NCBI GenBank assembly: GCA_000415505.1 | Contig: KE354464.1 | Span: forward strand, 1-46,900 | Direction of reading: 5' to 3' | Origin: Streptomyces afghaniensis 772 | GTDB lineage: Bacteria; Actinomycetota; Actinomycetes; Streptomycetales; Streptomycetaceae | Length of the DNA stretch: 46,900 nucleotides | Part shown: positions 1-46,900 of the stretch, one piece after another | How positions within the stretch are numbered: the first letter of the stretch is position 1 | Layout: every line of letters starts with the position of its first letter | Notes under the pieces: model-generated | Told to the model about the DNA's origin: nothing | The model's input: only the letters and a program-made list of their open reading frames with translations | The model's database searches: none | Made by a program: the position numbers and the translations under genes

Positions 1-2614
1 CGGACACGTGCAGGTCGGCGGCGATCTCCTCCGTCGACCTCATCTCGGCCAGGAGCCGTAGCACGTCGCCCTCGCGTGCGCTGAGGTCCTCGACGGCGAG
101 GGCCGGGTGCCGGTCCGGCACGGTGGGCCGGGGGTCGTGGTGGGGGCCGGGGCGGGAGAGGAGCCAGCCGTCGGCCAGTTCCCGGAGCCGGCCGGTGCTC
201 AGCAGGGGGCGGAGCCAGGGACCGGCTTCCAGGAAGGGCCGGCGCAGGTGCCCGCGCCGGCCGTCCAGGAGGGCCCGGGCGACGAGGCGGCGGGCGGTGA
301 CCGGGTCGCCTCTCTCGTACGCAACCTGGGCACGGACCAGCGTGGCGCGGATGGTCACCGCCGGGCCGGGCCGGTCGTCCTCCGGCAGGCTGTCGATCAT
401 GTCGAGCGCCCCTTCGGCATGGCCCGCCGCGAGCCGGGCCCGCGCCGCCTCGACCGCACAGGCCGTCCGGTGGTGCGCCACGCGCTCCACGACCGCCCGG
501 GCCGATTCGGGACGCCCCCGGGCCAGGTGGGCGGCGGATGCGAGCAGGGCGGCGTGGTCCTCCGCCCAGGGTGAGCTCACCGCTGCCGGGACGGACGCTT
601 CCGCCGCCGCCAGCGCGGCCCGGGCGTCCCCTCGGGCGAGGAGCAGCCGCCCCCGGGTGAGGGTCCGGCCGGCCTCCGCGACGGGGTCGCCGGTGAGCGG
701 GCGGGAGGCGGCCGCCGCGTCGAGGAGCGCCTGGGCGTCGTCGAGTTCGTCGCGGTCGATGAGGACGGCGGCCAGGACCAGCGGGGCGATGCCGGACCCG
801 GACCGCCGGGGCAGGCTGTAGCGCTCCGCCTGGTCGGCCGCCGCCAGGGCCTTGTGCTCCGCCGGGCCGGGCCGGCCGTTCAGGTAGTCGATCAGCGCGA
901 GGTGGCCGAGGGCTTCCCACCTGGGCAGCGCCATCGCCGCTCCGCCGGGGTGTCCGGCGACCGCCGACAGGGCGTCGCGGGCGGCGTCGAAGCGACCGGC
1001 CCACAGGCGGGCGGAGCCGAGGTGGGTGAGCAGGAGGGCGGTGACTTCGGGGTGGGCGTCCAGGCGGTGTGCGGGGACGTCCTGCCGGAGGGCGCGCGCC
1101 TCCTCGGCGGCTCGCTCCGCCCTGTCCGGAGAGCCCGTCATCCGTGCCGCCAGGGCTTCCAGCAGGGCGCAGCCGAGCCGGACCGGGGCCCGGTCGCTGC
1201 CGTTCGCGGCCAGGTCGCGTTCGGCCCGGTCCAGGTGGGGCAGGCCGTGGTCGAGATCGTGGCGGGCCAGTTCGCGGGCGGCGCGGACGAGGTCGGGCGC
1301 CGGGCCCGTGGCCTCGGGGCTCATGCGCGCGAACAGGGCGGACAGGTCCTCGGAGTGCAGGCCGGTGAACAGCTGCCCGATCGCGAGGTCGTCCACCACG
1401 GCGTTGGCGGTGAACTCCCAGTCGTCCGCCGCGGCACCCTGGACGAGCGCTTCGTGCAGGGCTCCGGACCGCCGCAGCCACCGCGCGGCCCGGCCGCGCA
1501 GCTCCGGTTCCAGACCGGGGAAGCGCTCTCGCAGGTGAGCTCGGAGGATCTCCGCGAACAGCGGGTGCAGGCCGTACCACGAGTGGCCGAGGTACTGGAC
1601 GAAGGCGTTCTGCCGGTGCAGCGCGGCCAGGACCGGCTCCGCGTCGGTGCGCAGGGTCAGCGCGTTCACCAGGTCGGGGCAGCAGCGGTCCAGGACGCTG
1701 ATGCGCAGCAGCAGGTCCTGGGTGGCGGGTGGCTGCCGGTCGAGCACCTCGGCCAGCAGGAAGTCGGCCACCGCACTGTGGTCGGCCTCGAACTGCTTGA
1801 CGTACAGGTGGGGGTCCGCGACCTGCCGGGCGGCCAGTGCGCACAGTCTGAGGCCGGCGGCCCATCCCTGGGTGCGCTCCACCAGGGCCCGCACGGCGCT
1901 GTGGTTCAGATGCAGACCGTGCCGCGACAGCAGCTCCCCGGCCTCCTCGGCGGTGAACGCCAGCTCCGCGTCCCGGATCTCCGTCATCTCGCCCGAGGCC
2001 CGGTACCGGTGCAGCGGCAGCAGGGGTTCCGTACGGGTGACGAGGACCAGGCGCAGGCCGTGCCCGGCGTGGTGCAGGACGAACTGCAACTGCTCCGCGA
2101 TCTCGGGTGAGCTCACCCGGTCGAACTCGTCGAGGACGACGACGGTCGTGTGGTCCCGGCTCTCGAGGTCGGCGGCGAGGCAGGTCAGCGTCCGCCGGTC
2201 CACCCGGCCGGCCTGCGCCGGGCAGCCGACCTCGGCTGCCACCGGTACGCCGGCGGCGCGCAGTGCCTCCAGCAGATAGGCCCAGAAGATCCCGGGTGCC
2301 TGGTCGGCGGGGTCGGCCGTGAGCCAGACGACCGGTTCGCGCAGGCCGGCGGCCCAGTCGGCGACCAGGAGCGTCTTGCCGGCGCCGGCCGGGCCGTTGA
2401 CCATCGTCAGGGGTGTCATGAGCGCCTGGTCGAGGTGTCGGGCCAGGCGGGTCCGGCGCAGGAAGCCGGCGGGCCGCTTCGGCAGGGCGAACCGGGTACG
2501 CAGCAGCGGGTCGCCCGTGGGGTCGACGCCCGTGGACGCCGGCTCCGCACCAGTCTCCGCGGTCGCGGCCATGGGGCTCCCACTGCCTGCCGTGCGCCGG
2601 ATCATGAGCAGCAC
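1..2614 (-). CDS. LuxR/MalT-type large ATP-binding transcriptional regulator, C-terminus cut by window edge
   Basis: About 871 residues are visible before the window edge. An N-terminal P-loop (NGPAGAGKT, near residue 74) begins a STAND-type NTPase with a likely Walker B (VVVLDEFD). A long alpha-helical, TPR-like middle follows, and at the edge comes the start of a LuxR helix-turn-helix (LSAREGDVLRLLAE, then EEIAADLHVS). This order is that of LAL/MalT regulators, which bind ATP and an inducer and activate transcription. I start at GTG 2614 because GAGGA lies 6-8 nt upstream; ATG 2605 and ATG 2572 are in-frame alternatives. It is divergent from the amidotransferase at 2845. The target regulon cannot be told from the sequence. 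The last roughly 35-40 residues of the HTH lie outside the window. Confidence 0.9.
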   Translation of the reverse strand, partial: MLLMIRRTAGSGSPMAATAETGAEPASTGVDPTGDPLLRTRFALPKRPAGFLRRTRLARHLDQALMTPLTMVNGPAGAGKTLLVADWAAGLREPVVWLTADPADQAPGIFWAYLLEALRAAGVPVAAEVGCPAQAGRVDRRTLTCLAADLESRDHTTVVVLDEFDRVSSPEIAEQLQFVLHHAGHGLRLVLVTRTEPLLPLHRYRASGEMTEIRDAELAFTAEEAGELLSRHGLHLNHSAVRALVERTQGWAAGLRLCALAARQVADPHLYVKQFEADHSAVADFLLAEVLDRQPPATQDLLLRISVLDRCCPDLVNALTLRTDAEPVLAALHRQNAFVQYLGHSWYGLHPLFAEILRAHLRERFPGLEPELRGRAARWLRRSGALHEALVQGAAADDWEFTANAVVDDLAIGQLFTGLHSEDLSALFARMSPEATGPAPDLVRAARELARHDLDHGLPHLDRAERDLAANGSDRAPVRLGCALLEALAARMTGSPDRAERAAEEARALRQDVPAHRLDAHPEVTALLLTHLGSARLWAGRFDAARDALSAVAGHPGGAAMALPRWEALGHLALIDYLNGRPGPAEHKALAAADQAERYSLPRRSGSGIAPLVLAAVLIDRDELDDAQALLDAAAASRPLTGDPVAEAGRTLTRGRLLLARGDARAALAAAEASVPAAVSSPWAEDHAALLASAAHLARGRPESARAVVERVAHHRTACAVEAARARLAAGHAEGALDMIDSLPEDDRPGPAVTIRATLVRAQVAYERGDPVTARRLVARALLDGRRGHLRRPFLEAGPWLRPLLSTGRLRELADGWLLSRPGPHHDPRPTVPDRHPALAVEDLSAREGDVLRLLAEMRSTEEIAADLHVS

Positions 2615-2844
2615 TCGTCTTCCTCAGGATCTCAGTGTTCACTCCCCCGCGCACACCGGCCCGGGCCCTGCCGCTCCCCCCGGCGACCACCCGTGACAAC
2701 CACCCGTGGCGGGCGATGCGGGCATCGGGGGTGACGGGGTTCTCTGGGATCACGCGCCGCGGCCCCGGCGCGCGAGACGTATCCGCACCGACACCTGCGG
2801 AGTCGCACGGCAGGGCCGAGCGGCTCGGATCGGGGATGGTGACC
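2615..2844. promoter_or_regulatory. Divergent intergenic region with a 10-bp direct repeat
   Basis: This 230-bp gap separates two divergent genes and must hold both promoters. The one regular pattern I see is ACCACCCGTG at 2686-2695, repeated exactly at 2699-2708 (13-bp period). No clear -35/-10 pair stands out. Confidence 0.3.
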
Positions 2845-3678
2845 ATGTGCCGCTGGCTCGCCTACTCGGGCACTCCCGTGCTGCTGGACGACGTCCTCTA
2901 CCGGCCGCAGCACTCACTGATCGACCAGAGCCTGCACGCGCGGATGGGTGTCGAGACCACCAACGGCGACGGCTTCGGCGTCGGGTGGTACGCGTGGCAC
3001 CTGCGCACCCCCGCCGTGATCCGCGATACGGGCCCGGCCTGGAGCAACCGCAATCTCCGGGAGATCGCCGACCACGTCCGCTCGTCGCTGTTCTTCGCCC
3101 ACGTCCGCGCCTCCACCGGGTCGGCCGTGCAGCAGACCAACTGTCATCCCTTCCGGCACGGGCGCTGGATGTGGATGCACAACGGGGCGATCAGCGGGTT
3201 CAGCGAACTGCGCCGCGACCTCATGCTCGCCGTGGCTCCGGAGCTGTTCCCCTCGCTGGAGGGCACGACGGACTCCGAGGTGATGTTCCACGTGGCCCTC
3301 ACCCTCGGGCTGGACGGCGATCCGCCGGGCGCGGTGGCCCGCATGGTGGGGCTCGTCGAGCGGCTGGGCCACGAGCACGGGGTGCCGCAGCCGCTCCAGA
3401 TGACGGTCGCGGTGACCGACGGCGAACGGCTGTGGTTCTTCCGGTACTCCAGCGCGGGAGACTCGCGGTCGCTGTACTACAGCAGCCGGGTGGAGGGCGT
3501 GCGGGCCCTCCACCCCGATCTCGCGTTCCTGAAGAACATCTCCGACGACACCCGGCTGGTGGTGTCGGAACCGCTCGGTGATCTGCCCGGCGTCTGGAAC
3601 GCCGTACCGGAGAGCAGCTACGGCGTGGTGCAGCCAGGCCGGGAACTGCTACGGCACTTCGAGCCCGAGCCGGTCTGA
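2845..3678 (+). CDS. Class II glutamine amidotransferase domain protein
   Basis: Predicted cytosolic protein of 277 residues. It begins MCRWLAYSG, so Cys2 becomes the N-terminal nucleophile after Met removal, as in Ntn-type class II glutaminases (YafJ/EgtC-like). That requirement fixes the start at ATG 2845 rather than the in-frame ATG at 2836. Other family marks are NGDGFGVGWY near residue 38, FAHVRASTGS and NCHPFRHGRWMWMHNGAISG, which line the glutamine pocket. The enzyme hydrolyses a gamma-glutamyl amide; the acceptor or true substrate is not deducible. There is no egt cluster around it, so I do not call it EgtC. It is a single-gene unit facing the minus-strand macrodomain gene. Confidence 0.85.
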   Translation: MCRWLAYSGTPVLLDDVLYRPQHSLIDQSLHARMGVETTNGDGFGVGWYAWHLRTPAVIRDTGPAWSNRNLREIADHVRSSLFFAHVRASTGSAVQQTNCHPFRHGRWMWMHNGAISGFSELRRDLMLAVAPELFPSLEGTTDSEVMFHVALTLGLDGDPPGAVARMVGLVERLGHEHGVPQPLQMTVAVTDGERLWFFRYSSAGDSRSLYYSSRVEGVRALHPDLAFLKNISDDTRLVVSEPLGDLPGVWNAVPESSYGVVQPGRELLRHFEPEPV

Positions 3679-3702
3679 GCCGGCCGGCCCGGCCGGGTCG
3701 CG

Positions 3703-4212
3703 TCAGCGGAGCCGGTCGGCGAACACCTCGTACGCCTGCTGGTCGAAGAGCACGAACCTGACCTGCTCGACCGCCGTGTCCGCTGCCCGTACGGTTTCCA
3801 CCGCGATGCGTGCGCCGTCGTCCATCGGCCAGCCGTAGACGCCCGTGGAGACGGCCGGGAACGCCACCGTGCGGGCGCCGAGTTCGTCGGCGACGCGGAG
3901 GGACTCGCGGTAGCAGGAGGCGAGGAGGGCGGAGCGGTCCTCGGTCGCGCTGAAGACGGGGCCTACCGTGTGGATGACCCAGCGGGCGTCCAGGTCACCT
4001 GCGGTGGTGGCTACCGCCTGACCCGTGCGCAGGCCCTTGCCGTACCGCGAGGCGCGCAGCTTGCGGCACTCCTCCAGGATGGCGGGGCCGCCGCGCCGGT
4101 GGATCGCTCCGTCGACGCCTCCCCCGCCCAGCAGCGAGGAGTTGGCCGCGTTGACGATGGCGTCGACGCTCTCGCGGGTGATGTCGCCCTGGACGAGTTC
4201 GATGGTGGTCAC
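3703..4212 (-). CDS. Macrodomain (ADP-ribose-binding) protein
   Basis: A 169-residue protein made of one macrodomain. [20 protein letters not shown] near residues 20-39 is the ADP-ribose distal/phosphate loop, and [12 protein letters not shown] is the second phosphate-binding loop. Family members bind or hydrolyse ADP-ribose derivatives such as O-acetyl-ADP-ribose, ADP-ribose-1''-phosphate or ADP-ribosylated proteins. The GTG start at 4212 has GAGG 5 nt upstream and overlaps the TGA of the upstream oxidoreductase (GTGA), so translation is probably coupled. The pairing with a carotenoid-desaturase-like enzyme has no obvious metabolic logic. Confidence 0.88.
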
Positions 4213-5618
4213 GTCTGCCTCAGTCGCTTCCAGACGGCCTTGGCCGCGTTGTGCCCCGACATGCCGTGCACGCCGGGACCCGGCGGGGTCGCCGACGAGC
4301 AGATGAAGACGGCCGGGTGAGGGGTGCGATAGGGGAACAGGGTCGGTCTGGGGCGCAGCAGGACCTGCAGGCCGGAGACCGCGCCGGAGGCGATGTCGCC
4401 GCCGACGTAGTTGGCGTTGCGGGCGGCGAGTTCGGGCGGGCCCGCCGTCGCCCGGGCCAGGACGCGGTCGCGGAACCCCGGGGCGAAGCGCTCCAGTTGG
4501 CGTTCGACGGCGTCGGTGAGGTCGCCGGTCCAGCCGTGCGGTACATGGCCGTAGGCCCAGAAGACGTGCTTGCCCGCCGGGGCCCGGGTGGGGTCGACGA
4601 TGCTCGGCTGGACCGTGATCAGGAACGGTTTGTCGGGGGCCCGGCCCTCCCGGGACGCCGCGCGCAGTGCCGTGCCGATCTCCGCGCGGTTGGCACCGAT
4701 CTGCACCGTGCCGGCGACGCGGGCCTCCTTCGCGGTCCAGGGCACGGGGCCGTCCAGCGCGTAGTCGATCTTGAAGACGCCCGGCCCGTAGCGGTAGTCC
4801 GCGTAGTGGTTGCCGAAGCCGGCGATGCGGGCCAGGGCGGTGGGCGAGGTGTCGAAGACGTACGCGCGGGCCGGCGGCAGGTCGTCGAGGCGTTTGACCT
4901 CGTAGTCCGTGTGGACGCTGCCGCCGAGATCGCGCAGGTAGGCGGCGAGGGCGTCGGAGATCGCCTGGGAGCCGCCGCGGGCGACGGGCCAGCCGCGGGC
5001 GTGTGCCGCCAGGGCGAAGACCAGGCCGATGGCGCTGGTGGCGAAGCCGCCGAGCGGCGCCATGACATGTGCGACGAGCCCGGCGAACAGGGTCCTGGCC
5101 GGTTCGTCGCGGAAGCGGCGCGTCAGCAGGGTCGACGGAGGCAGGCCGACCAGGCCGAAGCGGGCGAGCGTGACCGGGTCGCGGGGCAGCGCGGTGAGCG
5201 GCAGGGACATGAAGTCGCGGGCCAGCGCGTCCCACTTGGGCAGGAAGGGCTCGACGAGCCTGCGGTACGCCCCGGCGTCGCGCGGCCCGAAGGAGGCGGC
5301 CGTCTCGCCCACCGACCGGGCCAGCACGGCCGCCGAGCCGTCCGGGAAGGGGTGCGCCATGGGGAGCTCGGCGTGCAGCCACTCCAGGCCGTAGCGCTGG
5401 AGCGGCAGGGCGCGGAACGCGGGTGAGTTGATGGCGAGCGGGTGCGCCGCGGAGCACGGGTCGTGCCGGAAGCCGGGCAGGGTGAGCTCCTCGGTGCGGG
5501 CACCGCCGCCCACGGTGCCCCGGGCCTCGAACACGGCGACGGAGAATCCGCGGCGGGCCAGCTCCACGGCCGCGGTCAGTCCGTTCGGCCCCGCACCCAC
5601 TACGACGGCATCGAGCAT
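4209..5618 (-). CDS. Phytoene desaturase-like FAD-dependent oxidoreductase
   Basis: About 469 residues. The N-terminus holds the dinucleotide-binding fold [10 protein letters not shown] followed by the acidic end of beta-2 ([16 protein letters not shown]), as in CrtI and amine-oxidase-type flavoproteins. The C-terminus, [20 protein letters not shown], is the second FAD-contact region of this family. No carotenoid genes are nearby, so the substrate is unknown; many actinobacterial relatives are uncharacterised NAD(P)/FAD oxidoreductases. I favour ATG 5618 because GAAGG lies 8 nt upstream; GTG 5627 is an in-frame alternative adding three residues. First gene of a two-gene unit with the macrodomain gene. 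Confidence 0.85.
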
Positions 5619-5768
5619 CGACGGCACCTTCGGACCCCTTCGTCAGCCGACGGCCACTGAGGATCAGGATAGGCCCGGGGACTGACAGTCACCGGCCGCG
5701 GGGGGATTCGTGCGGGAAAGCGGCCCGGAGCGCCGCTTGAGCGACTGCGCGTGTACGGTCCGTGACAT

Positions 5769-6614
5769 TCAGGCTCCGCTCGCCAGCAGAGCCGCCACCC
5801 GGCGGGCCGTGGCCGCGTCGCGGGCCGCGGTGAACGGCAGGTCGTTGCCGCCCGTGATGCGGAACGGCTCGCCCGTGCGGGTCAGGTGGGCGCCGCCCGC
5901 CTCCTCGACCAGGAGCAGACCGGCCGCGTGGTCCCACGCGGCCTCCCAGGAGAAGGCGACCGCGTCGGACTCGCCCCGCGCGATGGCGAGGTACTCCAGT
6001 CCGGCCGAGCCGCACGCGCGCGGTGCCACACCCTCGGTGCGCAGGCCGAGCAGCGCGTGCTTTTGTTCGTCCGTCGTGTAGTCCGGATGGGAAGTGGCCA
6101 CGCGGAGGTCCCGGCCGGGCTCGGGAACGCCGGCGAACAGCCGCTCCCCGTCGAGGTAGGCGCCCTTGCCCCGCTGCGCGGTGGCGAGCCGGTCGCGGGC
6201 GGCGGCGTAGGTCCAGGAGGCGAGCAGGGTGCCGCCCTGGGCCAGCGCGACCAGGGTGCAGAAGGCCGGTTCGCCGCGCACGAACTGCCGGGTCCCGTCG
6301 ACCGGGTCGACGATCCAGACCGGGGCGTCGCCGCGTATGGCCTCGTAGGACGCCGGGTTGGCGTGGACCGCCTCCTCGCCGACCACGGCCGAGCCGGGCA
6401 GCAGGGCGCCCAGTGCCTCGGTCAGGTACAGCTCGGCCTTGCGGTCGGCGTCCGTGACCAGGTCGTGCGGGCCGGCCTTCTGGTCGACCTCGTGTGCGGC
6501 GAGTCGGCGCCAGCGCGGCATGATCTCGGCGGCGGCCGCGCTGCGGATCGCCTCCTCGACGTCGGAAGCGTGCCGTGCGAGAAACTCTTCGATGGTTTCG
6601 GTGCTGTCGATCAC
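5769..6614 (-). CDS. Inositol monophosphatase family protein
   Basis: A 281-residue Mg-dependent sugar/inositol phosphatase. The sequence shows the GEE metal site (VVGEEAVH), motif A WIVDPVDGTRQF and motif B WDHAAGLLL with the LVEEAGG that follows it, all in family order and spacing. Substrates in this family include inositol-1-phosphate, histidinol phosphate, 3'-phosphoadenosine phosphate and fructose-1,6-bisphosphate; sequence alone does not choose. The start is uncertain: GTG 6614 gives a natural N-terminus (MIDSTETIEEF), but GGAGGG directly abuts it, which is too close for a normal ribosome site. No in-frame alternative is better. It is transcribed alone on the minus strand. Confidence 0.85.
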   Translation of the reverse strand: MIDSTETIEEFLARHASDVEEAIRSAAAAEIMPRWRRLAAHEVDQKAGPHDLVTDADRKAELYLTEALGALLPGSAVVGEEAVHANPASYEAIRGDAPVWIVDPVDGTRQFVRGEPAFCTLVALAQGGTLLASWTYAAARDRLATAQRGKGAYLDGERLFAGVPEPGRDLRVATSHPDYTTDEQKHALLGLRTEGVAPRACGSAGLEYLAIARGESDAVAFSWEAAWDHAAGLLLVEEAGGAHLTRTGEPFRITGGNDLPFTAARDAATARRVAALLASGA

Positions 6615-6730
6615 CCCTCCATCACAACACGCGGCACTGACAATCCCTACCCAGCCGGTGCACTCCCGGTGGCTGCACGATGAACAGCGACGCCTCCGCG
6701 CGGGCTCCACAGCCATGAGACTCGGCGGGT

Positions 6731-8556
6731 TCACCGCCCGACGGCGTAGCCCTGCATGCCGCGCGGGTTCGCCGCCGCCGACAGGACGCCCGTCTCGGGG
6801 TCCCGCGCGACCGCGCAGAGCCTGCCCTCCGACCAGGGGCCGCCGACGGTCACCCGGTGGCCGCGCCGCCGCAGCTCCTCGACGACGGCCGGGTCCGTGC
6901 GCGACTCCACGGTGACGCTCCCCGGACGCATGCCGCGCGGGTAGAACGAGCCGGGGAAGCTGTCGTTGTGCCAGTTCGGGGCGTCGATCGCGCCCTGGAG
7001 GTCCAGGCCGCCGCGCACCCGGGAGCGCAGCGCGACCGCCAGGAGGAAGTGCAGCTGCCACTGGTCCTGCTGGTCCCCGCCCGGTGTGCCGAACGCCATG
7101 ACCGGCACACCCTCGCGCAGTGCGATCGAGGGCGTCAGCGTGGTGCGGGGCCGGCGGCCGGGGGTGAGGGAGTTGGGCAGGCCCTCCTCCAGCCAGGTCA
7201 TCTGGAGCCGGGTGCCGAGCGGGAAGCCGAGTTCGGGCACGACGGGGTTGGACTGGAGCCAGCCGCCGCTGGGCGTGGCCGAGACCATGTTGCCCCAGCG
7301 GTCGACGACGTCGAGGTGACAGGTGTCGCCGCGGGTGGCCCCGTCGTCGCCGACCTCCGGCTCGCCGGGCACGGGGGACGCCGGGCTCTTCGCGACGGTG
7401 GGTTCGCCGGTGCCCGGGGCGGCGGAGCCCTCCTGGGCGGTGGCCGCCACGCGCGCGTGCGCGCACAGTCGCGGGGTGCGTCCGCCGGGGCTGCCGGGCC
7501 GCAGCTCGTGGGAGGCCCGCTCGCCGACGAGAGCGCGGCGGTCGGTGTTGTACGCGTCGGACAGCAGGTCGTCGAGCGGCACCCCGGCGGCGTCCCCGTA
7601 CCAGGCCTCCCGGTCGGCCATGGCGAGTTTGCAGTTCTCGACCAGCAGGTGGACGTAGTCGGCGGAGCCCTGGGGGGGCAGCTCGGGCGGGAGCAGGGCG
7701 AGCTGCTGGAGGAGCACCGGGCCCTGGCTCCAGGGGCCCGGCTTGCACACGGTCCAGCCGTTCCAGTCGTACGTCGCCGGCGTCTCGTAGGTCGCGGACC
7801 AGGCGGCGAGGTCGGCGGCCGTGAGGGTGCCGGTGTGGTGTGCGCCGCTGGTGTCCAGGGTGGGCCGCCCGGCCTGCCGCACCAGGGCCTCGGCTATGAA
7901 GCCGGAGCGCCACACCTCCCGCGCGGCCTCGATCCGGGCCTCCCGGTCCCCGCCCCCGCGGTGCGGGCGAGCAGGCGCTTCCAGGTGGCGGCGAGCGCCG
8001 GGTTGGCGAAGAGCCCGCCGGGGCGGGGTGGCTTGCCGCCGGGCAGGTAGACGTCCGCCGAGGAGGTCCATTCCGTCTCGAACAGTTCGCGTACGGTCTC
8101 GACGGTCTCGCCGACGCGTTCCACGGGCGGGTGTCCGTGCTCGGCGTATCCGACGGCGTACTTCAGGACATCGGCGAGGGACTTGGTGCCGTGGTCGCGC
8201 AGCAGCAGCATCCAGGCGTCGAACGCGCCCGGCACGGCGGCGGCGAGCGGCCCGGTGCCGGGGACGAGGTCCAGGCCGAGGCCCCGGTAGTGCGCGACCG
8301 TCGCCCCGGCCGGTGCGACGCCCTGCCCGCACAGCACCCGTACCTCACCGCCGGCCGGCGCGAGCAGGATCGGCACCTCGCCGGCCGGGCCGTTGAGGTG
8401 CGGCTCGACGACATGCAGCACGAACGCGCCCGCCACGGCGGCGTCGTAGGCGTTGCCGCCGTCCTCCAGGACGGCCATGGCCGACTGCGAGGCGAGCCAG
8501 TGCGTGGAGGACACCATGCCGAAGGTGCCCTGGAGAGTGGGGCGGGTCGTGAACAT
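6731..8556 (-). pseudogene. Gamma-glutamyltransferase family gene, split by a one-base deletion
   Basis: The 5' part (from ATG 8556, MFTTRPTLQG) and the 3' part (to stop at 6731) lie in different frames but join into one approximately 608-residue gamma-glutamyltransferase-like protein. The small subunit has GDTCHLDVVDRWGNMVS, where the autocatalytic Thr is expected, and FGTPGGDQQDQ. The frames meet at a C-run on the plus strand (7953-7957). Restoring one base there gives the join AGAGDREARIEAAREVW. Total length is 3n+2, which fits a single lost base. There is no signal peptide, unlike the second homologue at 25842-27647, so this one would be cytosolic. It may be a sequencing error or a real inactivation. 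Confidence 0.8.
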
Positions 8557-8644
8557 AGGGCCTCTCATCTCGTTCACCTGTTTGCCGGTGATCTCCCTTC
8601 CCTACCCGGGCTGACGGAGCGGATAGCGGGATGCTGGTGACACC

Positions 8645-9346
8645 ATGCGGATGTTCTGTGTCCTCACTGTCCTGGTGGCCGCGAACCTGCTCAACAATTG
8701 GCTCGCGCCCGGCGCCTACGTACCCACCTGTGTGGCCGCGGCTGCCGCACTGCTGCTGATCGCCCGGTGGGACGGTCTCACCCGCGCCGATCTCGGGCTC
8801 GACACGGTTGCCATGTACCAGGGGCTGCGGTGGTCAGCGGTGCTGGTGGGAGCGGTTCTCGCCGTTTTCCTGGTCGGGCTCGCTCTGCCGGTCACCAGGG
8901 AGGCCTTCGAGGACGAACGCGCCGCCGGCCTGACCGTGGGGGAACTGCTGTGGCGGGTGCTGGTCAGGGTGCCGGTCGGCACCGTGCTGCTGGAGGAGAT
9001 CGCCTTCCGCGGCGTCCTGTGGGCCATGGTGCGGCGTCGGCGCGGCACTGCCTGGGCCACTGCGGTGTCGTCGGTGCTGTTCGGGCTCTGGCATGTGCTT
9101 CCCTCGCGCGGGCTGAGCCGGGCCAACGCGGCCGCCGGGGTCCTCGGCACCGGACCGGCAGGCACCGCGCTGTCGGTCGCGGCCGCCGTGGTCGCCACGA
9201 CCGTGGCCGGGGCCGGCCTGTGCGAGCTGCGGCGCCGGTCCGGAAGTCTGCTGGCGCCCGCGGCGCTGCACTGGGCCCTCAACGGCTTCGGCTACGTGAT
9301 GGCCTGGGCGGTACCTCGGTGGAGGGGCGAGGGGGACGTGCTGTGA
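8645..9346 (+). CDS. CPBP family intramembrane glutamic endopeptidase
   Basis: A 233-residue polytopic membrane protein with hydrophobic segments near residues 5-40, 64-82, 140-150, 172-190 and at the end. It carries the ABI/CPBP (CAAX-like) motifs: EEIAFRG (E117/E118 ... R), FGLWH near 145-149 and HWALN near 209-213. Family enzymes cleave substrates within the membrane, for example prenylated proteins, sigma-factor regulators or bacteriocin-immunity targets. No peptide precursor gene is adjacent, so the substrate is unknown. It starts at ATG 8645, divergent from the broken gamma-glutamyltransferase-like gene. Confidence 0.87.
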   Translation: MRMFCVLTVLVAANLLNNWLAPGAYVPTCVAAAAALLLIARWDGLTRADLGLDTVAMYQGLRWSAVLVGAVLAVFLVGLALPVTREAFEDERAAGLTVGELLWRVLVRVPVGTVLLEEIAFRGVLWAMVRRRRGTAWATAVSSVLFGLWHVLPSRGLSRANAAAGVLGTGPAGTALSVAAAVVATTVAGAGLCELRRRSGSLLAPAALHWALNGFGYVMAWAVPRWRGEGDVL

Positions 9347-9365
9347 GCTTCGGGCAGTCCCCGCT

Positions 9366-9875
9366 TCAGCCGCGGGATGTCGTGCCACCGAGGACTTGCT
9401 CGCGGAGGATGTCGGCGTGGCCACAGTGCTGGGCCAGTTCGCGCAGCGTGTGGAGGTAGACCCAACGCAGCGGCAGTGGGCCCCGGCGGTTGCCCAGGAG
9501 GAGGTCGTCCAGCGTCAGCTCTGCCGTGGCGCGACGGGATGCCGCGCATGCCTGCCGGTAGGCGTGCTGGACCGAGGCGACCGTGTCGTCGTCGTGGAGG
9601 TCGAACGACTCGTCGGGCGAGTCGGGAATGCCGATCTCGGCACGGGATCGGCAGGTCGTCCCCTCGTCGAACCAGACCTTCTCGACGAACGTGGCGTGCT
9701 TGACCAGACCGAGCAGCGTGGTCTTGGACGTGACCAGTGACCGGCGTGCCTGCTCTTCGGTCAGCCCGTTCAGACTGTCGTGAAGCGCGCAGCGATGCTC
9801 ATCGAGGAATGTCTCGAACTGGTCGCGGAGCGTTGCGTGGAAGACGGAGGGTTCCGTCGACGGCTGGAAGACCAT
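9366..9875 (-). CDS. DinB-like (DUF664) putative metal-dependent protein
   Basis: A 169-residue protein of the DinB/YfiT four-helix-bundle superfamily. The three expected metal ligands are His in LVKHATFVE and the pair in ELAQHCGHADILRE. Actinobacterial members are often mycothiol-dependent transferases or of unknown role; I cannot assign a substrate. The start is set at ATG 9875 (MVFQPSTEPS) because upstream in-frame residues are Arg-rich and unlike the family. The ribosome site is weak (GCGGA). Confidence 0.8.
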   Translation of the reverse strand: MVFQPSTEPSVFHATLRDQFETFLDEHRCALHDSLNGLTEEQARRSLVTSKTTLLGLVKHATFVEKVWFDEGTTCRSRAEIGIPDSPDESFDLHDDDTVASVQHAYRQACAASRRATAELTLDDLLLGNRRGPLPLRWVYLHTLRELAQHCGHADILREQVLGGTTSRG

Positions 9876-10074
9876 GTCCGCAACGATAGGCTGCCCGGCT
9901 CCCGTGGACCTGTGCGATGACAAACCGCCCAGTGACCGCCTAACCGATCGAAACCACAACCGTCGACAGTGAGTCACCGTCACCACGCAGGCACGGAGCG
10001 AGTTCGCACTTCCGCGTCACAGGGAGTCATGTGAAACTGTCGTCCCGTCCGCCGTCCCCCACGAGAAGGGCGCC

Positions 10075-10743
10075 GTGCGTTCCCTACCTCTGCCCCTGGC
10101 CCTGACCGCACGCCTGTCCCCGGTGGCCGTGCTCGCCGCGGCGGGCTGGGCGCTGTCGTCCGGCCCGCTCGCCGCGCCGCAGGCCGCCGAGCACAAGCCG
10201 GCCGACGAGAAGACCGAGACCCAGTCCGCGTCCGCCCCGTCGACGTCGACCGTGTCGAAGACCTACTCGGCCGCGCCGGCGCCGTGCGAGAGCGTTGCCA
10301 AGAAGACGGTCGAGTCGCTGGTGCCGGGTGCCAAGACGGCCGGGAAGGAGATCCCGTCCACGGACTCGCAGTTGCGCCGCACCTGCTCCTGGAACGCGCT
10401 CAAGGGGTACAACTACCGCTGGCTCGACGTGTCCTTCGAGGTGATGGAGTCGGACGAGGCGGCAGAGAAGGCCTACCAGGGGCGCACCGAGGAGAAGAGC
10501 GGCGGTGGCACCGTTCCCGGTCTGGGTGACACTGCGTACTCCATCGTCAACCTCACCACCGAGGACAAGCAGCAGACCCGCGAGGGCCAGGTGTTCGTGC
10601 GCGCGTCCAACGCGCTGATGATCGTCACGTACAACGGCAGCGACTTCGAGTCGAAGAAGGCGCCGAGCACGGACACGATCAACAAGGGCGCGATCAAGGC
10701 CGCGAAGGAAGCGGTGGCCGCGCTGGAGGACGGCAAGGGCTGA
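10075..10743 (+). CDS. Exported protein with conserved Cys pair, DUF3558-like
   Basis: A 222-residue protein. The N-terminus (residues 5-40) is hydrophobic and Ala-rich, like a Sec signal or anchor, and is followed by a Ser/Thr/Lys-rich linker. The mature part has PCESVAKKTVESLVPGA and then RRTCSWN, a Cys-x(n)-Cys-Trp pattern like the DUF3558 family of actinobacterial cell-surface proteins. No lipobox Cys follows the hydrophobic segment, so it is probably secreted or anchored by its N-terminus. GTG 10075 is supported by AGAAGGG 4 nt upstream. Function unknown; it converges on the permease gene. Confidence 0.7.
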   Translation: MRSLPLPLALTARLSPVAVLAAAGWALSSGPLAAPQAAEHKPADEKTETQSASAPSTSTVSKTYSAAPAPCESVAKKTVESLVPGAKTAGKEIPSTDSQLRRTCSWNALKGYNYRWLDVSFEVMESDEAAEKAYQGRTEEKSGGGTVPGLGDTAYSIVNLTTEDKQQTREGQVFVRASNALMIVTYNGSDFESKKAPSTDTINKGAIKAAKEAVAALEDGKG

Positions 10744-10786
10744 CCGCCCTCCAGCATCCGTGGCCATGGCCGTGGCCGTGGTGGTG

Positions 10787-12313
<1,527 letters not shown>

Positions 12314-12453
12314 GGGCCAGGCCAATCATGGAGGTGGGACGGGAAAGGCCATGCGGGTGGCGCCGATGGGGGGTGCGCTGCGCTCGGGAGCGTCCTGGGC
12401 CCCCTTCCCTGGCCGGCGGGAAGGGGGAGATCAAAGGAGTGGTGCGGAGGCGG

Positions 12454-13476
12454 TCAGCCGTTGACGGCCGGGATCACCCGCGATCCGTACGTGTCGATCA
12501 CGGCTTCCTGCGCGTCGTGCATGTCGTAGACGGCGAACTGGTCCACGCCGAGCGCGCGCAGCGCGTTCAGCTTCTCGACGTGCTTCTCGACCGGGCCGAT
12601 CAGGCAGAACCGGTCGACGATCTCGTCGGGCACGAACTGGGTGTCCGGGTTGTCGGCGCGGCCGTGGTGGGAGTAGTCGTAGCCCTCCCGCGCCTTGATG
12701 TAGTCGGTGAGTTCGTCGGGGACGGCGGCGGAGTGCTCGCCGTACTTGGACACCAGGTCGGCCACGTGGTTGCCGACCATCCCGCCGAACCACCGGCACT
12801 GGTCGCGCGCGTGGGCGAGCGCCTCGGGCGAGTCGTCCTCGGTGACGTAGGCCGGGGCGGCCACGCAGACGGTCACCTCGGACGGGTCCCGGCCGGCGGC
12901 GACGGCCGCGTCCTTCACGGCCTTGACCATGTACTCGGTCAGATACAGGTCGGCCAGCTGGAGGATGAACCCGTCGGCCTCCTCGCCGGTCATCTTCAGG
13001 GCCTTGGGTCCGTACGCGGCCATCCACACGGGGAGTTCGGCGCCCGGCCCGATCCACGGGAACCGGACGACCGTGCCGTCGCCGAGGTCGGCCTCCCGAC
13101 CGCTGCCGAGGGCCCGGATGACCTTCATGGCCTCGCTGATCCGGGCCAGCGTGTTGGGCTTGCGGCCGGCCACGCGCATCGCGGAGTCGCCGCGGCCGAT
13201 GCCGCAGACCGTGCGGTTGCCGAACATGTCGTTGAGCGTGGCGAAGGTGGAGGCGGTGACCTCCCAGGTGCGGGTGCCCGGGTTGGTCACCATCGGCCCG
13301 ACCTTCAGTTTCGTGGTGTTGGCCAGGATCTGGCTGTAGATCACGAACGGTTCCTGCCACAGCACGGCGGAGTCGAAGGTCCAGCCGTACGAGAATCCGT
13401 TGCGTTCCGCCCGTTTCATCAGGCTGATCACCCGCGAGGCCGGCGGGTCGGTCTGCAGGACGAGTCCGAAGTCCAT
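12454..13476 (-). CDS. LLM-class flavin/F420-dependent oxidoreductase in the pyrimidine-degradation cluster
   Basis: A 340-residue luciferase-like TIM-barrel protein. It shows MDFGLVLQTDPPAS at the start, IGRGDSAMRVAGRKP in the cofactor-phosphate region, LPVWMAAYGPKALKMTGEEADG in the middle and a C-terminal ALGVDQFAVYDMHD. It resembles the LLM subgroup often found next to hydantoinases in actinomycetes. ATG 13476 has AGGAG 8 nt upstream. It follows the dihydropyrimidinase by 11 bp, so the two are surely cotranscribed. By context it may carry out the redox step on the pyrimidine ring that precedes ring opening, since no dihydropyrimidine dehydrogenase is present. That role is inference. Confidence 0.85.
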   Translation of the reverse strand: MDFGLVLQTDPPASRVISLMKRAERNGFSYGWTFDSAVLWQEPFVIYSQILANTTKLKVGPMVTNPGTRTWEVTASTFATLNDMFGNRTVCGIGRGDSAMRVAGRKPNTLARISEAMKVIRALGSGREADLGDGTVVRFPWIGPGAELPVWMAAYGPKALKMTGEEADGFILQLADLYLTEYMVKAVKDAAVAAGRDPSEVTVCVAAPAYVTEDDSPEALAHARDQCRWFGGMVGNHVADLVSKYGEHSAAVPDELTDYIKAREGYDYSHHGRADNPDTQFVPDEIVDRFCLIGPVEKHVEKLNALRALGVDQFAVYDMHDAQEAVIDTYGSRVIPAVNG

Positions 13477-13487
13477 CGGCACCACTC

Positions 13488-14891
13488 CTAGTTGAGGTAC
13501 TGACAGGTGGATCGCGGGGTGTAGACGCCGTGCCCGGCGTGCCCGGTGTACTCCCGCTCGGTGATCACGGGTTCGCCGCGCGAGAGGACCGTCTCGACCC
13601 GGCCGGTGACGCGTTTGCCCTCGTACGCCGAGTAGTCGACGTTCATGTGGTGGGTCTCGGCCGACATGACCTGCTCGGCGTGCGGGTCGTAGATGACGAC
13701 GTCGGCGTCGGCGCCCGGCGCGATGGTGCCCTTCTTCGGGTAGAGGCCGAACATCCGGGCCGGCGAGGCGCAGGCGATCTCGATCCAGCGGCGGCGGGAG
13801 ATGTGCCCGTCGAGGACCGCCTGGTGGAGCAGGTCCATACGGTTCTCCACCCCCGGCAGGCCGTTGGGGATCTTGGAGAAGTCGCCGCGGCCGAGTTCCT
13901 TCTGGCCCACGAAGCAGAACGGGCAGTGGTCGGTGGAGACCACCTGGAGGTCGTTGGTGCGCAGGCCCCGCCACAGCGCGGCCTGGTGCTCCTTCGGCCT
14001 GAGCGGGGTGGAGCACACGTACTTCGCGCCTTCGAAGTCCGGCTCGGCGAGGTTGTCGGTGGACAGGAACAGGTACTGCGGGCAGGTCTCGCCGAAGACG
14101 GGCAGTCCCTCGTCACGGGCCCGGGCCAGCTCGGCGACCGCCTCCGTCGCCGAGACGTGCACGACGTACAGGGGCGCGCCCGCGACCTGCGCGAGCTTGA
14201 TGGCACGGTGGGTGGCCTCGGCCTCCAGCAGGGCCTTGCGGACCTCTCCGTGGTAGCGCGGGTCGGTCTCGCCCCGGGCCAGGGCCTGCTCGACCAGGAC
14301 GTCGATCGCGATGCCGTTCTCGGCGTGCATCATGATCAGGCCGCCGTTCTCGGCGGAGCGCTGCATGGCGCGCAGGATCTGGCCGTCGTCGCTGTAGAAG
14401 ACGCCCGGGTAGGCCATGAACTGCTTGAAGGAGGTGACGCCCTCCTCGATCAGCAGGTCCATCTCCTTGAGCGTCTCCTGGTTCACATCGGAGACGATCA
14501 TGTGGAAGCCGTAGTCGACGGCGCAGTTGCCCTCGGCCTTGGCGTGCCAGGCGTCGATGCCCTCGCGCAGGCTGTGCCCGACGCTCTGCACGGCGAAGTC
14601 GATGATCGTGGTCGTGCCGCCCCAGGCGGCGGCGCGGGTGCCGGTCTCGAAGGTGTCGGAGGCGAAGGTGCCGCCGAAGGGCAGCTCCATGTGGGTGTGG
14701 GCGTCGACGCCGCCGGGGATGACGTACTTTCCGGTGGCGTCGATCGTCCGGTCTGCGGTGAAGGCCTCTGCGGCGGGGGTGCCGGAGGTTGCGAGGGCGG
14801 CGATTCGGCCGTCCTCGATCAGGACGTCGGCGTGGATCTCGTCGGATGCGGTGATGACGAGGCCGCCGCGGATGACGGTTCGGGTGGTCAT
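13488..14891 (-). CDS. hydA: Dihydropyrimidinase / D-hydantoinase
   Basis: A 467-residue cyclic amidohydrolase. Binuclear metal ligands are visible in order: H65 and H67 (VDAHTHME), the carboxylated Lys K156 (SFKQFMAY), H189 (MMHAENG), H245 (VVHVSA) and D321 (STDHCPF). It opens dihydrouracil, dihydrothymine or 5-substituted hydantoins to N-carbamoyl amino acids, which the neighbouring ureidopropionase-like enzymes would cleave. ATG 14891 has GAGGAG 9 nt upstream. It is 94 bp downstream of the amidohydrolase gene on the same strand, and that gap holds a Streptomyces intergenic repeat that could modulate readthrough. Confidence 0.93.
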   Translation of the reverse strand: MTTRTVIRGGLVITASDEIHADVLIEDGRIAALATSGTPAAEAFTADRTIDATGKYVIPGGVDAHTHMELPFGGTFASDTFETGTRAAAWGGTTTIIDFAVQSVGHSLREGIDAWHAKAEGNCAVDYGFHMIVSDVNQETLKEMDLLIEEGVTSFKQFMAYPGVFYSDDGQILRAMQRSAENGGLIMMHAENGIAIDVLVEQALARGETDPRYHGEVRKALLEAEATHRAIKLAQVAGAPLYVVHVSATEAVAELARARDEGLPVFGETCPQYLFLSTDNLAEPDFEGAKYVCSTPLRPKEHQAALWRGLRTNDLQVVSTDHCPFCFVGQKELGRGDFSKIPNGLPGVENRMDLLHQAVLDGHISRRRWIEIACASPARMFGLYPKKGTIAPGADADVVIYDPHAEQVMSAETHHMNVDYSAYEGKRVTGRVETVLSRGEPVITEREYTGHAGHGVYTPRSTCQYLN

Positions 14892-14927
14892 GCTCTGTCG
14901 CTCCTCGCCGTTTGGACGTGCCGGTTG

Positions 14928-14988
14928 ACTGTGGCTGGCAGCGCGCACGCGGCGGTAGCCGCATATCGAATACAGCCCCGCGCCCCTA
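14928..14988 (-). repeat. Streptomyces intergenic repeat (GGGGCGCGGGG family) with hairpins
   Basis: Read on the minus strand it begins TAGGGGCGCGGGGCTGTAT and continues with GATATGCGGC and a GCGGC-TACC-GCCGC hairpin. I recognise this as a repeat scattered between genes in many Streptomyces genomes. The TAG stop of the upstream amidohydrolase is its first triplet. It lies inside an otherwise co-directional gene string and may act as a partial terminator or mRNA-stability element. Confidence 0.6.
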
Positions 14989-15828
14989 GAGGTCCGTCAG
15001 CGGACCGTACGCTGCAGGGGCCCTGTCCCTGTAGAACTGCCAGCGGTCGCGGACCTCTCGGAGTTTGGCCATGTCCAGGTCGCGGACGACCAGTTCGGGC
15101 TCCTTGTCGCTGGCCACCTCGCCGACGAACTGGGCCTCCGGGTCCACGAAGTACGACGTGCCGTAGAAGTCGTTGTCGCCGTACTCCTCGACGCCGACCC
15201 GGTTGATCGCGCCCACGAAGTACTCGTTGGCGACGGCCGCCGCCGGCTGTTCCAGCTGCCAGAGATAGCCGGACAGGCCGCGCGAGGTGGCCGAGGGGTT
15301 GAAGACGATCTCGGCGCCCGCGAGGCCGAGTGCGCGCCAGCCCTCGGGGAAGTGCCGGTCGTAGCAGATGTAGACGCCGACCTTGCCGACGGCGGTGTCG
15401 AAGACGGGCCAGCCGGAGTTGCCGGGGCGGAAGTAGAACTTCTCCCAGAAGCCCCTGACCTGCGGGATGTGTGTCTTGCGGTACTTGCCGAGGTAGGAGC
15501 CGTCCGCGTCGATCACGGCGGCGGTGTTGTAGAGGACGCCCGGCTGCTCCTCCTCGTACATCGGCAGGACCAGGACGATGCCCAGTTCCTTGGCGAGGGC
15601 CTGGAAGCGGCGGACGATCGGGCCCTCGGGGATCTGCTCGGCGTACTCGTAGAAGGCCGGGTCCTGGACCTGGCAGAAGTACGGTCCGTAGAACAGCTCC
15701 TGGAAGCACAGGACTTGAGCACCCTGCGCGGCCGCGTCGCGGGCCGCCTGCTCGTGGACCTGGATCATCGACTCCTTGTCGCCCGTCCAGGCGGTCTGGA
15801 AGACGGCGGCACGGATCACTCGGCTCAT
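14986..15828 (-). CDS. Nitrilase-superfamily beta-ureidopropionase-like amidohydrolase (copy 1)
   Basis: A 280-residue protein with the complete Glu-Lys-Cys triad: E44 (CFQELFYG), K118 (KYRKTHIP) and C155 (VYICYDRHFPEG). The last motif and the NDFYGTSYF stretch match N-carbamoyl-beta-alanine amidohydrolases, which release CO2 and ammonia from the ring-opened pyrimidine. ATG 15828 is preceded by GGAGG with 5 nt spacing. It is followed by the dihydropyrimidinase and paralogous to the gene at 18861-19703 (same length, same triad positions), so the cluster has two such enzymes. They may divide N-carbamoyl substrates between them. Confidence 0.9.
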   Translation of the reverse strand: MSRVIRAAVFQTAWTGDKESMIQVHEQAARDAAAQGAQVLCFQELFYGPYFCQVQDPAFYEYAEQIPEGPIVRRFQALAKELGIVLVLPMYEEEQPGVLYNTAAVIDADGSYLGKYRKTHIPQVRGFWEKFYFRPGNSGWPVFDTAVGKVGVYICYDRHFPEGWRALGLAGAEIVFNPSATSRGLSGYLWQLEQPAAAVANEYFVGAINRVGVEEYGDNDFYGTSYFVDPEAQFVGEVASDKEPELVVRDLDMAKLREVRDRWQFYRDRAPAAYGPLTDL

Positions 15829-15890
15829 CGGGACCTCCGGTCGCTCGGTGTGCCGTGAGCCTAGGAAGCCGGGACGTGCTCTTTGAGTTC

Positions 15891-15933
15891 CACCGTGTCA
15901 CGTCTGGGGGCGTGCGGCGTGCCACCGTGTCAC
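15891..15933. promoter_or_regulatory. Direct-repeat operator candidate upstream of the amidohydrolase/hydA operon
   Basis: CACCGTGTCAC occurs exactly twice, at 15891-15901 and 15923-15933. The 32-bp period is three helical turns, so both face the same side of the DNA. Related TTTCAC sequences follow at 15951 and 15982. The array sits between the end of the PucR-type gene and the start of the amidohydrolase at 15828, where an operon promoter is expected. Binding by the PucR-type protein is inference. Confidence 0.45.
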
Positions 15934-15983
15934 TCTGCCGTGTGCCCATGTTTCACCGCCGTTTTCCCAGGTGGTCGGGTGTT

Positions 15984-17550
15984 TCACTGCTGTTGCGCGT
16001 CGTGCGCGAGGAGTGCGATGTGCACCGAGGCGGCCTGCTCGAAGTCGTCGAGGTCCACCCCGAGGCGGACCTGTATGGCTTCCAGGCGGCGGTAGAGGGC
16101 GGGCCGCGAGACGTGGTGGAGCTGGGCGGTCCGGGACTTGTTGCGGCCGGTGGCGAGGTAGGTGCGCAGCACGGACAGCAGGTCCTCCTCGGCCTCGCAC
16201 AGCAGCCCGTCCAGCTCCCGCTCGGCGAAGGACTGCACGTGCGGGTCGTCGCGCAGCAGGCGGATCAGGCCCCGCAGGTGGACGTCCTTCAGGCGCACGA
16301 CCGGTGGGAGGTCGAGGACGGCGGAGGAGTCGGCGACGGCGTCCGCGACGTGCTGGGCCTCGCGCAGTCCGGCGGGGACGTCGTCCCAGGCGGCACGGGG
16401 GTCGGCCGCGGCGACGACCGTGCGGGCCGGTCCTGACTCGGTGCGCAGCCGGGTCGCGAAGTGTGCGGCGAGGGCGTCCGCGTCCTGGTCGCGGGGAAGG
16501 CTGAGCAGCACGGCGGTGGCTCCGTCGGCCAGTTCGGCGACCAGCCCGGGCAGGCCCAGCAGACGCAGCAGCCGGTCGAGCCGGGCGGTGTCGCCGTCGC
16601 GGACGACCAGCGGCACGAACGTCCGCCGGTTGACCGGCAGCCCGGCCGCACGCGCCCGGGGCAGCAACTGCCGTGCCGGTACGATGCCGCTGACCAGGTC
16701 GGTCAGCAGGCCTTGCGCGGACTGCTCCTCCCACGGAGCACGCCGCGCCGCCGCCGAGCATGCGGTGCAGGACGAGGGCCTCGGCGGCGCGGTCGGCCAG
16801 CAGCCGCCCGGTGGCGGTGTCGCCCCGGTAGCCGCACAGCAGGATCCGGCCCCAGCGCTCCCCGCGTCCGCCCAGTTCGGCCCGGATCCAGCCGTCGCCC
16901 TCGGTGCCGCCGGCCTGCCGGGCGATGCGCTCCCAGTCGCGCAGCACGTCGTCCACCGCCGGCCGCTCCCCCGCCGTGCCGAGGACGCGGTGGGCGAGGT
17001 TGGTGACGACGACCGGGCAGGCGCTGTGCCGGGCGACCTCGTCGAGCAGGCGTTGCAGCGGGGCGCCCGCGGTGATCAGTGCGGTGAGTTCGGTGCGGAC
17101 GGCCTCGGAGAGGCTGACGGCGGCGAACTTGCGCCGCACGAGGCGTGACTGGACCTCCTCGGTCAGCTCGGCGAAGGGGAAGGGCCGGTGCAGGACGACC
17201 ATCGGCAGCCCGCACCGCTCGGCCGCCCGGCGCATCACGGCCGGCGCGGCGGGGAAGGCGCGGCCGAGTCCGAGGACGACGGCGGCGGCTTCCGCGCGGT
17301 GCAGCGACCGGACGTACTCGGCCTGCTTCTCCTCGTCGCCGGCGAGCAGCACACCGGTGGTGAGTATCATCTCGCCGCCGCTGAGCATCACGCCGACGTC
17401 GGCGGCCTCGGCGACGTGCACCCAGCGCACCGGCCGGTCGAGATGGCTCGCGCCGGCCACCACCTCGGGCTCCCCGGCGAGCACCCGCTCCAGGGTGAGG
17501 ACCTGCCGGACCGACAGCGCGGGTTCCGGGGAATCCAAGGTGATGGTCAT
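15984..17550 (-). pseudogene. PucR-family transcriptional regulator, frameshifted
   Basis: The 5' frame (MTITLDSPEPALSVRQVLTL, a PucR-type N-terminal domain with WVHVAEAADVGVMLSGGEMI) and the 3' frame (a CdaR/PucR GGDEF-like middle and C-terminal HTH, LSVLRTYLATGRNKSRTAQ then HVSRPALYRRLEAIQ) lie in different phases. They join near 16731-16745 if one extra base is removed, giving WEEQSAQGLLTDLVSG. The total is 3n+1, consistent with one inserted base and an approximately 521-residue protein. PucR-family proteins regulate purine, pyrimidine and amine catabolism, which fits its place inside this cluster. It begins 27 bp after the aminotransferase stop, so it is probably cotranscribed. A sequencing error is as likely as true inactivation. 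Confidence 0.8.
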
Positions 17551-17577
17551 GGTGCCGTTCCCTTGTTCAGTGCACTG

Positions 17578-18864
17578 CTACTGGATGCTCCTCAGAGCGT
17601 TCTCGAGGATCGCGGCGCCTTCCTCGGCCTCCGCGACGTTGAGGGACAGCGGCGGGGCGACGCGCAGGGCGCTGGTGTTGTGGCCGCCGCCCTTGCCGAT
17701 CAGCAGGCCGCCCTCGCGGGCCGCCTCCAGGACGGCCGCCGCGGCCTGCGGGTCGGCCTCGTCGGTCCCCGGCCTGGTGATCTCGATGCCGATCATCAGT
17801 CCGCGTCCGCGCACCTCCCGTACGGCCGGCACCTGCGCGGCGGCGGACCGCAGCCGCTCGATGAGCATGCCGCCGACGCGCCGGGCGTTGCCCTGGAGGT
17901 CGTGTTCCAGCAGGTAGTTGAGGTTGGCGAGGCCCGCCGCCATGGTGATCTGGGTGCCGCCGAACGTGGAGATGCTGTTGGAGTCGAGGCAGTTCATGAT
18001 CTCGGAGCGGGCGACGACACCGCCGATGGACATGCCGTTGCCGATGCCCTTGGCGAAGGTCATGATGTCCGGCGGCCCGTTCTGCCCGTGGGCCTGCCAG
18101 CCCCAGAAGTGCTCGCCGGTGCGGCCCCAGCCGGTCTGCACCTCGTCGGCGATCCACAGGACGCCGTGCTCGTCCAGCACCTCGCGGAAGGCGGCGTAGA
18201 GCCCGTCGGGCGGTGAGGTGAAGCCGCCGATGCCCTGGATGGGTTCGGCGATCAGCGCGGCCGGCGCGCGGGTGTGGCCGAGCAGGTCCTTCAAATCGTC
18301 GACGCAGGCCGCGATGAAGTCGTCGTCGCCGAGGGAGGCGTACGGGCCGCGGGTGCGCACGCCGCCGTGGACGTACAGCGTCTGGAGCGGGGACAGCGAG
18401 GTCGGGGACCAGCCGCGGTTGCCGGTGATGCCGACGGCGCTGAAGGAGCGGCCGTGGTAGCTGTTGCGCATGGCCATGATCGTGTTGCTGCGGCGGTAGG
18501 TGGTGGCGAGCAGCAGGGCGGTGTCGTTGGCCTCGGTCCCGGAGGTGGTGAAGAAGACGCGCGCGTCCGGGATCCCGCTCAGCTGGGTCACTCGCTCGGC
18601 GAGTTCGACCATCGGCCGGTTGAGGTACAGGGTCGAGGAGTGGATGATCCGCCCGGCCTGCTCGCTGACCGCCTTGGTCACCTCGGGCAGGGCGTGCGCG
18701 GTCATCGTGGTGAGGATGCCGCCGAAGAAGTCGAGGTACCGGTTGCCGTGGGCGTCCCAGACGTGACGGCCCTCGCCGTGGGTGATCTCGAGGGGGTCCT
18801 CGTAGTAGAGGGCGAGCCAGTCGGGGAGCACGGCCCGGTGGCGGCCCAGCAGGTCGTTGGTCAC
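17578..18864 (-). CDS. Class III PLP-dependent aminotransferase, probably for beta-alanine or similar omega-amino acids
   Basis: A 428-residue fold-type I aminotransferase. It has FFTTSGTEANDTALLL for the cofactor phosphate, LWIADEVQTGWGRTG with D240 contacting the PLP ring nitrogen, and TFAKGIGNG with the Schiff-base K272. The family includes alanine-glyoxylate and beta-alanine/3-aminoisobutyrate aminotransferases. In this cluster the natural substrate would be the beta-amino acid released by the ureidopropionase. The GTG start at 18864 overlaps the upstream TGA (GTGA), indicating translational coupling to amidohydrolase copy 2. Confidence 0.9.
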   Translation of the reverse strand: MTNDLLGRHRAVLPDWLALYYEDPLEITHGEGRHVWDAHGNRYLDFFGGILTTMTAHALPEVTKAVSEQAGRIIHSSTLYLNRPMVELAERVTQLSGIPDARVFFTTSGTEANDTALLLATTYRRSNTIMAMRNSYHGRSFSAVGITGNRGWSPTSLSPLQTLYVHGGVRTRGPYASLGDDDFIAACVDDLKDLLGHTRAPAALIAEPIQGIGGFTSPPDGLYAAFREVLDEHGVLWIADEVQTGWGRTGEHFWGWQAHGQNGPPDIMTFAKGIGNGMSIGGVVARSEIMNCLDSNSISTFGGTQITMAAGLANLNYLLEHDLQGNARRVGGMLIERLRSAAAQVPAVREVRGRGLMIGIEITRPGTDEADPQAAAAVLEAAREGGLLIGKGGGHNTSALRVAPPLSLNVAEAEEGAAILENALRSIQ

Positions 18865-19703
18865 GGCTGCACCAGTCCTTCGTAGGCGTCGGGGCGGCGG
18901 TCGCGGTAGAAGGCCCACGTCTGCCGCACTTCTTCGATGAGGTCGAGGTCCAGGTCGCGGATCACGAGCTCCTCCTGGCTGTCGCTGGCGACGTCGCCCA
19001 CGAACTGCCCGCGGGGGTCGACGAAGTAGCTCGTCCCGTAGAAGTCGTTGTCGCCGTACTCCTCCTGCCCGACGCGGTTGATCGCCGCGATGTAGTACCC
19101 GTTGGCGACGGCGGCCGCGGGTTGCTCCAGCCGCCACAGGTGGGACGACAGGCTCCGGTGGGTGGCGGAGGGGTTGTAGACCAGCTGGGCTCCGGACAGG
19201 CCGAGTTGCCGCCAGCCCTCCGGGAAGTGGCGGTCGTAGCAGATGTAGACGCCGACCTTGCCGGCCGCCGTGTCGAAGACGGGCCAGCCGAGGTTGCCCG
19301 GCTTGAAGTAGAACTTCTCGCGGAAACCCTTGAGCTGCGGGATGTGGTGCTTGCGGTACTTGCCGAGGTAGGTGCCGTCGGCGTCGATCACGGCCGCGGT
19401 GTTGTAGTAGAAGCCGGGCTGCTCCGCCTCGAACACCGGCGCGACGATCACCATGCCGGTCTCGCGCGCGAGGGCCCGCATGCGCCGTACCGTCGGCCCG
19501 TCGGGTACGGGCTCGGCCCAGCGGTAGTGCTCCGGCTCCTCGACCTGACAGAAGTAGGGGCTGTTGAAGACTTCCTGGAAACCGATGATCTTCGCGCCCC
19601 GGCGGGCCGCCTCGCGGGCGTGCTCCTCGTGTTTCGCCACCATGGACTCGGTGTCGCCGGTCCAGGTGGCCTGGACCAGGGCGGCACGTACGACGTTGGC
19701 CAT
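18861..19703 (-). CDS. Nitrilase-superfamily beta-ureidopropionase-like amidohydrolase (copy 2)
   Basis: 280 residues, closely similar along its length to the gene at 14986-15828. The triad is E44 (GFQEVFNS), K118 (KYRKHHIP) and C155 (VYICYDRHFPEG). It is first in the minus-strand unit and is coupled by a 4-base overlap to the aminotransferase. ATG 19703 is preceded by GGAGC with a normal gap. Having one amidohydrolase tied to the aminotransferase and another tied to the dihydropyrimidinase suggests two sub-operons that duplicated this step. N-carbamoyl-beta-alanine or N-carbamoyl-3-aminoisobutyrate are likely substrates. Confidence 0.9.
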   Translation of the reverse strand: MANVVRAALVQATWTGDTESMVAKHEEHAREAARRGAKIIGFQEVFNSPYFCQVEEPEHYRWAEPVPDGPTVRRMRALARETGMVIVAPVFEAEQPGFYYNTAAVIDADGTYLGKYRKHHIPQLKGFREKFYFKPGNLGWPVFDTAAGKVGVYICYDRHFPEGWRQLGLSGAQLVYNPSATHRSLSSHLWRLEQPAAAVANGYYIAAINRVGQEEYGDNDFYGTSYFVDPRGQFVGDVASDSQEELVIRDLDLDLIEEVRQTWAFYRDRRPDAYEGLVQP

Positions 19704-19732
19704 GAGCTGCTCCTTCGACGCGACGTCAGCGC

Positions 19733-19761
19733 CTCTACGCCCGTAGAAGCGGGCCGTAGAG
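19733..19761. promoter_or_regulatory. Palindromic operator or hairpin upstream of amidohydrolase copy 2
   Basis: TCTACG-CC-CGTAGA at 19734-19747 is a perfect palindrome, and a third CGTAGAG at 19755-19761 lets the whole block also fold as an approximately 11-bp hairpin (CTCTACG...CGTAGAG with inner CCCG/CGGG). It lies 30-58 bp upstream of ATG 19703. It could be a regulator site for the cluster or a terminator for the upstream gene ending at 19874. No T-run follows on the minus strand, which favours an operator. Confidence 0.45.
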
Positions 19762-19873
19762 CCACGAACGTAAGCCTCCGGCCCGGGCTTGCCAAGACCA
19801 TCGTCCCCAACCCGCGGTGCCGCGCGCGATTCGCACTCCTGTGGGTGAGTCGCCGGGGGCACGAGATGCCCGG

Positions 19874-21895
19874 TCAGGCAGGGAATCCGGCGACCCGGAG
19901 AGCGTGCACGAGGTCCCAGCGGCGCTCGTCCGACACGCCCCGGGCGGCCTCCAGCAGGAGCGGTACGAGGGTCTGCGGACCGGGCTCGGCGCTGCGGGCC
20001 GCCTCCTCGGGGGTGCGTGCTCTGACGTACGCATCGAGCAGCACGCGCACCTCGCGGTGGCGCCCCTCGGCGACCAGTCCCAGGACGGCCTCTCCGATCT
20101 CGCCCGGGGGCCGGCCGGTCCCCTGCCGCAGGATCTGCTGCCCGTCGCCCGCGCGCCCGGCCGCACCCAGCGCGTCCGCGGCGGCGACCAGCCGCCCGGC
20201 GGGCAGCGAGCCGGCCTCCCAGAGCAGCGTCTGCCAGTCCGCACCGAGCCCGGCCCGCTCCAGCTCGTGCGCGAGCAGCGGAAACCGGGCCGGGGCCCAG
20301 GAGGCGGCCTCGACCAGCAGAGCGTGCGCCTCGCCGCTGCGCCCCTCCTTCCGCAGCCGCGCGAGGGCCTCGACGGCTTGCACGACGTCCCTCCGCTCGG
20401 CCACACCGACGTCCACGGCGCGCGGTTCCGCCCGCTCCTCCCCCACGGCTTCGGCGGCCCCGGCGAACCGCGCACCACGGGGCGTACGGCGGCCGGTCAC
20501 CGGGGCCGGGTCGGGAAGCAGCGGCACAGCAGCAGACGGCGCGACGACGGGCGCTGCGTCCTCCTCGACCATCCCGGCGAAACGGGCGCTGCCGCGGCGG
20601 CGTTTGCGTTGCTTGGGGGCGGGGGTTTCCGGGCCGGCGGCGGGTTCCCGGGTGGCGGCAGGCCCTCGGGGGGCGCTGGGTTCCCGGGGGGCGCTTGGTT
20701 CCTGGGTGGCGATGAGCTCAGGGCCGACTGCGGGTTCCGGTGTGGCCGTGGGTTCTGGCGCGGTGAGGGGTCCGGGGGCTGCTGGGGACGGAGCGGCGAC
20801 GGCGTCGGGTGTGCCGCCGGCTGTGGTTTTCCGGTAGGCGGCATGCTTCAGGTAGCCCGGATGTCCTGCCGAAGACTCGCCGTCCTGGGCATCGGGCCGC
20901 CCGGCCGGGTCCGCCTCGGCGTCCGGATGCCGGGGGGCGTGGCGACCGGCCGCACCCGGCACGCCTGACGCCGGGTCCTCGCGGTGCCAGGCCGTGTCAG
21001 GCGTCCCGGGGTCGTACGGGCCGCCCGGGGCCGATCGCATACGGCCGCTGTCCGGTATCGGGCCGTCAGGCGTGTACCCGTCGGCCCTTGCCGGTCGAGC
21101 ACCGCCCACCGCCGCACCAGAGCCTGCCCACCTGGCCGGTCCTGCTCGCGAAGACCCGTGCGCCGTACCAGGGCCCGTCTCCCTGCCCTGTCCTGCTCGC
21201 GAAGCCCCCTCCGCCGCCGCGAAGTCTCCGTCGTTCGGCCTGCGGCGCCACGCGCCCGACCAGGCAGCGTCGTCGCCCGGGGACCCACCGCCGCCATGTC
21301 CGCCTGAAGCCGCGCCCGCGCTGACGGGCACACCAGCGGCAGGTCCCGGCCTGCCGTCACCCCAAGCCCCGTGGAACACGCCCCGCTCGCGGCGGTCCAA
21401 GTCGGCCATCCGGGCCCGGAGTTCCGCGCAGCGCGCTGTCGCGCGCTCGTGGTCGTCGTGGGCCCAGGCGAGGTCGAGGCGGAGGGTGTCGGCCTCTTCG
21501 CGGGTGGCGGCGACGGCGAGGAGGCGGGTCAGTTCCGTCTGGCGCTCGGCGGCGTACTTCTGTTCGCGGAGCATGACGTCGAGCCGGTCCCCGAGGGCGT
21601 CACGGCCGCCGGGCCGGGCATCGTACGCAGCGAGCGCGGCGGCGTGCAGGGACCGGGCGCGTTCCGTCTCCGGGCCCGCGCCCCCCGGGCCGTACTGCCC
21701 GGCGAGGTCCTGCAACAGCGCCTCGACCACGTCCCACGGCGGCATCTCCCGACCGTCGAGACAGGCCCGCATGCCCTCGGGGTCACGCTGCCAGAACACC
21801 GCACACCAGCCCCCGGACGGGTCCAGGCGTGCCAGCAGACCGTCCAGGTAATGCGCGAACTCCCGTACTGCACTTGGGAGTCGATCCGCCGCCAT
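19874..21895 (-). CDS. Large low-complexity protein of unknown function (UL36-like in actinomycete annotations)
   Basis: 673 residues. The N-terminal ~190 residues look folded and helical (FAHYLDGLLARLDPSGGWCAVFWQ, then a charged, coiled-coil-like stretch). The middle is Gly/Pro/Ala/Glu-rich with repeated short blocks such as PREPSAPRGPAATREPA. The C-terminal ~200 residues are again folded-looking, with TPR-like helices (FPLLAHELERAGLGADWQ). Such proteins are often labelled 'UL36 very large tegument protein' in Streptomyces because of the Pro/Ala-rich middle, but that name carries no function. No signal peptide. ATG 21895 has GGGAG 8 nt upstream. Confidence 0.72.
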   Translation of the reverse strand: MAADRLPSAVREFAHYLDGLLARLDPSGGWCAVFWQRDPEGMRACLDGREMPPWDVVEALLQDLAGQYGPGGAGPETERARSLHAAALAAYDARPGGRDALGDRLDVMLREQKYAAERQTELTRLLAVAATREEADTLRLDLAWAHDDHERATARCAELRARMADLDRRERGVFHGAWGDGRPGPAAGVPVSAGAASGGHGGGGSPGDDAAWSGAWRRRPNDGDFAAAEGASRAGQGRETGPGTAHGSSRAGPARWAGSGAAVGGARPARADGYTPDGPIPDSGRMRSAPGGPYDPGTPDTAWHREDPASGVPGAAGRHAPRHPDAEADPAGRPDAQDGESSAGHPGYLKHAAYRKTTAGGTPDAVAAPSPAAPGPLTAPEPTATPEPAVGPELIATQEPSAPREPSAPRGPAATREPAAGPETPAPKQRKRRRGSARFAGMVEEDAAPVVAPSAAVPLLPDPAPVTGRRTPRGARFAGAAEAVGEERAEPRAVDVGVAERRDVVQAVEALARLRKEGRSGEAHALLVEAASWAPARFPLLAHELERAGLGADWQTLLWEAGSLPAGRLVAAADALGAAGRAGDGQQILRQGTGRPPGEIGEAVLGLVAEGRHREVRVLLDAYVRARTPEEAARSAEPGPQTLVPLLLEAARGVSDERRWDLVHALRVAGFPA

Positions 21896-22006
21896 CGCTC
21901 AACTCCCGCCCGACCGGACACTCCGCCCAGTAGGCAACACCAGTCGTGTTACAGCCGTGCTACGGGGAGTTTTCACACGCGGCGCAGGAGCCTCAGCACT
22001 CCCTCG

Positions 22007-22258
22007 TCAGACCGGCACCAGCACGCACCGCCCGGCCAGCTCGTCCATCGACAGCCCGAGCGCGCCCGCCAGCGCGGCCACGGTGAAGAAGGCCGGGGTC
22101 GGAGCCCGCCTGGTCTCGATCTTCCGGAGCGTCTCCGGGGAGATGCCCGCGCTCGCCGCGACCTCCGCCATGCTCCGGTCGCCACGCGCCTCACGCAGCA
22201 GCCGGCCGAGCCGTTCGCCGCGTTCGCGCTCTTCTGGGGTGAGAGGGGTGCGCACCAT
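22007..22258 (-). CDS. Small XRE-family helix-turn-helix regulator
   Basis: An 83-residue one-domain protein. The HTH runs from about residue 14 to 70: LGRLLREARGDRSMAEVAAS, then ISPETLRKIETRRAPTP and ALGLSMDELAG. The gene is divergent from the methionine aminopeptidase with only 32 bp between start codons. That gap contains the palindrome ATACCGGTAT, a likely binding site for this protein. On its own strand TAGAAT (22265-22270) sits 6 nt before the ATG, so the transcript may begin at the start codon. No Shine-Dalgarno is visible, in agreement with a leaderless mRNA. Confidence 0.85.
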   Translation of the reverse strand: MVRTPLTPEERERGERLGRLLREARGDRSMAEVAASAGISPETLRKIETRRAPTPAFFTVAALAGALGLSMDELAGRCVLVPV

Positions 22259-22290
22259 GCCCCGATTCTAATACCGGTATAATAATTGGC
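22259..22290. promoter_or_regulatory. Shared divergent promoter with palindromic operator, both transcripts probably leaderless
   Basis: The 32-bp gap holds the perfect palindrome ATACCGGTAT (22271-22280). On the plus strand TATAAT at 22278-22283 lies 7 nt before ATG 22291; on the minus strand TAGAAT at 22265-22270 lies 6 nt before ATG 22258. Each -10 spacing puts the transcription start at or next to the A of the start codon. The operator overlaps or abuts both -10 boxes, so one bound regulator could shut off both genes. Confidence 0.65.
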
Positions 22291-23058
22291 ATGGTTGAGC
22301 TGAAGACCGATGTGTCGATCGATGCGATGTACGAGGCGGGCCAGGTCGTCGCCCGCGCCCTGACGGCCGCGCAGAAGGCCGCTGACGTGGGCGTCTCCCT
22401 GTTGGAGCTGGACGAGGTGGCGCATGACGTGCTGCGCGAGGCCGGCGCGACCTCGCCCTTCCTCGGCTACCGGCCGACCTTCGCACCGACCCCCTTCCCC
22501 GCCGTCCTCTGCGTCTCGGTCAACGACGCGATCGTGCACGGCATCCCGACCCGCTACCGGCTGCGCGACGGCGACCTGGTCTCCATCGACTTCGGCGCGG
22601 AACTGGGCGGCTGGGTCGGCGACTCGGCGCTCAGCTTCGTCGTGGGTACCCCGCGCCCGGCCGACCTGCGCCTGATCGAGACCGCCGAGCGGGCCCTCGC
22701 GGCCGGCATCGAGGCCGCCGTCGTCGGCAACCGCATCGGCGACATCGCCCACGCGATCGGCACCGTCTGCCGCGCCGCGGGCTACGGCATCCCCGACGGT
22801 TTCGGCGGCCACGGCATCGGCCGCCGGATGCACGAGGACCCCGGCGTGCCGAACGAGGGCAGGCCAGGGCGCGGGATGCGCCTGAGGCACGGCATGGCGC
22901 TGGCGATCGAACCCATGGTCATCGCGGGCGGCATCGACACCTTCCACGCGGCTCCCGACGGCTGGACCCTGATGACGGACGACGGCTCCCGCGCGGCTCA
23001 CGCGGAGCACACGGTGGCGATCACGGACGCGGGCCCGAGGATCCTGACCGCGCGCTGA
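22291..23058 (+). CDS. map: Type I methionine aminopeptidase
   Basis: A 255-residue enzyme that removes initiator Met from new proteins. The five metal ligands are seen in order: D100 (SIDFGAE), D111 (VGDSAL), H174 (GGHGIGRRMHEDP), E207 (AIEPM) and E239 (AEHTV); H83 (IVHGIP) is the substrate-side His. Actinomycetes usually have more than one map gene, and this one is not beside ribosomal genes. It is probably the accessory copy under control of the divergent XRE regulator. There is no Shine-Dalgarno, and the ATG lies 7 nt after a TATAAT box. The sequence ITDAGPRILT at the end is the usual family terminus. Confidence 0.92.
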   Translation: MVELKTDVSIDAMYEAGQVVARALTAAQKAADVGVSLLELDEVAHDVLREAGATSPFLGYRPTFAPTPFPAVLCVSVNDAIVHGIPTRYRLRDGDLVSIDFGAELGGWVGDSALSFVVGTPRPADLRLIETAERALAAGIEAAVVGNRIGDIAHAIGTVCRAAGYGIPDGFGGHGIGRRMHEDPGVPNEGRPGRGMRLRHGMALAIEPMVIAGGIDTFHAAPDGWTLMTDDGSRAAHAEHTVAITDAGPRILTAR

Positions 23059-23259
23059 GATCATCCCGACCGCACGCCGAGACCTGCCGGGATTACCCGG
23101 GTACGCCCCGAAGGTGCCCCTTGTCCGCGATCGTGCGAAGGTGTTCTACGAGCGCGCCCCAGGTGTAACGGGCTGCCACCCGGGTTACCCGACCCCGGCA
23201 CGTCGACCAGCGAGGGCGTCCCCCGCCCGCGCGCCGGGGACGCCGGGAACGGAAGGCCC
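23059..23259 (+). promoter_or_regulatory. clpC-like gene upstream region with repeated ACCCGGGT palindromes and a ClgR-like box
   Basis: TACCCGGGTA (23094-23103) and ACCCGGGT (23178-23185, extended by CGGGTTACCCG at 23181-23191) are palindromes sharing an 8-bp core, 83-84 bp apart. Between them GTCCGCG-5N-GCG (23123-23137) resembles the ClgR consensus GTTCGCT-5N-GCG with two mismatches. ClgR activates clp genes in actinomycetes, so the match is plausible but weak. Confidence 0.35.
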
Positions 23260-25791
<2,532 letters not shown>

Positions 25792-25829
25792 AGGGGCGCG
25801 GGGAACTGCGCGACCAGCCCCCACGCACC
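25792..25829 (+). repeat. Streptomyces intergenic repeat / hairpin after the clpC-like gene
   Basis: It begins at the TGA of the unfoldase gene: AGGGGCGCGGGGAACTGCGC, then GACCAGCCCCCACGCACC. GGGGC (25793-25797) pairs with GCCCC (25817-25821), and inner CGCG halves pair too. It is the same family as the element at 14928-14988 and sits between convergent genes, where it probably terminates transcription. Confidence 0.65.
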
Positions 25830-25841
25830 GTCAGACGGGAC

Positions 25842-27647
25842 TCAACGCACAGGCCGCACCACCATCGCCGACCCACCACCCCGTCGCACAGTCTCTGCCG
25901 CGGCGAGCCACTTACCACCAGGCAACCGCTGAACCCCCGTAGCCGCACCGATCTCCGGGTTCAGCTTGAAGGAGTGCCCGATCGCCTCCAGCTGCTTCCG
26001 CAACCCGGCGTTGTCGTACAGCCCCGGTTCCAGCTCGGTCTGCGCAGCATTGCGCTGACTGGCCCGGGGCGCGGCGATCGCGTCCACCAGCGGCAACCCC
26101 CGGTCGAGGAACCCGACCAGCGTCTGCAGAACGGTCGTGATGATGGTCGCGCCACCGGGCGACCCGAGCGCCACCACGGGCCTGTCGTGCCGGTCGAGGA
26201 CGATCGTCGGCGAGATCGACGACCGCGGCCGCTTCCCCGGCCCCGGCAGGTTCGGGTCGTGCACGGCGGGATTCGCGGGGGTGAAGGAGAAGTCCGTCAG
26301 CTCGTTGTTGAGGAGGAACCCCCGCCCCGGCACGGTGATCCCGCTGCCACCCGTCTGCTCGATGGTGAGCGTGTAGGCGACGACGTTCCCCCACTTGTCG
26401 GCCACCGTCAGATGCGTCGTGCTGTCGCCCTCGTACGTCGTCGGAGCGGCCGTACCGCCGGAGGCACACCGCTCGGGATCGCGCGGATCACCCGGCGCCA
26501 GCGGACTCTTCAGTACCGCGTCGTCCTTGATCAGACACTCGCGTGAGTCGGCGAACCGCTGCGACAGCAGTTCCTTGGTCGGTACGTCCTCGAAGGCCGG
26601 GTCGCCCACCCAGCGGCCCCGGTCCGCGAAGGCGATCCGACTGGCCTCGATGTAGCGGTGCAGGTACTGCGCCTGGCTCGCCTTCGACAGGTCGGTCCGC
26701 TCCAGGATGTTGAGCGCCTCGCCGACGGTCGTACCCCCGGAGGAGGACGGCGCCATGGAGTAGACGCCGAGGCCGCGGTACGAGGACCTGGTGGGTGTCT
26801 GGGGCTTGGCGCGGTAGGCGGCCAGGTCCCTCTCGGAGAGGTCGCCGGGGCGGGCGTTCCAGCCCGAGGCGGGGTCCACGGGCGGCTTGTTGACCGTGTC
26901 GACGATGTCCCGGCCGATGTCACCGCGGTAGAGGGCGCCGACGCCCTTGCGGGCCAGTTCCGCGTAGGTGCGGGCGAGGTCGGGGTTCTTGAAGGTGGAG
27001 CCGACGACGGGGAGCCGTCCGCCGGGCAGGAACAGTTCGGCGGTGTCCGGGAAGTAGCGGAAGCGGGTCTCGTTGGACGCCGTCTGCGAGCGGAAGGTCT
27101 CGTCGACGGTGAAGCCGTCACGGGCGAGGCGCTCGGCCGGCTTCAGGACGCTCGCGAGCGGCTTGCTGCCCCACTTGTCCAGTGCCGTCTGCCAGGTGGC
27201 GGGCGTGCCCGGGGTGCCGACGCTCAGGCCGCTGCTGACGGCCTGGGCGAAGGGGACGGGCTTGCCGTTCTCGACGAACAGGTTCTTGTCGGCGGTCAGC
27301 GGGGCTCTCTCGCGGCCGTCGATGGTGCGGACCGTGCGGGACTTGGCGTCGTAGTAGACGAAGTAGCCGCCTCCGCCGACCCCGGCCGAGTAGGGCTCGG
27401 TGACACCGAGCGCGGCGGCCGTGGCGACGGCCGCGTCGACGGCGTTGCCGCCCTTGCGCAGGACCTCGATCCCGGCGGCCGAGGCGTCCCGGTCGACGCT
27501 GGAGACGGCACCGCCGTAGCCGACGGCCAGGGGCGTTTTCTCACCGCCGGTGCGCTGCGCGGTGGGTGGCGCCGCCGCTCCCACCGACACCACCACGGCG
27601 GCCGAAACCGCCAGGACCGTCAGATTCCGTGCCACAGGGCGACGCAT
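25842..27647 (-). CDS. ggt: Secreted gamma-glutamyltransferase
   Basis: A 601-residue precursor with a signal peptide (MRRPVARNLTVLAVSAAVVV...). The large subunit has GGNAVDAAVATAAALGVTEPYSAGVGGGGYFVYY and a substrate Arg in IDGRERAP. The autoprocessing nucleophile is T410 in YEGDSTTHLTVADKWGN, and the oxyanion/lid region is LGSPGGATII. It hydrolyses or transfers gamma-glutamyl groups from glutathione-like or poly-glutamate substrates outside the cell. ATG 27647 is chosen because GGAGG lies 5 nt upstream; GTG 27653 would abut that site. It is intact, unlike the cytosolic homologue at 6731-8556. Confidence 0.92.
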   Translation of the reverse strand: MRRPVARNLTVLAVSAAVVVSVGAAAPPTAQRTGGEKTPLAVGYGGAVSSVDRDASAAGIEVLRKGGNAVDAAVATAAALGVTEPYSAGVGGGGYFVYYDAKSRTVRTIDGRERAPLTADKNLFVENGKPVPFAQAVSSGLSVGTPGTPATWQTALDKWGSKPLASVLKPAERLARDGFTVDETFRSQTASNETRFRYFPDTAELFLPGGRLPVVGSTFKNPDLARTYAELARKGVGALYRGDIGRDIVDTVNKPPVDPASGWNARPGDLSERDLAAYRAKPQTPTRSSYRGLGVYSMAPSSSGGTTVGEALNILERTDLSKASQAQYLHRYIEASRIAFADRGRWVGDPAFEDVPTKELLSQRFADSRECLIKDDAVLKSPLAPGDPRDPERCASGGTAAPTTYEGDSTTHLTVADKWGNVVAYTLTIEQTGGSGITVPGRGFLLNNELTDFSFTPANPAVHDPNLPGPGKRPRSSISPTIVLDRHDRPVVALGSPGGATIITTVLQTLVGFLDRGLPLVDAIAAPRASQRNAAQTELEPGLYDNAGLRKQLEAIGHSFKLNPEIGAATGVQRLPGGKWLAAAETVRRGGGSAMVVRPVR

Positions 27648-27752
27648 CCGCACCTCCAGTCAAAGGCCGTCCGCGCAGCTTAATTCATCGCCATGGCCGC
27701 GTCAGGAAGGCGTCGAACACCGGTGCGTCGGGGCCCGCTACCATGCGCGCCC

Positions 27753-28517
27753 ATGAATGACGACGTGCGCAACATCGTCCTGGGCGTGGTCGCGGCGGGC
27801 ATCAGCGCCGCGCTCGGCTGGGTGACCCGCACCTACTTGTGGAGGCGCAAGCTCCGCCGGAAGCAGGCCTTCTTCGGACTGCCCGACAACTCGGAATCGC
27901 TGCTGGTGGTGAACCGGGGTGCCGGGGGTCCCGAGTTCGCCGTGATGCGCTACGACGTGTTCGCGCTGCTCGAACTCGCGGCGCTGATCAAGGACTGCAA
28001 CGCCCACGCCCAGATCCTTCCGCACGACACGGCACGTCAGGGGTTCGGTGAGCGCACCGAGTTCTGCGTGGGCGGCCCGGCGTCCAATCGCCGGATGGCG
28101 GCGCACCTGTCCTCCCTGCTGCCCGGTGTGCGGGTCAACGTCGACGCCGAACCGAGCCCGGACCGGGGCTCGTTCCTGGTCGGCTCCGAGCGCTACCGCG
28201 TGGAGAACGGCAAGGAGGAGTACGCGCTGCTCGCCCGGCTCACGGCGGAGCGGAGCCAGCACACCCGTCCCGTCTTCCTGTTCTGCGGCCAGACGTCGAT
28301 CACCAACCAGGCCACCACCCGCTATCTCGCCCGCCATCACGAGCGCCTGTCCCGCAAGTACGGCAACAACTCGTTCGTGCTGCTGCTGAAGGTGATCAAC
28401 TCGCAGGCGTACGGGCCGGACGTCGTCGAAATGGTGGCGGACGTGACGCGCGCGGCCCAGGCCCCGCTGCCCGCCGCGGCGACGGCGGCTCCACGGGGAA
28501 ACCACCGGGCCTCCTGA
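27753..28517 (+). CDS. Membrane-anchored protein of unknown function
   Basis: 254 residues. One N-terminal membrane segment (about residues 7-27, IVLGVVAAGISAALGWVTRTY) is followed by a basic stretch (RRKLRRKQ), so the bulk should be cytosolic. The soluble part has SLLVVNRGAGGPEFAVMRYD near 50 and VGGPASNRRMAAHLSSLLPG near 108, then VFLFCGQTSITNQATTRYLA. The conserved-looking GGPxSN motif and small hydrophobic strands suggest an alpha/beta domain, but I do not recognise the family. The ATG at 27753 keeps the positive-inside rule; an earlier in-frame start would add an Arg-rich tail. Confidence 0.65.
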   Translation: MNDDVRNIVLGVVAAGISAALGWVTRTYLWRRKLRRKQAFFGLPDNSESLLVVNRGAGGPEFAVMRYDVFALLELAALIKDCNAHAQILPHDTARQGFGERTEFCVGGPASNRRMAAHLSSLLPGVRVNVDAEPSPDRGSFLVGSERYRVENGKEEYALLARLTAERSQHTRPVFLFCGQTSITNQATTRYLARHHERLSRKYGNNSFVLLLKVINSQAYGPDVVEMVADVTRAAQAPLPAAATAAPRGNHRAS

Positions 28518-28554
28518 AGTTCTCCACTACTCAACAATCGTTACTGCCACGTAA

Positions 28555-28594
28555 CTTACCGACGGGTTACCACTGGTAAGGGGGCAAGGTTACC
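28555..28594 (+). promoter_or_regulatory. Clustered TTACC boxes upstream of the secreted hydrolase
   Basis: CTTACC (28555-28560), GTTACC (28566-28571), the inverted CTTACC (28575-28580 as GGTAAG) and GTTACC (28589-28594) fall within 40 bp, the first two 11 bp apart. They lie 40-80 bp before the GTG start at 28635, at promoter distance. The regulator is unknown. Confidence 0.35.
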
Positions 28595-28634
28595 GTCTGG
28601 TCACTTTGCCACTGACACGAGTGAGGAGTGACCC

Positions 28635-30203
28635 GTGGGACACCACCGCAAGGCCCTGCGCACCACCGCCGTAGGCGCCGTCTCGGCGACCCTGGTCGCC
28701 GGCACCGCCCTCGGACTCGCCCCCACCGCACAGGCGGCGCCGAACCCGGTCCGGTTCGTCGACATCGCGGGCGACGGCGGCACCGTCCTCAAGGCCAACG
28801 TCGTCACCCCGGCCGGCGCCGACGGCACCCGCCGCTACCCGCTGCTCGTCATGCCCACGAGCTGGGGCCTGCCCCAGGTCGAGTACCTGGCCCAGGCTCA
28901 GAAGCTCGCCGACTCCGGGTACGTCGTCGTCACCTACAACGTGCGCGGCTTCTGGCAGTCGGGCGGCGAGATAGAAGTCGCGGGCCCACCCGACGTGGCC
29001 GACGCCTCGAAGGTCATCGACTGGGCGCTCGCCCACACCCCCTCGGACGCCGGGCACGTCGGCATGGCGGGCGTCTCCTACGGCGCCGGCATCAGCCTGC
29101 TCACCGCTGCCCACGACAAGCGCGTCAAGGCCGTCGCCTCGCTGAGCGGCTGGGCCGACCTGATCGACTCGATCTACTCCGGGCGCACCCAGCACGTCCA
29201 GGCGGCCGCCCTGCTGGACGGCGCGAGCGTGGTGACGGGCCGGCAGAGCGCCGAACTCCGGCAGACCTTCGACGACTTCTACGCCTCCAACCTGGCGAAG
29301 GAACCGGAGCTCGTCGCCTGGGGGAAGAAACGTTCCGCCGCGACCTACGTCGACCAGATCAACAAGAACGGCGCGGCGATCATGCTCGCCAACGCCTGGG
29401 GCGACACGGTCTTCCCGCCCAACCAGTACGCCGACTTCTACGAGAAGCTGACCGGCCCCAAGCGGCTGGAGATGCGGCCCGGGGACCACGCCACCGCCGA
29501 GCTGACCGGCCTGTTCGGGCTGCCCAACGACGTGTGGCAGGACACCGAGCGCTGGTTCGACCACTACCTGCGGGGCGAGGACAACGGCATCGACCGGGAG
29601 CAGCCCGTCCAGCTCAAGTCCCGCTCCGCGGGCGGCTACGAGGGCTACCCCGACTGGAAGTCGGCCGGCGCGACACACCGGAAGCTCGCCCTCGCGGGCA
29701 CGACCACGATCCGTACCAACGTGAACTCGGGGGCCGACGGCGGAGTCGTCTTCCTGTCCAGCATCCTCGACCAGGTGGCCCAGCTGCCCCCGATGGCCTC
29801 GATCCCCCTGATCCCCCGCCGCTGGGCCGCCGTATGGCAGTCGGAGAAGTACGCCACGGCCCAACGGGTGCGCGGAACGGCGAAGTTGCACACGACCCTC
29901 ACCCCGACCAAGGAGAGCGGCACCCTCGTCGCCTACCTGTACGACGTGGGGCCGCTCGGCCTCGGCAAGCTGGTCACCAACGCGCCGTACACCTTCCACG
30001 GGCGCACCCCCGGAAAGCCGTTCGGCGTCGACCTGGAGCTGTACTCCACGGCCTACGACGTCCCGGCCGGGCATCGCCTCGCCCTGGTCGTCGACACGGT
30101 CGACCCGCTCTACATCGAGCACAACCCGTCCGGCGCGCAGCTGACCTTCTCCTCGCCGGCGAACGACCCGTCGTACGTGTCGGTTCCGCTGCGCGAGCAG
30201 TGA
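28635..30203 (+). CDS. Secreted CocE/NonD (X-Pro dipeptidyl-peptidase S15-like) hydrolase
   Basis: A 522-residue exported alpha/beta hydrolase. The signal peptide ends near residue 35 (LAPTAQA-AP). The nucleophile is S148 in GVSYGAG, the acid D257 in AWGDTVFPP and the base H285 in RPGDHATAEL. A C-terminal beta-sandwich-like domain (LHTTLTPTKESGTLVAYLYD ... PAGHRLALVVDTVDP) is typical of the CocE/S15 family, which cleaves X-Pro peptides, cephalosporin or cocaine esters. GTG 28635 has GAGGAG upstream with normal spacing. Its natural substrate is unknown; a secreted peptidase role is likeliest. Confidence 0.87.
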   Translation: MGHHRKALRTTAVGAVSATLVAGTALGLAPTAQAAPNPVRFVDIAGDGGTVLKANVVTPAGADGTRRYPLLVMPTSWGLPQVEYLAQAQKLADSGYVVVTYNVRGFWQSGGEIEVAGPPDVADASKVIDWALAHTPSDAGHVGMAGVSYGAGISLLTAAHDKRVKAVASLSGWADLIDSIYSGRTQHVQAAALLDGASVVTGRQSAELRQTFDDFYASNLAKEPELVAWGKKRSAATYVDQINKNGAAIMLANAWGDTVFPPNQYADFYEKLTGPKRLEMRPGDHATAELTGLFGLPNDVWQDTERWFDHYLRGEDNGIDREQPVQLKSRSAGGYEGYPDWKSAGATHRKLALAGTTTIRTNVNSGADGGVVFLSSILDQVAQLPPMASIPLIPRRWAAVWQSEKYATAQRVRGTAKLHTTLTPTKESGTLVAYLYDVGPLGLGKLVTNAPYTFHGRTPGKPFGVDLELYSTAYDVPAGHRLALVVDTVDPLYIEHNPSGAQLTFSSPANDPSYVSVPLREQ

Positions 30204-30245
30204 TCTCCGGCTGCCGCCGGACGGGCCTGGCCGATGTGAACCGCC

Positions 30246-30274
30246 GCCCCCGTGGCCGACAGGGCCGTGGGGGC
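30246..30274 (+). terminator. Hairpin terminator between convergent genes
   Basis: GCCCCC (30246-30251) pairs with GGGGGC (30269-30274), and the inner GGCC halves also pair. It lies 43 bp after the hydrolase stop and before the convergent ABC ATPase. Without a T-run, this is the form common in Streptomyces. Confidence 0.5.
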
Positions 30275-30426
30275 CGCACCCGGTGGGAATGGCCCGCGGA
30301 CCGGGCGGGCGGTCTGCTCATCCCGGGCGGGATCGGCGGAATTCGGCGAAGTCCCCCTCTCCGACAGGGATGAAGGGCACATCGTAGTCGAGGTCCGATG
30401 CGATGAGCCGTCCGGTGCCTGCCCGT

Positions 30427-31170
<744 letters not shown>

Positions 31171-31264
31171 GCTCAGCCCTACTCACTCTCAGCTGTGTGG
31201 TGGTTGCCGCAACGTATCCAGGCAAGATCGGACTTGTCGGGCGACACGCACTTTTCGATCATTA

Positions 31265-31278
31265 GCCGTATTTACGGC
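31265..31278. promoter_or_regulatory. Perfect 14-bp palindrome upstream of the ABC ATPase gene
   Basis: GCCGTA-TT-TACGGC, fully symmetric, lies 95-108 bp upstream of ATG 31170 in a locally AT-rich patch and 33 bp after the stop of the 31311-31718 gene. It may be a dimeric-repressor operator. Confidence 0.4.
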
Positions 31279-31310
31279 GAACTTTGGGCCAATGGTTGCG
31301 GCCATGGGGC

Positions 31311-31718
31311 TCACGACTCCGCGACTTCCGCGTACAGCTGGGACAGCTCGGGCACTCCGTTCGCGGCCCACTCGTGACCGGAGTCCACGACGTCGAACTC
31401 CCGGCCGGAGGCGAGCCGCACGACGGGCTGCCCGTCGTGCCGGATCTCCCAGGCGGCTCCCGGGACGGTGCGCACGATGACGGTGCCCAGGTAGAGCCCG
31501 GCGTCGTTGCCGAGCCAGGTCAGGGTCTCCTCGTCGTCCCGCCAGAGCGGCACGAGCTGGTCCAGTGCCTCCAGCGAGACCGCCGAGTCGTCCAGCCGGA
31601 CACCCGCCCGGGACGCCTGGGAACGGAGCAGTTCACACTCGGCGAGGAGTTCCGCGATGCCTGCCGGATCGGGCACCCCGAGCTTCCGGCGCCGGTTGCC
31701 CAGGAAAGGGATGTTCAT
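31311..31718 (-). CDS. Conserved small hypothetical protein
   Basis: A 135-residue soluble protein, MNIPFLGNRRRKLGVPDPAG then a helical acidic segment (ELLAECELLRSQASRAGVRLDDSAVSLEALDQL) and a beta-rich end (WLGNDAGLYLGTVIVRTVPGAAWEIR). I think it belongs to a Streptomyces-specific unknown family, possibly DUF6278, but I am not sure. No catalytic motif or membrane segment is seen. Confidence 0.6.
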   Translation of the reverse strand: MNIPFLGNRRRKLGVPDPAGIAELLAECELLRSQASRAGVRLDDSAVSLEALDQLVPLWRDDEETLTWLGNDAGLYLGTVIVRTVPGAAWEIRHDGQPVVRLASGREFDVVDSGHEWAANGVPELSQLYAEVAES

Positions 31719-31938
31719 ACGTCCAGCGTGTCATTCGTACCACCGTACGCACCACAGGCGCGCGGGCTCGTCGGTTCCTGACGAGTTCACGCCGAGTTCG
31801 CGCACGGCTCGTTGACGGGTCCCTGAAGTCTCCCTAGTTTCACCAGGCGTCGTGCGTCTCGGCTTTCGTCGTGTCTTCTGTTCCGTCCCTGCGTTTCGTC
31901 TTGGTTCGTCGTGTGTCGATGAGCGGGAGGAGTCGGCC

Positions 31939-33699
31939 GTGCGCCGATGTGTCCGGGGGATCCTGGTCGTCCTGGCCCTGTGCGTGTCCCTGATGCCGGC
32001 GGTCTCGGCGCGGGCCGTCGAGGAGCGGCGGGCCGCGCCGGTGCCGCTTGAGCGGCTGTTCGACAACATCGCCGTCAGCGACGACGGCCGGCCCGCGCGG
32101 GCCGACTTCGACGGTGCCGGAGCCTCCCTGTCCGCGCGGGACCTCACGGCCGCGGGCTGGACGCCCGGCCGCGGTCTCACCGTCCAGGGGGCCCGGCTGA
32201 CCTGGCCGCGGCGGCAGCCCGGCGAGCCGGACAACGTCCTCGCCGCCGGCCAGGACGTGCGGGTCACGGGGCGCGGCGACGCCCTCGCCTTCCTGGTGGC
32301 GGGCACCGCCGGTACCGAGACGGGCGGCCCGGGCGAGATCACGTATGCGAACGGCACGCGCTCCGGGTACCGGCTGACCGCGCCCGACTGGCGTACCGGG
32401 CCGCTCGCCACGAAGGCGGTGGCCCTGCCGCACATCAACACGCCCGGCGGTCAACTCGCCGAGCGGGCCCGCCTGTACGTCGTGACGGTGCCGCTGGTCC
32501 CGGGGCGCCCGGTCGCCTCGGTCCGGCTGCCGCGCGCGGCCGGGCTGCACGTCTTCGCGGTGTCGGTACGGACCGCGACGCGGGGCTGGACGGGCAGCTG
32601 GACGACGTCGGCCGGGGGCTACGGCGCGGTGGGGCCCTGGACGGACCGGACGCTGCGGCTGGTCGTGCACACGTCGGCGGGCGGGCCCCGGGTGCGGGTG
32701 CGGTTCGACAACACTTTCGCGGCGGCGCCGGTCCGCATCGGCAGCGCGACGGTCGCCGTGCGGGCGTCGGGCGCGGCGGCACGCGGGACGCCGGTGCCGC
32801 TGTCCTTCGGCGGTGCGCGGGGCGTGGAGATCCCGGCCGGGGCCCAGGCGTACAGCGACCCGTTGGGCTTCGCCGTCCCGGCGGACGCCGACCTGCTGGT
32901 GAGCTTCCATCTGCCCGGCACGGTGGCGTCGGCGCCCGTGCACCGGCTCGCGCAGCAGCGGTCGTACGTCAGCGGACCGGGCGACCACGCGGCGGACGCC
33001 TCCGGCGGCCCGTACACCTCGGTGATCACCAGCTGGCCGCTGCTCGCCGGGGTCGACGTGAGCGGCGGGCCCGGATCCGTGGTGCTGCTCGGGGACTCGA
33101 TCACCGACGGCGACAAGTCCACGGCGGACGCGAACCGGCGGTGGCCGGACGTGCTGGCCGGCCGACTGCTGACGCAGAGCGAGGTTCCTCGCTACGGAGT
33201 GCTGAACCAGGGCATCTCGGGCAACCGTGTGGTCACCGACCGGTATCCCGGCGACGGGGTGTCCACGGACGCGGCCGGGGTGAGCGCCCTGCACCGGTTC
33301 GACCGGGACGTCCTCGCCCAGCCGTCGGCGCGGACGGCGGTCGTCTTCGAGGGCATCAACGACATGCGCTGGGGCACCTCTGCGGAGCAGGTGATCGCCG
33401 GGCTGCGGGAGCTGGCGGCTCGCGGGCACGCCCGGGGCATCAGGATGCTCGCGGCGACGATCCTGCCGTGCGAGGGCGAGGCGCGCTGCACGGCCGCCGT
33501 CGACGCAGAGCGGGTCGCGGTGAACGAGTGGATCCGGGACGGCGGGGTCTTCGACGGCGTGCTCGACTTCGACGCGGTGGTCCGGGACCCGGGGCGGCCG
33601 TCCCGGATCCTGCCCGCGTACGACAGCGGGGACCATCTGCATCCGGGCGACGCGGGGCTGGCGGCCCTGGCGGAGTCGGTCGACCTGCGGCTGCTCTAG
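31939..33699 (+). CDS. Secreted SGNH/GDSL-family esterase
   Basis: A 586-residue exported protein. The signal peptide MRRCVRGILVVLALCVSLMP...SARA is followed by an N-terminal beta-rich domain (to about residue 370) and a C-terminal SGNH hydrolase. Block I LLGDSITDG has the nucleophile Ser near 387; block II is NQGISGNRVV, block III is GINDMRWG and block V is DHLHPGD with catalytic Asp and His. Actinomycete relatives act on acyl or acetyl esters, often of sugars. GTG 31939 is chosen for the GGGAGGAG just upstream; an ATG 29 codons earlier would precede an implausible leader. Confidence 0.87.
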   Translation: MRRCVRGILVVLALCVSLMPAVSARAVEERRAAPVPLERLFDNIAVSDDGRPARADFDGAGASLSARDLTAAGWTPGRGLTVQGARLTWPRRQPGEPDNVLAAGQDVRVTGRGDALAFLVAGTAGTETGGPGEITYANGTRSGYRLTAPDWRTGPLATKAVALPHINTPGGQLAERARLYVVTVPLVPGRPVASVRLPRAAGLHVFAVSVRTATRGWTGSWTTSAGGYGAVGPWTDRTLRLVVHTSAGGPRVRVRFDNTFAAAPVRIGSATVAVRASGAAARGTPVPLSFGGARGVEIPAGAQAYSDPLGFAVPADADLLVSFHLPGTVASAPVHRLAQQRSYVSGPGDHAADASGGPYTSVITSWPLLAGVDVSGGPGSVVLLGDSITDGDKSTADANRRWPDVLAGRLLTQSEVPRYGVLNQGISGNRVVTDRYPGDGVSTDAAGVSALHRFDRDVLAQPSARTAVVFEGINDMRWGTSAEQVIAGLRELAARGHARGIRMLAATILPCEGEARCTAAVDAERVAVNEWIRDGGVFDGVLDFDAVVRDPGRPSRILPAYDSGDHLHPGDAGLAALAESVDLRLL

Positions 33700-33717
33700 A
33701 GGATGTCCGCGAAGGCC

Positions 33718-34497
33718 TTACACATCGAGGTCCACCACGACCGGCGCGTGGTCCGACGCGCCCTTGCCCTTGCGCTCCTCGCGGTCCACGTACGCATCCT
33801 TGACCGCCTTCGTGAACGGCGCGTTCGCGTACACCAGGTCGATGCGCATGCCGCGGTTCTTCGGGAAGCAGAGCTGGCGGTAGTCCCAGTACGTGAACGG
33901 GTGCTCGTACTTCAGGGGCCGCGGGACCACGTCGGACAGGCCCGCCTCGCGCAGGGAGGCGAGGGCGGCACGCTCGGCCGGGGTGACGTGGGTGGAGCCC
34001 TCGAAGGCGGCGCGGTCGAAGACGTCGTCGTCCGTCGGCGCCACGTTGTAGTCGCCCATCACCGCGAAGGGGCGGCTGCCGGAGGCGTCACCGGCCACGG
34101 CGGCCTTGAGGGCCTCGAACCACTGGAGCTTGTAGGCGTAGTGGGGGTGGTCCACCTCACGGCCGTTCGGCACGTAGACCGACCAGACGCGGAGCGGGCC
34201 GCACGTCGCCGAGATGGCGCGGGGCTCCACCGAGCCGTCGAAGCCGGGGTCGCCGGGCAGGCCCTTGACGACGTCCTCGATGCCGACGCGGGACAGCACC
34301 GCCACGCCGTTCCACCGGCCGGTCGCGTGGACCGCCGACTCGTAGCCCAGCTCGCGCAGCTGCTCCGCCGGGAACTGGTCCTCGGCGACCTTGGCCTCCT
34401 GGAGGCACAGCACGTCCGTGCCGCTGCTCTCCAGCCAGGCCAGGAGCCTCGGCAGGCGGGCGGTGATCGAGTTCACGTTCCAGGTCGCGATGCGCAT
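33718..34497 (-). CDS. xth: Exodeoxyribonuclease III (AP endonuclease)
   Basis: A 259-residue endonuclease/exonuclease/phosphatase-fold enzyme. It has MRIATWNVNSI at the start, LCLQEAK with the metal-binding Glu, SVYVPNG, the catalytic VMGDYNVAP and the C-terminal GASDHAPVVVDL. This is the XthA arrangement for base-excision repair: AP-site cleavage and 3' end cleaning. ATG 34497 gives the canonical N-terminus; GTGGGAC upstream is a fair ribosome site. It converges on the SGNH esterase gene with an 18-bp gap. Confidence 0.92.
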   Translation of the reverse strand: MRIATWNVNSITARLPRLLAWLESSGTDVLCLQEAKVAEDQFPAEQLRELGYESAVHATGRWNGVAVLSRVGIEDVVKGLPGDPGFDGSVEPRAISATCGPLRVWSVYVPNGREVDHPHYAYKLQWFEALKAAVAGDASGSRPFAVMGDYNVAPTDDDVFDRAAFEGSTHVTPAERAALASLREAGLSDVVPRPLKYEHPFTYWDYRQLCFPKNRGMRIDLVYANAPFTKAVKDAYVDREERKGKGASDHAPVVVDLDV

Positions 34498-34545
34498 GTC
34501 CCACAACCTACCCGGCGGGTCTGACAACGCGGCCCGGTCCCCTGG

Positions 34546-34587
34546 GGCCTCAGACCTCGGGCCTCAGACCTCGGGCCTCAGACCTCG
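34546..34587. repeat. Three tandem copies of a 14-bp unit
   Basis: GGCCTCAGACCTCG is repeated three times head to tail. The last copy covers the stop codon of the MBL-fold gene (34578-34580), so the C-terminal Glu-Val and stop are encoded by the repeat. This may be a slippage array. Confidence 0.85.
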
Positions 34588-35213
34588 GCGGAGTCCCCCG
34601 GTACCAGCCGCAGGTGCTCCGAGCCGCCGAGCTGCCCGATCTGGCGGTCGTAGATCGGCCGGGCCAGGTCGGTGAGCAGGGCGTCGTGGATGTCGTAGGC
34701 GCGCTGCGGCTTCACCTCGCGGACGTAGTCGATGACCTCCGAGATCTTGCTCCAGGGGGCCATCACCGGGAGCATCAGCGTCTCCACCCGGTGGCCGGGG
34801 ACGGTGAGGGCGTCGCCGGGGTGGAAGACCTTGCCGCCGTCGACGAGGAAGCCGACGTTGGTGATCCGCGGGATGTCCGGGTGGATCACCGCGTGGAGCT
34901 CGCCGTGGACCTGGACCTCGAAGCCGGCGGCGGTGAAGGTGTCACCGTGGCCGACGGTGTGCACGCGGCCGGGGAACGCCGAGGAGATCTTCTCGGCGAC
35001 GGACTTCAGGGTCCAGATCCGCGCGGCCGGGTTGTTCTCCATCGCGGCGCGCAGCCGGAACTCGTCGAAGTGGTCGGGGTGCTCGTGGGTGACGAGGATC
35101 GCGTCCGCGCCGAGCGCGGCGTCCTCCTCGCTGAACCCGCCGGGGTCGAGGACGAGGGTGCGGCCGTCCTTCTCGAGGCGGACGCAGGCGTGCGACTTCT
35201 TCGTGAGCTTCAT
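34578..35213 (-). CDS. MBL-fold metallo-hydrolase (UlaG-like)
   Basis: A 211-residue metallo-beta-lactamase-fold protein. The metal motif is VTHEHPDH (H43, H45, D47, H48), with further ligands in GELHAVIHPD and VFHPGDAL. Similarity is to the short UlaG/YtkL-like hydrolases; substrates vary and none is indicated by neighbours. The C-terminal residues are encoded by a 14-bp tandem repeat, so length may vary between strains. ATG 35213 fits the family N-terminus (MKLTKKSHACVRL). Confidence 0.85.
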   Translation of the reverse strand: MKLTKKSHACVRLEKDGRTLVLDPGGFSEEDAALGADAILVTHEHPDHFDEFRLRAAMENNPAARIWTLKSVAEKISSAFPGRVHTVGHGDTFTAAGFEVQVHGELHAVIHPDIPRITNVGFLVDGGKVFHPGDALTVPGHRVETLMLPVMAPWSKISEVIDYVREVKPQRAYDIHDALLTDLARPIYDRQIGQLGGSEHLRLVPGDSAEV

Positions 35214-35250
35214 GATTCCATCCTGCCTCCGCGCTCCCCGGCGGGCTCAC

Positions 35251-36555
35251 TCACTCCTGGGGCGTGGTCTCCTCGCGGATGACCTGCTGGGCGACCTTGA
35301 ACGCGCTGTTCGCGGCGGGGACGCCGCAGTAGACGGCCGCCTGGAGCAGCACCTCCTTGATCTCGCCCGGGGTGAGGCCGTTGCGCAGGGCGGCGCGGGT
35401 GTGGAAGGCCAGCTCGTCCAGGTGGCCGCCGGCGACCAGGGCGGTGAGGGTGACGCAGCTGCGGGTGCGCCGGTCGAGGCCGGGGCGGTCCCAGATCTCG
35501 CCCCAGGCGTAGCGGGTGATGAACTCCTGGAAGTCCCCGGAGAACTCGTCGGCCTGTGCCAGCGCCCGGTCGACGTGCGCGTCGCCCAGCACCTCACGGC
35601 GGACCTTGAGCCCGGCGTCGTAGGGGTCGGGCCGCCCCTGGGGCTGCGGCGGCGCGACCGGGGCGATCTCGGCTACGGGGCCGGTCTGGAGGGGCTGTGC
35701 CGGGGCGGCGGACAGGACCGGCTTCACGGCGGCCGCGGGCAGGGCGGTCTGCCCGGTGGAGGTCTCGAAGGCGGGCTGCCAGGCGGTGGAGAAGTGCCTC
35801 ACCAGCAGGTCGGTGACGGCCGCGGGCTGCTCCACCGGCACCAGGTGGGAGGCGCCGGGGACGACGGCGAGGCGGGCGTCCGGGATGCCGGCGACCAGGG
35901 TGCGGGCCTCGGCGGGGCCGGTGACCTGGTCGTCCGATCCGACGAGGACCAGCGTCGGCACGCCGACTCGCCCGAGCTCGGCCCGCACGTCGAACGAGGC
36001 GAGCGCCTCGCAGGCGGCGATGTAGCAGCCGGGGTCGGTGGTGCGCACCATCTGCACGGCCCACTCGGTGATCGCGGGCTGCGCGGCGGCGAACCCGCCG
36101 GTGAACCAGCGGTCGGGCGCGGTACGGGCGATGGGGTCGAGGCCGTTCGTGCGGACTATCACGCCTCTCTGCCGGAACTCGTCGGCCGTGCCGAAGCGCG
36201 GCGAGGCGGCGATCAGCGCGAGGGAGGCGAGCCGCTCGGGGTGGCGCAGGGCCAGCTCGATGCCGACCGCGCCGCCGAGGGCACAGCCCGCGTAGCCGAA
36301 GCGCTGCACGCCGAGCCCTTCGAGGGTGGCCAGCAGCCGGGTGGTGAGGTCGGTGACCGAGCCCGCCGGGTACGCGGGCGCGCCGCCGTGCCCCGGCAGG
36401 TCGAACCGGAAGACGCGCCACTGCTTGATCAGCTCGGGGACCTGGCGGTCCCACATGTGCCATGTGGTACCGAGGGACGGTCCCAAGATCAAGACAGGGG
36501 CGTCTTCTGGCCCGTCAAAGCGGTATTGCAGCGTTTCGATCTTGGCTTCGCTCAC
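35251..36555 (-). CDS. pcaL: PcaL: beta-ketoadipate enol-lactone hydrolase / carboxymuconolactone decarboxylase fusion, with altered nucleophile and foreign 5' end
   Basis: 434 residues. The N-terminal alpha/beta hydrolase (about 1-260) would be the PcaD enol-lactone hydrolase and the C-terminal ~110 residues the PcaC decarboxylase (RTRSCVTLTALVAGGHLDEL). They are joined by a Pro/Ala linker. Both act on successive steps of protocatechuate degradation. Two oddities are seen. First, the nucleophile elbow, normally G-x-S-x-G-G, reads GCALGG, with Ala92 (GCC) where Ser is expected; D in VGSDDQV and H in GASHLVP are kept. Second, codons 1-31 have 10 A/T-ending codons but codons 32-90 only one, and the switch falls on an inverted repeat. 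The start GTG 36555 is 29 bp after the integrase stop, with GAAGG upstream. Confidence 0.9.
   Translation of the reverse strand: MSEAKIETLQYRFDGPEDAPVLILGPSLGTTWHMWDRQVPELIKQWRVFRFDLPGHGGAPAYPAGSVTDLTTRLLATLEGLGVQRFGYAGCALGGAVGIELALRHPERLASLALIAASPRFGTADEFRQRGVIVRTNGLDPIARTAPDRWFTGGFAAAQPAITEWAVQMVRTTDPGCYIAACEALASFDVRAELGRVGVPTLVLVGSDDQVTGPAEARTLVAGIPDARLAVVPGASHLVPVEQPAAVTDLLVRHFSTAWQPAFETSTGQTALPAAAVKPVLSAAPAQPLQTGPVAEIAPVAPPQPQGRPDPYDAGLKVRREVLGDAHVDRALAQADEFSGDFQEFITRYAWGEIWDRPGLDRRTRSCVTLTALVAGGHLDELAFHTRAALRNGLTPGEIKEVLLQAAVYCGVPAANSAFKVAQQVIREETTPQE
36451..36467. other. Candidate attachment-site core (attL) inside pcaL
   Basis: CCACATG-TGC-CATGTGG is a perfect 7-3-7 inverted repeat, encoding residues 31-35 of PcaL. 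It coincides with the point where pcaL codon use changes from element-like to chromosomal. The integrase gene lies 0.12 kb away. The matching second copy would be at the far element end, outside the window. Confidence 0.55.
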
Positions 36556-36569
36556 GGGTTCACACCTTC

Positions 36570-36588
36570 ATCTGTCACGATCTGTCAC
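36570..36588. repeat. Two direct repeats in the integrase-pcaL gap
   Basis: ATCTGTCAC occurs at 36570-36578 and 36580-36588 (10-bp period), overlapping the integrase stop. Short helically phased repeats beside an att site are typical integrase-arm or excisionase sites. Confidence 0.45.
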
Positions 36589-37766
36589 ACGCCCCCTGCG
36601 AGACCTCCCCATGCCTCCGCTGCTGGAAGCAGGTCCGCCACGTCCGGCTTCACGTACCACTTCTTCGTCGTCTTCACGTTCGTGTGCCCGGCCCACATGG
36701 CGAGCAGGTGATCCGGCACCCCGTTGTTGGCGAGGTACGTGAGGCAAGACGCCCGAGCATCGTACAGACGGACCCTGCGAAGGCCGTTTTCATCCATGAT
36801 CTTGTAGGCCCGCACCCGCAACTGCCGAGCGTTCAACGCGGCGCCAAGTTCATCCACGAGTACGTAGCCGGCGCCCTCGTAGCCTTCACCCGCCGTCAGA
36901 CGTTCCACTGCCTGCGTGGCACGGAACGCCTTCAGCGCCTCCCTTACCAGACTCGGAAGGGGCAAAACGCGCTCCCCCGCCATGCTCTTCGTGTCCTTCT
37001 CCACCACTGTGCGGTTCCCCATCATGGTCCGCGTGTTAGCGATGGTGAGCGTGCCCGCGTGCAGGTCGATGTCCGACCACCTCAGGCCGCAGACCTCCGC
37101 CGGGCGGAGCCCCATCAGGGACAGCAGCAGCGGCGCGTACAGACGGTCCACCTTCATCACAGCGACGAAGGCACCCACCTCCGAGGCGTTCCACGGCTGG
37201 ACGACCGCCTTTGTCTTCCGCTCCGCCTTGCGGGCCTTCAGCGGGATGTGCACTTCGCTGGCTACGTTCACGGTCACCAGGCCGCGCGTGACAGCGCGGT
37301 TCAGGGCATCCTTCAGCCGGGCCAGGCTCATGTCCACCGACGTGACCCCGAGACCCATTCCGGCTTTCACGCCGCGGACACGGCCTCCTTGGAGTGCCCA
37401 CCGCATCCACCCCACCACATGGTCCTCCGTAAGCTCTTGCAGCCGGAGGTTCCCGAGCTTTCCGCGCACACGATCCAGGGTCACCTGGTAGTTGTAGATC
37501 GTGGTTGGCTCCAGGTCTTCGGCCTTCATCTCGAGCCACCGATCCAGCCATTCGTTCACGGTGATCTTGCTGGGCGGGACGAATGTCCCCTCGTGTCGCT
37601 TGCTGGTGATGCGGGCATACGCCACCTTCGCTTCCTTCAGTGTGTCGAAGGTTCGTCGGAGCTGCTTCCGCTTCCCCGTCTCGGGGTCTACGCCCACGTC
37701 CACCACGAAGCGGTAGCGCACCTGCCCCTTCGCGTTTGGCGGCAGCTTCTTGATCGGTTCGGGCAT
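36585..37766 (-). CDS. int: Tyrosine recombinase/phage-type integrase
   Basis: 393 residues. The N-terminal part has an arm-type DNA-binding region (RYRFVVDVGVDPETGKRKQL) and a SAM-like core-binding domain (about 70-165). The catalytic domain has R221 (SLMGLRPAEVCGLRW), the probable K260, the second Arg R338 in VRLYDARAS, H361 in MWAGHTN and nucleophile Y371 in KKWYVKP. The usual HxxR His is Tyr335 here, a substitution tolerated in some family members. ATG 37766 has AGGAAGG 8 nt upstream. It ends 29 bp before pcaL, as expected for an integrase next to its attachment site. Codon use is less GC-biased than the chromosome to the left. Confidence 0.92.
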   Translation of the reverse strand: MPEPIKKLPPNAKGQVRYRFVVDVGVDPETGKRKQLRRTFDTLKEAKVAYARITSKRHEGTFVPPSKITVNEWLDRWLEMKAEDLEPTTIYNYQVTLDRVRGKLGNLRLQELTEDHVVGWMRWALQGGRVRGVKAGMGLGVTSVDMSLARLKDALNRAVTRGLVTVNVASEVHIPLKARKAERKTKAVVQPWNASEVGAFVAVMKVDRLYAPLLLSLMGLRPAEVCGLRWSDIDLHAGTLTIANTRTMMGNRTVVEKDTKSMAGERVLPLPSLVREALKAFRATQAVERLTAGEGYEGAGYVLVDELGAALNARQLRVRAYKIMDENGLRRVRLYDARASCLTYLANNGVPDHLLAMWAGHTNVKTTKKWYVKPDVADLLPAAEAWGGLAGGV

Positions 37767-38180
37767 CTAAATTTCCTTCCTTGGCATGGTGGGCCAGCTC
37801 GTGACCTCCGCTAGAGCGCGGGCCGAATTTGCTTGCGGCGTCACTTGACTGGGCATCGGGAAACTGCACCAACCCGCTCGGCGCCTCGGCGTCGGACGAC
37901 TCAGTCGCGTTCAGCTCTGCCAAGGCGATGGCCGAAGCCCTCAACCCACAACTACAAGGCCAGCCCGACCGAAGTACAGGACCCCGAGAAGGACGTCGAC
38001 CAGGTCGAGCGGGCGATCCTACAAAGGACCAACTGATACAGCGAGGAACGGCTCCATCTCACCTCGACTACGTACCGCCCGCCGGGGACGAAGGCGACTA
38101 TTGGCAGCAACAGGAGGCCACCCCACAGTCCGCCTGAAGAAGATCAATGGACTCTACGAAACTCGGGACAGCTCAAGCAG

Positions 38181-38486
38181 TCACCCGTGGGAAAAGGTGT
38201 CGAACCTAGCTCCCGCCCGCGCCGGATCCACCGCCCAAGTGCCGGCGCGTACGGCATCAATGGTCCGCACGCTCGCCGGTTTGGCCAACCGGCGAGCGTC
38301 GGCTATGTTGCGCTCGCGCACGACCGCGTTTCCGGTACGTCCTCCCTGTCCAGTAGTGCCGCCGTCCGACTTGCTATTTCGCGGGTCGTTGTACGTTGCC
38401 ATGCCCCCGGCTGTAGTTCCACTATTCTGCCGCTGTTTCTCGTCTGCCGTGAGCGAATGCCCCCTATCGCCTGGGGATTTTGCCAT
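38181..38486 (-). CDS. Possible small hydrophilic protein, doubtful
   Basis: A 101-residue open frame, MAKSPGDRGHSLTADEKQRQ..., is charged, Gly/Thr-rich and without membrane segments. It has a weak GAGAG before ATG 38486. Third-position composition is mixed, and a perfect 13-bp inverted repeat lies within it, which argues that this may be noncoding. No family recognised. Confidence 0.25.
   Translation of the reverse strand: MAKSPGDRGHSLTADEKQRQNSGTTAGGMATYNDPRNSKSDGGTTGQGGRTGNAVVRERNIADARRLAKPASVRTIDAVRAGTWAVDPARAGARFDTFSHG
38269..38299. repeat. Perfect 13-bp inverted repeat with 5-nt loop
   Basis: ACGCTCGCCGGTT (38269-38281), TGGCC, then AACCGGCGAGCGT (38287-38299). It could be a strong terminator hairpin or a structure used in replication or recombination. 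No T-run follows on either strand. Confidence 0.85.
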
Positions 38487-38721
38487 CTCTCGCACGGTAA
38501 GGGGCTATCCCAGGAAGGTCATTTCAGTTGCTTCTTACCCGTGCCTCTCAGGAAGCAAGGACCTGTATCCCGGTAGCCACCGGAACAGCGGGCGTGCGAG
38601 GAGTGTCCGCCGTGTGCGATCCGCAGTCTCTGTCCGCTGTCGCTGTGGGCACCGGAAGAGGGACTGACACAGCGGGCCAAGAAGGGGCAACCGCTTCGAG
38701 GAAATCTCCGCGTCTTCGTTT

Positions 38722-38748
38722 GCGAGCCCTTCATAACGACGGGCTCGC
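38722..38748. repeat. Perfect 8-bp stem hairpin
   Basis: GCGAGCCC (38722-38729) and GGGCTCGC (38741-38748) with an 11-nt loop. It stands 10 bp before the tRNA-like fold at 38759-38864 and may be part of the same transcript or its upstream terminator. Confidence 0.7.
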
Positions 38749-38758
38749 CCCCTCGCTC

Positions 38759-38864
38759 GGGGTGAAGAGATATGGTGGGCGATCGACTGGAAGGCGTGGT
38801 TCGGTTGCCCGGAGGGCGCCGACCACCTATCTCCTGCAGCGGGTTCCGATCCCGTCTCCACCCC
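38759..38864 (+). ncRNA. Putative structured RNA with tRNA-like acceptor/T-arm fold
   Basis: Four helices can be drawn by hand. P1: 38759-38767 with 38856-38864 (8 of 9 pairs). P2: 38768-38778 with 38823-38832 (10 pairs, one bulge). P3 inside P2: CGG/CCG plus GCCC-GGA-GGGC (38802-38821). P4: GCGGG-TTCCGAT-CCCGT (38839-38855). P4 has a 5-bp stem and 7-nt loop and abuts P1 with no linker, as the T-arm abuts the acceptor stem in tRNA. It is not a canonical tRNA: no anticodon arm, no CCA and a nonconsensus T-loop. Strand and expression are inferred. Confidence 0.45.
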
Positions 38865-39204
38865 TGAAACCATGGACGAGCCTCGTCGGCCCTCCATTGC
38901 CGCTTTCCTGCGGAATCTACCCGCCGGCCAACGCGCTAGCGAGGCAAAGTAGACGAACTACAAGGAAGAAACCGTGCGACTCCTCGGAGGATGGGGATCT
39001 CAATTAACTCGCGGCCTGACTTCCTGGGGGCACCGATCACGCGCTCATCAATCCTGTGCAGTACCGACGGCTGCCCGCGGGCAGCCAACCGGGAACTGAC
39101 GCGCGTTCTGAACGCACCAGCTCTTGAATAGCCAGGTCGACCTGTGGAGGTGGCCGGCCGGTTCGGCGACCCGCACAATGGAGAAATCACCGGGTTAATA
39201 CTTA
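38865..39204. other. Element DNA without a clear gene, flanking IS copy 1
   Basis: No confident gene. A minus-strand open frame from 39190 to 38936 (ISPLCGSPNRPATSTGRPGY...) would be in frame with the truncated frame at 40070-40225 if the IS were removed with its TA duplication. It may be the 3' remainder of that interrupted gene. Confidence 0.35.
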
Positions 39205-40069
39205 GACCGTGTCCTACATGGTCAGTTAGCGGTTGTGCCGGACATGGGGAGTGGGCGGTGGGGATGGATCGTTCCGGACGGATTGTGGGAGATCGCGAAG
39301 CCGTTGCTGCCGCCGGCGCGGGCGCGGCCGCGAGGGGGCGGGGTCGCGAACATCGATGATGAGGCGGTCTTCGCCGCGATCATCTACGTGTTGGTCAGCG
39401 GCTGCGCCTGGCGGGCACTGCCGCCGTGCTTCGGAGCGTCGAAGTCGACCGTGCACCGCCGCTTCGCCATCTGGTCTCGTGCGGGAGTCTGGGAACGGCT
39501 GCATCAAAAGGTCCTGCAGCTCCTGGACGAGCGGAACTTGGTCGACTTGTCCCGTGTGGTCCTCGACTCCGCGCACGTGCGCGCTAAAGTAGGGGGCGAA
39601 CACACAGGTCCGAGCCCCGTGGACCGGGGTAAGCCGGGTTCCAAAATGCACGTCCTGTCCGACGCGAACGGACTGCCTCTACGCGTCGGAGTCTCCGCGG
39701 CCAGCACTCACGACAGTCAGGCCCTGAAGCCGGTGCTGTCCCATTTCCACATGGGACACGAATCCCACGCGGCCGATTCCAAGCCAAAGCGCCTGCATGC
39801 TGACAAGGCGTACGACGTGCCTCACCTGCGGCGATGGTTATGGGGCAAGCGCATCGGCGTCCGGATCGCCGCCAAGGGCGATCGACTCCAGCGAACGGCT
39901 CGGCCGTCAGCAGTGGGTCATCGAGCGCATCATGTCCTGGCTGACCGGCTACCGCCGTCTCACCCATCGCTACGAGCACCATCCCCGCAACTACCTGGCC
40001 TTTCTCGGACTGGCCGCCGCCCTCTGCTGCTACAAACGGCTCCTCAAACTGACCATGTAGGACACGGTC
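39205..40069 (+). mobile_element. IS5-family (IS427-group-like) insertion sequence, copy 1
   Basis: 865 bp bounded by terminal inverted repeats GACCGTGTCCTACATGGTCA(GTT), 23 bp exact, flanked by TA on each side (CTTA...TAAG). The DDE transposase fills it. It is nearly identical to the inverted copy at 45520-46380; the two differ mainly by single-base gains and losses. Confidence 0.9.
39235..40060 (+). pseudogene. IS5-family transposase, copy 1, one frame break
   Basis: From GTG 39235: MGSGRWGWIVPDGLWEIAKP, the helix-turn-helix part WRALPPCFGASKSTVHRRF, and the DDE catalytic core with VVLDSAHVRAK (first Asp) and RLHADKAYDV (second Asp). After IAAKG the frame must change to read IDSSERLGRQQWVIERIMSW (catalytic Glu) and on to LLKLTM. 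One extra G near 39879 (GGC-G-ATC) explains it; copy 2 lacks that base. IS427-group elements can use programmed -1 shifting, but no slippery heptamer is visible, so I treat it as damaged. Confidence 0.8.
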
Positions 40070-40225
40070 TAAGGGAAGGAACGCGTCGACGTAGGCCCGC
40101 ACGAGTGCTGCCGCCCCGGCCGTCGTAACGTTTATCGTCCAGGTGCCGGTCGCGTGCCAGCCGCAGTCCAGCTGGAACCGGTGCCCGCCGTACGCGTACT
40201 CCAGCTCGCTGGTGCGACACCGCAT
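40070..40225 (-). pseudogene. 5' fragment of a gene interrupted by IS copy 1
   Basis: About 52 codons from ATG 40225 (RTSELEYAYGGHRFQLDCGW ... AALVRAYVDAFLP) have protein-like composition and run straight into the IS end. Family unknown. The rest may lie on the other side of the IS (38936-39204). Confidence 0.4.
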
Positions 40226-40404
40226 AAGCCGGGCACCCCGTTGGCCTCACTAAATCTCGTCAGCCGCTGCGGTCCTCGCCACAGAGCGGCAAGGCTGGAA
40301 GAGTTCACTGATCGTGACCGCTGATGAGTTCACGGACGCCAGACCATGACCACGAAGCGGCTCTCGATGTTGCTCCGGGGAAGAACTGCAACGGGACTCC
40401 TGAG
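40226..40404. other. Short noncoding gap
   Basis: About 180 bp after the truncated frame and before the end of the proline-rich repeat gene. I see no gene, terminator hairpin or repeat. Confidence 0.4.
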
Positions 40405-41034
40405 TCATGGGCGGAAAGGCATTGGAGGGTCGTAGATGCCCGTTCCCTGTTGGCTGAGCGCGTCTTTCATCTGATCCGACAGGCGATCACCTACCGAAGT
40501 TGGCTTATATTCCTGCGGCTTCGAGTTTTGCTGCGGCCGATTATCTTTGGACAGGTTTGGCAGATTCGGTGAATTTTCCCTGAGCTTCGCCACCTCCCTA
40601 TCTGCAAGGAACTTTTTCCCCTCGGGCGTATTTTTCCATTCGTCATATCGACGTTGACCTTCTGGCGTGTGCTGCCCTCCCTTCCATAGGCGTTGCCCCT
40701 CTGCGGTAAGGCCCCCGGGCATGGGCTTGCCGCCCTCCGGCTTACCGGGTTTCCCCGGACCAGCTTCCGGAGGTTTCGTGGGCTTGCCCTCCGGCTGACT
40801 GGGTTTCCCCGGACCAGCTTCCGGAGGTTTCGTGGGCTTGCCCTCCGGCTGACTGGGTTTCCCCGGACCAGCTTCCGGAGGTTTCGTGGGCTTGCCCTCC
40901 GGCTGACTGGGTTTCCCCGGACCAGCTTCCGGAGGTTTCGTGGGCTTGCCCTCCGGCTGACTGGGTTTCCCCGGACCGGCGTCGGTGGGTTTCGTGTGCT
41001 TGCCGCCCTCCGGTTGTCCCATGAAACGGCCCAA
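40405..41034 (-). CDS. Proline/lysine-rich tandem-repeat protein of unknown function
   Basis: A 209-residue frame with five copies of an 18-residue unit (KPSQPEGKPTKPPEAGPG) and a hydrophilic C-terminus containing two related TPEG motifs (HTPEGQRRYDEWKNTPEGKKFLADRE) and a Pro/Gln tail. Such repeats form extended, surface-type linkers. A hydrophobic start, MKRLTDGVMLVVGAAL, is encoded just upstream from ATG 41099 in another frame. One added base near 41060 would fuse it into MLVVGAALECEPGPLGRFMG. The natural product may therefore be an exported or anchored protein and this gene 5'-frameshifted. As it stands the start could be TTG 41034 or ATG 41022. Divergent from the ATPase gene. Confidence 0.6.
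   Translation of the reverse strand: MGRFMGQPEGGKHTKPTDAGPGKPSQPEGKPTKPPEAGPGKPSQPEGKPTKPPEAGPGKPSQPEGKPTKPPEAGPGKPSQPEGKPTKPPEAGPGKPGKPEGGKPMPGGLTAEGQRLWKGGQHTPEGQRRYDEWKNTPEGKKFLADREVAKLRENSPNLPNLSKDNRPQQNSKPQEYKPTSVGDRLSDQMKDALSQQGTGIYDPPMPFRP
40747..41016. repeat. 54-bp tandem repeat array inside the repeat-protein gene
   Basis: Units start at 40747, 40801, 40855, 40909 and 40963. The first four are almost identical, the fifth diverged. The period is a multiple of three, so unit number can change without breaking the frame. Confidence 0.92.
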
Positions 41035-41185
41035 CGGGCCGGGCTCGCACTCAAGGCGGCGCCTACCACCAACATAACTCCGTCAGTCAACCGCTTCATT
41101 TGATCGATAATCGCGCGGTCTCCCCACGCGCATCTGATAGACGTCGGATACGTTAGAAGCGAGGTGAGGAGCATGCCCCATACTC

Positions 41186-44100
41186 ATGGCCACACTGCAA
41201 ACCACTGTCGCTACCGAGCCGCGTCAAGGGCTCGGTCCGGCCGGGTGCTCTGAAATGGTTAACGATCCAGTCACCACTGCGACTCTTGATTACTTGCAGC
41301 GCACCCAACTCGTTCCCGCAATTGACACGGACGCCGCAGTGATTGTGACTAAGGATGTCCGGCGCATGCTACGCGTCACGGGGGTCGGCCAGCCGAGACG
41401 CCCGTCGGCGCCACGTGCAGAGGGCACGGCGATTGAGCCGCCAACGCTGCCGTTGCTGGTGGGTCTCGCCGGTGCAGGGGTCCCGGTCGCGTTCCTACTC
41501 GAAGGTCAAAGTGACGGAGTGTCAGTACGGCTAGGCACCTGGGCTCCGTTGGGCATGGGTGACGCGGCGATCGATGCTCGACAAACAATGCTTTGTGCCA
41601 TGCTCGACGGTTCTTATCCAGCTGTTGACCTTTCCCCCGGGCCAGCCGCGACTCCCGGATTTGACTATGGCGCGCTAGGTCTGGGCGTGCCGGCTCCATT
41701 GATAGCTGACCCGCGTGACGGCGCGCTGCCAATCGACCGTCTGGTGCGATCGATGACAGGTTTGCGATGGGCTGCACTCGTTCTGGCGGTGCCTGTTGAT
41801 GCCGCCGCACTTGGCGCGGACCGCAATCGAGTCCTCAACGAAATGCGTGCGGTGGCCGCTGCGGTGCAAGCGGCTGGAGTACGCAGTCCCCTCGCTGAGC
41901 ACTACCAGATCTTGCTGCAGCGACGTCTTGACGCGTTGGCGGATGCTCAGGGGCGTGGAGGTTGGCGCACCGGTGTCTACCTTCTCGGCTCCCGTCCACA
42001 GGATGTCGCAGCGTTGACCAGTGCATGGCGGGCCGTATTTTCCGGCGCGCTTTTGGTGCCGGAACCGGTGCGCACGACGACGCATCCGACGATCGCCCAG
42101 CTGGCAGCCTGCTGGGGCATGCCGGAGGGGCCGGCGCAACCTGGCCCCAGTGGGTATCAGCACCCCTTTGCTGCACAGACGTTGTTGAGCTCGTCTCAGC
42201 TTGCCGGGTACGTGCATCTGCCAGCCTTGGAAACGGCGGGCTTCAGTGTCCGCATCGTCCCGCGGTTTGATGTGTCGTCTCCACCGAGCGCGGGCCCAAG
42301 CGTGGCCGATCGGTTCGGTAGTGGAGAGGGACCAGCCGAGTGCTACGGCGTTCACCGTTCCCATCGACTCGTTGACTCGGCACGTGTTCGTCGCGGGTGT
42401 GACCGGCTCCGGCAAGAGCAATTCAGTGCTTCACCTGATCCGCCAGGTGGCTGTTGCAGGCGTCCCATTCCTCGTGGTCGAGCCGGCCAAGGCGGAGTAC
42501 CGAGCGCTGCTGCGCGACCCAATAGTCGGTCCTGCTTTGCGCGTCTTCACTCTTGCCGGGAGACAGTCTCACCCCTACGCCTCAATCCTTCGAGTCCCGA
42601 CGGAGCTCCATCGAGGGCATGTGGACTTGCTGCGTGCCGTCTTCGAGGGAGCGTTCGGCATGTGGGCACCGCTACCACAAGTGCTGGAGCGCTGCCTGCA
42701 TGAGGTGTACGAAGACCGTGGCTGGGACTTGCGAACTGACACTAACCACCGCCTAGACGAGCATGCACCCGCCTGGTCGGCCTTTCCTACCCTGAGCGAT
42801 CTCGCCACGAAGGTTCCCACAGTCACACGCTCGCTGGGATACGACGCAGAAGTCACCGCAAACATCGAAGCCGCGCTGACGACCCGAATCAACAGCCTGC
42901 GCCTCGGAGGAAGGGGGCGGCTGCTTGACGTACCACGCTCTCTGCCGATGGCCGAACTGCTTGCAGCACCGACGGTCATAGAACTTGAGTCGATGGGAAG
43001 CGATGACGACAAAGACGTTCGTCATGGGTCTTCTGTTGGTTGCGGCTCGCAGAATATCGCCGCGCACAGGGGCAACGCCCCGGACTCACTCACCTGTTCG
43101 TCGTCGAGGAAGCACACCGTCTACTGGGGGCCGTACAGCCTGTGCGGAGTGAGAACGTCGCCGATCCGCGAGGCAGCGCAGTCGAGAGTTTCACGAATCT
43201 GCTGTCAGAGATCCGCGCCTACGGGCAGGCGTAGTCATCGCCAACCAAGTGCCGACCCGGCTCGCACCTGAGGTCGTTGAAGAACACCCTGCTGAAGCTG
43301 GCACATCGGACGGTCGCAGCCGACGATCGTTTCGCCCTGGCCAGCACGATGAGCATGGACCAGGCCCAGTCCGACGCGCTGGTCCCGCTGGCGGTCGGCC
43401 GCGCGGCAGCCTTCGGATTCGGGGCAGATGCCCCTGTGTTGGTACAGGTGCCGCCGACGAAGGATGACAAGCTGATCCGGGATACCGATGATGCCGCGGT
43501 CCGGAACGCCATGGCGGCCTGGCGCCGTGCCGGGCGCTGGAACGAGCTCTGGTTGGCCAGGCCCTCCTGCGTGGCCGCGTGCATAGGCCACGACGAGGAG
43601 TGCACAGCTGCCCGGTCGCTGCTGGACCAACGTCTTGTACGCCGGACGTTCACCCGCATCGTGCTGTCCCTGCTGTCGGACCCAACAAGCCTCGAACGCA
43701 CCTGGCAAGATCTCGTGCAAATCGTTCGCCCTCACCAGGGACCACGCATTGAGGAGACCGCCCTCTTGCGCTGCCTCGCCGCGCACGCCCCACGATTGGT
43801 ACGCAGAACGCAGAGGCGCACAGGCAGAGTGGACATACAGTGCCACACTGCAATACGCACATCGGCTGCGGCAAGCCCTTCTCGCACCCGTGACCGGCGC
43901 CCTCCGAGATCGATGCCTTTCGCACTTATGCGACTGATCAGCACGCCTGCGGGCCCGCCATATCCGGCGTGCACGGAAGTTTGCCCGGAGCACACATGCC
44001 TGTACCGGGGAGCAGCAGCCGATCTCGTGGCCGAGGGACGATATGACGCCTCTTGGGCGGCGGCCGATGCCGCAGACAGAGGTAACAGCAGCCGGGACGC

Positions 44101-44317
44101 TACGTGGCAAGTGTGCGAGTCCGTGACATTCGAGCTTCTAGAGTATCCACCCGACGACGCATCGGCTGAACAGCGCACTCAGATCGAGGAAAACAGGAGA
44201 CGTGTAGGGTTGTGCTTCGCCCAACAGATGCTCGCGGCCGATACTTACGAGCTTCCGCGTTCAGTGCGCAGCATTATTGCCGCTCTCCTCCTTACTCGAC
44301 CCACCAGCGATGGGTAA
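41186..44317 (+). pseudogene. HerA/DUF87-like P-loop ATPase gene, broken by about eight single-base indels
   Basis: Joined across frames, this encodes an approximately 1040-residue protein. There is an N-terminal ~370-residue domain (unrecognised), Walker A HVFVAGVTGSGKSNS, then FLVVEPAKAEYRALLRDP, FEGAFGMWAPLPQVLERCLH and EVYEDRGWDL. Walker B is LTHLFVVEEAHRLL, followed by SFTNLLSEIRAYGQ and VIANQVPTRLAPEVV, the HerA/VirB4-type order. The C-terminus has a Cys cluster (PYPACTEVCPEHTCLYR). Frame breaks lie near 42308, 43012, 43036, 43232, 43275, 43790, 43899 and 43952: seven extra bases and one missing. HerA-like ATPases pump DNA and occur in end-resection and anti-phage systems; no Sir2 or nuclease partner is seen here. 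A strong GGTGAGGAGC lies before ATG 41173 in another frame, so even the start may be shifted. Confidence 0.78.
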
Positions 44318-44337
44318 ACCCCACCCAGCCGAAGTTG

Positions 44338-44979
44338 TCACTCGGGCTCTTCGAAACCGGGCGGTGGACCGGAAAATCCCTGATAGGCGAGCCATGCAAA
44401 CACTATCAATATTACGGCGAATACGATTACCGCCAGGATAACGGCGGCTTTAGGAACACCCTTGGAACGTACGGTGGCACCGGTGGTGAGGTTTTCCAGC
44501 CGGGTCACCCGAAGTGTCCCGGCACGCATCCGCCCACTTGCCCGAACCGAGTCACCGTCACTCACAGAACCCTCGAAGGTAAGACCCCTCATTTCTACGG
44601 GGATGAGGGATACCCGGTTTCCAGAGTCGTCGTATCGCTCGATCCGGAAAGTCCAAATCGACTCTGACCCCTGATCTCCACGCGATTCGGATCGCGCCTG
44701 AACACCGCGCACTTGACCTTCAGCGTGCCCGCCTCCAATCGAAAAGGAAGGGGGTGGTGGCGGATGTACCGCACGCTTGTTTTCATTCCCACCTCGGCCC
44801 TCAGGAGCGGTCCGCCCTTCACCACCATCGCGCACTGGCCGGGGCGGGGGGTTAGGAGGTGGAGGCGGCGACGTGGAGGACCTGTCAGGCGATCTGACGG
44901 AATGGCCGCAATAACTGCAGAAGGACGAACTCGGCCCGACTTCCCCGCCGCAATTTGGGCATATCCATGCATTGTTCAT
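44338..44979 (-). CDS. Zinc-ribbon protein with proline-rich linker, OB-like domain and C-terminal membrane anchor
   Basis: 213 residues, intact. The N-terminal zinc ribbon is WICPNCGGEVGPSSSFCSYC (CxxC...CxxC). A Pro-rich linker (SPPPPPNPPPRP; HPPPPPSFS) follows. Next comes a beta-rich domain, with FRIERYDDSGNRVSLIPVEM and SVSDGDSVRASGRMRAGTLR, that looks like a small OB fold. The end is one membrane helix (AVILAVIVFAVILIVFAWLA) and a short tail, so it is probably tail-anchored with the zinc ribbon inside the cell. ATG 44979 has GGAAG 8 nt upstream; an upstream in-frame start is less likely. It converges on the HerA-like gene (20 bp apart). Family and role unknown. Confidence 0.75.
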   Translation of the reverse strand: MNNAWICPNCGGEVGPSSSFCSYCGHSVRSPDRSSTSPPPPPNPPPRPVRDGGEGRTAPEGRGGNENKRAVHPPPPPSFSIGGGHAEGQVRGVQARSESRGDQGSESIWTFRIERYDDSGNRVSLIPVEMRGLTFEGSVSDGDSVRASGRMRAGTLRVTRLENLTTGATVRSKGVPKAAVILAVIVFAVILIVFAWLAYQGFSGPPPGFEEPE

Positions 44980-45519
44980 GCGAAACACTTCCGTAGTGTC
45001 GCCAGGTTGGTTCTCCCCTCTTCCAGGAAACACCCGCAGGGCGCGCGGAGCAAATCGGCGACGACACCTTAAGCGCTGACGGTGACCAGCTCAACATCCT
45101 CTCCATTGAGGAAACTGCCCATACGTCAAGGTCGGTCGGTCAGAGGAAGCGCATCGTGAAGCACGAGCACGATGCGGCGATACAGGTCTGTCTACTCCCT
45201 GCCCGACACCTGCCGTGGGAGCAGCGACTCTTGGCCCGGCTCGACACAGGTGTGGTCGACTCGCCCCACGCCGCCAGGGTCTCCCCTGAGCAGTATCCCC
45301 ACACTTGTAGCGTTGCTTCGCGCGAACAGCGCCAGCTATGCCATGGAAGCGGGGTGTTAGTTGTCCCGCCAACAGTTCGCAAAACCGCCGTCTGGCCAGA
45401 GGAATAACGGCCTCACAGTTCCCTCTCTGACCAGTCCGCGACTGGAGAAAAGGGCGCGACGCGCGGGCCACTACAGCGCGGCTCTTACCGGCGGCACCCC
45501 ACTGACCCCCGTGGGTTTA
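44980..45519. other. Mostly noncoding stretch before IS copy 2, one doubtful small frame
   Basis: About 540 bp. A plus-strand frame from GTG 45156 to 45407 (VKHEHDAAIQVCLLPARHLP ..., 83 residues) has AGAGGAAG upstream and no recognised domain. It may be a remnant. Nothing else is supported. Confidence 0.35.
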
Positions 45520-46380
45520 GACCGTGTCCTACATGGTCAGTTTGAGGAGCCGTTTGTAGCAGCAGAGGGCGGCGGCCAGTCCGAGAAAGGCCAGGTAGTT
45601 GCGGGGATGGTGCTCGTAGCGATGGGTGAGACGGCGGTAGCCGGTCAGCCAGGACATGATGCGCTCGATGACCCACCTGCTGCGGCCGAGCCGTTCGCTG
45701 GAGTCGATGCCCTTGCGGCGATCCAGACGCCGATGCGCTTGCCCCATAACCATCGCCGCAGGTGAGGCACGTCGTACGCCTTGTCAGCATGCAGGCGCTT
45801 TGGCTTGGAATCGGCCGCGTGGGATTCGTGTCCCATGTGGAAATGGGACAGCACCGGCTTCAGGGCCTGACTGTCGTGAGTGCTGGCCGCGGAGACTCCG
45901 ACGCGTAGAGGCAGTCCGTTCGCGTCGGACAGGACGTGCATTTTGGAACCCGGCTTACCCCGGTCCACGGGGCTCGGACCTGTGTGTTCGCCCCCTATTT
46001 GGCGCGCACGTGCGCGGAGTCGAGGACCACACGGGACAAGTCGACCAAGTTCCGCTCGTCCAGGAGCTGCAGGACCTTTTGATGCAGCCGTTCCCAGACT
46101 CCCGCACGAGACCAGATGGCGAAGCGGCGGTGCACGGTCGACTTCGACGCTCCGAAGCACGGCGGCAGTGCCCGCCAGGCGCAGCCGCTGACCAACACGT
46201 AGATGATCGCGGCGAAGACCGCCTCATCATCGATGTTCGCGACCCGCCCCCTCGCGGCCGCGCCCGCGCCGGCGGCAGCAACGGCTTCGCGATCTCCCAC
46301 AATCCGTCCGGAACGATCCATCCCCACCGCCCACTCCCCATGTCCGGCACAACCGCTAACTGACCATGTAGGACACGGTC
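45520..46380 (-). mobile_element. IS5-family insertion sequence, copy 2 (inverted)
   Basis: 861 bp with the same 23-bp terminal inverted repeats as copy 1, opposite orientation, flanked by TTA on both sides (45517-45519 and 46381-46383), a 3-bp target duplication. Together with copy 1 it brackets 5.45 kb of cargo. Confidence 0.9.
45529..46350 (-). pseudogene. IS5-family transposase, copy 2, three frame breaks
   Basis: It begins like copy 1 (GTG 46350). Compared with copy 1 it lacks a G in the run near 46245, a G at AAAGTA near 45998 (which makes a stop after HVRAK) and has its own frame change at GCCGCAAGG before IDSSERLGRSRWVIERIMSW. Every change is a single-base loss. It cannot make a full transposase as written. 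Confidence 0.8.
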
Positions 46381-46423
46381 TTAGCCCCTGGCAACGTCCC
46401 ACCTGCACGACGGCAGGCCGTCA

Positions 46424-46900
46424 TCATGCGTCAACCAGCTCCCGAGCCTTCTTCGCCGCCGTCGCTTTCTTCGCGGCCGTCGTCTTGGCCGGAGCCTTCT
46501 TCGCCGCCGTCGTCTTCTTCGCGGCCGTCGTCTTGGCCGGAGCCTTCTTCGCCGCCGTCGTCTTCTTCGCGGCCGTCGTCTTGGCCGGAGCCTTCTTCGC
46601 CGCCGTCGACTTCTTCGCGGCCGTCGTCTTGGCCGGAGCTTCTTCGCGCCGTCGACTTGGCCAGCGTCGCCCTTTTGGTCGATGCCTGCTCCTTCTTCTG
46701 CGAAACCGCAGACAACGGCGCCCTGGCGGCTCGACGTCGAGCCGACGGTCTCGGGGATCTGGCAGATTTACCTGCCACTGAAAGCGGGCGGAGTTCCCGA
46801 GCGGCTCGTTCCAGCGCCGCAGCGAGACTATCTACAATCCAATCCCAAAGTTCACCTTCGGATACATCTGATTCGACGATTCGGGAATATCTATCAGAAG
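46424..46900 (-). pseudogene. Protein with histone-H1-like Lys/Ala/Pro repeat tail, N-terminus outside window, frameshifted
   Basis: Read from the right edge: an acidic/helical part (EGELWDWIVDSLAAALERAA), a basic linker (RSPRPSARRRAARAP; QKKEQASTKRATLAKSTA) and then about four 16-residue units of the type KKAPAKTTAAKKTTAA, ending AKKARELVDA and a stop at 46424. Such tails bind DNA nonspecifically and occur in actinobacterial HU-like and H1-like proteins. Between the linker and the repeats two G's are missing relative to the repeat unit (near 46640-46650), which throws the frame. I infer the intended frame from the repeats; the N-terminal domain is not visible, so the type of protein is open. 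Confidence 0.6.
46461..46652. repeat. 48-bp tandem repeat array coding the Lys/Ala/Pro tail
   Basis: About four copies of a 48-bp unit containing GCCTTCTTCGCCGCCGTCGT and TTCTTCGCGGCCGTCGTC, encoding KKAPAKTTAAKKTTAA on the minus strand. The rightmost copy is short by two bases. Confidence 0.88.

Follow-up and report, generated by a model that had tools for sequence, protein, structure and literature searches.

Streptomyces islands that probably enter a pcaL-like gene at its 5' end and rebuild its start

Replacement of a gene's 5' end by an integrating island is already known from SXT, at prfC, and from the dusA islands. The dusA-specific elements (e.g. IMEVchUSA3; Farrugia et al. 2015) resemble the pcaL elements described here in their tyrosine integrase, in entering at the 5' end of a protein gene and in supplying a new N-terminus. 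Two papers describe diverse cargo, 4.8–185 kb, for them and note that the 5' sequence of dusA is changed in strains that carry one (PMC8409611, PMC4482086); diverse cargo is common to both groups. They differ in host and target (Proteobacteria and dusA versus Streptomyces and pcaL) and in orientation, as the 5' end of the integrase gene adjoins the dusA 5' end in that system, whereas it is the 3' end of int that faces pcaL in the present elements. A new promoter brought by a dusA element has been demonstrated by lacZ fusion; for pcaL, a promoter from the element is presumed. The SXT/R391 ICEs likewise integrate in a gene 5' end and are stated to give prfC a new promoter and N-terminus (PMC8409611; site in PMC2791158), but they are conjugative elements of gammaproteobacteria, and such a transfer module was not recognised in the pcaL elements, the interiors of which were partly scanned. 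The AICEs share with the pcaL elements a Streptomyces host, a tyrosine integrase, accretion at one site and decay, which leaves int remnants (PMC9513070). They sit mostly at the 3' ends of tRNA genes (PMC3218068), unlike the pcaL elements. PMC9513070 counts 14 AICE insertions in protein genes, and pcaL may be among them. Both AICE papers agree with the remark in the initial annotation that attachment sites at the 5' ends of metabolic genes, with the reading frame restored, are much rarer than tRNA sites. No published report of a pcaL integration site was found in the literature searched, supplements aside.

The window, the whole stretch of 46,900 bp that was analysed, is an entire contig (C759) of a draft genome of 9.85 Mb in 1,724 contigs. 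The integration target is a pcaL-like gene encoding a PcaD-PcaC fusion (35251..36555, minus strand; NCBIfam NF051488 bifunc_PcaDC, E = 5e-172), the frame of which is intact and full-length, with both domains present. Judged by alignment, pcaL from codon 32 onward is chromosomal, and this side matches the relative G009 at 94.5% identity across 5,491 bp, up to position 36450, where the alignment stops. There begins an imperfect core palindrome, CCACATGTGCCATGTGG (36451..36467), present once in the window and as a single exact copy in the genome; TGGCACA (36456..36462, minus strand), the putative crossover segment, lies in its middle. The GTG start and codons 1–31 (36463..36555, minus strand) form what mismatches to G009 and co-variation with the integrase indicate to be a replacement, element-borne 5' end, preceded by GAAGG (36565..36569, minus strand), likely the element-borne ribosome-binding site of the rebuilt gene. 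Two direct GTGACAGA repeats (36571..36588, minus strand), candidate integrase arm sites, follow, the first overlapping the integrase stop codon. The tyrosine integrase itself (36585..37766, minus strand; Pfam Phage_integrase, 4.8e-18, with Arm-DNA-bind_4 and Phage_int_SAM_3) is co-directional with pcaL, and its residues R221, R338, H361 and Y371 are conserved in most relatives. The rest of the contig (37767..46900), the worn right part of the element, drops in GC from ~0.72 to 0.63 and holds an IS4/5 transposase frame, a HerA/FtsK-like frame at 42201–43271 and a zinc-ribbon frame (Pfam; PADLOC for HerA).

The initial annotation had proposed recombination within the pcaL coding sequence, with the element bringing start codon, ribosome site and 31 codons, and its description of the junction proved accurate. 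Exactly the ten A/T-ending codons that it listed occur among codons 1–31 and one (GAA) among codons 32–90 (Fisher p = 6.5e-5); the change falls on the palindrome, within which codon 32 (TGG) begins at 36462; and the integrase stop codon (36587–36585) is 29 bp from the GTG at 36555. The contrast is general, with A/T-ending codons averaging 32% in the 63 integrase-adjacent pcaL 5' ends as against 7.9% in the 60 codons after the core, and with a higher share before the core than after it at all 63 loci. The proposal itself is borne out by an attachment site elsewhere in the genome and by a switch in co-variation near the core, and is further supported by the recurrence of the layout and by an open pcaL frame across the empty site obtained by joining the own-genome flanks in silico.

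That other attachment site is the second core beside a displaced pcaL 5' end which the initial annotation had expected at the far end of the element. A 201-bp junction query found one other place in the genome, at 10450–10536 of contig C346 (84% identity), which an attL pattern search also recovered; the sequence at that place reads as a pcaL 5' end as far as ...ACCACCTGGCACAGG and continues with TTGTAGAGACCGTC, the left end of the element. The expectation holds for the displaced 5' end but not for the full CCACATGTGCCATGTGG, which is not repeated, 3 of its 17 positions being different. A palindrome search allowing two mismatches missed this junction because its core differs at three positions; the only other place in the genome within that limit is C448, 24063–24079 (locus L002). 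TGGCACA is identical in attL (C346) and attR (the window), and the neighbouring base on each side differs. G007, whose chromosome is a single contig and which shows a partial integrase match next to pcaL, has a like junction ~31.8 kb upstream of pcaL, with a displaced native 5' end as on C346, and its two junctions again share TGGCACA and differ on both sides, so the exchange is placed in TGGCACA. We infer that the window and C346, which the assembly leaves as separate contigs, represent opposite ends of a single element. Next to the junction on C346, the 3' remnant of an integrase was recognised by eye only, and tblastn at E 1e-3 reported none. The attL pattern occurs in at most 62 of 392 genomes, an upper bound because a reversed control also matched ~20 (our own count). 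The far junction of G013 was not found within the 100 kb examined; pattern matches place a left-end junction and an integrase on its contig C1 (6917855 and 7274319) ~356 kb apart, as in a very large island or an array.

Related integrases were compared at 81 loci, the window and 80 named ones, of which 79 belong to Streptomyces and one to Actinacidiphila, a distribution that makes Streptomyces the probable genus of the window as well. The order integrase, pcaL 5' end, core and pcaL within 800 bp recurs at 63 of the 81, and in a second sample of 30 loci (counted by hand) pcaL was found in 22, a left end in 3 more and neither in 5; at both sets of loci, 63/81 and 22/30, the integrase thus sits at a fixed core and adjoins a protein gene at its 5' end. 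Eleven of the 81 have integrase and core followed by something other than pcaL under a loose pattern (10 under a stricter one requiring left-end sequence). Seven show neither layout; one of these (L146) has pcaL 304 bp on, and three (L124, L129 and L133) have it 2.9–6.6 kb on. The 5 loci of the second sample with neither are L080–L082 and L084, with integrases of 54–57% identity, and L067 (72%); no pcaL core was found within 700 bp of these integrases. Across the genus, 55 of 392 genomes have integrase matches at E <= 1e-60, some of a distant kind. In G148, G172, G277, G299 and G372 the attL pattern recurs two or three times within a single contig, on the same strand, and in G277 two integrases with equal scores lie 33.7 kb from each other, which is what tandem arrays would give.

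The motif GTGA[CG]A reaches 85.7 per kb at −130..−110 from the core and is absent from the sampled stretches further upstream; at this integrase-side position at least two copies occur in 51 of the 63 loci and at least one in 59. In 33 left ends it reaches 22.4 per kb at +100..+150 and falls under 0.4 per kb beyond 250. These repeats are probably integrase arm sites, because the integrase has an arm-binding domain, and the replacement start is located between them and the core. All 33 left ends carry an in-frame stop at codon 4 or 5 past the core. Six of them (L086, L091, L097, L102, L104 and L107) adjoin sequence unlike pcaL; L086 and L091 share a flank, L097 in part, and this may be another target gene.

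Against replacement by a site-specific element, we weighed three other accounts of the rebuilt gene. The A/T-ending codons could be native, selected for weak structure near the start codon, with nothing replaced. Many strains without a detected integrase do have such codons, and 9 of 31 end in A/T in G024, one of four relatives (with G033, G011 and G014) that are insert-free, a SWIM-domain gene, where the initial annotation had suggested pcaB, being the direct neighbour of pcaL 186–363 bp upstream; A/T-rich 5' codons are not diagnostic by themselves, because G024 has them. The other three insert-free relatives have only 5, 2 and 2, however, and among the 15 relatives used (14 of 29 were excluded as having no usable gap), the other eleven of which have SWIM–pcaL gaps of 1.9–365 kb, distance in the 5' end tracks insertion status given body distance (partial r 0.83, the best of 1,365 labelings, exact p 1/1365), as it also tracks the integrase. 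Moreover, of the 93 positions preceding the core 20 differ between the window and G009, as against 17 of the 600 that follow it (p = 4.4e-12); over the same 93 bases the C346 copy differs from G009 at 21, and the window from the C346 copy at 21. Native codons are on this evidence very improbable. We give still less credence to ordinary homologous recombination or gene conversion having swapped the 5' end beside a bystander integrase, as integrase type and 5' end travel together: in partial Mantel tests on 55 of the 63 integrase and pcaL loci (8 were dropped for a short integrase or pcaL), the 5' end correlates with integrase distance (partial r = 0.70, p = 0.0005) and weakly with the pcaL body (r = 0.24, p = 0.010), whereas the 90 bases after the core correlate with the body (r = 0.53, p = 0.0005) and not with the integrase (r = 0.05, p = 0.27). 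There are, besides, 33 cases in which this core adjoins the left end of an element that has repeats of its own, and integrase, core and pcaL recur together at 63 of 81 loci. Conversion does fit one observation, namely that close to the core the correlation with the body takes an intermediate value, which some conversion at a later time could produce. Over the final 30 bases ahead of the core this correlation (0.42) is higher than that with the integrase (0.34), so that this test locates the switch only to within some tens of bases, and in sliding windows the change is gradual from those bases to the first ~40 after the core.

It is also unlikely that the element merely interrupts pcaL and that the rebuilt frame is an accident in a dead gene. 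This account draws on an alanine in place of the likely lactonase nucleophile serine (GCA for GCS, at what we take to be the nucleophile motif of the PcaD half) in the window and in 4 of 6 relatives, but the insert-free G011 and G014 have the alanine too, so it is not due to the insertion. Against it stand the intact full-length frame with both domains and a dN/dS in the element-borne codons of 0.17 (last 23 codons) or 0.29 (27 codons) in frame, as against 1.25 and 4.6 in the other two frames, figures that are pooled over pairs and not independent. These values indicate that the element-borne codons of pcaL are under purifying selection, and co-variation, dN/dS and frame agree in pointing to an element that supplies the start and N-terminal codons in frame. 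Across the seven aligned proteins, the nucleophile position is Ala (GCA) in five and Ser (GCS) in two, and in one clade the lactonase half may lack activity.

The reading we hold with high confidence is that of an integrase family inserting in a pcaL-like gene at TGGCACA, with the element rebuilding the pcaL start and the old 5' end displaced; layout, second junction, co-variation, frame and selection were each seen in the sequences compared. In this scheme a Streptomyces tyrosine integrase would recombine the attP of the element with an attB in the 5' part of a pcaL-like gene, by an exchange within TGGCACA (codons 32–34). The element would hold a replacement start (ribosome site, GTG and 31 codons) between the integrase-side arm repeats and the core, so rebuilding the pcaL reading frame on the integrase side, while the old 5' end would be pushed to the far end, where the element left end closes the old frame with an in-frame stop. 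Further elements may insert at this core later on, giving tandem arrays, and the replacement start would often stay after the integrase decays. pcaL would now be transcribed from element DNA, perhaps in dependence on int, and the element is presumably able to excise.

The initial annotation had taken A/T-rich pcaL 5' codons in strains without the integrase as evidence against its reading. Such strains exist, but where this is checkable their 5' ends accompany DNA inserted beside pcaL, mostly resembling scars of past integrations. Nine of the eleven relatives with an insertion have no integrase match at E <= 1e-60, and pairs of arm-like repeats occur in 6 of the 11 as against none of the 4 insert-free ones. 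Because inserts, 5' class and arm-like repeats go together, element-type 5' ends without an integrase look like leftovers of past integrations, another, undetected integrase being possible. The element-type 20-mer CAATACCGCTTTGACGGGCC is found in 117 of 392 genomes, in two or more copies in 31; 87 of the 117 have no integrase match at E <= 1e-60, and 30 are among the 55 integrase genomes (overlap by hand). It seems to us reasonably likely that, across much of Streptomyces, pcaL has a control region and codons 1–31 that consist of mobile-element DNA, that successive islands overwrite a start which outlives each of them, and that the 5' end is a running record of integrations. A CopC-like gene was considered as the native pcaL neighbour and dropped, being found only in G007 among the loci compared.

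Such islands would insert near the start of a metabolic gene and mend it, presumably taking control of pcaL expression, and their site is a place at which islands gather whose cargo is biosynthetic, urease or restriction-like. Provided that the scars have been interpreted rightly, a small segment of a host gene preserves a history of integrations long after the islands have decayed, one that lends itself to dating and counting. Together with its 17-bp core, the integrase is a candidate tool for site-specific integration. As to class, the check for AICE-type genes, an FtsK/TraB-type transfer protein and a Rep protein, gave one HerA/FtsK-like frame in the window, with element interiors partly scanned; the best phage match of the integrase is 38.6%, and viral contigs gave one locus at 55%. 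An excisionase-like HTH_17 gene occurs in 5 of 33 left ends, the copy on C346 being decayed. Within the 10 kb upstream of int, each gene family occurs at 13 or fewer of 77 loci, and an automatic search for a common left-end gene returned mainly shadow frames. The cargo includes ketosynthase (polyketide synthase) and glycosyltransferase genes in the G007 element, urease and an additional gene for RNA polymerase alpha in an element of G277, and pieces of a type IIG/ISP restriction-methylase with a TPR protein in that of C346.

The RNA polymerase alpha gene (Pfam) lies near the integrase, inside the pcaL island, at 12780–13772 of locus L198 (8468579–8469571 in G277). On the element side of C346 (L035, 15979–18604), the restriction-methylase matches are split across separate frames and apparently broken. 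The genome of the window also has a second adjacent pair of PcaD-like and PcaC-like genes (G000, contig C800, 24559–25671; 47% and 68% identity), and the pcaL of the window may therefore be a paralogue.
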